A DNA stretch of 43,524 nucleotides from Anaerolineales bacterium (GTDB taxonomy: Bacteria > Chloroflexota > Anaerolineae > Anaerolineales > UBA6663): the NCBI GenBank assembly GCA_020845955.1, contig JADLEU010000309.1, positions 1 to 43,524 on the forward strand, given 5' to 3'. Below are positions 1-43,524 of the stretch, in pieces. The notes below the pieces were generated by a model. The model was not told the origin of the DNA, did no database searches, and saw only the letters and a list, made by a program, of their open reading frames with translations. Both the position numbers and the translations under genes were made by a program. Every line of letters starts with the position of its first letter. The first letter of the stretch is position 1.

Positions 1-938
1 ATTGTGTTCTCTTTCCAGCCGTCCCCCTGTGATCCCTGGCTGGTGACGCCGCCCCCCTGAATGGCATAGACAACACCATGCTGATGGTTTGCCTGAAGCG
101 TGAACATGGGACCATGCTGACTACCATACTTATCCGCCCTATCAGTAGGCTGATAGGGCGGATAAGCAATAAATGTATCCTGTGCATCGCGACCGGAACC
201 CGTCCGTGTGCCAGTCGCGTCAGAGAGGCAATATGCTACCTCCGGCACAAAGGTCATGCGGTCGGTATCATCTGCCCAGCCACGGCTTCCAGTGCCGCCG
301 CCAAGGGTGCCGGCAACGTCTTGCCCCGGCGCTCTGCCCTTCGCAGGATTCCGGCGCAGGCCGTGGGTGAGAGATAGTATCTCTGCGGCACGTCCGTCTC
401 CAGCAACTCCCGTAGCAAAGGGTGGGAAGCAGGCGACGACAAACACCCTACGTCGTCGCTGAGGGGCCCAGTGCTCGGCATTGATAATCCGCCAAGCAAT
501 GTCCACTGCCCCGCATTCCGCCAGCGCATCGAGGGCTGCCCCGAAGTCCCTTCCCTCAGCGCTTGACTTGGCTCCGGGGACATTCTCCCAAAGAGCGATG
601 ACTGGAAGCCTTCCACCCGTTGCCTCCCGCATCTCCTGAATCACCCGCACCGCGTCAAAGAAGAGGCCGCTACGCTCCCCAATCAGTCCCGCCCGCTTGC
701 CTGCTACGCTCAAGTCCTGACACGGTGAGCCGAAGATCACGATCTCCGCGGGCGCAATGCGATCACCGCGTACTTTGGTGATGTCCGTCTCCCGCGGGGT
801 ATCGGGCCACCACTTTGCCAGCACCTTGCGGGCGTCGCGGTCAATCTCACATTGCCCGACGCACTCCATCCCCGCGAGATCAAGCCCGTGGTCGCCGCCG
901 CCGTGACCGCTGAAAAAGGACTGGTAGCGTAACTGCAT
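1..938 (-). CDS. C5-cytosine DNA methyltransferase (3' end beyond window)
   Basis: Transfers a methyl group from SAM to C5 of cytosine in DNA; in phages such orphan enzymes usually protect against restriction. The first 312 residues are visible and the gene runs off the left edge without a stop. Motif I-like FFSGHGGGDHGLDL lies at about 8-21. Motif IV GSPCQDLS (70-77) carries catalytic Cys73. Motif VI ENV is at 118-120 and motif VIII QRRRR at 160-164. Residues from about 180 on are Gly/Thr-rich and look like the target-recognition region of phage Dcm-type enzymes. The ATG at 938 follows a G-rich SD and lies 3 bp after the stop of the HTH gene 942-1235, so the pair is probably cotranscribed. 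The target sequence cannot be read. A perfect hairpin lies inside the coding region (129-166). Confidence 0.93.
   Translation of the reverse strand, partial: MQLRYQSFFSGHGGGDHGLDLAGMECVGQCEIDRDARKVLAKWWPDTPRETDITKVRGDRIAPAEIVIFGSPCQDLSVAGKRAGLIGERSGLFFDAVRVIQEMREATGGRLPVIALWENVPGAKSSAEGRDFGAALDALAECGAVDIAWRIINAEHWAPQRRRRVFVVACFPPFATGVAGDGRAAEILSLTHGLRRNPAKGRAPGQDVAGTLGGGTGSRGWADDTDRMTFVPEVAYCLSDATGTRTGSGRDAQDTFIAYPPYQPTDRADKYGSQHGPMFTLQANHQHGVVYAIQGGGVTSQGSQGDGWKENT
129..166. repeat. perfect 17-bp inverted repeat, 4-nt loop
   Basis: Arms 129-145 and 150-166 are exact reverse complements around the loop TAGG. The hairpin lies in the methyltransferase recognition region (about residues 258-270). 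No T-tract follows on either strand, so it does not look like a terminator. Confidence 0.85.
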
Positions 939-941
939 ATA

Positions 942-1235
942 TTACACCCCCCTACGCCGCGGCTGCCCAGGGACAACCCGCGCAGGCCGGGGCCGGTATT
1001 CCGCATCCGGCAACGAGGCCAGCCACATTCGCAGGTCGTCCAGCAAGATGTGGTGGTCTTTGCCGATCTGCTTGGCGCGCAGGTCGCCGGTGCGGATGGC
1101 GTCGCGGACCGTCCCAACGCCGATGCCCAGCAGCACCGCCGCCTCCTGTGGCGAGAGGGCCATGCGTTCGGCCAGCGGCACAACCGGCGGCAGTGAGCGC
1201 CGCGGGCGTTCTTCTTCTGACGATGGTGCCTGCAT
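942..1235 (-). CDS. Excisionase/MerR-like HTH DNA-binding protein
   Basis: A 97-aa protein with a winged-HTH core at about residues 26-72: the segment LSPQEAAVLLGIGVGTVRDA followed by a basic wing with LRAKQIGKDHHILLDDL. This is the pattern of small excisionase or helix-turn-helix-17 proteins that bind DNA as regulators or recombination directionality factors. The N-terminus is rich in Pro and Arg. The ATG at 1235 has the SD GTAGGGAG. The gene sits 3 bp before the methyltransferase and may control it. No integrase is visible, so an excisionase role is only possible. Confidence 0.8.
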   Translation of the reverse strand: MQAPSSEEERPRRSLPPVVPLAERMALSPQEAAVLLGIGVGTVRDAIRTGDLRAKQIGKDHHILLDDLRMWLASLPDAEYRPRPARVVPGQPRRRGV

Positions 1236-1245
1236 TTCTGTCTCC

Positions 1246-1500
1246 CTACGCCGCTACCGCGTCCGTGTCCGGCCCTTGGGCTACCAGTGCCAGCCGTGCC
1301 GCTGCTGCTGCCGCCGCCCCTGCCGGACGGGGCCGCAGGGGACGCCCCGGCAAATCATCCCGCCAGCGGAGCAAATGCCGTTCCGAAACCTGAAGGGCCA
1401 GTACCTTGCGCCGGTCGCCGCGCCGCTGGTATTCGGCCAGCATCTCCCGCAGATCAGCGAGTAGGTCTTCATGCACCGCATCAAACTGCCAGTTATTCAC
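1246..1500 (-). CDS. Small hypothetical protein with Ala/Arg-rich tail
   Basis: 84 aa, GTG start at 1500 preceded by GGAGGACAGGACAGA. The N-terminal half is charged and helical (HEDLLADLREMLAEYQRR); the C-terminus has a Pro/Arg stretch and seven alanines. No recognised family. It is tightly placed in the leftward operon, so it is probably expressed. Confidence 0.65.
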   Translation of the reverse strand: MNNWQFDAVHEDLLADLREMLAEYQRRGDRRKVLALQVSERHLLRWRDDLPGRPLRPRPAGAAAAAAARLALVAQGPDTDAVAA

Positions 1501-1536
1501 TCTGTCCTGTCCTCCCCTTTGCCCTATCCGTTGCCC

Positions 1537-1842
1537 TTAATCAAGCAGCGTCAGTTGTTGTTCCATCTGTGGCGCAGCCGCTCCCGCAGGGGGCGTCCAC
1601 CCTTCTGCGTGCAGCGCCACGATCTCCCCGTAGGTCACGTAGCCCTCCCACCGCTGGCCCCATGTCACCTTGCCGCGTACCATGCCCTTGACGCCAAGGC
1701 CGACCTTAATGGCGCAGAAGTCCGGTGCGGCGCAGCACTCGCAGAGTTGGAACATATAAAGCGTGTGGGCATCGGTCAGGCCGCCTTTGCGCCGGGCGAC
1801 TTCCGCAAGCTCCACCGTGGTAGTCATTACGACTTCAGCCAT
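1537..1842 (-). CDS. Hypothetical protein with CxCC cluster
   Basis: 101 aa. The central segment FQLCECCAAPDFCAIKVG has four close cysteines and may bind a metal. The C-terminal part, KGMVRGKVTWGQRWEGYVTYG, looks beta-rich. A G-rich SD (GGGGGAT) precedes the ATG at 1842; an in-frame ATG five codons later is an alternative start. Family not recognised. Confidence 0.65.
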   Translation of the reverse strand: MAEVVMTTTVELAEVARRKGGLTDAHTLYMFQLCECCAAPDFCAIKVGLGVKGMVRGKVTWGQRWEGYVTYGEIVALHAEGWTPPAGAAAPQMEQQLTLLD

Positions 1843-1927
1843 GCCCTATCCCCCGTCTCAGTCGTGAAGCCCCCGAGCGAGGCGTTGCAACTCTGGAAAA
1901 AGCCGGGCCCGTTGGCCGTCGAGAGGA

Positions 1928-2020
1928 CTATGCCCCGAAGCACCAGATGATTGCTGCGCCCAGCGCCCACCAGACGCCCAGCATGACCGCGATCTCAACA
2001 GCGTGTGCGAGCGTCATCAT
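1928..2020 (-). CDS. Tiny single-span membrane protein (30 aa)
   Basis: 30 aa: a short N-terminus, then a hydrophobic helix (VEIAVMLGVWWALGAAIIWC) covering most of the protein. ATG at 2020 overlaps the upstream stop as ATGA, with the SD AAGGTGG ahead. That coupling is the rule in this operon. Function unknown; small phage membrane proteins may serve in superinfection exclusion or lysis control, but nothing here shows it. Confidence 0.6.
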   Translation of the reverse strand: MMTLAHAVEIAVMLGVWWALGAAIIWCFGA

Positions 2021-2343
2021 GACTGCCCACCTTGCTGCACCACTGGCACGAGACTGTCCTCGTAGCAGTCCGCCTGAATGACGGCTTCCCATATCGGGCG
2101 CGCCCAGAACGGCTTGTGCTGTGGACCAATGTTGACCGCACCAATGACGGCCCCGGTCTCGCGCAAGCTCCAGACCGTTTGTTCTACCGCTGCACGCAGG
2201 CCCTCTTCACTGCCCTGAAACCGCGGCAAATGCCCCGCGATGGGGACTTGCGGCAGCATGTCCGGCAACGGCGGCAGCCCTGCGCCGTCTACCCCCTGCA
2301 TCACCGTTGCGCCGTACAACCGGCGTTTCCTCTTCCGGCTCAC
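2017..2343 (-). CDS. Hypothetical protein, basic N-terminus
   Basis: 108 aa, GTG start overlapping the upstream stop (GTGA). N-terminus MSRKRKRRLYG is strongly basic. The middle (LPQVPIAGHLPRFQG) is followed by a helical segment and a Trp-containing C-terminal domain. No recognised family. It is coupled on both sides, so it belongs to the operon. Confidence 0.7.
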   Translation of the reverse strand: MSRKRKRRLYGATVMQGVDGAGLPPLPDMLPQVPIAGHLPRFQGSEEGLRAAVEQTVWSLRETGAVIGAVNIGPQHKPFWARPIWEAVIQADCYEDSLVPVVQQGGQS

Positions 2344-2966
2344 GGCTGCCCCACCTCTTCTGCCTGCAATGCCCGCAGTCTGGCAAGCGTGGTGCGGGCG
2401 AGTCCGATCAAACAGTCAGGCGTATGACCGGGGCGATTGAGCGATCCATCCCATCGTTCCCATTGGTCACACTCTATGCATTGATGCAGGTACGCCTCGC
2501 CATCATCAGCCATGCGTCTGCTTTTGCTCCACAGCACGCCCAGCATGTCATCTGCCAAAGCAATCGCCGCGTCGCGCTCGACAAGGTCGATTCGCAACCG
2601 GCGGACTTCCGCGAGCAGATCAGGCACGTCGCTGCGGGCTTCCTCCATGAAGCGGGCGTCGGGATGATCAACCCCTACGATGAGCCAGGGGTTGTGTGAT
2701 TGCGGACGGATCAAGAATTCTTCTGCCTTATGCAGAATCCCGTCCACGTTGAATACCGGCTGTCCTTGTTGCATTCCCCATCGAGCGAACGTCATGACGA
2801 TCATGCCGCCCGACACGCTCAGAGAGTTGAGCCAAAGCTGATGGACACTGCCGTTGCCCCGCCACCCCCACGGCCCCGGCGTCGCCTGATTGCAGCGCGC
2901 CTGAATCGCCGCCAGCCGTTCATCACTCAGGGGTTTGCCTTCCGGCCCGTTCTGCGCGATACTCAT
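2340..2966 (-). CDS. Conserved phage protein of the ATPGPW / DVPDLLAEV type
   Basis: 208 aa. I recognise a pattern common in phage accessory proteins: an N-terminal LSDERLAAIQAR with ATPGPW, a middle VDHPDARFMEEARSDVPDLLAEVRRLR, and a C-terminal helical part with a CIECDQW segment. Molecular function is unknown. The start at 2966 is chosen from this conserved N-terminus and the AAAGG SD; the frame extends upstream but without homologous-looking sequence. The stop overlaps the next gene's GTG. Confidence 0.8.
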   Translation of the reverse strand: MSIAQNGPEGKPLSDERLAAIQARCNQATPGPWGWRGNGSVHQLWLNSLSVSGGMIVMTFARWGMQQGQPVFNVDGILHKAEEFLIRPQSHNPWLIVGVDHPDARFMEEARSDVPDLLAEVRRLRIDLVERDAAIALADDMLGVLWSKSRRMADDGEAYLHQCIECDQWERWDGSLNRPGHTPDCLIGLARTTLARLRALQAEEVGQP

Positions 2967-3066
2967 TGCGGTTGCCTTTCTTTTCCTTGTTCCTCTGTCC
3001 CGTCCCGCTCGGTTGCACGCTGGCCCGCCCTCGCCCAGGGGCGGGCCGCTGCTTTTCTGCGTGCGC

Positions 3067-3450
3067 TTACCGCCCGGTCCACAGGTACGCCGCGACTGCC
3101 GCCAGCACACCCCCGATCAGCAGCCCCCATGCCCATCGCGGCGGCGCACCGGCACCGGCACCGAAACCAATGGGGCGGCTGCCCTTCTCCGGCCCCAGCA
3201 ACCCGTCTGCGGCGTCAAAGATTGCGTCCTGCACCGGCGTCGGCAGCCGATGCCAATCCCTCTGGCACGCCTCGCCCCCGCAGATGACCCACCCCTGCTG
3301 GTGGATAGGCGCGAGGCAGAAGACGCACAGCCGCCGTCTGGCTGCCCGGAGTTTGGTCTGATTGCGGAGCCGTTCGGCCTCGCGCTCCCGTTCGTTCATC
3401 TGGCGGATGACGGCAACGGCCTCTCCCAGGATGCGGTCGGGCGTGGTCAT
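3067..3450 (-). CDS. Zinc-ribbon-like protein with C-terminal membrane helix
   Basis: 127 aa. An N-terminal charged helix (residues about 15-45) is followed by a Cys cluster CVFCLAPIHQQGWVICGGEAC, a probable four-Cys zinc site. The C-terminus is one hydrophobic helix (WGLLIGGVLAAVAAYLW) that would anchor it in the inner membrane. The ATG at 3450 overlaps the upstream stop (ATGA). Function unknown. Confidence 0.72.
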   Translation of the reverse strand: MTTPDRILGEAVAVIRQMNEREREAERLRNQTKLRAARRRLCVFCLAPIHQQGWVICGGEACQRDWHRLPTPVQDAIFDAADGLLGPEKGSRPIGFGAGAGAPPRWAWGLLIGGVLAAVAAYLWTGR

Positions 3451-3692
3451 GCCGTCACCGCCCGCTGGTACTCTGCCCGTACCCGCTCCATCAGCGCGAC
3501 GGGAATCATGCGGGCATGGGCGCGGCAGTCGCCGGAGCCGCACAACATCCGGCTACGGCCCTCTATCAGCCGCTCACACATGGGGCAGGCCCCCGCCTGT
3601 ACCGCCGCGAGCGCGCCCCGTAGCCAGTCAATCGCCATTGCGATGATAGTGGCGTCAGCCGTCAGTGTTGTTGTCGCTGTCCCGATGGTCAC
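3447..3692 (-). CDS. Small Cys-rich putative zinc protein
   Basis: 81 aa with GACPMCERLIEGRSRMLCGS then a further Cys (GDCRAH), consistent with a four-Cys zinc site. GTG start at 3692, chosen because GAGAGGA sits 6 bp upstream; an ATG at residue 19 is an alternative. Coupled to the next zinc-ribbon-like gene, so the two may act together. Confidence 0.7.
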   Translation of the reverse strand: MTIGTATTTLTADATIIAMAIDWLRGALAAVQAGACPMCERLIEGRSRMLCGSGDCRAHARMIPVALMERVRAEYQRAVTA

Positions 3693-3713
3693 TGCCTGTC
3701 CTCTCGTGCTATA

Positions 3714-3809
3714 TCATTCCCCACGGGGCCAGTTCCGATCACATCTCCTCTGCCGTCCGCCGCGGCTTCTGTCTAGAGAGTCAGGCGGATGTGTCTCAAT
3801 CCAGTCCAC
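3714..3809 (-). CDS. Possible 31-aa protein
   Basis: GTG start at 3809, just after the stop of the 99-aa gene, open for 31 codons (VDWIETHPPDSL, then a basic C-terminus). The SD is weak. It fills an otherwise empty gap of about 120 bp, but its codon use is not decisive. Confidence 0.3.
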   Translation of the reverse strand: MDWIETHPPDSLDRSRGGRQRRCDRNWPRGE

Positions 3810-3814
3810 TTGTC

Positions 3815-4114
3815 TTACAGGTCTTCGGTCACCAATGCCCGTTGAAGCTCCATCTCCCGGCATTCGTAGCCGATGGAGATACTTGCCATGATGATTGACT
3901 GCACCGTGGCCGCCAGATCAGGGCTGGTCGTCAACTGGTGCAGCGCGCTCAACGCGCAAGTCCCCAACGCGTCGCCCAACGGTTCCGGTAAGTCCGGCCC
4001 CGGCCCGAACAGGTATAGCGCGATGGCTTCCGCCCGTGCATCCTCTTTGGCATCAAGTCCGTGGCCCATCAGCAGCGCCGCCAGCCGTTCAGCAGCCGTC
4101 GTGGTTGTTGCCAT
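3815..4114 (-). CDS. Hypothetical helical protein
   Basis: 99 aa, Ala-rich and probably all-helical, with ERLAALLMGHGLDAKEDARAEA at the N-terminus and an acidic C-terminus (ALVTEDL). No family recognised. It lies two bases from its upstream neighbour in the leftward operon. Confidence 0.65.
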   Translation of the reverse strand: MATTTTAAERLAALLMGHGLDAKEDARAEAIALYLFGPGPDLPEPLGDALGTCALSALHQLTTSPDLAATVQSIIMASISIGYECREMELQRALVTEDL

Positions 4115-4116
4115 CC

Positions 4117-4413
4117 CTAGCCCATCCTTCCCAACCGCTCGCGCTCCCGGTCACGCCGGTCGGCCTCCCGGCCAGCGCGCCATTCCGTCTCCAGCCGTTC
4201 GTGCCAGTAACAGTTCACGCATAGTGCTTGTCCGCCCCAGCGGTACCGATGCAAGAACCCACGGTTGCAGCGGGGGCAATCGCCCTGTTGTGGGGCGTAC
4301 CGCTCGCTGGTGTCCGTCCAGTTGCCCACGCCGAAGGGCAGACTAAGGGTCGGGGCATCCAGCGGCGCATCTGGCCTGGGCTTGCCGGTGAGCATTTTGC
4401 CAGACTTACCCAC
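4117..4413 (-). CDS. Zinc-ribbon-like small protein
   Basis: 98 aa. CPRCNRGFLHRYRWGGQALCVNC forms a CxxC-x18-CxxC zinc-ribbon pattern, followed by a highly charged helix of Arg and Glu. Such proteins often bind nucleic acid or protein partners. Function unknown. Confidence 0.75.
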   Translation of the reverse strand: MGKSGKMLTGKPRPDAPLDAPTLSLPFGVGNWTDTSERYAPQQGDCPRCNRGFLHRYRWGGQALCVNCYWHERLETEWRAGREADRRDRERERLGRMG

Positions 4414-4430
4414 GGCTCACCTCCTGCATC

Positions 4431-4679
4431 TCAGTAGCTGTCGCGGTAGCCGGAGCCGTCGCCGGAGCCGTCGCCGTAGCCGTAGCCGTCGCCGTAGCCG
4501 TAGCCGTAGCCGTCGCCGTAGCCGTCGCCGTAGCCGTAGCCGTCGCCGGAGCCGTCGCCGTAGCCGTAGCCGTCGCCGTAGCCGTAGCCGTAGCCGTAGC
4601 CGTAGCCGGAGCCGGAGCCGGAGCCGGAGCCGTAGCCGGAGCCGTCTAGCGTAAAGATGAGCGTTGTTACCGGCTCCAC
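4431..4679 (-). CDS. Gly-Tyr/Gly-Asp/Gly-Ser dipeptide-repeat protein
   Basis: 82 aa. After MEPVTTLIFTLDGS the protein is almost only Gly-X dipeptides with X = Tyr, Ser or Asp (for example GYGYGYGYGDGYGYGDGSGD), ending in GYRDSY. It should be disordered or form a glycine-loop/tyrosine-rich assembly. It is encoded by a degenerate hexamer repeat (4443-4646), so other frames are also open. This frame is preferred because its GTG has a GAGG SD and overlaps the end of the upstream gene by 13 bp, as is usual in this operon, and because the N-terminus looks like a normal protein. Confidence 0.6.
   Translation of the reverse strand: MEPVTTLIFTLDGSGYGSGSGSGSGYGYGYGYGYGDGYGYGDGSGDGYGYGDGYGDGYGYGYGDGYGYGDGSGDGSGYRDSY
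4443..4646. repeat. Degenerate hexanucleotide repeat array
   Basis: About 200 bp made of GCCGTA, GCCGTC and GCCGGA units (plus strand). It codes for the Gly-X repeats of the 82-aa minus-strand protein. Length is probably unstable by slippage, but steps of one unit keep the reading frame. Confidence 0.9.
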
Positions 4680-4936
4680 TTGGCTGCCTCGGTGTCCAAC
4701 AGGCTAATGACGGCCCGTGCCGGGGCGCGCACCGTGCCGGCCGCGTCCAGTTTCGTCTTGCCGGTCGGCCCTTCCAGCGCCAGTTGCCCCAGTCCGCGCT
4801 CTGTCCCCCAATAGCGGATATTATGGGCATTCGTGATCACGCACCATTCGCCGTCATGATCGACTTGGCCCACATACACAAAGCCACGGTCAAGTACCAC
4901 GATGGCAAACCCCGTGAGTATTGATTTCTGTTCCAT
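4667..4936 (-). CDS. Hypothetical beta-rich protein
   Basis: 89 aa. The N-terminal half reads as beta strands (TGFAIVVLDRGFVYVGQVDH, then EWCVITNAHNIRYWG); the middle GLGQLALEGPTGKTKLDAAG and the rest look mixed. ATG at 4936 with the SD GGGAG four bases upstream; the upstream open frame lacks a good start. A frequent type of small phage protein whose function I cannot name. Confidence 0.72.
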   Translation of the reverse strand: MEQKSILTGFAIVVLDRGFVYVGQVDHDGEWCVITNAHNIRYWGTERGLGQLALEGPTGKTKLDAAGTVRAPARAVISLLDTEAAKWSR

Positions 4937-4988
4937 ACTTCTCCCGCCTCTCCTCTCTTCTCCGTGCTTGCTTCTTGGCACGCCGGTC

Positions 4989-5231
4989 CTAACTATGCCG
5001 CGCTCGCACCACGGCCTTGAGGCTGACGCCAAGCTGGGCGGCAATCTCCCGCCGGGGTAGCCCGTCCGCGGTCAGCGCACGGATTTGGGCGTACAGCGCC
5101 TCCCGTTCATCCGCCGCCCGCTGCCGCGGGTCTTTGTCCAGCACGCAGACCGCCAGCGGACAGATGAGACAGCTTGGAGAGTAGCGGCAGCCGTCATCGA
5201 GCGGCGGCAGCCTGTCGCGGTTGATGCCCAT
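4989..5231 (-). CDS. HTH protein with four-Cys N-terminal motif
   Basis: 80 aa. N-terminal LPPLDDGC then RYSPSCLICPLAVCVLDKD is a Cys cluster I recognise from small proteins of GC-rich phages and hosts. The C-terminal half is an HTH (LTADGLPRREIAAQLGVSLK) of sigma-70 region 4/resolvase type. Probably a DNA-binding regulator with a metal site. The start lies 1 bp after the upstream stop. Confidence 0.78.
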   Translation of the reverse strand: MGINRDRLPPLDDGCRYSPSCLICPLAVCVLDKDPRQRAADEREALYAQIRALTADGLPRREIAAQLGVSLKAVVRARHS

Positions 5232-5232
5232 C

Positions 5233-5451
5233 TCAGCGCGCTGCCTCCTCCGGCCCGTACAGGCGGCTGATGTGCTCGTTGACGCAGTAGGCGGTGCCGA
5301 CCGACGTGTAGCCGCGCTGATAGCCCAGCGCCCGGCACTCCATGTCCGCGCGGGTGTCTTGCACGATGAGGGTGATGAGGATGAGGATGAGGGTGCCCAT
5401 CACCACCACGAGGGCACCAATACCGAGAAGTATGCATATGCGGTCAGCCAT
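5233..5451 (-). CDS. Small membrane protein with extracytoplasmic Cys pair
   Basis: 72 aa. A long hydrophobic helix (ICILLGIGALVVVMGTLILI) near the N-terminus is followed by about 40 polar residues with two cysteines (MECRALGY and AYCVNEH) that could form a disulfide outside the membrane. The ATG lies 2 bp after the upstream stop. Function unknown. Confidence 0.7.
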   Translation of the reverse strand: MADRICILLGIGALVVVMGTLILILITLIVQDTRADMECRALGYQRGYTSVGTAYCVNEHISRLYGPEEAAR

Positions 5452-5453
5452 CG

Positions 5454-5675
5454 CTACGCCCGCCCCTGCGCTGCCGCCAGTTGTTCGGCATACCACGCCT
5501 CCAGATCAGCGCGCCGGATACGGATGGTCTGATGGGTGATCCGTGCCGCAGGCAACTTGCCGTCCCGTATCCAGCGTTGCACCGTGGCCGTACAGACCTT
5601 GAGCACCGCCGCCGTCTCCCGGATGGTGAGCACCTCCCCATCCGCCCCTGTGCCTGCCGCCTGCATTGTGGTCAC
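5454..5675 (-). CDS. Excisionase-family HTH protein
   Basis: 73 aa. LTIRETAAVLKVCTATVQRW followed by a wing GKLPAARITHQTIRIRRADL and EAWYAEQ is the classic excisionase/MerR winged-HTH signature. GTG start at 5675 is chosen because GAAAGGA precedes it at good spacing; an in-frame GTG at 5705 is an alternative. Likely an early regulator or recombination directionality factor. Confidence 0.85.
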   Translation of the reverse strand: MTTMQAAGTGADGEVLTIRETAAVLKVCTATVQRWIRDGKLPAARITHQTIRIRRADLEAWYAEQLAAAQGRA

Positions 5676-5743
5676 TCTGCGCCGTCCTTTCTTTCTCTGC
5701 CCCACTGCCGCTGCCCGGCGTCCTTCTTCTTCTTGCCTGTGTG

Positions 5744-6049
5744 TTAGGCCGCCCCCGCCATGATCAGCTTGATTTCCTCTTCCAGCATGGCGACCACCTG
5801 CTCACGGCTGCGCCGCCAGAACGGGGGCTCCACGTCCAGCAGGACAAACCAGCGGTCAGTGCCGGCGTACTCGTAGCTGTAGCCGTAGGCATAACTGTGG
5901 CCGTGGTACCACGGCTGCGCCCGCGTCTGCCGCGGACCTGCCGCGGCCAGCCACGGGAAGGCCGCAGCGACCGGGGCGGGGAGCGGCGTGCCGGGCGGAG
6001 CGAGGCGTTCCAACAGTGCGCTCAGCCGTTCGGCGTCGTCGTGGGTCAT
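5744..6049 (-). CDS. Hypothetical protein with Tyr/Gly/His segment
   Basis: 101 aa; ATG at 6049 overlaps the Cro-like gene's stop (ATGA). An N-terminal helix (ERLSALLERLAPPGTPLP) leads to an unusual aromatic stretch WYHGHSYAYGYSYEYAG and a C-terminal helix. The aromatic stretch resembles, at low level, the Gly-Tyr protein 4431-4679. No family recognised. Confidence 0.65.
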   Translation of the reverse strand: MTHDDAERLSALLERLAPPGTPLPAPVAAAFPWLAAAGPRQTRAQPWYHGHSYAYGYSYEYAGTDRWFVLLDVEPPFWRRSREQVVAMLEEEIKLIMAGAA

Positions 6050-6312
6050 GATTGACTGGCCTCCGGCGGCTGCGGCGGCTGCTGCGACTCCGCCATGTCT
6101 TCCCAAATGTAGTGGACGGGGACGCCAAGCGCCTGGGCGATGGCCTCACGCTGGCCTGGTCGCCACGGATAGCGGGGCCGACCGGCAAAACGGTTCGTCA
6201 GTTGCGCCGCCGTCATGCCCGACCGTTCCGCCAACCAGCCGAGTTTGCGGCCTTGCACCTCGCACAGTTCGTCCACAATCTCTTTCGGGGTTTTCCTTTT
6301 GGTGGCTGGCAT
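6046..6312 (-). CDS. Cro/XRE-like HTH regulator
   Basis: 88 aa, first gene of the leftward early operon. A five-helix XRE-type domain spans about residues 5-72: LGWLAERSGMTAAQLTNRFA is the HTH and REAIAQALGVPVHYIWED the closing helices. The start has the SD AAGGATAACGG. Its divergent position opposite the longer XRE protein (6438-6929) suggests a cI/Cro-like pair competing for the operators between them. That role is inference from layout. Confidence 0.82.
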   Translation of the reverse strand: MPATKRKTPKEIVDELCEVQGRKLGWLAERSGMTAAQLTNRFAGRPRYPWRPGQREAIAQALGVPVHYIWEDMAESQQPPQPPEASQS

Positions 6313-6326
6313 CCGTTATCCTTCTT

Positions 6327-6385
6327 ACGTAGTCCGTATTTCCGATCACGTCAGCAGTAATCTAGCATACGTCTCACCCAAACGT
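6327..6385. promoter_or_regulatory. Candidate operator array in divergent switch region
   Basis: Four ACGT cores begin at 6327, 6348, 6369 and 6382, that is 21, 21 and 13 bp apart. Three continue as ACGTC. The 21-bp spacing puts cores on the same DNA face. They overlap the leftward promoter. Confidence 0.45.
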
Positions 6386-6388
6386 CAA
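6359..6388 (-). promoter_or_regulatory. Leftward early promoter
   Basis: On the minus strand, TTGACG (6388-6383), an 18-bp spacer, and TAGATT (6364-6359). It would start RNA near 6352, about 40 nt ahead of the Cro-like gene. Confidence 0.5.
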
Positions 6389-6395
6389 GAGGTTT

Positions 6396-6404
6396 TGCTA
6401 CAAT
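6396..6404 (+). promoter_or_regulatory. Extended -10 promoter for the repressor gene
   Basis: TGCTACAAT is an extended -10 with TACAAT at 6399-6404. No good -35 lies upstream, so it may need an activator or autoregulation. RNA would start near 6411, ahead of the GGGGAGG SD of the gene at 6438. Confidence 0.5.
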
Positions 6405-6437
6405 AGGAGAGGCAATCTGGTGGGGAGGGGGACAGGT

Positions 6438-6929
6438 ATGGCGCGAGTGAGAACAAGGACAGAGGTTATGCCGGACAGTGGGGAAAGTTTGGCCGCTTAT
6501 TTCCGGCGGCTACGGGAAGACGCCGGATTTGAAACAGCGGATGCGGTGATGCGGAAGACCAACAACGCGATCAGCGCGCACGCGATCCGTGCGATTGAGC
6601 GCGGCAATGTGGACCGGCCCAAGGTCGAGACGCTGGAAATCCTGGCAGAGGTGTACCGCGCGTCACTGGCGGAAATGCTTCGGCGCTGCGGGTATCTGCC
6701 AGCGGAGAACGTCGGGCCAGCAGGACTGGCGCAACTGCCGCCCGACGTGCGCGAGGTAGCAGTGTGGCTGCTGCGTCTTAGTCCGGGGAAGCGGCAGGAG
6801 TTGCTCCCGCTGATTGAGGGGATCGTGCGGATCGTGCGGGGGACGGAGGGCACAGAGAACACGGAGGGCGAAGAAGGGCCAGAAGAAGGCGAACAACCCG
6901 GCGACGGGACTGAGGACGTAAACGCGTGA
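6438..6929 (+). CDS. XRE-family repressor-like protein
   Basis: 163 aa. The N-terminal XRE domain (about 15-85) contains SLAAYFRRLREDAGFETADA, then AIRAIERGNVDRPKVETLEI and LAEVYRASLAEMLRRCGYL. The middle segment could mediate oligomerisation. The last ~30 residues are strongly acidic and Gly-rich. There is no LexA/peptidase-like cleavage domain, so induction by RecA-stimulated self-cleavage is not expected. The ATG at 6438 has the SD GGGGAGGGGGACAGG. Divergent from the Cro-like gene; probably the lysogeny or early repressor (inference). Confidence 0.8.
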   Translation: MARVRTRTEVMPDSGESLAAYFRRLREDAGFETADAVMRKTNNAISAHAIRAIERGNVDRPKVETLEILAEVYRASLAEMLRRCGYLPAENVGPAGLAQLPPDVREVAVWLLRLSPGKRQELLPLIEGIVRIVRGTEGTENTEGEEGPEEGEQPGDGTEDVNA

Positions 6930-7172
6930 TCTCGGTGCAAACGGCGATAACGCGGTCTGGTTTCTCATCGCGGGACATTGCCGCTTTCCCCTTCCTAGAC
7001 CCCTCCACCCATGCGGGGGGGGGGCAGCGTTAATGGCGATCATGCGTGGCGTGCGCTAATCATACCACACGAAACACCGGGCGTCAGTGCGCTGTGACAC
7101 GATGGCAGCACTGTCCTGATAGGTACTTTGGTACTTGAGATATATCGTAAAGCGATAAGACAGGAGGCGGCG
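6930..7172. other. Intergenic stretch without convincing gene
   Basis: Contains a run of about ten G near 7015-7024, a direct repeat GGTACTT (7122-7128 and 7130-7136) that may be a regulator site for the small gene at 7173, and nothing else I can support. Confidence 0.5.
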
Positions 7173-7298
7173 ATGAGTGCGTTGACATGGCGAGACTGGC
7201 TGGTGCTGGGGCTGGCCGCGGTCGCCGCAGCGTACCTGGCGTACAGCCTGCTGCCGTGGGTGTGGCTGGCGCTGGGCTGGCGGTACGTGGCGTGGTAG
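7173..7298 (+). CDS. Small Trp-rich membrane protein (41 aa)
   Basis: 41 aa: MSALTWRDWLVLGLAAVAAA, then a second hydrophobic stretch LLPWVWLALGWRYVAW. The whole protein could span the membrane once or lie as a hairpin. It has a strong SD (GACAGGAGG) and is closed by a hairpin/terminator region. It is plus-strand, alone between the repressor and the RHH unit, a position often used for lysogenic-conversion or exclusion genes; this role is speculation. Confidence 0.65.
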   Translation: MSALTWRDWLVLGLAAVAAAYLAYSLLPWVWLALGWRYVAW

Positions 7299-7299
7299 G

Positions 7300-7361
7300 T
7301 TTCGTTTTTCTGCGTATATTATTCCCACAAAAACGAAAGGCCGGGCATCACGCCCGGCCTT
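7300..7361 (-). terminator. Terminator of the RHH/HTH unit
   Basis: A perfect 10-bp stem (7337-7346 with 7352-7361, loop ATCAC) is followed on the minus strand by TTTCGTTTTTG. A second inverted repeat TTTCGTTTTT/AAAAACGAAA (7300-7309/7329-7338) overlaps it. Best read as the end of leftward transcription; it may also stop the plus-strand gene. Confidence 0.7.
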
Positions 7362-7393
7362 CTGGTTGGTGGCGATGTCGTTGGCGCTTAGGC

Positions 7394-7630
7394 TTAGGTG
7401 CTGCGGCGGGCCTCGCTTGATTTGATCCGGCTGCTGAGGCGGTTGGGGATACCGGGAGGCCGTGGCTTGCCTCGGATGGCCGCGATCTTCAGCCCGCGGC
7501 TGGTGAGCCGTGCGTAGAGCGTACCGCGGTTGGCCCCGATTTCCGCGGCGACCTCTTCCAGGGTTGCGCCCTCTGCAATGGCTTGGATAGCACGGTCAAC
7601 GTCTCCGTCGGTGATGACTTTGCGCGACAT
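7394..7630 (-). CDS. HTH protein (resolvase/Hin-type HTH)
   Basis: 78 aa. The HTH (AIAEGATLEEVAAEIGANRG then TLYARLTSRGLKI) occupies residues about 16-50. The C-terminal tail is basic (KPRPPGIPNRLSSRIKSS). Likely a small DNA-binding protein. Second gene of the unit led by the RHH-like gene and followed by the terminator at 7300-7361. Confidence 0.75.
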   Translation of the reverse strand: MSRKVITDGDVDRAIQAIAEGATLEEVAAEIGANRGTLYARLTSRGLKIAAIRGKPRPPGIPNRLSSRIKSSEARRST

Positions 7631-7650
7631 GGCATCTCCGTAACGCGATG

Positions 7651-7675
7651 CTGCCCCGGCACGACGCCGGGGCAG
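7651..7675. repeat. Intergenic perfect hairpin
   Basis: CTGCCCCGGC (7651-7660) and GCCGGGGCAG (7666-7675) pair around ACGAC. It lies between the RHH-like gene and the HTH gene. No T-tract follows on the minus strand, so it may limit read-through or stabilise RNA. Confidence 0.7.
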
Positions 7676-7688
7676 GGTGACTGAATGA

Positions 7689-8228
7689 CTAGACGCTGGC
7701 GTGCCGCCGAAGGACGACGCTGAGACGGTTAGCGGTGCTCTCGAGATCGCCCTCGCTTAGGTTGTTGGTCATGTCCTCCCAATGGTCATAGCCCTCAGCC
7801 CGCGCCAGTGCGTCGCGCTCCTCCGGGCTATGCTCCAGTTCCCACGCCCGGAACGTGCCAAGGTCGGTGAGCACCGCCTCCCACCATTCCGCGTCGTCAG
7901 GGGACAGGACGTTGCCCAGATTGCTGCCGCCGTCCAGATCGCGGGCGGACAGGGTGATATCCGTAAGTCGGCGGTAGATAGCGCCGGTGTGGTGCCGTCC
8001 ATCGTAGGCGTCCACAGTTTGCGACCAGACCACATCCACGATAGCGCCGTCGTCATTGCGCTTGTACGAGACCATGTTGTTCCCCTTCCTTGCCTCGTGC
8101 TGATAGACCCTATCCACAACGATGGTGATTGTCTCGCTCTGCGTCGTTCCCCACCGCTCCGCCAGCACATCAAGCTGACGGGCGGTGAGTCCGCTGGCTC
8201 GGAAATTGATCTGCCGTTTGCGCTCCAT
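7689..8228 (-). CDS. Ribbon-helix-helix-like DNA-binding protein with C-terminal domain
   Basis: 179 aa. The N-terminus (INFRASGLTARQLDVLAERW, then GTTQSETITIVVDRVYQHEA) fits an Arc/CopG-type RHH fold: one strand with basic residues and two helices. Residues from about 50 on start with a strand-rich part (MVSYKRNDDGAIVDVVWSQT), followed by a C-terminal domain rich in acidic residues and Trp, of unknown role. ATG at 8228 is chosen for its SD GAGAGGGGG; a GTG at 8258 lies at the predicted transcription start and could be a leaderless alternative. A palindrome sits between its -35 and -10, so autorepression is likely. Confidence 0.72.
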   Translation of the reverse strand: MERKRQINFRASGLTARQLDVLAERWGTTQSETITIVVDRVYQHEARKGNNMVSYKRNDDGAIVDVVWSQTVDAYDGRHHTGAIYRRLTDITLSARDLDGGSNLGNVLSPDDAEWWEAVLTDLGTFRAWELEHSPEERDALARAEGYDHWEDMTNNLSEGDLESTANRLSVVLRRHASV

Positions 8229-8264
8229 CACCTGCCCCCTCTCACTGTCGCCTCTCACATTGTT

Positions 8265-8293
8265 AGTATAGCCATTGGCTATACATTTGTCAA
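8265..8293 (-). promoter_or_regulatory. Strong leftward promoter with embedded palindromic operator
   Basis: Minus strand TTGACA (8293-8288), 17-bp spacer, TATACT (8270-8265). GTATAGCCA-N-TGGCTATAC (8266-8284, plus strand) is a 19-bp palindrome that fills the spacer and overlaps the -10. Confidence 0.8.
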
Positions 8294-8341
8294 GAGGTTT
8301 GGGGGCAACTTCCCAAAACTCGTTGCCGGCAGAAAGATGAA

Positions 8342-8369
8342 GGCCCGGCGCTGTGTGTGGTGCCGGGCC
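8342..8369 (-). terminator. Terminator of the recombination/early operon
   Basis: GGCCCGGC (8342-8349) pairs with GCCGGGCC (8362-8369); on the minus strand it is followed by TTCATCTTTCTG. It lies about 50 bp beyond the stop of the annealing-protein gene. Confidence 0.6.
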
Positions 8370-8417
8370 GTTGGCGTCATGGCGGGGGGACCGCCGGTTG
8401 TTGCAGTTGTGATTGCA

Positions 8418-9206
8418 TCAGAACGGTAGTCCTTCCTGTCCGGCGTCGCTGTCCGCCTCTGCTGCTATCGGGCGGCTGGCGTTCAGTCGGGCTATCTGCG
8501 CCTCCAGGTATGAAATAAACGCGCGCTTTTCCTCCGGCGTGAGTTCGCGGAAGGTGCGCCCGTCGTACATCTGGCGCACCGTGGCGGCGATGTCCTCGGT
8601 TTGCCAGCCCAGCACGCCCGCCAGCCGTGTAACGATGGTGGAGGGCGGTTCCTGTTTTGTCTCCTCACTTGAGGATGAAAAACCGGAACTGACGATCTCC
8701 CCGGTCGTGGCATCCACCGTTACCGGCTGGGCGTTCGGGATGCTCGGCACTTCGGACTCGTCTGCCCACGACAGCCCGCAGATACTCAGGGTAGCGCGGC
8801 GCTTGGCTTTGGTCTCGCATTTCATCATGGCGTTCGCCAGCGCTTCGCCCTTGAGGTTGCCCAACGGGACAGCGCCGATGCTTTCATCATGGCGTCCGTC
8901 CGGCATGATGGCGCGAGCCGTGACCACGTAGACATCTTCCACCTTCTCGCGTGCCACGATGCTGAGATTGATCCGGCGGGTGGCCCGCAACTGGTCGGTG
9001 CAGTTGCGTCCGGCGTAGAGCACCAGCCGCCCATTTAGCTGGATGTAGTCAAACGGCTTAGTCAGCGGGTTCAGGCTCAGCGACTCACAGACCTGCCGGT
9101 AATAGGCGAGCCGTTCGCCCGCGGTCAGTTTGCTGAGGTCCCCGCCGACCAAGACGCGCTCAAGCATCTGTGCATCCGGCTGTGTAGTCGTGACTGCTGT
9201 CGTCAT
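8418..9206 (-). CDS. Putative single-strand annealing recombinase (RecT/Bet-like)
   Basis: 262 aa. The conserved part at about 24-165 has the layout of phage annealing proteins: YYRQVCESLSLNPLTKPFDY (the C..LGLNP-type motif), a strand region with LYAGRNCTDQLRATRRINL, then MMKCETKAKRRATLSICGLSWADE near the end of the core. Such proteins anneal complementary single strands during phage recombination and replication. The C-terminal ~100 residues are a linker and a helical part ending ADSDAGQEGLPF, which looks like the acidic tip of SSB. No exonuclease partner is recognisable nearby. It is the last gene of the leftward operon, before the terminator at 8342-8369. Family assignment is by motif layout only. 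Confidence 0.65.
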   Translation of the reverse strand: MTTAVTTTQPDAQMLERVLVGGDLSKLTAGERLAYYRQVCESLSLNPLTKPFDYIQLNGRLVLYAGRNCTDQLRATRRINLSIVAREKVEDVYVVTARAIMPDGRHDESIGAVPLGNLKGEALANAMMKCETKAKRRATLSICGLSWADESEVPSIPNAQPVTVDATTGEIVSSGFSSSSEETKQEPPSTIVTRLAGVLGWQTEDIAATVRQMYDGRTFRELTPEEKRAFISYLEAQIARLNASRPIAAEADSDAGQEGLPF

Positions 9207-9224
9207 CGCTATCCTCCTTGGCGG

Positions 9225-9419
9225 CTAGGACTCGTCCTCTTCCCGTTCAACGCCGAGGATTTTAATTTGCGGATCGCCCTCATAGAGGAGTTCGTACTGA
9301 TCGGGGCCGTTGTCGTCAACGGCTTCCCGCGCCTTGTTCGCGCTCCGCGCATCCTCCCACGGCACCAGGACATGTTTGATAGCCGTCTCTTGGTACTCAA
9401 CAATCCAACCGCGAGCCAT
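9225..9419 (-). CDS. Small acidic hypothetical protein
   Basis: 64 aa, with MARGWIVEYQETAIKHVLVP and a very acidic C-terminus (GVEREEDES). The ATG has a strong SD (AAGGAGGACAGG). Located 18 bp upstream of the annealing protein and probably coupled with it. Family unknown. Confidence 0.7.
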   Translation of the reverse strand: MARGWIVEYQETAIKHVLVPWEDARSANKAREAVDDNGPDQYELLYEGDPQIKILGVEREEDES

Positions 9420-9480
9420 CCTGTCCTCCTTGGGGCCGGTACCCTTTCCCCCGGCCCCTGCTACTCCTCATTGTGCCGCA

Positions 9481-9503
9481 AGCTCCCCGCATTGTGGGGA
9501 GCT
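9481..9503. repeat. Intergenic perfect hairpin
   Basis: AGCTCCCC (9481-9488) pairs with GGGGAGCT (9496-9503), loop GCATTGT, between the coiled-coil gene and the 64-aa gene. Confidence 0.7.
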
Positions 9504-9558
9504 ACCGCCGTGCGTTCAGAAACGGCGGCTCTGTGGATACGCCGTAGATCGCATTCAT
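9502..9558 (-). CDS. Possible 18-codon leader peptide
   Basis: ATG at 9558 overlaps the upstream stop as ATGA and reads 18 codons (MNAIYGVSTEPPFLNARR) to a stop inside the hairpin at 9481-9503. The coupling is typical of this operon, but the size makes it uncertain. Confidence 0.25.
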   Translation of the reverse strand: MNAIYGVSTEPPFLNARR

Positions 9559-9758
9559 CTTGCGCTACGGATATTCGCGATCACCTCCAGCGCGGAGGCG
9601 ATGCGCTCCAACGCCGCAACTTTGCGTTCCTCGCGTTCACGCTCCTCCTGGATGAGTTCGTTACGCTCCTGAATAGCAAAAAGTTGTGCCTCCCGCGCCT
9701 CGCGGCTGTCCTCGAACTCGGACAGCCGCCGGTTGCGCTCGCGGTCTCGATCTAACAT
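9555..9758 (-). CDS. Small coiled-coil protein
   Basis: 67 aa, nearly all charged heptads (RLSEFEDSREAREAQLFAIQ, then ERNELIQEEREREERKVAAL) and a short hydrophobic C-terminus ALEVIANI. Probably an oligomeric helical bundle or an adaptor. Function unknown. Confidence 0.7.
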   Translation of the reverse strand: MLDRDRERNRRLSEFEDSREAREAQLFAIQERNELIQEEREREERKVAALERIASALEVIANIRSAR

Positions 9759-9787
9759 CCTGCCTCCTTCCGGCCTTGGACTACTGC

Positions 9788-10069
9788 CTACCGCCGCCGC
9801 TGGGTTGCCCGGGCGTAGATGTGCAGATGGTCACTAAAGGGCATGCCATCCGGGTCGCTGTCCTCCGGCGGCTCTGCCTCAATAGTGTCCAGCCAGCGTT
9901 CCCATTCTTCCGCTTCCAGCCGGGCTTGTTCCTCCGCGTCCGGCTCTTCCTCCCAGATTTCCAGGCCCAGATAGACCACGGTGCGCCCCTCCCGCGTCTG
10001 GTGCGGGTAGGCCGTCAGCCCGCACAAGCGGGCGATGCTGGCGACTTTACAGGCTGTGATGGTGTCCAC
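9788..10069 (-). CDS. Acidic hypothetical protein
   Basis: 93 aa. The N-terminal part (MDTITACKVASIARLCGLTA and a strand VYLGLEIWEEE) is followed by an acidic helix and a C-terminal HLHIYARATQ. No family recognised. Confidence 0.65.
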   Translation of the reverse strand: MDTITACKVASIARLCGLTAYPHQTREGRTVVYLGLEIWEEEPDAEEQARLEAEEWERWLDTIEAEPPEDSDPDGMPFSDHLHIYARATQRRR

Positions 10070-10075
10070 TCTATT

Positions 10076-10201
10076 TTAGCCCTTTCCGGGCTGTCTGTGG
10101 GGTGGTATGATGCCCACGGACAGCCCTTGCGCTGTCTCTCCTCGAGCGCTGTCTCCGCTGACTGCCTCCCCAGACATGGCAGCGGAGGGCGCTCTCCCCA
10201 T
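10076..10201 (-). CDS. Possible 41-aa protein
   Basis: ATG at 10201 with the SD GGAGGGG that lies in the last codons of the upstream gene. The product is Gly/Ala/Ser-rich (MGRAPSAAMSGEAVSGDSAR) with a C-terminus PPHRQPGKG. The second half is also a strong hairpin (10088-10126), so the stretch may instead be structured RNA. Confidence 0.35.
   Translation of the reverse strand: MGRAPSAAMSGEAVSGDSARGETAQGLSVGIIPPHRQPGKG
10088..10126. repeat. Intergenic hairpin, 14-bp arms
   Basis: GGGCTGTCTGTGGG (10088-10101) pairs with CCCACGGACAGCCC (10113-10126) with one G-T wobble; 11-nt loop. Confidence 0.7.
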
Positions 10202-10202
10202 T

Positions 10203-10820
10203 TTAGCCCCTCCAAAACCTGTTGAAGGGTGCCTGCCTCTGGCGGTGTCCCTGCACGTTCGGGCCGTCAAACCGTGCGAACACTGCCGGGGGCATGTGGT
10301 CCCAGCAGTAGCCGCCGCGCACCGCCGGGTTGGGACACTCCGCCGCCACACAGAGACCTGCCGCCGCTGTCCGTTCCGCGATCTCCTTGCGCTCATAGTA
10401 GCCGGCCAATGTCCCTTGATCAGGTTCTGGCCGCCCGGTCATATCCAAGCGCCAACCGATCCCGTTTTCGTCTGTCCATTCATGCTGGCGCGCCTTGCGC
10501 TCCCAAGGGAGCGGCTGATCGTGCTTGATAATCGTGATGCGGTCGGGGTACGCGAGGGCGGAGGCGATAGCGTCACGTACCTGCCGGTCTCCGCCGCGGC
10601 TGTACTCGTCCGTGGTCAGCGTCTTGAGGGATTCCCCGATCTGGCGCAAGGCGGCCTCGTAGTCGCCGGCCGCGGCGAACGCGAGCGCGTGATTAATACA
10701 GCAGAACTCTGCGATCTTCTCGCGTGTGGCGACCTGCCAGACCTCGGCGCGTGTGCCGTCGCTCCGCGTGGAACGAACGATCATTTCCATTGCGCCGTGC
10801 GGGGTACGTTGCGTAGCCAT
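10203..10820 (-). CDS. Hypothetical protein with C-terminal Cys/His cluster
   Basis: 205 aa. The N-terminal half is mixed, with a helical CCINHALAFAAAGDYEAALR. The middle has WERKARQHEWTDENGIGWRL. The C-terminal CVAAECPNPAVRGGYCWDH could bind zinc through three Cys and one His. ATG at 10820 is preceded by AGGAGG. Family not recognised. Confidence 0.7.
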   Translation of the reverse strand: MATQRTPHGAMEMIVRSTRSDGTRAEVWQVATREKIAEFCCINHALAFAAAGDYEAALRQIGESLKTLTTDEYSRGGDRQVRDAIASALAYPDRITIIKHDQPLPWERKARQHEWTDENGIGWRLDMTGRPEPDQGTLAGYYERKEIAERTAAAGLCVAAECPNPAVRGGYCWDHMPPAVFARFDGPNVQGHRQRQAPFNRFWRG

Positions 10821-10863
10821 GCGTGTTCCTCCTTGCTGCTGTCTACGTTCTGCCGGCCGTCGC

Positions 10864-10888
10864 GCTGCCTGAAGCGAGGTCAGGCAGC
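10864..10888. repeat. Intergenic perfect hairpin
   Basis: GCTGCCTGA (10864-10872) pairs with TCAGGCAGC (10880-10888). On the minus strand it is flanked by CGCGGTGATG and GCGACGGC, the same flanks as the hairpin at 11945-11968. Confidence 0.8.
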
Positions 10889-10922
10889 ATCACCGCGGGC
10901 GAACGGTGCGGGCGATGTCCGG

Positions 10923-11375
10923 CTAGGCGCGCTTGGCGCTGCAATCGTGACAGTGGAATACGTCGCGCTGGATAACGGCGCGCCATTCCCCGGCGTCAAT
11001 CGCACGATCGCAGAGAGCACAGGAAACCGGCACGTCTCCGGCATCCATCGTTGCAGCGGTCCGCGCCGCGGCCTTGTGTGCGCCGGAGCCACTGGCGTAC
11101 TGTTGGAACTCGCCCACGGTTTCAACGTGGCCGTTGCGAAGGATGCGCCGGAGAGTATAGCGACGCGGTGCGCTGCCGCGGCTACTCCGGTACTGTTCGG
11201 AGGAAACGAACAGCGCTCCGCCGTCCGGTGTGCGGTAGAGATTGTGGCTGATCCGGCTGGCGAAAAACCGGAGGGTATCCGCGTCAAACCAGTGCTGCCC
11301 GGCCTGCCGATTCGCCAGTTTGCAACCCTCGATTGAGTTAAATTGTGCTGCCGGGAATAACCGCGTCGCCATCAT
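10923..11375 (-). CDS. Conserved phage protein of the RFFxSR / FVSSEQ type with zinc site
   Basis: 150 aa. I recognise a frequent phage pattern: GQHWFDADTLRFFASR, then ALFVSSEQ, SAPRRYTLRRI and VETVGEFQQYA. A C-terminal CALCDRAIDAGEW with HCHDC adds a probable zinc ribbon. Function unknown; the first part is strand-rich. The start is the first of two ATG codons after AGAAAGGA; a long upstream extension lacks phage-like sequence. Confidence 0.75.
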   Translation of the reverse strand: MMATRLFPAAQFNSIEGCKLANRQAGQHWFDADTLRFFASRISHNLYRTPDGGALFVSSEQYRSSRGSAPRRYTLRRILRNGHVETVGEFQQYASGSGAHKAAARTAATMDAGDVPVSCALCDRAIDAGEWRAVIQRDVFHCHDCSAKRA

Positions 11376-11393
11376 TGTGCTGTTGTCCTTTCT

Positions 11394-11423
11394 CCGGCCA
11401 CCGCGTACAATGCGGGTGGCCGG
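11394..11423. repeat. Hairpin upstream of the RFFxSR gene
   Basis: CCGGCCACC (11394-11402) pairs with GGTGGCCGG (11415-11423). On the minus strand it ends just ahead of the AGAAAGGA SD, so it could affect translation of that gene. Confidence 0.65.
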
Positions 11424-11493
11424 ACTAGCCCTCTGGCCGGTGATGCTGCGCCCGCGGGCGAGGTTGAAGCCGTCCGCGGGCGTTGCTTCTTGG

Positions 11494-11628
11494 TTATGCG
11501 TGTGCGGCGCAACGCCCGATAGCGAGACAGTGGCCGCCCGCGCGGATAACGCGCAGTGCGTCGCCCCAATTGTCGAGATGACCATGATCGCCACTTGCCC
11601 AGAGTAGGCAGTACCAGCGTTCCACCAT
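11494..11628 (-). CDS. Small hypothetical protein (44 aa)
   Basis: 44 aa: MVERWYCLLWASGDHGHLDN, then WGDALRVIRAGGHCLAIGRC and AAHA. Contains three Cys and several His, possibly metal binding. It has the operon's repeated leader (CAACGAAGGGAGC) and good SD spacing, which supports expression. Family unknown. Confidence 0.65.
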   Translation of the reverse strand: MVERWYCLLWASGDHGHLDNWGDALRVIRAGGHCLAIGRCAAHA

Positions 11629-11675
11629 TTCCTGCTCCCTTCGTTGCTATCGTTGTTCTGCCTCATCAGTGCCGG

Positions 11676-11903
11676 CTAGTACGTGCCGTCAGGGTGCTGT
11701 TTGTAGTCGCCATAGGTTTCCGGTACGCCAATATTGGCCCAATTGTAGGCCGTATTGATGAGGGCAGGGCGGCCACCGCGCCGGATTTCCGCCGCTTGCT
11801 GTTGTGCTTCCGCTTTGGTCGCAACCGGCAGCGCCAGTTCCCACCGAAAATTCTCGGTGCCGCCCGTACGATAGCAGATCTGCCATGCCCCCTGCTTTGC
11901 CAT
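11676..11903 (-). CDS. Hypothetical phage protein (YRTGGTE..PETYGDY type)
   Basis: 75 aa: WQICYRTGGTENFRWELALP, then a helix ATKAEAQQQAAEIRRGG and GVPETYGDYKQHPDG. I have seen similar small phage proteins with this layout but no known function. The start is chosen at the ATG behind the repeated AACGAAGGGAGC leader. It follows the first copy of the 36-bp repeat. Confidence 0.72.
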   Translation of the reverse strand: MAKQGAWQICYRTGGTENFRWELALPVATKAEAQQQAAEIRRGGRPALINTAYNWANIGVPETYGDYKQHPDGTY

Positions 11904-11913
11904 TGCCCTTGCT

Positions 11914-11949
11914 CCCTTCGTTGCTTCCACTCATCAGCCGTCGCGGGCC
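11914..11949 (-). repeat. 36-bp direct repeat, copy 1 (leader cassette)
   Basis: Exactly identical to 12251-12286. On the minus strand it begins GGCCCGCGACGGC and ends at the CGAAGGG box just before the SD of the 75-aa gene. Confidence 0.9.
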
Positions 11950-11968
11950 AGAATCACCGTTCTGGCCC
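11945..11968. repeat. Intergenic perfect hairpin
   Basis: GGGCCAGAA (11945-11953) pairs with TTCTGGCCC (11960-11968), loop TCACCG. On the minus strand it is flanked by CGCGGTGATG and GCGACGGC, as at 10864-10888, and overlaps the 36-bp repeat. Confidence 0.8.
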
Positions 11969-11987
11969 ATCACCGCGAATGAGGGGA

Positions 11988-12242
11988 TTAGTCTTCCTCA
12001 GCGTATGCGGATTCGATACGCCCGTTGCAGTTCTCGCAGTACAGATCCGGGTCTTCCCAATTGATATCGTAGGCGTCAAGGTCAGTGCTGTACTCGCCCC
12101 ACTTGTTCGCGCAGGCCGGGCAAAGGACAGCCATCCCGGAATCGAGGTAATACATCGGATAGCCGCCGGGCCACGCGTACGCGGGCAATTCCTTGCCGTC
12201 CGCGTCCCGCAACTGACGAATCGCCTTGCTTTCTGCCATCAT
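11988..12242 (-). CDS. Conserved phage zinc-ribbon protein (PGGYPMYYL type)
   Basis: 84 aa. WPGGYPMYYLDSGMAVLCPA begins a zinc ribbon completed by CxxC at LYCENCNGRIESAYAEED. This layout (PGGYP.YYL, two CxxC pairs, ESAY at the end) is common among small phage proteins. Function unknown. Starts at the ATG pair behind the repeated leader. Follows the second copy of the 36-bp repeat. Confidence 0.8.
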   Translation of the reverse strand: MMAESKAIRQLRDADGKELPAYAWPGGYPMYYLDSGMAVLCPACANKWGEYSTDLDAYDINWEDPDLYCENCNGRIESAYAEED

Positions 12243-12250
12243 TACCTTCC

Positions 12251-12286
12251 CCCTTCGTTGCTTCCACTCATCAGCCGTCGCGGGCC
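12251..12286 (-). repeat. 36-bp direct repeat, copy 2 (leader cassette)
   Basis: Exact copy of 11914-11949, placed at the same distance from the next start codon. Beyond 12286 the sequences diverge; a degenerate hairpin replaces the perfect one. Confidence 0.9.
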
Positions 12287-12297
12287 TGAAATGGGCG

Positions 12298-12528
12298 TCA
12301 CCACGCGCCTGAATGGACGTTGCCGGTGATCTCGACCCAGCCGCGGCGGTCATCCCCGCAGGCGTCGTCGTCCTGTGGCACGTGCCGTATCTGCCACTCC
12401 AGCCCGTCATCCTCAGGGCCGGGGATGTCGAGGCTGTCCGGATGTAGCCCCTCAGCGATGTCCATCTGCTGATCGCAGATGGCGCACCGTAGCCCCTGAA
12501 GGCGCTCGTCATACTGTTGCCGCGTCAT
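12298..12528 (-). CDS. Small acidic protein with N-terminal CxxC
   Basis: 76 aa: LQGLRCAICDQQMDIAEGLH, then an acidic stretch and WQIRHVPQDDDACGDDRRGW. One CxxC plus a further Cys and His could form a metal site. Leader CAGCGAAGGGGG precedes the ATG. Family unknown. Confidence 0.7.
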   Translation of the reverse strand: MTRQQYDERLQGLRCAICDQQMDIAEGLHPDSLDIPGPEDDGLEWQIRHVPQDDDACGDDRRGWVEITGNVHSGAW

Positions 12529-12586
12529 GTGTTCCCCCTTCGCTGCTCTGCCCGTTGTCCCGTCCGATGTGGTGCGCCGGGCCGGG

Positions 12587-12796
12587 TTATGCGCCCAGTC
12601 GCGCGATCATCAGGTTGCGCCGCGCCCGTTGTGCGACGGTGTAGCAGTCCTCCCATGTCAGCAGATAGATGGACTCCGGTAGCCGGAGGTACTGCGCCTG
12701 CGCCGCCTGAAAATCGCTGAGAATGCCTGCACGGCGGCGCACCGCGCACGCTGTGAGGAAGTCCCGGGCCGTCTGCCCATAATCGTACTGTGCCAT
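12587..12796 (-). CDS. Small hypothetical protein, first gene of the leftward operon
   Basis: 69 aa, predicted helical: MAQYDYGQTARDFLTACAVR and ILSDFQAAQAQYLRLPESIY. It is the first gene after the leftward promoter at 12844-12872 and carries the AACGAAGGGAGC leader. Being promoter-proximal, it should be the most expressed early gene. Family unknown. Confidence 0.72.
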   Translation of the reverse strand: MAQYDYGQTARDFLTACAVRRRAGILSDFQAAQAQYLRLPESIYLLTWEDCYTVAQRARRNLMIARLGA

Positions 12797-12843
12797 CTCG
12801 TTCGCTCCCTTCGTTGCTGCCCGTTGCCCCGTCTCACAGTCAC

Positions 12844-12872
12844 ATAATATCCAAGCTTAGACATGATGTCAA
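12844..12872 (-). promoter_or_regulatory. Strong leftward promoter
   Basis: Minus strand TTGACA (12872-12867), 17-bp spacer, TATTAT (12849-12844). An operator-like TCCAAGCTTAGACA (12850-12863) fills the spacer. Confidence 0.8.
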
Positions 12873-12939
12873 GAGGGAAAATCAGAACACTCAGGCACGA
12901 AGATTAGAACAAAACATAGCAATTGTCCAAGCCTAGACA
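12850..12939. promoter_or_regulatory. Three related operator-like sites
   Basis: TCCAAGCTTAGACA (12850-12863) and TCCAAGCCTAGACA (12926-12939) are 13/14 identical. A degenerate copy ACGAAGATTAGA is at 12897-12908. The core TCYAAGCTTRGA is near-palindromic. The outer sites overlap the leftward spacer and the rightward -35. Confidence 0.65.
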
Positions 12940-12962
12940 AGAAGGAAGGGGACGGGTACAAT
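12934..12962 (+). promoter_or_regulatory. Rightward promoter of a leaderless gene
   Basis: TAGACA (12934-12939), 17-bp spacer, TACAAT (12957-12962). The expected start of RNA falls 6-7 bp later, at or next to the ATG at 12969. Confidence 0.75.
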
Positions 12963-12968
12963 AGGCAT

Positions 12969-13211
12969 ATGACGACGACGCGACTACCGAAGGACGCACT
13001 GCCGATCCAGGAGGCCGCGGCGCGGTACATGGTCACGCGCCGTACGCTTGATCGTTGGGCAACGGCCGGACGGCTACGGATTTATAAGCAGACCGGGGAT
13101 ACCCGCGCCTATGTCCGCGCCAGTGCCGTCGAGCGATTATTGAGGGAGCCGCCCGCACCGCGCGGTAAGCGCGGCAAGTGGAGGGAGCAGCAGCAGCAAC
13201 CCCCGCAGTAG
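12969..13211 (+). CDS. MerR/excisionase-like HTH regulator, probably leaderless
   Basis: 80 aa. LPIQEAAARYMVTRRTLDRW plus a wing (GRLRIYKQTGDTRAYVRASA) is a winged HTH of the excisionase/MerR type. The tail is basic and then Gln/Pro-rich. No SD fits in the 6 bp between the -10 and the ATG, so translation should start on a leaderless mRNA. Divergent from the long early operon and next to three operator copies, it is the best candidate for their ligand (inference). Confidence 0.78.
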   Translation: MTTTRLPKDALPIQEAAARYMVTRRTLDRWATAGRLRIYKQTGDTRAYVRASAVERLLREPPAPRGKRGKWREQQQQPPQ

Positions 13212-13301
13212 CCCCGCTGCTAGCAGGCCAGCCCCTTTTCCCACGGTTCCCCCGGAAAACCCCCCTTTTGCCCCGATATTGCATGGCGCGCCATCCTTCT
13301 A

Positions 13302-13330
13302 TAGACATATCCTATCTTTCATGCTAAAAT
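13302..13330 (+). promoter_or_regulatory. Rightward promoter ahead of the packaging module
   Basis: TAGACA (13302-13307), 17-bp spacer, extended -10 TGCTAAAAT with TAAAAT at 13325-13330. The next gene starts 215 bp later. Confidence 0.65.
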
Positions 13331-13498
13331 GAAGGCGGGCGGCGGGGAGGCAGCGCGGATACCCTAAAGATCTATTCTCTTAAGTTCGTGTTTTCACAAT
13401 CGCACAATCGCGGAATGCCCCCCCCGTACCGCCTATCCTATCCGGTCGGGGACCACGCGCCGCGCACGGATAGGCAGCAGCAGCAGCAGCAGGATAGG
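13308..13498. repeat. CCTATCC repeats and short tandem repeats before the terminase gene
   Basis: This gene-free stretch (13212-13545) holds CCTATC at 13311-13316, overlapping CCTATCC copies at 13432-13438 and 13437-13443, and inverted copies GGATAGG at 13468-13474 and 13492-13498 separated by a CAG run. A tandem CACAATCG occurs twice (13395-13410). Could be a packaging (pac/cos) or replication site, or operators. Confidence 0.5.
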
Positions 13499-13545
13499 AC
13501 GCACACCCCCCATCGTCCCAGCGGCTCCAACGGACCGGAGAGACC

Positions 13546-14172
13546 ATGACCACTCCACAACAGCCGAGCGCACCGACGGGGATCACCGTACCTCCCCCAC
13601 AACAGCCCGCCGTCATGCAAAGTACCGAGGCGTACCCGGTCGCATCCGCGCACGGTCAGTTATCTGTGCTGCAACGGCGCTTCCTCTCGCTGCGGCTCAG
13701 CCACGCCACAGACGCGGAGTGCGCTACGGCCATCGGGCTGAAGCGCGACGGCACGGTATCTGACTGGAAACGCGAGTCCCCAGCGTTTGCCGCGGCGTAC
13801 CAGCATCTGATGGATGCCGGCATCGAGGAGTGGGCGAACGCCGAGCGCAGACGCCTGCTCGGCAAAGCGCTGCTCACCGCGGAAGAACTGCTGACTGCGG
13901 AAGACGATGTCCGCGCGAAGGATGGCACACTGCTGGGGACTACCCCGGCTTGGCGCGCGCGCCGCGACGGCATGGAGGGCATTCTCCGCGCCAACGGCCT
14001 CTGGAACCCGCAGGAGCGCGGCAGCAGCGAAACCGCCGGCCTCGTGGATGTGCTGCGCGCCATGAGCGAGCTGACTCGCGCCAGCCGCGGCGGCGGCGAG
14101 AGCGCGCCAGCCGCGCACATAATAATAGAAGGCAGCAGCGACAGCAGCACGGTGACCGCGGCCGGGGAGTAG
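13546..14172 (+). CDS. Putative small terminase subunit
   Basis: 208 aa. After a Pro/Gln-rich N-terminus comes an HTH-type domain (LRLSHATDAECATAIGLKRD, then GTVSDWKRESPAFAAAYQHL), long helices around residues 90-130, and a Ser/Gly tail. This layout and its place upstream of the large terminase suggest the DNA-recognition subunit of the packaging motor. It could also be a plain HTH regulator. The repeats just upstream could be its binding site. Confidence 0.6.
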   Translation: MTTPQQPSAPTGITVPPPQQPAVMQSTEAYPVASAHGQLSVLQRRFLSLRLSHATDAECATAIGLKRDGTVSDWKRESPAFAAAYQHLMDAGIEEWANAERRRLLGKALLTAEELLTAEDDVRAKDGTLLGTTPAWRARRDGMEGILRANGLWNPQERGSSETAGLVDVLRAMSELTRASRGGGESAPAAHIIIEGSSDSSTVTAAGE

Positions 14173-14572
14173 CGGCAGCGCCTTGTGGTAACGCGAGGCG
14201 GCAAGGCCCCTGGGGGAGCACCAGCGGCCCCCACCAGGGGGGGAGGTCACAAGCGGGCGCGGCGCGAGGGGGGGGAGCGAAGGTTCCTGTCAGAAATTGG
14301 GGTTCATGTGGGATTGTTATTGAGAGTGAAACATGCGAATGTAATGTACCGACCTGTTGGGAAGTATGGGCCGGGGCAGGGGGAAGTGACCCTGCTGGCG
14401 GGGGCCACCACCGCGCGGCCTGCCCTCCTGATGACTGGACCGCCGTACCAACAACCCCACCACCAGCAGCAGCAGGTCTTGGGCCGTCCCCGTCCTAAGC
14501 CAGATGGGCGCAGCACCCAGTACGAGTGGCGCTCCTAACTCCTAATTCAGAGGGTGGGGAGGTGGGAGGTAC
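14173..14572. other. 400-bp stretch of unclear content
   Basis: G-rich tracts near 14205-14275 and a weakly promoter-like TTGAGA with TAATGT 16 bp downstream near 14320-14347. A 117-codon plus-strand frame (14185-14538) has an unnatural composition and no SD I trust. The base composition drops around 14285-14350, unlike its neighbours. I see no supported gene. Confidence 0.4.
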
Positions 14573-14737
14573 ATGCGCGTGCGGGACATAAAGGAAGTTC
14601 TGCGGCAACTTGAAGCAATGGGCTATGGCACCGTTGAAGGACTGGAACAGCGACTCGTCCAGATCCAGATTGATGCGCTTCTTCACGGTCCTGCATTTCT
14701 GGATCGGGTGCGAAAGAAAGAATGGCAGACAACGTAA
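14573..14737 (+). CDS. Small helical protein (54 aa)
   Basis: 54 aa: MRVRDIKEVLRQLEAMGYGT, then VEGLEQRLVQIQIDALLHGP and FLDRVRKKEWQTT. Fully helical, with the excellent SD GGGAGGTGGGAGG. Overlaps the next gene's start. It leads a run of small coupled genes. Function unknown. Confidence 0.72.
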   Translation: MRVRDIKEVLRQLEAMGYGTVEGLEQRLVQIQIDALLHGPAFLDRVRKKEWQTT

Positions 14738-15024
14738 TGGATCGGGACGCATGGCGGCGAGCACAGCGAGAGAAAGTGGAACAAGAGGGCCGTTGCCTCT
14801 ATTCCATTGCACAGGTAGGATATTGCGGGCTGCACCCGTCGTCCAAAAATGAAGTAGGGCAGGCATACCCCTTCTGCAACAAGCATGAGGGACTTCGGTG
14901 TATGCATCGGCAATGCGAGGAACAGGCCGTCGGTGAGTGCGGATTTGCGGGGGTGTTCGTGTGTGGCGTGCGGTACTGCGAGGCACACAGTTCGCAGCCA
15001 TGTCCCCGCGGTCATCTTGCATAG
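14722..15024 (+). CDS. Cys-rich putative zinc-binding protein
   Basis: 100 aa with nine cysteines, most in CxxH/CxxxC-like pairs: RCLYSIAQVGYCGLHPSS, FCNKHEGLRCMHRQCEEQ, GECGFAGVFVCGVRYCEAH. It probably binds two zinc ions in treble-clef or B-box-like folds. An ATG at 14737, which overlaps the upstream TAA, is an equally good start. Function unknown. Confidence 0.72.
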   Translation: MADNVMDRDAWRRAQREKVEQEGRCLYSIAQVGYCGLHPSSKNEVGQAYPFCNKHEGLRCMHRQCEEQAVGECGFAGVFVCGVRYCEAHSSQPCPRGHLA

Positions 15025-15053
15025 ATGGAAGAGATAATAAACGGCAGGCCCGA

Positions 15054-15209
15054 ATGACCCGTCTGGATACCGTCCTCAAGCTTGTAGCGGCCATGCTCTT
15101 GTCCCTTGTCATGATAACAGCAGGGATGATGGAGGACTGGCCGGTGGTCAGCCTGGCGCTGGCAGTCATCGTTCTCGAAGTGTCGCGTCCTCGGAGGTCA
15201 TCGCAATGA
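15054..15209 (+). CDS. Small membrane protein (51 aa)
   Basis: 51 aa with two hydrophobic stretches (VLKLVAAMLLSLVMITAGMM and WPVVSLALAVIVLEV) and a basic C-terminus: a two-helix hairpin in the membrane. Holins can look like this, but there is no endolysin next to it, so the role is open. Confidence 0.6.
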   Translation: MTRLDTVLKLVAAMLLSLVMITAGMMEDWPVVSLALAVIVLEVSRPRRSSQ

Positions 15210-15231
15210 TGAACAGGCGTGGCAAGAAGAT

Positions 15232-15573
15232 ATGCAGATGCAGATGAACAATATGAAGGGAACATGGTCGTTTGAGGCCATTACCCGAAGCCCCACACTG
15301 GAAGAGGTCATCGAAATGATGCTACGGGAAGAGGAGGATGCGCGGCAACGACACTTGCACAGCATGGTTGCCCCGTGGGAACCCGTCCCTTCCCGCGAAG
15401 TGCCGCCGCATGAGCATCGGTGGGTGACGGAGGTCGTGTCTGAACGTGGCGGCGATGGCGTGCTGGAGTTCTTCGTCAACGCCTTCCCGTTCCATGATCA
15501 TCAACGTTTCCCGGTGGTTGATGCCGATGCGGTGTTCTGTGCGTATCCTAGGTGTGAGGCGCGACCCGAATGA
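15232..15573 (+). CDS. Hypothetical protein
   Basis: 113 aa. N-terminal helix with TLEEVIEMMLREEEDARQRH, a His-containing middle PPHEHRWVTEVVSER, and a C-terminal VFCAYPRCEARPE with two Cys. The stop overlaps the next ATG (ATGA). Family unknown. Confidence 0.7.
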   Translation: MQMQMNNMKGTWSFEAITRSPTLEEVIEMMLREEEDARQRHLHSMVAPWEPVPSREVPPHEHRWVTEVVSERGGDGVLEFFVNAFPFHDHQRFPVVDADAVFCAYPRCEARPE

Positions 15574-15890
15574 CGCAGCCCAATGATGCCGGCGAAGATG
15601 TCACAGTAATAGGCGGCTTTACCTTGCAGCATTGGTCATTCTGGACGTGGCCTGATAAGGAGTACACGCCGATCATGGCCTATATCATGTTTCATCGTAT
15701 TGTCGTCCGGCTGGGATGGCAGCGGTCGGTGATCGAAGGCGTGCAAATGTGGTGGACGTACCTCTTCTTTGGTGATCGCGTGCGCGCTGCGTCGGCTGAC
15801 GCCGCCAGCGACGCAGCGCTGCATCCCCATCGCTGGCGGCTGTGGCGATTGTTCAAGGCGCTCGTTCCCTCGCGGAAGTGGATGGCATGA
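15570..15890 (+). CDS. Aromatic-rich hypothetical protein
   Basis: 106 aa, Trp/Phe/Tyr-rich (HWSFWTWPDKEYTPIMAYIM) with an amphipathic middle and a basic C-terminus. Coupled to both neighbours. It may associate with membrane but has no clear transmembrane segment. Family unknown. Confidence 0.68.
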   Translation: MTQPNDAGEDVTVIGGFTLQHWSFWTWPDKEYTPIMAYIMFHRIVVRLGWQRSVIEGVQMWWTYLFFGDRVRAASADAASDAALHPHRWRLWRLFKALVPSRKWMA

Positions 15891-16303
15891 TAGTGCCTCC
15901 TTCCCCGGCGGATGACGCTATCTGTCTGCTGTGTGGCCGCCGGGGGCTGCACGTCCACGCCATTCGTGCCGGTAGAGAGGACATTATGGGGGACATGAAG
16001 AAGGCGATGATGATGAAGATGCCTACCCCGCAACCACAACTTCGCATCGGGGCCATCCTCTATGTTTGTGAGACCTTTCTTTTTGGGGGAAGTCACGGCC
16101 CTTTCCGTATTGAAGCCATCGGACCGGACTGGATTGTGGTCAGAGATAGAACGTGGAATGTCCCCCATTTTCAGCGGTTTACGGAAACGGAAACGGGGCG
16201 GTTGAAAAGCATGGATGAAGTGCTCACGCCCTACCTTGACCCGATGTTTTCCACGCAACCTGATGGCCGTCCGTGGCAGACAGGTGTGGTGGCTGGTGAC
16301 TGA
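15887..16303 (+). CDS. Hypothetical protein with CxxC motif
   Basis: 138 aa starting MIVPPSPADDAICLLCGRRG, so one CxxC near the N-terminus, then a beta-rich body (LRIGAILYVCETFLFGG, FRIEAIGPDWIVVRDRTWNV). The ATG overlaps the upstream stop. Function unknown. Confidence 0.7.
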   Translation: MIVPPSPADDAICLLCGRRGLHVHAIRAGREDIMGDMKKAMMMKMPTPQPQLRIGAILYVCETFLFGGSHGPFRIEAIGPDWIVVRDRTWNVPHFQRFTETETGRLKSMDEVLTPYLDPMFSTQPDGRPWQTGVVAGD

Positions 16304-16496
16304 CCGTATCAAAGGCTTCGTCGTGGTGCTGGAAAAGGATATGCGGGAAGAGGACGCCGAACGCATCATGCAGGCCGTCCGGCAGTTGCGGGGCGTGTGC
16401 AAGGTGGAAGCCCAGGCAGAGGCCGCGGGGGACTACTTCGTGCGGATGCAGGTCATGGCGGAACTGCGGGACAAACTCTGGGACGTGCTTCGGTAA
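16296..16496 (+). CDS. Conserved small phage protein (DRIKGFVVVLEKD type)
   Basis: 66 aa. DRIKGFVVVLEKDMREEDAE, then RIMQAVRQLRGVCKVEAQ and ELRDKLWDVLR match a widespread small phage protein of unknown function with a ferredoxin-like strand-helix pattern. The GTG at 16296 is chosen because homologues begin just before DRIKGF and it overlaps the upstream stop region; the frame is open further upstream. Confidence 0.78.
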   Translation: MTDRIKGFVVVLEKDMREEDAERIMQAVRQLRGVCKVEAQAEAAGDYFVRMQVMAELRDKLWDVLR

Positions 16497-16536
16497 AAGC
16501 AATAACGTAAAGTAAGCAACAGCAACGACGAGGCTG

Positions 16537-16743
16537 ATGACGATGTTGACGCCGACGGATACCATCCGTGCCGCGGTGAACAAGGCGCTTGATGACCACC
16601 GCGCCGTGCTGGATGCGGCGGCGGGCGCGGCGATGGACTGGTCGGGCATCAACATTTTCGTGAAACTGGCGGACAAGGGCCGCGACAAGGGCAAGTCCTT
16701 GCAGGTCACGGTACGCCTTGAAAGCCGCACCGACTTGCCATAA
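16537..16743 (+). CDS. Small hypothetical protein
   Basis: 68 aa: helical N-terminus (TDTIRAAVNKALDDHRAVLD) and a C-terminal strand part (GINIFVKLADKGRDKGKSLQ, VTVRLESRTDLP). Last gene before the terminator that precedes the large terminase. Family unknown. Confidence 0.68.
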   Translation: MTMLTPTDTIRAAVNKALDDHRAVLDAAAGAAMDWSGINIFVKLADKGRDKGKSLQVTVRLESRTDLP

Positions 16744-16813
16744 CCGTTCGGCGGGCGTACACTCATCATAACGCAAGAAGTGCATACTCGCTCTCCGCCT
16801 GAGAACATTTCTG

Positions 16814-16882
16814 GAAGGCGGCTGGTCCTTTCGCAAAGCGCGAAGCGCGAAGCGCGAAGGGGCTGGCCGCCTTCTTTGGTTT
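16814..16882 (+). terminator. Terminator before the large terminase, with heptamer repeat in the loop
   Basis: GAAGGCGGC (16814-16822) pairs with GCCGCCTTC (16866-16874); an inner CCTTTCGC pairs with GCGAAGGG. A T-rich TTTGGTTTT follows. The loop holds three or more copies of a 7-bp GCGAAGC-type repeat. Confidence 0.7.
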
Positions 16883-16902
16883 TAGGACAGACAGACATCG
16901 CC

Positions 16903-18444
16903 ATGCCCGCAGCCGCCCGTATGCCGCAGCAAGCGCCCGTGCTGGACGGGTTCCTGCCCCGGCTCCCCACCGTGGAGCAGGAGTATGCGCGGCTCCAACC
17001 CATGTTCAATGCGGTCGGCTATACCCCGTCCCCCGAACAGCGGCGGGTGCATGAGGCCATCCTTGCGCCGGGGCGCACGCCGGACGGCGGCAATGTCCCC
17101 CGTCTTGTCATCCTGGGCGGGGGCATTCAGGCCGGCAAGTCGTATCTTGCGGGCTATCACGCCCTTGCCCGTTTCCCGATGGATGGGACCATCTGGCTGG
17201 TCGGCTTCGAGTATGAGGACACGATTCACGAGTTCTCCTACCTGCGGGAGGCTGCTGTCCGGCTGAACGCCGCCACGCGCTACAGCACCAGCCAGCAGGG
17301 GCCGTGGGACCTGCGCTACGTCAACGGCGCGACCGTCCGTACTATCGCCTCCAAGGACATCACCAAGCTGGCGGGGGAAGCCCCCGACGGCATTATCATG
17401 TGCGAGGCAGGCCGCCAGACCTATGAAGCGTTCGAGACGTGCCTTGACCGCGTGACGCCGAAACAGGGCTGGCTGCTGGTGTCCGGCACCTTCGAGCAGG
17501 GCAGCAACTGGTACCGCAACCTTTGGCGGGAATGTCGCAGCCCCGGCAATATCCGTGGCGGCGTGGCGCTCTCGCTTCCCAGCTACAGCAACCGCCGGTT
17601 CTACCCTGACGGCGTACACGATCAGACGTTCTGGGAGCGCGAACGGCAGATGCTGGCGACGCGCCCGGTGGACGGGAAGGAACGCTTTGCGGAACGCTTC
17701 CTGGGCGAACCGCGCACGCCCTCCGACCTGGTGTTCAAGGACTTCTCCCGTCTCCTCCATGTGCAGGAATGGGCCGATTTTGACCCCGCCGAAGACGTGG
17801 CCCTGTGGATCGATCCCGGCTATGACCCCTCCGCGTTCGCCGTCCTCTTCGTACAAGTACGCGGCGATACCATCTGTGTGTTTGACGAGATTTACGTCAA
17901 CCGGATGCTCAACCACGAGATCATGACGATGGTGAAGAACCATCGGGCCTTCCCTAATGTGAAGCGCGTGGTGATGGACAAGGCCGCCAAGCAGCATGGC
18001 AACGCGCAGCAGTCAGCCTTTGAGACCTGGAGCGACGAACTCTCCGGGCGCAATGGCGGCATTTCCTTCGCGACCAGCCAGACCGGGCTTTCTGTCGCGG
18101 ACGGCATCGCCCGCACCCATGACAAGCTGGCGGTCAACCCGCTCACGAACGTCCCGTACATGGTCTTTTCCCCGAAGTGCCGCATGTTGGCGTGGGAGAT
18201 GGAAGAGGGCTACAAGTTCAGGACGCGGGCGGACGGCCTGGTGCATTCGGACAGCCCGATTGACGAAAACAACCATGCGGTGAAGGCGCTGGCCTACGGC
18301 ATCGTGGACCGCTATGGCCTGTCCAACGTGCCGGGCAAGCCGTTGCCCAGAAACACCGTCGAGACGATGCCCTGGGACGCCGCCTTCCAGCGGCGGCGCA
18401 GCGGCTATGCTTCTGCCGCCACGACCGCGACCGGGAGGCGCTAA
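16903..18444 (+). CDS. terL: Terminase large subunit
   Basis: 513 aa; the ATPase and nuclease that drives DNA into the prohead. Walker A GGGIQAGKS at 72-80. Walker B-like GIIMCEAG at 163-170 with Glu168. Coupling motif SGTF at about 194-197. The C-terminal RNase H-like nuclease starts at WIDPGYDPS (302-310, Asp304) and continues with FDEIYV near 327-332 and VVMDKAAKQHG. ATG at 16903 is used; upstream codons overlap the terminator and look non-coding. The SD is weak. Portal follows after 6 bp. Confidence 0.93.
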   Translation: MPAAARMPQQAPVLDGFLPRLPTVEQEYARLQPMFNAVGYTPSPEQRRVHEAILAPGRTPDGGNVPRLVILGGGIQAGKSYLAGYHALARFPMDGTIWLVGFEYEDTIHEFSYLREAAVRLNAATRYSTSQQGPWDLRYVNGATVRTIASKDITKLAGEAPDGIIMCEAGRQTYEAFETCLDRVTPKQGWLLVSGTFEQGSNWYRNLWRECRSPGNIRGGVALSLPSYSNRRFYPDGVHDQTFWERERQMLATRPVDGKERFAERFLGEPRTPSDLVFKDFSRLLHVQEWADFDPAEDVALWIDPGYDPSAFAVLFVQVRGDTICVFDEIYVNRMLNHEIMTMVKNHRAFPNVKRVVMDKAAKQHGNAQQSAFETWSDELSGRNGGISFATSQTGLSVADGIARTHDKLAVNPLTNVPYMVFSPKCRMLAWEMEEGYKFRTRADGLVHSDSPIDENNHAVKALAYGIVDRYGLSNVPGKPLPRNTVETMPWDAAFQRRRSGYASAATTATGRR

Positions 18445-18450
18445 TATCCG

Positions 18451-20604
<2,154 letters not shown>

Positions 20605-20610
20605 CGCACA

Positions 20611-20766
20611 ATGGCCCCTATCGTTGACGGAAAGCATTTTCCTTACACCGATGCCGGGATGAAGGCGGCGAAAGAGGCGGCCAAGAAGTCCGGCAAGCCG
20701 ATGATGATGAAGAACGCCAAGCCCAAGGGCGGCGGTGGTGGTGGCGGCGGCAAGAAGTCGAAGTAA
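20611..20766 (+). CDS. Small basic head-associated-type protein
   Basis: 51 aa: MAPIVDGKHFPYTDAGMKAA, then a Lys/Ala helix, eight Gly and KKSK. The FPYT..G...A pattern with a Lys-rich end is common in very small proteins next to portals. Strong SD (AGGAGG). Exact role unknown; the basic tail could bind DNA. Confidence 0.75.
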   Translation: MAPIVDGKHFPYTDAGMKAAKEAAKKSGKPMMMKNAKPKGGGGGGGGKKSK

Positions 20767-20794
20767 GTAAGTAGCGAGAAGGCAGGAGACGCCG

Positions 20795-21181
<387 letters not shown>

Positions 21182-21215
21182 GCAAGGTAGGGCCGGCAAG
21201 AATGGGTGGTGCGTG

Positions 21216-23060
21216 ATGGCATGGCTGCAATGGGGCGATTTCTATGTGGATGATGCGACCGGCCAGTCCTATGGCGGCGGCAATGTGCCTCCTGCCATCA
21301 AAGCGGCGGCGGTAGACCTTGCCCGCACGAGCGCCATCAAGCCAAACACCACTGGCGGCACTGAGTATTTCTATAAGGGCCAACGGTACGCTTCCGAAAG
21401 CGCGTTGCCCGCAGATGCCTGGGTACGCCAGAACACGGAAGATGGCGACGACGTAAGCCTTGCGCCCGGCGTGACCCAGCGTGCCAGCACCGCTGGGATT
21501 GCCTCCCTGCTCCAGCGGGGGACTAACCCTGCGACCCCGGTCCCGCAAAAACTGCGTGATGGCGTGATCGCGCTGGCCGCGCGTGCGGGACTCAGCCCTG
21601 CTGAACAGAACAGTCTTGCCCTGACCATCATGCGCGGCAGCGTGGGCGCAGGGGCACTGGGGGAGTACGGGGCCATCAACCTGACGCCGCGGGCGTTGGA
21701 GTTCTTGCGTAGTATCGCTCCCGCCCTCCCTGACAATCTGGATGCCACGGTCGCCAGCGCTCTCTCCGGCAGGGGGCTACCGCAGACCTCGCCCGGTGAG
21801 TCCTTCTACGGCGACCTGTTGCCGGACATCCTGAGCGGGCAGGTCACAGGGCCGCTCACCCGCGACGCCAGCGGCAAACTGCGCCCCGCATCCGTCGCGG
21901 GTGGCCCCGCTGCCGCTGTCACTTCTGCCACTGCCTCCGGCGCGGGCGCTGGCGCTGGCGATGCGGGCGCTAGTGGTGGCGGCGATGACCTCGCCGCCTT
22001 CCGGCAAGCCTTCAAGGCCGCGCACGGGCGGGATGTCACCGCAGCGGAACTGGCCGATTATGCTTATCTGCAAACGCTGTCCAACGAGCAAATCCGCACG
22101 CTGCCGCAGCGCATCCTGAACGGGTTTGCGACCTCCCGGCTGGCACAACTGTCCAATGAGGACTTGCTGCCGATCATCCGCGCCAACCCGAACTTCCTGG
22201 GCGGCTTCAGTGCCGAACGGTTGCTGACCTTTGCCCCCGAAGTCATCATGAACGAGTTTGTCCCGTTCCTGCGGAAAGCGGGCGCGACCGGCCATGCCGC
22301 CAACCTGGAGGCAGGCGTCAAGCGTGCAGGCGGCAGCGACGGGGGCAGCGACGGGGGCGGCGGTGCCGCCCCACCGCCGGGGACGACGCCGCCCGGCACC
22401 ACCCCGCCGCCATCGACCACGCCGCCGGGGACAACCCCGCCAGCATCCAACAACCCTCTGGAGGGGGTGCAGCCGCTCGCGCCGGGGCAATTCGGCAAAC
22501 TGCCGGACTTCAGCAATCTGTCAGACCTGAGCCTGGACTACTACTTCGACTTTGCGAACAACCCGGCTTTCGCCAGCCAGAACTATCTTCAGTCCGCGGG
22601 GATTAACCCATTCACGGGCAACCCGTTCGGGGAGTTTCTGGGCGCGCAGATCGTGCCGCAGGCGCAACTCGCCAGCGACTATAACACGGTCTACGGCCAG
22701 AACTCCGGAATGCGCGGCGTCTTGGGGGCGCTCGGTAACTTCTTCGGGGAGGGCGGCGGGATGTTCCCGTCCGATCAGCAGGCATCGTCCTTCCTGGGCG
22801 ACCTGAACCAGTTGGTCAACGACTATGCCGCGGGCAAGGTGACCGATGTCAGGAAGGCAGGGCTGGCGCAGGACATTACAAGCAATCCCAACCGTGCCTT
22901 TGATGTGATCATGGGGGCCAATCGCGGCAGCATCAGTCCCTTCCTGCGGAACAACCGGCGGCTGATGGCCTCGCTGCAAGACCGGCTCTATAGCGACTAT
23001 ATGCGGAATGCACCGCAAAAGCCGGACCAGTCCTTCCTCGGCTCACTGCTCGGCGGCTAA
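21216..23060 (+). CDS. Large putative virion protein, Pro/Gly-rich linker
   Basis: 614 aa, no family recognised. The N-terminus (WLQWGDFYVDDATGQSYGGG) is followed by a helical domain with GVIALAARAGLSPAEQNSLA and a central ELADYAYLQTLSNEQIRTLP. A low-complexity linker of PPGTTPP repeats lies at about 385-415. The C-terminal domain is rich in Phe and Asn (DYYFDFANNPAFASQNYLQS). Such linkers and its place between portal and the giant protein suggest an ejected or neck protein. ATG at 21216 follows an in-frame GTG that is also possible. Confidence 0.65.
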   Translation: MAWLQWGDFYVDDATGQSYGGGNVPPAIKAAAVDLARTSAIKPNTTGGTEYFYKGQRYASESALPADAWVRQNTEDGDDVSLAPGVTQRASTAGIASLLQRGTNPATPVPQKLRDGVIALAARAGLSPAEQNSLALTIMRGSVGAGALGEYGAINLTPRALEFLRSIAPALPDNLDATVASALSGRGLPQTSPGESFYGDLLPDILSGQVTGPLTRDASGKLRPASVAGGPAAAVTSATASGAGAGAGDAGASGGGDDLAAFRQAFKAAHGRDVTAAELADYAYLQTLSNEQIRTLPQRILNGFATSRLAQLSNEDLLPIIRANPNFLGGFSAERLLTFAPEVIMNEFVPFLRKAGATGHAANLEAGVKRAGGSDGGSDGGGGAAPPPGTTPPGTTPPPSTTPPGTTPPASNNPLEGVQPLAPGQFGKLPDFSNLSDLSLDYYFDFANNPAFASQNYLQSAGINPFTGNPFGEFLGAQIVPQAQLASDYNTVYGQNSGMRGVLGALGNFFGEGGGMFPSDQQASSFLGDLNQLVNDYAAGKVTDVRKAGLAQDITSNPNRAFDVIMGANRGSISPFLRNNRRLMASLQDRLYSDYMRNAPQKPDQSFLGSLLGG

Positions 23061-23071
23061 GGGGTGTCGGC

Positions 23072-23407
23072 ATGGTGATGATGAATAGTGGGTGGCTCGA
23101 CGGGTTGCAAAACGAATACCTCAACAGCAATCCGAACGCGGCATTCTCCTACATCTTCGGGGACTTGCTCGGCGGGAGCGGCGGCAACCAGAACTTCACC
23201 AACTGGTTGCGCGGGCGGCAGAACGAGTTCTTTCAGGACTATGAGGGTGCGGTCGCCAGAGACCCCAACCTGCGCTATGTGGACTTTCTGAAGAACAAGT
23301 CCCCGGTGCAGGACTTCTTGAAGCTCGCACCCAGCCAGCGCGGGATTTCGATGGGACGCGTGCAGCCCCAGGTCAATTTCCGCTACGGTGTGGGCTTCTC
23401 ATCGTAA
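23072..23407 (+). CDS. Small virion-module protein related in style to the preceding C-terminus
   Basis: 111 aa. LDGLQNEYLNSNPNAAFSYI and FTNWLRGRQNEFFQDYEGAV resemble in composition (Asn, Phe, Gly) the end of the 614-aa protein. The C-terminus GRVQPQVNFRYGVGFSS is beta-like. Lies 11 bp after that gene. Function unknown. Confidence 0.62.
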   Translation: MVMMNSGWLDGLQNEYLNSNPNAAFSYIFGDLLGGSGGNQNFTNWLRGRQNEFFQDYEGAVARDPNLRYVDFLKNKSPVQDFLKLAPSQRGISMGRVQPQVNFRYGVGFSS

Positions 23408-23422
23408 TCGGGAGACCGGCGC

Positions 23423-26400
23423 ATGGCAACGCTGCTTGACAACGATGACCTGATACTGGTTGCCCCCGAACTGGACGGGGATGAAGAGGTAGACCCGTCC
23501 ATTCGCCGCGCCGCGGCGTCCGCGCCCGCGCCTGCACCTGCGCCCGCACCGTCCTCGTTCGTGCCGGATGTGCCGCAAAGCCCGCTGGCGGCGGTGCAAA
23601 ACATCGTGCAGGCGTTCGTGCCGAAACCTGCCACTTCTGCCGAGCCGGTACTGGTCGCTCCTGAACTGGGGCCTCCGTCCGCACCTACGCCCGCGCCGAT
23701 GCCTGCGTCTGTACCCGCTGCGGCCCCGTCATCGGTAGCGCCGGGGCCGGTTGACCGCAGTTCGCGGGAAGCGTTCATCCGTTCCATACGGCCCTATGCC
23801 GAAGAAGCCCAGCGGCGCACCGGCATTCCCGCCGACATCATGATCGCCATCAACCTGAACGAACAGGGCTGGCAGCACGAAGCCCCGGGCGGAAACCTGT
23901 TCGGCATTAAGGGATCGAACCCTCGCACCGGCGCGAACACCGGCCCCGTGGCGACGTGGGAGGACTATGGGCAGGGGCGGGTGAACATTCAGGACACCTT
24001 CCGCGCCTATGACAGCCCGGCGGAGTCCTATGAGGACTTCGGCAACTTCCTGTGGGACAACGCCCGCTATGCCAACGCCCTCAAGGTGCTGAAGGAGACC
24101 GGCGACGGCGCGGCCTTCCTGCGGGAAGTCCATCGCGCGGGGTACGCCACTGACCCGCTGTGGAGCGACAAGGTGCTCCGCATCGCCAACGATGTGCGGA
24201 ACGTGGTCAACGGTCCCAATGCGCCGCCGCCCACGCCGTACCCGCAGCGCGCGCCGATGACCACGCTGGCGGAAGAGATGGCGGCGGGGCAAGCCGAGGG
24301 GCTGGTGCCGACGCCGGAGACCGCCCCCGTGCAACTCCCTGACCGGCTGCGGGGCGCGCTGGAACGTACCGGGCAACAGTACGGCAAGGTGTTTGAGGCG
24401 CTAACCTCGCCGTTCTCGCCGGAGAACCCGGACAACCAGGCGAACCGGCTGGCGCTGGGCGCGATGCTTGGCGGGCTGCTGTTCCCTGCTCTGTGGCCCG
24501 CCGCGGGCGCTGGCGCTGCCGTAATGGGTGGCGCTTTCGGCGGGAGCCTTTTGGGGAGTAACGAACGGGGGGCGTTCATTCCGCCTGATGTGAGTATGCA
24601 TCCGGGCGGGATGGAATCGTTCTTCAACGCTATCCCTATGACCCAGCCGGGGCAGGTGGCGGTGCGCGGGATTGGCCCCAAGCTGGCGCTGGCGGCGGAT
24701 GCGGTCAGCAATGTGCTGGGCGGGCCGTCCGTCACGGCATTCGATGACCTGGTGCGTCCCTACCTTCAGGGCGCACGGCTGGCGGCGGAGGGCGCGGAGC
24801 CGGCGATGAAGGCCGCGACGCGCTTTGGCGAGCAACTGGCAGGCATTGATCCAGCCAACCCTACCGGTCCGCGCCGCAGCGTGACGCTGGGGATGACCGC
24901 GGGCGCGCCACCGCCCGCGAGTGTTCCCGACAGAGGGATGCCGCCCGGCGGGAACAAGTTGCCGCCCGTCGGGGACTTCAAGCCGGGCGATCAAGTGCGC
25001 TCGCCGCAGATTGACGCTGGCCGTCCCCTCACCGTCGTGGATGCCAGCGACCGCGCTGCGCTCACCGTGCGGACGGAAGGCGGTCGCGAATTGAAGATCG
25101 GGCGGCGCGCCGTGGAGCCGGTCGCGCCCGAAACGTCGCCGGATGATACCGCGCGTGTCGTACCTGAGGTCACGAACAAACAGGAACAGATTCCGGGGGG
25201 TGATGTCACGGCGGATGTCCCGCCTGTGGATACCCCGCCGCGGACGAGCCGGTGGGTAACGCCGCCGCGCCCGCCCGCTGGACCGCCATCACTGCCGCTA
25301 CGGGGAACGGAACCCCCGCCGCCGGCCGGGCCGCCCGCGGGGGCAGTGAGTGGTGTTGCGCCAGAGAACCCTGAACTGGAACGAGGCTTCAGCGAGACGC
25401 TGCGGGAATCGGAGCGCAGCAGCCCCGCGCTACGCCAGAAACTCACCGATACCCCCCTCACCTACGAGGGACCGCGCTCTACTCAGGGTCTTAGTGACGC
25501 GGCTAAGGCCCGCATGGATGCCGACCCCATTGGTTCAGAAACCCGTCTGCTGTCCAAGGGCAGCAACTATAACGATGCGGATGTGGCGGAAGCCCAGCAC
25601 GTCATCCGGCGGCTGACGGCAGAAGGCGCTGACGAAAAGGAGTTCGCCCGCGGCATTGATCTGGCGGAGAAGGTTGCCGCCGACCTGACCGAGCATGGCC
25701 GCACCATTCAGGCCGCATCCATCTGGAACCAGTTGGACGAGGCAGGCGCGTTGGTACGGTTGACCCGGCAGGCCAAGCGCAGCCGTGAAGCTGTGGGCGA
25801 CAAGCGTGCGGGCAAGCAGATTGGTGATGTAACCGAGCGGGTGGTGACGCGGAAGGCGCGCGAGGAAGTCGGCAGGATCACCAAGAACGTCAAGGAATGG
25901 ACTGAGGCTGCCGGCACCGCGACCAAGCGCGCTACCGGCAAGGCCTCACGGCAGGTGGACGACCTGATCAAGCGCACGCGGCAGGGGCTTGCCTATGTGG
26001 GCGACCGCGGGCGGCTGCCGCGGCAGATTGCCCCCGAACAGAGCCAGGAACGGCGCATCCTGAACGAACTCCGGCGGGTGTACGACCGGCTGGGCGAGGT
26101 CATCCCTGAAGACCTTGCCACGCGGCTGAACGACGTGCTGGATACCATCAAGGGCATGGATGTGGACGACCCGGCGCGGCTGAAGGAAGCCCAGCGGCTG
26201 ATCCGTGAGGACATTGGGCAAGGCATTCTGGGGCCACTGAAGGAGATGGAAGCCACCGCCAAGGAGTCTGCGGCCCTGATCAAGAAGGCCGAACAGTCCG
26301 TCACCGAACTGGCTGACCTTGGCCGCAACCCCAAACTGTTGGGGCTGACCGATGAGATGGTGCAGAAGTTGAACCAGATGCGGCGCAATGCCAACCGTGC

Positions 26401-29230
26401 CGGCTACATCCTGTCGCCGGAACGCCGCAAGGAACTGGCTGGCTGGCTGGACGCCATCAAGGGCTACCGCGAAGGCTCGACCGAGAAGGTGGAGGCCATC
26501 CGTGAGTACATCACCCGACTGACGACCGGCGACATCGCCCAAGAGATAGCTGAGCGCACACAGCAGTTCGCGGCGGCGCGACGGGACATCGGACGGGTGG
26601 AGCGAATGACCGCCTTCCTTGGCGATCTGGGCCGCAGCCCAGGCAACCTTGGCTTGCAGGACGAAGACGCCGCCGCCTTCGCCAAAGTGCGACGGCTGGC
26701 GAATAACCTTGGATATATCATGCCCGAAGTCGAGCGCACGGGCATCCTCGATCTGGCGGACGAACTGCGTGCGCTCCCCGAAGGGCCGGAGAAGGCGGCG
26801 AAGGCGCAGAGTCTGGTACAGGCCGTCAAACAGGAACTCTTGCCCGAACTGGAAGCGCGCTGGCTGGTGATGCAGGACGAAGCGGCGCAGGCACGGTGGG
26901 AAGAGGCCAATCTGCGCTATCTGATTGACGAGGCCGAGCGCATCACCCGGCCGCGGGTGCTGTCGGACGTGCAGGAAACCATGCAGCGCATTCGCACCGA
27001 TCTGCGAGACGGCAAGATGGATGTTCCGGTGGAACTGGCCGAGTCCATCATGGATCGGTTCCGTCTCGCTCGTTCCTTGCCGGAAGACTCCCCTCAGCGT
27101 TACCGCCTGCTGCAAGGCGCGGCGCAGGACATCAGCGACCTCATGCCGCCATCGGCATGGGACAGAGTGGCGAAAGTCTACAACCTGCCGCGGCAACTGA
27201 TGGCGGGCCTGTATGACTTTTCGGCACTGATGCGGCAGGGGCGGTACGGCCTCATGTCGCACCCGACCGCGTGGCTGCGCTCCGTCAAGCCGATGCTTCA
27301 GGCGTTCGCTGCCCCGGAGACGGCAGCGCGCATTGACGCCGAACTGCATACCCGCCCGACCGCGAAGTTCTGGGAGAACGCCGGGGCGTACCTTGCGCCG
27401 CGGGCCGGAGAAGGCACGCTGACCACGCGGGAAGAACACTTCCTGGGGCGGGCGTTGGGCGCTGCCGACCGCAATGGCCTCATGCGCTTTATCGGATCGG
27501 CGGCGTGGGAAGACGCCTATGTCACGTTCCTGAACAAGTTGCGGGCCAATATCCTCGACAGCATCTATTACAAGTATGAAAAGCGGGGCCAGCCGCTGGC
27601 ACCGGAAGAGGCGCAGCAGTACGCGCAGTGGGTGAACTGGATGACCGGCCGCGGCTCGCTCCCGCCGCAACTCGACCGTGCCGCGGGTATCCTCGCGCAC
27701 ACGTTCTTCTCGCCCCGGAACATGGCCTCCCGCGTGGAGCGTCCTGTTGCTGCCGGGCGGGCCGCCTACTCCGTGGTGCTGGGGCCGAACGCGCCGGGGG
27801 CATACGCCAGCCGCCGGATCGCTGCGGAGATCGGCAAGGACTTCGCCGCCTATTACAGCATCGGGGCCATCCTGATGGGGCTGGCGACGGCGGCGGGCTA
27901 TCAAGTGGGGACGGACCCGCTCAAGAGCGACTTTGGCAACGTCACCGATGACGACGGCGTGCGCCACAACATCTGGAGCGACGACGCAACGCTGGCGCGG
28001 ACCCTCGCGCGCTTCCTCACCGAGCAGGAACGCACCGCCTCTGGGAACCCGTACCCGATTGATCGCGGCGAGGTCGTCTTGCGCTATATGCTGGGACAAC
28101 TTTCGCCACAGACCGGCATGGCGCTGAACCAGATTCGGGGCAAGGATGCCCTTGGCCGCAGCATCGAAGGGCCGGCCCGCGAGAACACGGCGTTTGGCGA
28201 TCTGGATGCCATGCTGCGGGGGACGGGGCTGGCCGAAGGGTCCCCCCTCCGGGACATGGCGGGGCCAGTGGGTGGACGGTTTTCCGACATATTGGAACAT
28301 ATGGTGCCGGGCGTGCTGGCGTCCTTCGCCAATGCCTACGGCAATGATCGCGGGCTGGGCGGCGCAGCGCGGGCGGCAACCGGGACGTTCTTGGGTGTCG
28401 GTGGTTCGTCCGAGGCGAGCACCGACGAACTGCGGGGCCGGCTCGCGCGCGCGCGGTTCGGCGTGGACTACGACGCGGCCGACGAAGCAGGCGTGCCGCT
28501 GCTGGACAGCACGCAGAAACTTCAGATTAACCAGTCGCCCGAAGTGCGGGAAGTAACCAGTGGTGGCCGGAGCTTGGACCAGCGGGAGGCCATCGGCGCA
28601 GCGGCACGTGCGGGACAGGCGCGGCTAATCAAGCAGATGGATTTGGACAAGCGGCTACTCTCTGGCGCGATTGACTACAAGCAATGGCGATTGGAGCGGA
28701 AGACCATCAACAACGAGTACGCTGGGGCCATTGAGAACAGCCGCGTGAAGGAACTGCCGCCGCGGGAGGTAGACCCGAACAACCGGGCGCAGGTGCTGGC
28801 CGCGCAGTATGCCGCCATCCCCATGAACACCGACCCGGTGACGGGGGAAGAGGACTTCAAGACCTTCTTCAACGAGCGCGACCGCTTCATGCAAAGCCTG
28901 TCGCCGGAAGACCGCAACATCATGGAGCGGTATCTGGATGCCAACGACACCATGATCGAGCGGGTCTACCGGCGGGACATGGAGAAAATCCGCACGTATT
29001 GGGACTACCTTGACGGACTGGAAGCCTCGCCGCAGGTTGCCCCGATCATCCAGCGGCGGGAGGACGCCAAACGTGCCGGTCAGGAACTTCAGGCGCGGTT
29101 ATATGACCGGATGGTCAACCGGCTGATGGACCCGCGCAAACTGATGTGGCGACGGCAACACCCCGACGTGGACAAGCTGATGAAGAAATGGGGCTACGTC
29201 ACGGTGCTGGCGACGCAGCGGGCATCGTAA
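23423..29230 (+). CDS. Giant virion-associated (ejection/polyvalent-like) protein with GH73-like glucosaminidase domain
   Basis: 1935 aa. Residues 1-110 are disordered, Ala/Pro-rich, with LVAPEL at 12-17 and 77-82 and VDPSIRRA at 23-30. Residues about 112-258 are a FlgJ/GH73-type glucosaminidase: putative catalytic Glu147 in NLNEQGW, then GNLFGIKGS and YATDPLWSDKV. A hydrophobic, Gly/Ala-rich segment lies at 342-379. A Pro-rich stretch (500-660) leads to a long helical region with four repeats of about 100 residues (870-1250). Around 1430-1560 FFSPRNMASRVERP and DPLKSDFGN resemble the large polyvalent-protein-associated domains of phages. The likely role is ejection with the DNA and local peptidoglycan cleavage (inference). 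It could also be called an internal virion protein. Confidence 0.75.
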   Translation: MATLLDNDDLILVAPELDGDEEVDPSIRRAAASAPAPAPAPAPSSFVPDVPQSPLAAVQNIVQAFVPKPATSAEPVLVAPELGPPSAPTPAPMPASVPAAAPSSVAPGPVDRSSREAFIRSIRPYAEEAQRRTGIPADIMIAINLNEQGWQHEAPGGNLFGIKGSNPRTGANTGPVATWEDYGQGRVNIQDTFRAYDSPAESYEDFGNFLWDNARYANALKVLKETGDGAAFLREVHRAGYATDPLWSDKVLRIANDVRNVVNGPNAPPPTPYPQRAPMTTLAEEMAAGQAEGLVPTPETAPVQLPDRLRGALERTGQQYGKVFEALTSPFSPENPDNQANRLALGAMLGGLLFPALWPAAGAGAAVMGGAFGGSLLGSNERGAFIPPDVSMHPGGMESFFNAIPMTQPGQVAVRGIGPKLALAADAVSNVLGGPSVTAFDDLVRPYLQGARLAAEGAEPAMKAATRFGEQLAGIDPANPTGPRRSVTLGMTAGAPPPASVPDRGMPPGGNKLPPVGDFKPGDQVRSPQIDAGRPLTVVDASDRAALTVRTEGGRELKIGRRAVEPVAPETSPDDTARVVPEVTNKQEQIPGGDVTADVPPVDTPPRTSRWVTPPRPPAGPPSLPLRGTEPPPPAGPPAGAVSGVAPENPELERGFSETLRESERSSPALRQKLTDTPLTYEGPRSTQGLSDAAKARMDADPIGSETRLLSKGSNYNDADVAEAQHVIRRLTAEGADEKEFARGIDLAEKVAADLTEHGRTIQAASIWNQLDEAGALVRLTRQAKRSREAVGDKRAGKQIGDVTERVVTRKAREEVGRITKNVKEWTEAAGTATKRATGKASRQVDDLIKRTRQGLAYVGDRGRLPRQIAPEQSQERRILNELRRVYDRLGEVIPEDLATRLNDVLDTIKGMDVDDPARLKEAQRLIREDIGQGILGPLKEMEATAKESAALIKKAEQSVTELADLGRNPKLLGLTDEMVQKLNQMRRNANRAGYILSPERRKELAGWLDAIKGYREGSTEKVEAIREYITRLTTGDIAQEIAERTQQFAAARRDIGRVERMTAFLGDLGRSPGNLGLQDEDAAAFAKVRRLANNLGYIMPEVERTGILDLADELRALPEGPEKAAKAQSLVQAVKQELLPELEARWLVMQDEAAQARWEEANLRYLIDEAERITRPRVLSDVQETMQRIRTDLRDGKMDVPVELAESIMDRFRLARSLPEDSPQRYRLLQGAAQDISDLMPPSAWDRVAKVYNLPRQLMAGLYDFSALMRQGRYGLMSHPTAWLRSVKPMLQAFAAPETAARIDAELHTRPTAKFWENAGAYLAPRAGEGTLTTREEHFLGRALGAADRNGLMRFIGSAAWEDAYVTFLNKLRANILDSIYYKYEKRGQPLAPEEAQQYAQWVNWMTGRGSLPPQLDRAAGILAHTFFSPRNMASRVERPVAAGRAAYSVVLGPNAPGAYASRRIAAEIGKDFAAYYSIGAILMGLATAAGYQVGTDPLKSDFGNVTDDDGVRHNIWSDDATLARTLARFLTEQERTASGNPYPIDRGEVVLRYMLGQLSPQTGMALNQIRGKDALGRSIEGPARENTAFGDLDAMLRGTGLAEGSPLRDMAGPVGGRFSDILEHMVPGVLASFANAYGNDRGLGGAARAATGTFLGVGGSSEASTDELRGRLARARFGVDYDAADEAGVPLLDSTQKLQINQSPEVREVTSGGRSLDQREAIGAAARAGQARLIKQMDLDKRLLSGAIDYKQWRLERKTINNEYAGAIENSRVKELPPREVDPNNRAQVLAAQYAAIPMNTDPVTGEEDFKTFFNERDRFMQSLSPEDRNIMERYLDANDTMIERVYRRDMEKIRTYWDYLDGLEASPQVAPIIQRREDAKRAGQELQARLYDRMVNRLMDPRKLMWRRQHPDVDKLMKKWGYVTVLATQRAS

Positions 29231-29260
29231 TCAACGCGTACCGCAGAAAAGAGGCGCAGG

Positions 29261-30403
29261 ATGGTCCCGCGGGAAGAAATCATCGCCTATGCCCGGAAAC
29301 TGGCCGGGGACAACCGCCTTGACCCTGAAGCCTTCGTGCAGGCCGTGAGCGCGCCGATGGGGCCGCTTGCCAAGTACGAACAGGACGGCGACTTTGACGC
29401 CCTGATGGACGCGATGGAGGCGCTTGCCGCGTCCGGCAACATTGGCGCGAGCACGGGAGCAGGGCAGGAGCGGGCGGTGTCCGGCGACAGCGGCGTGGAC
29501 ACGTCCCCGCCGCCGCCCGGCGACGGCACATCGTTGCCTGAAGACGTGGACGTAGACCCGTCCATCGCGCGTGCTGCCGGGCTGACGCCGGGGAGTCTCG
29601 CCGCCGAACCGACCCCCCGCGGTCGCGGGGAAGAGACCAACCCCTTCCAGCAGCCATCGCCGGACGTGGTAGACCCCAGCGTGGGTGCAGCCGCGCGCCA
29701 GCCGAAGAACATTCCGGTCAGCGGCACGGGCAGCCCGTTCACGCAACCGATGGGCGTAGCAATGGGCATGGAAGGCGTCCGCAACGCCCCCTTCGGCGCG
29801 ATCCCCTTCGGGGAGATGAACCCGTATGAACGGGAGTTCTTCTTTCCGTTCATGAACCCAGAACTCGGCGGGGCGTCACAGGCGGCGGAAAACCTTGCCC
29901 GCATGATGGGCTACGCGCCGCAGTCGGGCAACCCGTGGAGCCGTCACATCGCCGGCGCAATCGAGCCGCTGGCAAGTCAGGCCAGTATCGTTGCCCTATT
30001 GAACGGGCAGATTAGCCCTAATCTCACGCCGTCTGGAACGGTATTGCCAGATATGGGGGCCATTGTACCGATGGTACAGGAGGCGCTCCAGAAGGGCCAG
30101 ACCACGGTGTTCGGGGAAGGCGGCTTGCCCAAGGTAATCGGGAGCCTGAAGCAACTGGCGGCATCCGCCGCGAAGGGTGAGTATTCTCAGAACCCTGGGG
30201 AGGCGGCGCTTCAGGAGCAGATGGCCGACCCCGCAACGGCGGCCCGCATGATTGAGAGCCTGATGACGAGCGCCGCCAGTCCGTACCAGCGGCGGCAATT
30301 GCGCCCGGTGTTGCAGGAACAGATGGGCAATTACTTCCGGCAAGCGCCGAACCGCCCGACGCTGGGTCCCTTCGATGCCATCGTTGGCGGCTTCGGGTAC
30401 TAA
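29261..30403 (+). CDS. Putative virion protein, companion of the giant protein
   Basis: 380 aa. N-terminal helical part (EEIIAYARKLAGDNRLDPEA), then a disordered region with VDPSIARA (98-105) and VDPSVGAA (137-144), motifs also present near the N-terminus of the giant protein. Residues 170 on look folded, with PYEREFFFPFMNPELGGASQ and a C-terminal helix pair. Family unknown. Shared motifs and adjacency suggest that both bind the same virion partner. Confidence 0.62.
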   Translation: MVPREEIIAYARKLAGDNRLDPEAFVQAVSAPMGPLAKYEQDGDFDALMDAMEALAASGNIGASTGAGQERAVSGDSGVDTSPPPPGDGTSLPEDVDVDPSIARAAGLTPGSLAAEPTPRGRGEETNPFQQPSPDVVDPSVGAAARQPKNIPVSGTGSPFTQPMGVAMGMEGVRNAPFGAIPFGEMNPYEREFFFPFMNPELGGASQAAENLARMMGYAPQSGNPWSRHIAGAIEPLASQASIVALLNGQISPNLTPSGTVLPDMGAIVPMVQEALQKGQTTVFGEGGLPKVIGSLKQLAASAAKGEYSQNPGEAALQEQMADPATAARMIESLMTSAASPYQRRQLRPVLQEQMGNYFRQAPNRPTLGPFDAIVGGFGY

Positions 30404-30645
30404 TGGGGGGTATGATGCAGGCGGTACTTGAGGCAGTCGTGGTCATTGCCGTGAACGGCGACGTGTTGTGCGAAGCGTGCAACAAGCCGATTGCTGCGCT
30501 GTTCGGAGGGCATCTCGTTATTGACCGCGGCGAGACCTATGCGGAGTTCGCTGGCGGCGACGTGATGATCCAGTGCCATCGCCGCGTGCTGGACGGTGGC
30601 CGCTATCGCACCTGCGGTCATCGTAACCGTCTGCGCTTGGGGTAG
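30403..30645 (+). CDS. Zinc-ribbon-like small protein
   Basis: 80 aa: VNGDVLCEACNKPIAALFGG with one CxxC and a second Cys/His cluster MIQCHRRVLDGGRYRTCGHR. Start overlaps the upstream stop (TAATG); in-frame ATGs at 30412 and 30415 are alternatives. Last gene before the capsid promoter. Confidence 0.68.
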   Translation: MGGMMQAVLEAVVVIAVNGDVLCEACNKPIAALFGGHLVIDRGETYAEFAGGDVMIQCHRRVLDGGRYRTCGHRNRLRLG

Positions 30646-30650
30646 TTGTG

Positions 30651-30680
30651 TTGACAGCACCTTCCGTTTGTGCGTAACAT
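30651..30680 (+). promoter_or_regulatory. Promoter of the scaffold-capsid unit
   Basis: TTGACA (30651-30656), 18-bp spacer, TAACAT (30675-30680). RNA would start near 30687, about 78 nt before the scaffold ATG. Confidence 0.7.
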
Positions 30681-30710
30681 AAGAAGTAATCTCATAGCAG
30701 CGGCTTCCAC

Positions 30711-30764
30711 AGCCCCGATGCCATGCACGTCCTCCACGGACTGCGGTGCAACGGGGCTTTCTTT
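30711..30764 (+). promoter_or_regulatory. Structured leader, terminator-like
   Basis: AGCCCCG (30711-30717) pairs with CGGGGCT (30752-30758); inside it TGCAC/GTGCA and GTCC/GGAC extend the stem. TTCTTT follows, directly before the ATG at 30765, and the GGGG that would serve as SD is in the stem. Could act as attenuator or translation control. Confidence 0.55.
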
Positions 30765-31691
30765 ATGGTCTCCACCTTCCCCGATCAGCAATTTCAGCAA
30801 CCGCAGACAGATGTGCCTTCCAGCGCCACCACCGGCGCCGGTGGTGGCGCTGGAAGGCCCGCGGGCATGGACAACTACACCGAACCCGACCCTTATGCCG
30901 CAGAGAACCTGCTGGGGGGGGCGTCTGCTGCTGACGCAGCGCCCGCCGCGACGGAAGGCGAGCCGGATGCTGCGCCCGCGCCCGCGCCCGCGGCCACGCC
31001 GTCGCCGTCGCAGTGGGACACGCCCGACAACCCCTACTTCAAGCAATGGCAGGACGCACAGCCGAAGCTCCAGCAGATTGATGCGCTGCAACAGCGCGTT
31101 GATACCTGGCAGCAGCAGATTGATGCGGCGCAGCAGGGCCAGCAACGGCAGCAGTTCCAGCAGGCCCAGCAGGAACTGCTCAACGATCTCGCAGCATGGG
31201 CGACCGCCTACCGCGAGTTGCACAGCGCCGACATCCCCGCTGACAAGTTCCAGCGGTACCAGCAGGCGCTCCAGTACGGCCTGGCCTTTCAGCAACCGGA
31301 CGTGCAGCAGCGGTTTAACGCCGTGTATGAGGCCGCGAACACCTTCGCGGCCCGCGACAAGGCGTGGGAACTCGTGGGGAAGCACTTTGGCGACACCGCC
31401 AGTTATGGCACTATCCGCCAAGCCTTCGAGCAGGTCGTGAAGTCGGCCAGCCCAGAAATCATGGAGGAGCGGACACAACTCCTGGCAGACCGCTGGCGGC
31501 AGAGCAATGCCCAGCGCCGGGTGCAGAGCGGGGCTGAACGGCTGGAAGGCGGCGCACCGGCGGCGGCGGGCGCACCCAATAGCCTGTCGTATTACGAGAA
31601 CAAAATCTTCCGTGCAGGCGGCGGCACCGACGCGCTGACGGACCAGGAATGGGCGCGGTATCTGGAACTGCGCCAGCGATCAGCACTGTAG
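30765..31691 (+). CDS. Putative scaffolding protein
   Basis: 308 aa, directly upstream of the capsid gene, the usual scaffold place. Residues 1-90 are disordered (Gln, Pro, Ala-rich). A Gln-rich coiled-coil region (LQQIDALQQRVDTWQQQIDA, and QQEL further on) spans about 100-160. Helical C-terminus. Scaffolds guide coat assembly and leave the prohead. ATG at 30765 is assumed. A second in-frame ATG at 30867 (MDNYTEPD) has its own SD, GGAAGG, inside a perfect palindrome, so a shorter form is possible. Confidence 0.72.
   Translation: MVSTFPDQQFQQPQTDVPSSATTGAGGGAGRPAGMDNYTEPDPYAAENLLGGASAADAAPAATEGEPDAAPAPAPAATPSPSQWDTPDNPYFKQWQDAQPKLQQIDALQQRVDTWQQQIDAAQQGQQRQQFQQAQQELLNDLAAWATAYRELHSADIPADKFQRYQQALQYGLAFQQPDVQQRFNAVYEAANTFAARDKAWELVGKHFGDTASYGTIRQAFEQVVKSASPEIMEERTQLLADRWRQSNAQRRVQSGAERLEGGAPAAAGAPNSLSYYENKIFRAGGGTDALTDQEWARYLELRQRSAL
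30815..30858. repeat. Perfect 44-bp palindrome inside the scaffold gene
   Basis: Every base of 30815-30836 pairs with 30837-30858 (outer GCCTTCCAGCG, centre GGCGCC). It codes for SSATTGAGGGAGR. As RNA it would be a hairpin of about 20 bp that contains the GGAAGG SD-like sequence (30852-30857) of the ATG at 30867. Confidence 0.95.
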
Positions 31692-31720
31692 CGGGGGGCA
31701 GCGTAAGAAAGGGGCCGTAG

Positions 31721-32623
31721 ATGGCAATTGTGACCACGAGTTCACTGGCGGACACGCTGCCCAAGTTCATTGCAGAGGCGGCGCTGACGCTCAAGCAGGA
31801 AGGTCTCATGATGGGCCGCGTCGGGAAGGTGCGGCTCGCCAAGGGGCAGGGCCTCACCTATCACCGCCCGACCTGGAGCGCGGTGAGTGTGCTGGACTTG
31901 ACCGAGGGCGTTGACCTGGCGCAGGCCCAGAGCGTGACCGACAGCGACTTCACCATCACCGTGGCGGAGATCGGCGGGCAGATTTTTTTCAGCGATCTGA
32001 CCGAGATGGCGCTGCGCGAGGACGTGATGCGCTACTTCGGGCGGGCGCTGGCGAACGCCTACAAGAACGCCATTGACACCGACCTGACCGAAGACATGGA
32101 CAGCGCCACCGTCAGTCTTGGCGGCGCTGGCACCACCACCGTCATCGGCCACCTTCAGGCCGCGGCGGTGCGGCTGGCTGCCGCTTCCCGCCCGGTCGAG
32201 GGCAAGCTGTCGTGCGTCATTCACCCCTTCCAGTATCACCCCATTGTGCAGGACTTGGCTTCCCTGACCAGCGGCCAGTGGTCGCCCAGCAGCGGGACCC
32301 CGGCCATTGACCGCACGATGGGCAGCAGCGTCGCGGGCATGTCCGAACAGTTGATCCGCAACTATTGGGTAGGGCGGCTGGCTGGAGTGGACGTGTTTAC
32401 CGACCCGAACATCGCCATTGACGGCAGCGACGACGCCAAGGGCGGGATGTTCTCCAACGAAGCGATCCTGTCCATCACCTATCAGGAGCCGTCCGTTCGC
32501 ACCCAGCGCGACGAGTCCCTGCGCGGGCTGGAACTGAACTACGTCGGCATGCACGGTAGCGGCATGTACGACGGAGCGTGGGCCTTCGAGATTTACACTG
32601 ACTGTAGCACCCCCTCGTCGTAA
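31721..32623 (+). CDS. Major capsid protein
   Basis: 300 aa. Position after the scaffold, SD AAAGGGG and high-quality coding sequence support the call. The N-terminal part (TTSSLADTLPKFIAEAALTL, then a strand pair) and ITVAEIGGQIFFSDLTEMAL with GRALANAYKNAIDTDLTE are typical of HK97-fold coat proteins of podoviral and related phages. The C-terminus (GLELNYVGMHGSGMYD) is beta-rich. Should be the main virion protein. Confidence 0.85.
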   Translation: MAIVTTSSLADTLPKFIAEAALTLKQEGLMMGRVGKVRLAKGQGLTYHRPTWSAVSVLDLTEGVDLAQAQSVTDSDFTITVAEIGGQIFFSDLTEMALREDVMRYFGRALANAYKNAIDTDLTEDMDSATVSLGGAGTTTVIGHLQAAAVRLAAASRPVEGKLSCVIHPFQYHPIVQDLASLTSGQWSPSSGTPAIDRTMGSSVAGMSEQLIRNYWVGRLAGVDVFTDPNIAIDGSDDAKGGMFSNEAILSITYQEPSVRTQRDESLRGLELNYVGMHGSGMYDGAWAFEIYTDCSTPSS

Positions 32624-32674
32624 GACTAGGCATCAACCAGATGACGCGGGGGGGCAAGTTAGGAGCACATCGCC

Positions 32675-33079
32675 ATGCCCGGAATGTCCACTGGCCTTGC
32701 ACCCATCATTGTGGGGGTGAACACCGACCTGTCGGCGGACACCAACATCCCGGTCTGCAAGTTCCCGACGGTTTCGACGCGGACGGACCATTTCGTGATC
32801 GCGCAGAGCGCGTTGACCGGCAACAGCACCGACTTTGCGACCATGCGGAACCTCAACGGCAAGACCACCGGCAACCAGACCACCAACCTGGCGGTTGCGG
32901 GCGCGTCCGGCGTGATTGGCGGCGCTTCGGTCTCCTGGGTGGCCTACACTGCCAAGACCAACGGCACCAACTACACCTTCAGCGCAAACCACTGGTCGGT
33001 GTTCCGCACGTCTGAGGACGGCACCGTTGCCCTCGGTACGATCACGTACTGCGCGCACGTGGTACAGGGTAACGTCTAG
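32675..33079 (+). CDS. Putative capsid decoration protein
   Basis: 134 aa, Thr/Asn/Gly-rich, probably all-beta (VGVNTDLSADTNIPVCKFPT, then GKTTGNQTTNLAVAGASGVI). No charged helices. Follows the coat gene by 51 bp with SD TTAGGAG. The place and composition fit a head decoration or fibre-type protein; no family recognised. Confidence 0.62.
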   Translation: MPGMSTGLAPIIVGVNTDLSADTNIPVCKFPTVSTRTDHFVIAQSALTGNSTDFATMRNLNGKTTGNQTTNLAVAGASGVIGGASVSWVAYTAKTNGTNYTFSANHWSVFRTSEDGTVALGTITYCAHVVQGNV

Positions 33080-33101
33080 CGGCATAAAAAGGGGGGGCAT
33101 G

Positions 33102-33929
33102 ATGAACGGAAAACCGCCGCAGGTCGCCATCGGGCTGTACAGCGGCCGCACGGTAGATGCCGCCATGCCGGTGAACGTGCTAGGGATGGCGTGGGAACTG
33201 GCGCAGCGGGGAATGTGGTATCACGACCCGCGGTTGTGGCATGAGAGTTGTCGGGTGGACTCCAACCGGAACTACCTCATCCACGACTTTTTGCACCAGA
33301 CGGCGGCGGACTTCCTATTCATTGTGGATGCGGATATGCAACATCCGCCGCTGGCCCCGATTGTGCTGGCGGAACGGGACAAGCCCATTGTCTGCGGCCT
33401 GTACTTCCATCGCCGTCGGGACGGTATGTACGCACCGCACTTCTACCGGCACCGCGGCGAGAATGCCGACCCCCGCCGCGGCCACGGGACGGACGTGAAT
33501 TGGTACTACGAACCGATGACCGCTGAGGTCTGCAACTACTTTGCGGGGTTGGAGGGTACGCCCTACCACAACGAGCCGGTGGTGCTGACCAAGCCGGGCG
33601 GATCGTGGGCGACCCAAAGCCTGATGCGGATTGATGCCAGCGGGTTCGGCTGCGTGATGCTGCGGCGGGACGCGCTGGAACAACTGGAGGCCGCTGGCGG
33701 CCCCTTCCTGCGGGATGAGCCGGGCCTGAACGGCGACCTGGCCTTCTACAAGAAGTGCGAACAGTTGGGCATTGACGTATGGGGCGATGCCTCCGTGATT
33801 TGTAGCCACGCCAGTTCCGACTACATCGGGCTGGCATCCTTCCATGACTATGTGACGCGTTCACAGGCACAGCAGGAAAAGTACACCAGCGCCATCCCGA
33901 CCATAACGGGCGCGGCGAGGTACGCGTGA
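33102..33929 (+). CDS. Glycosyltransferase (GT-A type)
   Basis: 275 aa. QTAADFLFIVDADMQHPPLA holds a DxD motif (Asp76-Ala77-Asp78) as in nucleotide-sugar transferases with a GT-A fold; RDKPIVCGLYFHRRRDG and GFGCVMLRRDALEQL follow the pattern of phage/host family 2-like transferases. Would move sugar to a protein or glycan acceptor. Embedded in the virion module, so the acceptor may be a virion protein. ATG at 33102 has better SD spacing than the ATG one codon earlier. Stop overlaps the next ATG (TGATG). Confidence 0.78.
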   Translation: MNGKPPQVAIGLYSGRTVDAAMPVNVLGMAWELAQRGMWYHDPRLWHESCRVDSNRNYLIHDFLHQTAADFLFIVDADMQHPPLAPIVLAERDKPIVCGLYFHRRRDGMYAPHFYRHRGENADPRRGHGTDVNWYYEPMTAEVCNYFAGLEGTPYHNEPVVLTKPGGSWATQSLMRIDASGFGCVMLRRDALEQLEAAGGPFLRDEPGLNGDLAFYKKCEQLGIDVWGDASVICSHASSDYIGLASFHDYVTRSQAQQEKYTSAIPTITGAARYA

Positions 33930-34651
33930 TGCTGGAAGGGATGCTGCCGCTAGACAAACTGCTGCATCGTGACCGGCGCGCGGGTGGGGTTATCCGGCAC
34001 TCGCTCGACCACGGCGACCTTGGGATTGAGAACGTCAGCTTGAACAACCTGCTAGCCGCGGCGAACCGGCTGGCCGCTGATGTACAGGGCAACAAGTTCC
34101 CCGCGCAGTTTGTCCTCTCGCCGGTCTTCTGGGAACGGGCGATGGCAGCGGCGCGGCAGCACAGCATCATCCCGGAATACGTCCAGCGTGACCGCTACGG
34201 CGGGCTGCTCGGCATCGTGCTGCATGGGGCGCTGTACGCATGGAACGGGGACACGGTGCTGGTGTACACGCCGCACAACGACGTGGTGTGGGAACTGGAA
34301 GTCGGGGACCGGCACGAGATCATCCGCAGGGAACAGGCGTTCGCCTTGCTGGGGCCGAACAAGGGGTTTGACCTGATCGTGCCGTTCAACCAACTGGCCC
34401 TTCAGTTCGGCGCACCCGTCCACGCTTGCTTTGCCCCGCCGCGGCTCCTGCTCCAGTGGATTGATGAGGGCTACGACAGCCCGAAGCCGGTGCTGGAACA
34501 GCTTGGACGGCTCCCTGCGGGACAACAGCGGAAGGTATTGCTGCACTGGCAGGAACAGGGCTGGACCGACTCGGCGGGGCTGCTGGCCCAACGGGGCCTC
34601 CTGGCCCCGGAACTGGCGGGACTCTTGGAAGCGCCAGCACCAGAGGCATAG
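33929..34651 (+). CDS. Hypothetical protein between the glycosyltransferase genes
   Basis: 240 aa. N-terminal helices (SLNNLLAAANRLAADVQGNK), a beta-rich centre (ALYAWNGDTVLVYTPHNDVV) and an Ala/Leu-rich end with LLAPELAGLLEAPAPEA, which resembles the LVAPEL motif of the portal and giant protein. No family recognised. Translationally coupled to the GT-A gene, so it may take part in the same glycan pathway or be a virion protein. Confidence 0.62.
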   Translation: MLEGMLPLDKLLHRDRRAGGVIRHSLDHGDLGIENVSLNNLLAAANRLAADVQGNKFPAQFVLSPVFWERAMAAARQHSIIPEYVQRDRYGGLLGIVLHGALYAWNGDTVLVYTPHNDVVWELEVGDRHEIIRREQAFALLGPNKGFDLIVPFNQLALQFGAPVHACFAPPRLLLQWIDEGYDSPKPVLEQLGRLPAGQQRKVLLHWQEQGWTDSAGLLAQRGLLAPELAGLLEAPAPEA

Positions 34652-34671
34652 GCAACGGGGGGGCAACGAGC

Positions 34672-36273
34672 ATGAAGATCGTCATCGCGGAGCCTTATCA
34701 CAGTCATGCGATGCGCCGCCCGGCCGCGGCCATCGTTCAGACGCTTCGCTCACTTGCCCCCCAAGTTGAGGTTGTTCTGAGCGATGGCCCCGACCTGTCG
34801 GCGTCGGCGGGGGCAGACGTGGTGTACCACCTCCCCTGGCATACGCTGGTGGGGCTGGACACGCAGGAGCGCAAGGCCAAGCACGTCATCCTGTACACCC
34901 ACTGCAATCCGGGGGCGGAAAGCGACCTGCGGCGGGCCTGTGCGAAGGCAGACATGGTGGTCTGCATGGCCTACACCGGGCGGCAGGAACTCATCCGGTT
35001 GGGGGTAGACCCGAAGAAACTCTGGGTCATTCCGATGGGGGTGGACGGGCAAGGCTTCAGCCCGCGCAAGGTGCGGGTGGGCGTTGTGGGGACGGTGCAG
35101 CCCAACGGACGGAAACGGGAGCACCTGCTGACGGAACTGGCGTGGCAGATGGACGGTGCGCCCTTTCAGTTTGTGATCATCGGTGACGGCTGGAACCCGA
35201 CGGCAGAGACGCTCCGCAACAGCGGCGTGGCGGTCGAATACCATGCGAAGGTAGGCGACCTCGAACTCGCCAGCCTGTACCGCAGCATGGACGTGCTGCT
35301 GGTGACGGGCTTTCTAGAAGGCGGGCCGTTGCCGCTGCTGGAAGCTCTGGCGTCGGGCGTGCCGGTGCTGACGCCGAAGTTCGGGTATGCCGCCGACCTG
35401 CACTTGCCCGTCAGCAGCTACTACGACAGTGTGCGTGAACTACGGCAACGGCTGGAATGGGACTACGCCCGCCCGGTACGGGAGCGGGCCGAGCGGGTCA
35501 GTCTGTACACCTGGGACTGGTGGGCGCAGGAGCACCTGCGGCTGTTTGAGCGGGTGCTGGGCGCACCCTTGCCGCTGGCAGACGGTGTGGAATGGCCGCG
35601 ACGGTACGAACACCTGCTGGCGGAGATTGATGCCTATAAGCCCCGCGTCATCGTGGAAGTTGGCACGCACCGCGGCGACCGGGCAGTGCAGATGGTCCAG
35701 CAGGCGGCGCGGCACCGGCCTATCGAAGAGATTGAGTATCACGGGTTCGATCTCTTCGAAGAGATGACGCCGAACGTGCTAGAACGGGAGTTTTCGAAGC
35801 AGCCGCCGGGCATTGAGGCGGTGATGGGCCGGTTGCAGGCGACGGGCGCGCAAGTCCATCTCCATCAGGGCGACACGAAGGACACGCTGGCGCAGTTCAC
35901 GACGAACGCCGACCTCATCTTTGTGGACGGCGGACATAGCCACGAGACTATAGCGAGCGATTGGCGGCACCTTCAGCGCAGCATGGGGCCGACGACCGTG
36001 ACGGTGTTTGACGACTACTACGGTCCGCGGCGGGTACCGGAAACCGAAAACGTGGGGTGCAATGCCCTTATTGACGCATTGCGAGCGGATGAATGGACCG
36101 TTGGGCGGCTATTGGGGACAGACCATTTCATGAAGCCTTGGGGGGAACTGGCGATCAGTATGTTCAAGGTGCGGCGTCGCGGCCCCAAGCGCCCCTATGT
36201 CCTGACGCCATCAGAGGCCACTGCACAAATTGTTCTGAACACACTGGCCGAACCAGAAGGAGCGCCGGTATGA
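34672..36273 (+). CDS. Glycosyltransferase (GT-B, family 4-like) fused to a class I methyltransferase domain
   Basis: 533 aa. Residues 1-300 are GT-B-like: VRVGVVGTVQPNGRKREHLL and the E-x7-E signature EGGPLPLLE (about 216-224) followed by ALASGVPVLTPKFG. Residues about 320-505 are a SAM-dependent methyltransferase of the methyltransferase_24 type: RVIVEVGTHRGDRAVQMVQQ (motif I) and DLIFVDGGHSHETI with VTVFDDYYG. One polypeptide could therefore add a sugar and methylate it or its acceptor. Stop overlaps the next ATG (ATGA). Confidence 0.82.
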   Translation: MKIVIAEPYHSHAMRRPAAAIVQTLRSLAPQVEVVLSDGPDLSASAGADVVYHLPWHTLVGLDTQERKAKHVILYTHCNPGAESDLRRACAKADMVVCMAYTGRQELIRLGVDPKKLWVIPMGVDGQGFSPRKVRVGVVGTVQPNGRKREHLLTELAWQMDGAPFQFVIIGDGWNPTAETLRNSGVAVEYHAKVGDLELASLYRSMDVLLVTGFLEGGPLPLLEALASGVPVLTPKFGYAADLHLPVSSYYDSVRELRQRLEWDYARPVRERAERVSLYTWDWWAQEHLRLFERVLGAPLPLADGVEWPRRYEHLLAEIDAYKPRVIVEVGTHRGDRAVQMVQQAARHRPIEEIEYHGFDLFEEMTPNVLEREFSKQPPGIEAVMGRLQATGAQVHLHQGDTKDTLAQFTTNADLIFVDGGHSHETIASDWRHLQRSMGPTTVTVFDDYYGPRRVPETENVGCNALIDALRADEWTVGRLLGTDHFMKPWGELAISMFKVRRRGPKRPYVLTPSEATAQIVLNTLAEPEGAPV

Positions 36274-36572
36274 GCGACGGCAACATCATCAGCATTGCCC
36301 AGGTGCGCTGGTACCAGGAGCACGCGCCGGAACACCTGACGGCGCTGTACACCACCGTCTACGACACGAAGGGGGTGCCGTCCCGTATCCGTGCTTACAA
36401 ACTGGATGAACATCTTCAGCGCGGGTTTTTGGCCGCGCCGCCCGATGACCCGACACCGGACGGGGCTGCCGTTGCACCGCAAGCCCCGCCCGTGCCGCCC
36501 CCGCCGCGTGTGGGCGTGATGAGCAACCGGGTCTTCCCGCGGCGGAAGGCGAAGCCCGTGGAGGACGCGTAA
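36270..36572 (+). CDS. Small hypothetical protein with Pro-rich tail
   Basis: 100 aa: SDGNIISIAQVRWYQEHAPE, HLTALYTTVYDTKGVPSRIR, then a Pro/Ala linker (QAPPVPPPPRVG) and a basic end (RRKAKP). ATG coupled to the upstream stop. Could be a linker protein of the particle. Family unknown. Confidence 0.68.
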   Translation: MSDGNIISIAQVRWYQEHAPEHLTALYTTVYDTKGVPSRIRAYKLDEHLQRGFLAAPPDDPTPDGAAVAPQAPPVPPPPRVGVMSNRVFPRRKAKPVEDA

Positions 36573-36573
36573 C

Positions 36574-38052
36574 ATGCCAGGCTGGTTCGTTTACCCAAGT
36601 CTTGAGCGCAACGGGGGGGCCGTTACCGTCAATGCTGATGGCTCGATCTCGTTCGCCCCGGCCAACGGGACAGCGAACGCCTTCACCGGCCAGGTGGTTA
36701 TGGGCGATGCAGGCACCGACCCGGGGTCAGACCTTGACCCGCTGACCATCGTCAAGACCACCACCGCGACCGCCGATCAGATGACTGGCGCGGGCATCGT
36801 CATGTACGGCAACTCCGCCGCCTCCTCCGCGCTGGTCATCGCCGGGGTGGACGCGACCGCGGCCACCTACCCCGCCGCCGCTGGCGACTATACCGAGCAC
36901 TTCTACGGCGTTGGCGGGGCGACCGTCCATCTTGGCACCGGCACCCTTGATATCGGCGTCGGCATTGCCGGGACGGTCTGGAACGGCAACGCCGTCGCGG
37001 GGTTTGACGGCGACGGCACCATTACCGAAGCCATCGCCGTCCATGCCCAGAACGGCGTCCAGACCGCGGGCGGCTCCGGCTCCATCACCACCTACCAGGG
37101 CGTCAAGGTAGACACGGTGAACGTCGGGGACACCAACAACTACGGCATCCTGGTGAACCAGCCCGGCATCAGCGCTACGCTCACGGAAAATCCCATCGGC
37201 AACACCACCAACAGCATCGCCGTGGCGGTCCCCGCCGATACCGTGACGATGGGGGACCAGACCGCCACCACCACCAACGCCCACGGCATCTCCGTGGGGG
37301 TCATCACCTACGAGAGCACCACCAACACCCGCACGCTGACCAACGCCGCCAGTCTCTTTATCGCGGGCGCGCCCGTCGCTTCCACCAACGTCGCCATTGA
37401 CGCGGGGTCGCGGGGGTCGGTCTCGACCAAGGGGCTGGCGATCTGGGTGGACGCCGACGATGTGCGCTTCGACGGGCTGGCCGGGTTCTACACCCCGCCG
37501 GTCGCGGGCGACCTCATGAACGTCGGCGGCGGCGCGACCTTCAACGGCACGTCGGGGCTGGCGACCGGCATCGGCGTGGACTTCGCCAGCAATGGCGCGG
37601 TCGCGACCATCGGGCAGATCGGCATCATCATCACCCCCCGCTCCATCACGACGGCGCTGCCGCTGGCGATTGGCCTGGACGTGGCCTCGCCCCAGGCGGC
37701 AGTCACCATTGACGCGCTGTACGGGGTCTTCATTGACAGCCAGACCCACGCCAACGTGACCGCCGGGTATGGTCTCTACGTCGAGGGGGCCAAGACCTAC
37801 GCGATCTGGAGCGACAGCGGGGTGAACCGCTTCGACGGCAACCTGGACTTCACCGGCGACGATGCGACCGCCGGGGTGAACATCGTGCTGGGGACGACGA
37901 ACGGCACGAAGATCGGCACCGCCACCGGGCAGAAGCTCGGCTTCTGGAATGCCACGCCCGTTGTGCAGCAAGTCCTGGCGACCGGGGGCGGGGCGACCGT
38001 GGACAACGTGATCTCGCTCCTGCAAACGCTGGGCCTGTGTAAGCAGTCCTAG
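36574..38052 (+). CDS. Fibre-like beta-repeat virion protein
   Basis: 492 aa, Gly/Ala/Thr/Val-rich, low in charge, suggesting a beta-helical or triple-stranded fibre. Ends with GTKIGTATGQKLGFWNATPV, a motif I recognise near the C-terminus of many phage fibres and head-fibre proteins. The N-terminus (MPGWFVYPSLERNGG) is probably the attachment part. It directly follows the glycosyltransferase group and is a candidate acceptor. Confidence 0.78.
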   Translation: MPGWFVYPSLERNGGAVTVNADGSISFAPANGTANAFTGQVVMGDAGTDPGSDLDPLTIVKTTTATADQMTGAGIVMYGNSAASSALVIAGVDATAATYPAAAGDYTEHFYGVGGATVHLGTGTLDIGVGIAGTVWNGNAVAGFDGDGTITEAIAVHAQNGVQTAGGSGSITTYQGVKVDTVNVGDTNNYGILVNQPGISATLTENPIGNTTNSIAVAVPADTVTMGDQTATTTNAHGISVGVITYESTTNTRTLTNAASLFIAGAPVASTNVAIDAGSRGSVSTKGLAIWVDADDVRFDGLAGFYTPPVAGDLMNVGGGATFNGTSGLATGIGVDFASNGAVATIGQIGIIITPRSITTALPLAIGLDVASPQAAVTIDALYGVFIDSQTHANVTAGYGLYVEGAKTYAIWSDSGVNRFDGNLDFTGDDATAGVNIVLGTTNGTKIGTATGQKLGFWNATPVVQQVLATGGGATVDNVISLLQTLGLCKQS

Positions 38053-38099
38053 TGGCGATTGGACGGGCCTTGATGATGCGAGAGAAGGGGGGCGCTGTG

Positions 38100-38264
38100 A
38101 TGCACTTGGAGTTCACCGTCAAAGAAATTGACCTGCTGCTGGCGGTATTGGAACAGGTCAACGTGCGCGGCATGGAAGCAATGCGGCTGGCGGTTGCCGC
38201 CGCCGATAAGCTGTACGCCGCGAAAGGACCAGCCGCATTGGGGCCAGATGCGGAGGGCGCATGA
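38100..38264 (+). CDS. Small helical protein (54 aa)
   Basis: 54 aa: MHLEFTVKEIDLLLAVLEQV, then NVRGMEAMRLAVAAADKLYA. Two amphipathic helices. ATG at 38100 is chosen for its G-rich SD; the frame is open from 38052. Stop overlaps the next ATG (ATGA). Function unknown. Confidence 0.68.
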   Translation: MHLEFTVKEIDLLLAVLEQVNVRGMEAMRLAVAAADKLYAAKGPAALGPDAEGA

Positions 38265-38731
38265 CGATACTCTCGCTCCCCGGCCAGGCGGTGCGGCAGC
38301 AGCAGCCGGATGATGGACTGACGGCGCTGCCGGGCGCGCTTATTCTCCCGACGTGGTACGTGGACGTGCTGCGGCGGCGCAAGGCCCAGATACGGGCAAT
38401 GGCCGAACAGAAGCGCCGGGAGGCCGACCCCGCCTATCAGGAGGAGCGTGACCGCAAACTGAAGGACACCAAGCCGGTGATGTACGCCGACACCCGCGAC
38501 CGGCACCGTCCGGTGTTGGTCGTCGGCGGCGGCGGGATGTGGCGGGAAGACATGAAAGAGAAGGCCCTGCGCCTGCTGGAGAAGCCAAACCCCGCCCGTG
38601 ACCCGGAGATGGGGATGCATGGCCGCAACTTGCGCGAGGACGTGTGGACGGCGACCGACCGGCGGCGGCGCGCCCTCAGGGGCGCACGCACTTTCCATAT
38701 CAAGAACAATCCGGTCAGCCAGAAGGAGTAG
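38261..38731 (+). CDS. Hypothetical protein
   Basis: 156 aa, basic and charged: a helical part RRRKAQIRAMAEQKRREADP, a middle VMYADTRDRHRPVLVVGGGG, and a basic C-terminus. May be an assembly or neck-associated protein. No family recognised. Confidence 0.66.
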   Translation: MTILSLPGQAVRQQQPDDGLTALPGALILPTWYVDVLRRRKAQIRAMAEQKRREADPAYQEERDRKLKDTKPVMYADTRDRHRPVLVVGGGGMWREDMKEKALRLLEKPNPARDPEMGMHGRNLREDVWTATDRRRRALRGARTFHIKNNPVSQKE

Positions 38732-38740
38732 GAGACCGCA

Positions 38741-39544
38741 ATGGTGCAGGAACTGACGCTGCCGCAGGTACAGAGTCATCGGGTCCAGACCGCCGACGGC
38801 AAATGGATCACGGTGCATGAGGCGCGGTTGGACGCGGGCGATACCCCCAAACCGCTGATGTTAGAGCAGGGCATCGAGAACCCCGGCGCGCCCGCGGGCC
38901 GCAGGCCGATGACGATTGACAAAGGCAAACAGAAGGTACGGCTGTGGCGGGGCAATGTTCCCAGCGATGTACCCGCCGCCCACTTCCTTGTCTTCCTGAA
39001 GCACGGCTGGACGGCGGAACCGACCTTGCCTCTGCCCGAACTGGACTTCGGCTGTGGCGTCATGTTGTCGGAAGGCCCATGCCGCAAGATGCTCCGGACG
39101 CGCCTTGACCGGCTGCGCCACATCAAGGCGTACCATCCCGACGCCGCGCAGTTCACCTTCACTGATGACGAAAAGCGGGTGCTGCGCGGCGAACTTGGCC
39201 TTGCCGCCCTCGATCCGCAGGGCGGCGTCAGCAGCAGCGAGGTGGCGGAACTGCGGAGCGTGCTCGCTGAACAGAAGTCGCTGATTGATCTGCTGATGGC
39301 CGAACGGATGCAACAGGCCCAGCCGTTCACATCCAGCAGTGCGACTCTGGCTTATACCCCGGCCCCAGAGACGACCGCACATGCGGCGGGCACTGTGACG
39401 CCGGAGCCGGTGAAGGTGCGACGGGAGCGGCGGGACAGCACGAAGATCTGTGCGGTCTGCGGCGAGATGTTTACCGGCAAGGGGTTCGGGCTGGCGAAGG
39501 CGCTGCGTGACCACATGGCGGCGGCGCACCGCGGCGTAGCGTAG
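38741..39544 (+). CDS. Hypothetical protein with C-terminal C2H2-type zinc finger
   Basis: 267 aa. The C-terminal CAVCGEMFTGKGFGLAKALR ending in DHMAAAH has the C-x2-C...H-x4-H spacing of a C2H2-like finger. The centre is LDFGCGVMLSEGPCRKMLRT and a helical VAELRSVLAEQKSLIDLLMA. N-terminal 60 residues are strand-rich. Lies between fibre and neck genes. Function unknown. Confidence 0.66.
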   Translation: MVQELTLPQVQSHRVQTADGKWITVHEARLDAGDTPKPLMLEQGIENPGAPAGRRPMTIDKGKQKVRLWRGNVPSDVPAAHFLVFLKHGWTAEPTLPLPELDFGCGVMLSEGPCRKMLRTRLDRLRHIKAYHPDAAQFTFTDDEKRVLRGELGLAALDPQGGVSSSEVAELRSVLAEQKSLIDLLMAERMQQAQPFTSSSATLAYTPAPETTAHAAGTVTPEPVKVRRERRDSTKICAVCGEMFTGKGFGLAKALRDHMAAAHRGVA

Positions 39545-39584
39545 CACCGCCCACGGTCCCGTTGCGCGAGAAAGGGGGTGCCGG

Positions 39585-39902
39585 ATGGCGATTGGGCAGC
39601 ATGTCACGCAAGTACAACTCTCGTTCCAGCACGGCAGCAACCGCGACGTGGACGCCAGCGCCGAGCAACTGACCGCCACCAGCGTCAAGTGCAATAACGG
39701 CATCATCCTGCGGGCCGCATCAACCAACACGGGGATCATCTACGTGGGCAACAGTTCGGCGGTGACGGCGGGCAGCGATGGGGCCACGGACGGCTTCCCG
39801 CTGTCGGCGGGGGACGCGCTCACGCTGGAGGTGATGGACCCCAGCACGATCTATGTTATCGGCAGCGCCGCCAACCAGGTCATCTATTGGGCGGGCACGT
39901 AG
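39585..39902 (+). CDS. Small beta-rich virion protein
   Basis: 105 aa: IILRAASTNTGIIYVGNSSA, DGFPLSAGDALTLEVMDPST and IYVIGSAANQVIYWAGT. I recognise this jelly-roll-like pattern from small phage structural (decoration or head-fibre) proteins. SD GAAAGGGGGTG. Exact role not certain. Confidence 0.72.
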   Translation: MAIGQHVTQVQLSFQHGSNRDVDASAEQLTATSVKCNNGIILRAASTNTGIIYVGNSSAVTAGSDGATDGFPLSAGDALTLEVMDPSTIYVIGSAANQVIYWAGT

Positions 39903-39933
39903 GCCGAGACTGATGCTGACGGAGCGGTAGAAG

Positions 39934-41271
39934 ATGCCCACGATCAGTCGGAATTTGCTCCAGCTTCGTGCCCAGATCGCTTCAGACCTGGACGATTATA
40001 TCGCCGGTACCGCGTCGGGGGGCAGCACCACCACGCTCACCGACACCGGGGAGATTACGCGCTACCCGGACGGCTACCTGCGCGGCGCGGAAGTGAGCAC
40101 CACCAGCGGTACCGGCTCCGGTCAGTCCAACACCATTACCAACCATGCCACCAGCGGCGGCACCACCACCCTCACCGTCCCATCATGGACGGCGGTCGGC
40201 AATGACACGGTATATGAAATCCACCGCATCGGCGGACGCGGGTATACCAAGAAGCAGTACGACGACGCCATCTTTCAGGCCATTGACCTGCTGGCCGACT
40301 ACGAGTGGACTGACCTTGACACCGTGGCGCTGGCGATTGAGCGCGGCAGCGGCAGCCCCAACAGTGTCACGATTGGCACCATGCGCCGCGAGTACCCGCT
40401 CCCGTCCGGTTTCAATGGCATCTTTGCGGTGGACGTGCTGGCCTCCCGGCCGGTGGCGCTCTGGGGGACAGGCGGGCTGAAGACCTGGCGCGCCTTGGGC
40501 GACGCCACGGCCCGCACGCGGCTCGCCCAGGGTTTTCAGGTGCAGCAGGACGTGTTGGTGGAGTACATCGCCGTTTATCTGCGAAAGGCCGGCTCACCGA
40601 CGGACAACCTGACCTGCGTGGTCGAGACCGACAGCAGTTCCCTGCCCAGCGGCAGCGCCGTGACTGATGGCACGTCCGGCACCATTGCCGCCAGCACCCT
40701 GTCCACGCGGGGCAGATATGCCGTCTTCAACTTCACCCCGCCGATGCTCCTGTCCGAGAACACTCAGTACCATCTGACGTTGCGGCGCTCCGACGCCGTG
40801 GACGGCAGCAACTACTACCAGGTGGGCGAGGATGATGCGGGCGCGTACGGCCACGGGACGCTTGCCACCTACAACAACAGCGCATGGTCGGCAGTGAGCG
40901 GCAGCGATCTGGTGTTCGCCGTCAGCCCGGCGGGGGCGGCGTGGGCGACGCTGGCAAAGACGTTCTGGGACTACCGCCCGGCCAGCACCGATCAACTCCT
41001 CATCCGCCGTCCCGATAGGTGGTACGACGGCACGCCCATCCGTATCCGCGGCGGGGCGGCTATCGCGCGCCCCAGCACGGAGACCACGGAGGTCCCGGTG
41101 CGCCCGGAGTGGGTGGCGACCTGCGCGAAGGCCATTCTCAAGAACAACCGGGCTGGGGTTGCCAGTGTGGACAACCACGGGCGCGCCGCCCAAAGCTTCT
41201 TCGCCCAACTCGGCATCCAGACCCCGCCGCGGCGTCCGTTCCCCGCGAACTGGACGCGGGTAACGGGCTAG
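39934..41271 (+). CDS. Putative head-tail adaptor / neck protein with beta-domain insertion
   Basis: 445 aa. The N-terminus (NLLQLRAQIASDLDDYIAGT) and C-terminus (WVATCAKAILKNNRAGVASV) are helical, as in podoviral adaptor proteins that sit under the portal. Between them lies a beta-rich segment (about 195-330) with LSENTQYHLTLRRSDAVDGS, similar to carbohydrate-binding or choice-of-anchor folds. The assignment rests on place and layout. Confidence 0.62.
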   Translation: MPTISRNLLQLRAQIASDLDDYIAGTASGGSTTTLTDTGEITRYPDGYLRGAEVSTTSGTGSGQSNTITNHATSGGTTTLTVPSWTAVGNDTVYEIHRIGGRGYTKKQYDDAIFQAIDLLADYEWTDLDTVALAIERGSGSPNSVTIGTMRREYPLPSGFNGIFAVDVLASRPVALWGTGGLKTWRALGDATARTRLAQGFQVQQDVLVEYIAVYLRKAGSPTDNLTCVVETDSSSLPSGSAVTDGTSGTIAASTLSTRGRYAVFNFTPPMLLSENTQYHLTLRRSDAVDGSNYYQVGEDDAGAYGHGTLATYNNSAWSAVSGSDLVFAVSPAGAAWATLAKTFWDYRPASTDQLLIRRPDRWYDGTPIRIRGGAAIARPSTETTEVPVRPEWVATCAKAILKNNRAGVASVDNHGRAAQSFFAQLGIQTPPRRPFPANWTRVTG

Positions 41272-41281
41272 GGGGTGCGCC

Positions 41282-43174
41282 ATCGGGAACTACATCAGCA
41301 CGCCACAAGTCCAGAGCGACCAGGAAATCATCCTCTTCGGGGATGCCAGCAGTGTGGCGCGCCGCTACCGCATCAAAGGCGGCGTGCGCGTCGGGATGGT
41401 CACGGAGACCCCCAACCGCCCGCTGCCAGAGAACGTGACCACCGCGGCGACGCCGGGCGTGCTGACCTACCGCGTGCAGGCGCTCACGGGCGGCATGGGC
41501 CTGTACCGCTATCGCGGCAGGGAAGGCGAGGGGCTGCACTACTACACCGGGCAGAACGTCAACCCGCTTTTCCCCTGGGCTACCACCTTGGGGCCGCTCG
41601 CGACCAGCATCAGCAAGCCCGGCGGCGAGACCGATGCCGTGACCAGCATTAACGTGCTGGGCGGCACACTGGTCGTGACCTTCGGTGCCGATGTCTACAC
41701 CTACAACGGCTCGTGGAGCGCGCTGGTGGACACGCTGCCCGCCGCACCGTCGGACACCTACTACAATGCCGACCGCATCTATTACGCGCTGGGCAGCAAC
41801 GGCTATTCCTACCAGACCGCCGCGGGGAGCGCCGCCACGGACGTGACCGCCAATCTCGGCACGATCAACCCGGCGATGCAGACGGTGTTGGAATGGGACG
41901 AGAAGATTTGCTGCATTGATACCAGCGGCAAGTTCTGGTATTCGCTGACCGGCGACGCGAGTTCGTGGGAAGACGATGGCCCCACGCTGCCCATCCCTAC
42001 CGCCAGCAACACCCAACTGGCGATCTATGACGATGCATTGGGCGATCCGATCTGCTGGGCGCTCACACCCTTTGGCCCCTTCATGCTCGACTTCATTAAC
42101 AAGAAGTGGTTCCCGGCGCGCTTTCAGTACCCGGAATACCGCATGAAGTTCACGAAGATGGGCTTCGGCACGGTGTTCCGGGACAGCCTCTATGTCCACG
42201 CCCAAGACCGGCGGGTCTATAAGCTGACCAGCGGCCCGCAACTGAGCGTGGAAGACGTGAGTCCTGACCGGCCCGACGGCGTGCCTGCGGCCTTCCTGGG
42301 GGAACTCAAGCGGTTTGTGGCTGACAACGACTTCATGTTTGTACAGGTGGGCGACAGCCAGACCCTGAGCGGCATTGCCTGGGCGGTGTGGATGTACACG
42401 CCGGATGGCGGCTGGGACCCCATCTATGTGAACACCGCTGACAACAGCACCGAACCGCTGGCGATGGCGATCATCTCGAACAGTCTCGGCTACCGGCTGT
42501 ACTTCCATGACAACAACGCCAGCGACGGCCATATTGTGCGCTACCTCGACCTGTCCGACCTGCGCGATAGCCCGCTGGTGTCCACCACCAAAGACTACGC
42601 CAGCAGCGGCAACTACGAACTGCCGTGGTTTGACGACGGCGCGCCGGGGGAACGCAAACTGGCGTTGGCGGCGCGAGTGAAACTCACCGGAGCAGCGGCC
42701 AACGAGACGGTGCAACCGGCCTATGGCACCGACTTCGCCACCAGTTACAGCAACCTGGGACCAGCGATCACCGCCAATACCGAGACAGAAGTCAAGTTCG
42801 GCACCAACAACGTTGGCGTCGCGTTCAACTCCTTTCGGTGGAAGTTCACGCTGGCCCGCGGCGGCACGGCCACCAATGCGCCAAAGATCGAGTACGTGGA
42901 CCTGGACTACCTGCGTCTGCCGCAGACCCTCCGGGTGTTCAACGTGACCATTGACTGTTCGGACTTCTCCCCCGATGGCCGCACGCCGCGTCAGCAGATT
43001 GAAGACCTGTGGACGGCCATCGAGACCGAAACGCTGGGGACGTTCGCCTACCGTGACGATGCCGACAACACTCGCTCCTATCTGGTCAAGCCGGTGTCGC
43101 CGCGGGGTGAAGAACGAGCGGGTTGGGACGAACGGGGCGAGTATCAATTGACGCTCATGGAACTCAACGGATAA
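41282..43174 (+). CDS. Putative tail nozzle/hub protein, possible ATC start
   Basis: 630 aa if started at ATC 41282, or 606 aa from GTG 41354. The protein is beta-rich with many Tyr/Trp strands (YRVQALTGGMGLYRYRGREG, FTKMGFGTVFRDSLYVHAQD), compatible with a beta-propeller-like podoviral tail nozzle. Residues encoded upstream of the GTG (IGNYISTPQVQSDQEIILFG) look coding, and AGGGGGT stands 6 bp before the ATC, while the GTG lacks a good SD. The frame has no ATG or other usual start before the upstream stop at 41261. Confidence 0.62.
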   Translation: MGNYISTPQVQSDQEIILFGDASSVARRYRIKGGVRVGMVTETPNRPLPENVTTAATPGVLTYRVQALTGGMGLYRYRGREGEGLHYYTGQNVNPLFPWATTLGPLATSISKPGGETDAVTSINVLGGTLVVTFGADVYTYNGSWSALVDTLPAAPSDTYYNADRIYYALGSNGYSYQTAAGSAATDVTANLGTINPAMQTVLEWDEKICCIDTSGKFWYSLTGDASSWEDDGPTLPIPTASNTQLAIYDDALGDPICWALTPFGPFMLDFINKKWFPARFQYPEYRMKFTKMGFGTVFRDSLYVHAQDRRVYKLTSGPQLSVEDVSPDRPDGVPAAFLGELKRFVADNDFMFVQVGDSQTLSGIAWAVWMYTPDGGWDPIYVNTADNSTEPLAMAIISNSLGYRLYFHDNNASDGHIVRYLDLSDLRDSPLVSTTKDYASSGNYELPWFDDGAPGERKLALAARVKLTGAAANETVQPAYGTDFATSYSNLGPAITANTETEVKFGTNNVGVAFNSFRWKFTLARGGTATNAPKIEYVDLDYLRLPQTLRVFNVTIDCSDFSPDGRTPRQQIEDLWTAIETETLGTFAYRDDADNTRSYLVKPVSPRGEERAGWDERGEYQLTLMELNG

Positions 43175-43180
43175 GGAACG

Positions 43181-43524
43181 ATGCCCGGCGGAAGCATCTA
43201 CAAACAGCGTATAACCTATCGCCATATCAAGGGGAGTGATCCTCCGTCGAATGACGACGTGTTGGAATGGGATGGCACGAACGGCGTCTACCAGAACGCG
43301 CGGTCATCTTCCGGCGGGCTGTCGGTCTACGGCGACGGCTCTGATGGTGATGTGACCATTTCGGTGGACACCTCCCTGTCCACCAACAAGACCTATAACA
43401 ACCTGACGATTGCCGCGGGGGTGTCCCTCAACGCCAACGGCTACGGCATCTGGGTCAACGGCACCCTGACCTTTGGCGACGCCAGCAGCCGCATCCACAA
43501 CAACGGCGGCGACGGCGGCGACGG
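43181..43524 (+). CDS. Partial Gly/Asn-rich tail fibre-like protein
   Basis: The first 114 residues are visible; the gene runs off the right edge. MPGGSIYKQRITYRHIKGSD is followed by DGTNGVYQNARSSSGGLSVY, strands with ISVDTSLSTNKTYNNLTIAA, and a start of a Gly-rich region (HNNGGDGGDG). This is the pattern of phage tail fibre or spike proteins. SD AAGGAACG, 6 bp after the upstream stop. Confidence 0.7.
   Translation, partial: MPGGSIYKQRITYRHIKGSDPPSNDDVLEWDGTNGVYQNARSSSGGLSVYGDGSDGDVTISVDTSLSTNKTYNNLTIAAGVSLNANGYGIWVNGTLTFGDASSRIHNNGGDGGD

Follow-up and report, generated by a model that had tools for sequence, protein, structure and literature searches.

Hairpins in phage leaders that hide a Shine-Dalgarno (SD) sequence are known from lambda N, with RNase III, and from the dual starts of holin genes, and an internal in-frame start for a scaffold is known from lambda C/Nu3. 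Control of phage leaders by RNase III is established for T7 mRNAs and for lambda N. On the DNA level, template switching has been described as a route by which perfect hairpins are formed in one step (PMC8794818). In PMC4060949, which cites Ladoukakis and Eyre-Walker, the excess of palindromes in prokaryotes, coding sequence included, was attributed to template switching.

Here, a perfect palindrome of 44 bp at the start of a presumed phage scaffold gene is described. The palindrome is real and unusual in its length, and it is of a kind already known. In the preferred reading, one arm was copied in inverted orientation within a Gly/Ala linker that the protein, read from 30765, can do without, and the hairpin is a by-product; this reading is held tentatively, at somewhat less than an even chance, and is ranked over a regulatory leader hairpin, an RNase III or stability element, a DNA-level site and an artefact.

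The phage contig and its palindrome

The window analysed here is the whole of contig C309 (43,524 bases), one of the 431 contigs of a draft genome of 6.06 Mb, and carries the genes of a tailed phage. Between its tetranucleotide profile and those of other contigs of the genome bin, r is 0.26-0.57, the median among those contigs being 0.77. The window is thus foreign DNA in composition, from a phage that was binned with or infects that bacterium. The open reading frame at 30765/30867 is presumed to code for the scaffold because of its composition and its position 30 bp ahead of the Phage_capsid_4 gene; it has no family match. The following features are referred to below:

13546: terminase small subunit, weak match
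16780-18444: terminase large subunit
23423-29230: protein of 1935 aa with a glucosaminidase domain
30651-30680, forward strand: sigma-70-like promoter, TTGACA-18-TAACAT, matching the consensus at 10/12 positions (consensus match only)
30711-30764, forward strand: terminator-like hairpin AGCCCCG...CGGGGCT, at 30711-30759, followed by the T-rich tail TTCTTT, directly before ATG 30765 (from folding)
30765-31691, forward strand: presumed scaffold ORF from the upstream start (MVSTFPDQQFQQPQTD...), 308 aa (from the open frame and codon score)
30815-30858, no strand assigned: spacer-less perfect palindrome with 100% complementary arms, predicted by folding to give an RNA hairpin with a 20-bp stem and a GCGC loop
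30852-30857, forward strand: SD-like GGAAGG within the 3' arm, 9 nt 5' of ATG 30867 (anti-SD duplex of -5.5 kcal/mol)
30867-31691, forward strand: presumed scaffold ORF from the internal start (MDNYTEPDPYAAENLL...; MDNYTEP), 274 aa, with an acidic N-terminus like that of the positional scaffolds of distant relatives
31721-32623, forward strand: major capsid protein gene, Phage_capsid_4 / phrog_1357

The promoter-like site lies in the gap after the preceding ORF of 80 aa, which ends at 30645. Other close matches to the sigma-70 consensus were identified in the phage, for example, TTGACA-17-TATACT at 8293-8265 and TTGACA-17-TATTAT at 12872-12844.

The palindrome reads GCCTTCCAGCGCCACCACCGGC / GCCGGTGGTGGCGCTGGAAGGC and is the longest perfect inverted repeat of the window. 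Its two arms of 22 bp form 22 perfect pairs and meet without a spacer on a codon boundary, with the symmetry extending to the very centre. The identity of the arms ends exactly at 30815 and 30858, the reading frame stays open, and the frame from 30765 reads the palindrome as VPSSATTG/AGGGAGRP. Order-5 Markov simulation of the window, repeated 30 times, did not yield a single spacer-less palindrome with an arm of 11 bp, and by a hand estimate (pairing chance of about 0.27, 64% GC) about 1e-8 palindromes of this size are expected. When the encoded peptide was recoded synonymously in the phage's own codon usage, the longest arm obtained in 20,000 trials was 16 bp, which showed that the amino acid sequence does not explain the palindrome. 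The claim of a perfect 44-bp palindrome far beyond chance, made in the first-pass annotation, is thereby confirmed. Its second claim, that the palindrome lies in coding sequence, depends on which start codon is used: it holds if translation begins at 30765 or farther upstream, and it fails if ATG 30867 is the main start, in which case the palindrome is part of the 5' leader. The palindrome does not have the form of an intrinsic terminator, as no T-run follows 30858, the next bases being CCGCGGGC.

Two more imperfect inverted repeats, at 31150-31180 and 31318-31365, are present in the same presumed scaffold gene, which at less than 1 kb holds three of the 18 inverted repeats listed for the window. 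Near the contig end, at 129-166, a perfect stem of 17 bp with a loop of 4 nt (CTTATCCGCCCTATCAG/CTGATAGGGCGGATAAG) overlaps a reverse-strand ORF with a C-5 DNA methylase domain.

Start codons and codon usage of the two arms

ATG 30765 is in frame with ATG 30867. Pairing with the anti-SD is weak at both starts, with -5.0 kcal/mol for 30765 and -5.5 kcal/mol for 30867, the value for the capsid gene being -7.0 kcal/mol. The only SD of ATG 30765, GGGG, is predicted to be buried in the upstream hairpin, for which folding of 30700-30772 gave an MFE of -30.8 kcal/mol (z -3.1). For the palindrome, folding of 30810-30872 gave an MFE of -47.3 kcal/mol (shuffle z -5.98), and the SD at 30852-30858 is practically always paired in the predicted leader transcript (unpaired probability of about 0-0.02). 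GGAAGG was correctly placed by the earlier annotation 9 nt ahead of an in-frame ATG (30867-30869), and its pairing within the stem in the mRNA agrees with the predicted fold. Since both starts have weak SDs, each of them buried in its own hairpin, the anatomy alone cannot choose between them.

Codon usage favours translation starting at 30765. The 24 codons of 30765-30836, which run through the 5' arm, reach +6.9 bits under the phage codon model, a value attained by 0.2% of random open sequences, and the 25 codons ahead of 30765 in the same frame score -3.9; as a caution, the score of 30765-30812 is matched by 21% of the open stretches of 16 codons in the presumed gaps of the window. The high-scoring gaps perhaps contain small genes. 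Among windows of eight codons in genes, the 5' arm ranks at the 32nd percentile; the 3' arm, which contains the rare codons GGT, GGT, GCT, GGA and AGG, ranks at 0.04%. A normal 5' arm next to an atypical 3' arm is as expected if a coding 5' arm was copied in inverted orientation. The same contrast would arise if the 3' arm were non-coding, so that the contrast alone does not exclude a start at 30867.

Proposed template switching and the rival readings

Most likely, template switching in DNA replication made the palindrome, or completed one from an imperfect repeat. The event would have taken place in an N-terminal linker of low complexity, rich in Ser/Thr/Gly/Ala, in the presumed scaffold, with translation starting at 30765. 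Of the two arms, the 5' one would represent the original coding sequence and the 3' one its reverse-complement copy, which would be tolerated since nearly any sequence can serve as the linker. The 20-bp hairpin in the mRNA would be read through by elongating ribosomes and would prevent starting at ATG 30867. This inverted copying is supported by arms that are perfect reverse complements beyond chance, one of which is typical of the gene and the other atypical. We infer a start at 30765, an origin by template switching and the absence of a dedicated regulatory role.

A mutational origin fits both the codon usage and an excess of similar palindromes within the bin. In 868 kb of other bin contigs, 18 perfect palindromes without a spacer have arms of 11 bp or more, compared to 0.67 expected from order-5 models, and five have arms of at least 15 bp, compared to 0 expected. 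Most bin palindromes overlap ORFs with coding-like scores; examples (G000) are L132:10698-10735, L023:3476-3507, L051:14924-14955 and L104:12334-12363. The control genomes G001 (same family, 261 kb) and G410 (more distant, 400 kb) contain one and two spacer-less palindromes, respectively, whose arms measure 11 bp or more. The excess favours a mutational origin of the phage palindrome, which may be the longest case of the process behind the bin palindromes; since the tetranucleotide profile of the window is unlike that of the bin, the excess may not apply to this phage. Further points that count against inverted copying are the position of ATG 30765 after the upstream hairpin that buries its SD, the short coding signal from 30765, and the acidic starts of the positional scaffolds of relatives, which fit 30867 somewhat better.

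Next in rank is a 5'-leader hairpin controlling scaffold translation from ATG 30867, which is considered unlikely. Here, the stem would sequester the SD until ribosomes arriving from 30765 release it (coupling), which might result in a long and a short scaffold form. A translational switch is structurally possible on the basis of folding, which predicts that the unpaired probability of the SD rises from about 0 to 0.3-0.8 once the 5' arm is removed. A stem of -47 kcal/mol would be unable to open alone, so that a switch would depend on ribosomes from upstream or on RNase III. The promoter-like site and the structured leader upstream are in agreement with such a hairpin, as are the acidic N-terminus after 30867, which resembles that of relatives, and the 3' arm, which looks non-coding by codon usage. 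However, the SD is weak, the central bases are palindromic too although a regulatory RNA needs no symmetric loop, and the same arrangement is present in no homologous scaffold. A more specific proposal, a lock on the internal start gated by ribosomes or RNase III, in which the ratio of long to short scaffold would be set by upstream translation and would tie the scaffold form to expression of the capsid operon, is regarded as improbable.

Near relatives were sought via the DNA, the scaffold protein, the capsid, the terminase, an ORF of 717 aa and the 1935-aa protein. By these queries, only distant relatives were found; their capsids do not exceed 42% identity, and none of them has a scaffold that could be aligned with this one. 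The closest capsid relatives (40-42%) are loci in one family of the same phylum, and no gene resembling this scaffold was detectable in this set. An IMG/VR contig (34%), bacterial loci (26-30%) and, at 24-29%, Pelagibacter phages, DSL-LC06 and Microcystis phage Mae-JY09 are further relatives. In six distant relatives (L001, L011-L015), the product of the gene that precedes the capsid gene begins with an acid-rich segment, and the start of this preceding gene carries no long palindrome; as relatives without the palindrome are also without a recognisably homologous scaffold, their lack of it cannot test the switch, and there is nowhere to seek compensatory changes.

In loci with capsids of 40-42% identity (L152/L154-L158), a perfect stem of 15-16 bp, TGGATCAGGCGCCGC..GCGGCGCCTGATCCA, was identified just past the capsid stop (for example, L156:2403-2437), with a nearly constant stem and a varying loop. 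Each of 18 genomes from a single bacterial family (f80; G484, G496, G521, G529 and others) has one or two relatives of the terminase (33-38% identity), and these might represent a conserved prophage or an element like a gene transfer agent.

It is also improbable that the palindrome is a site of RNase III processing or an element protecting the mRNA at the 5' end of the scaffold-capsid message, where cutting would stabilise the message and uncover the SD. The 20 perfect pairs come near two helical turns, and by folding the SD would be largely accessible after removal of the 5' arm. However, the palindrome is not conserved and matched no known RNA family at the gathering score; in a permissive search, most matches were to models of microRNA precursors and scored far below threshold, as would be the case for any hairpin.

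Ranked below this is a DNA-level site, such as an operator for a dimeric protein, a recombination or telomere-resolution site, or a mobile palindromic repeat, for which the chances are judged to be slim. The symmetry includes the central bases, as would be required of a DNA site, but 44 perfect bp exceed what a protein dimer needs. A telomere site was rejected, as a protelomerase (PF16684) is absent from the genome bin. The palindrome is a single locus in the 6.06 Mb of the bin; a search of 60 related genomes with up to 3 mismatches did not find its core, and exact matches are absent for the core in genome_contigs and for the half-site in viral_contigs. A repeat family, a REP-like or gene-inserting element and an attachment site were rejected, since no further copy was found in the bin or the collections searched. 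Neither for a regulated switch nor for a protein site was anything positive found in this sequence analysis. An assembly or library artefact, conceivable for a contig of a 431-contig draft, is very improbable, since a fold-back chimera would mirror the flanks too, and the identity stops at both ends of the palindrome with the frame open.

Comparison to described systems

If the palindrome is regulatory, it represents a compact way to set scaffold dose or form from one message. If it is mutational, a perfect palindrome of 44 bp can arise and be tolerated in a phage structural gene, which is a warning against taking every perfect palindrome for a switch. The palindrome excess of the bin could serve the study of template switching in bacteria.

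With lambda N and RNase III, the dual starts of holins and lambda C/Nu3, the locus shares a possible anatomy, a hairpin over an SD and an in-frame ATG near scaffold and capsid genes. In contrast to these systems, the arrangement is not conserved here, an upstream start competes, and the anatomy is predicted from the sequence.

The perfect inverted repeats produced by template switching, including quasipalindrome correction (PMC8794818), have in common with this locus the perfect arms, the contrast between a normal and an atypical arm, and a transcribed hairpin. Here, however, the event is deduced from the present-day sequence. The coding palindromes of Nematomorpha mitochondria (PMC6649704) are likewise perfect inverted repeats within protein genes; there, many genes are affected and the two arms code for conserved parts of the proteins, whereas here one linker of one gene is concerned. 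For prokaryotes, PMC4060949 describes spacer-less or close inverted repeats above chance, also in coding regions, as is the case for this palindrome. Those surveys deal with arms of 6-9 bp and with patterns from 8-12 bp up, whereas the palindrome described here has 22 perfect pairs and is located in a phage.
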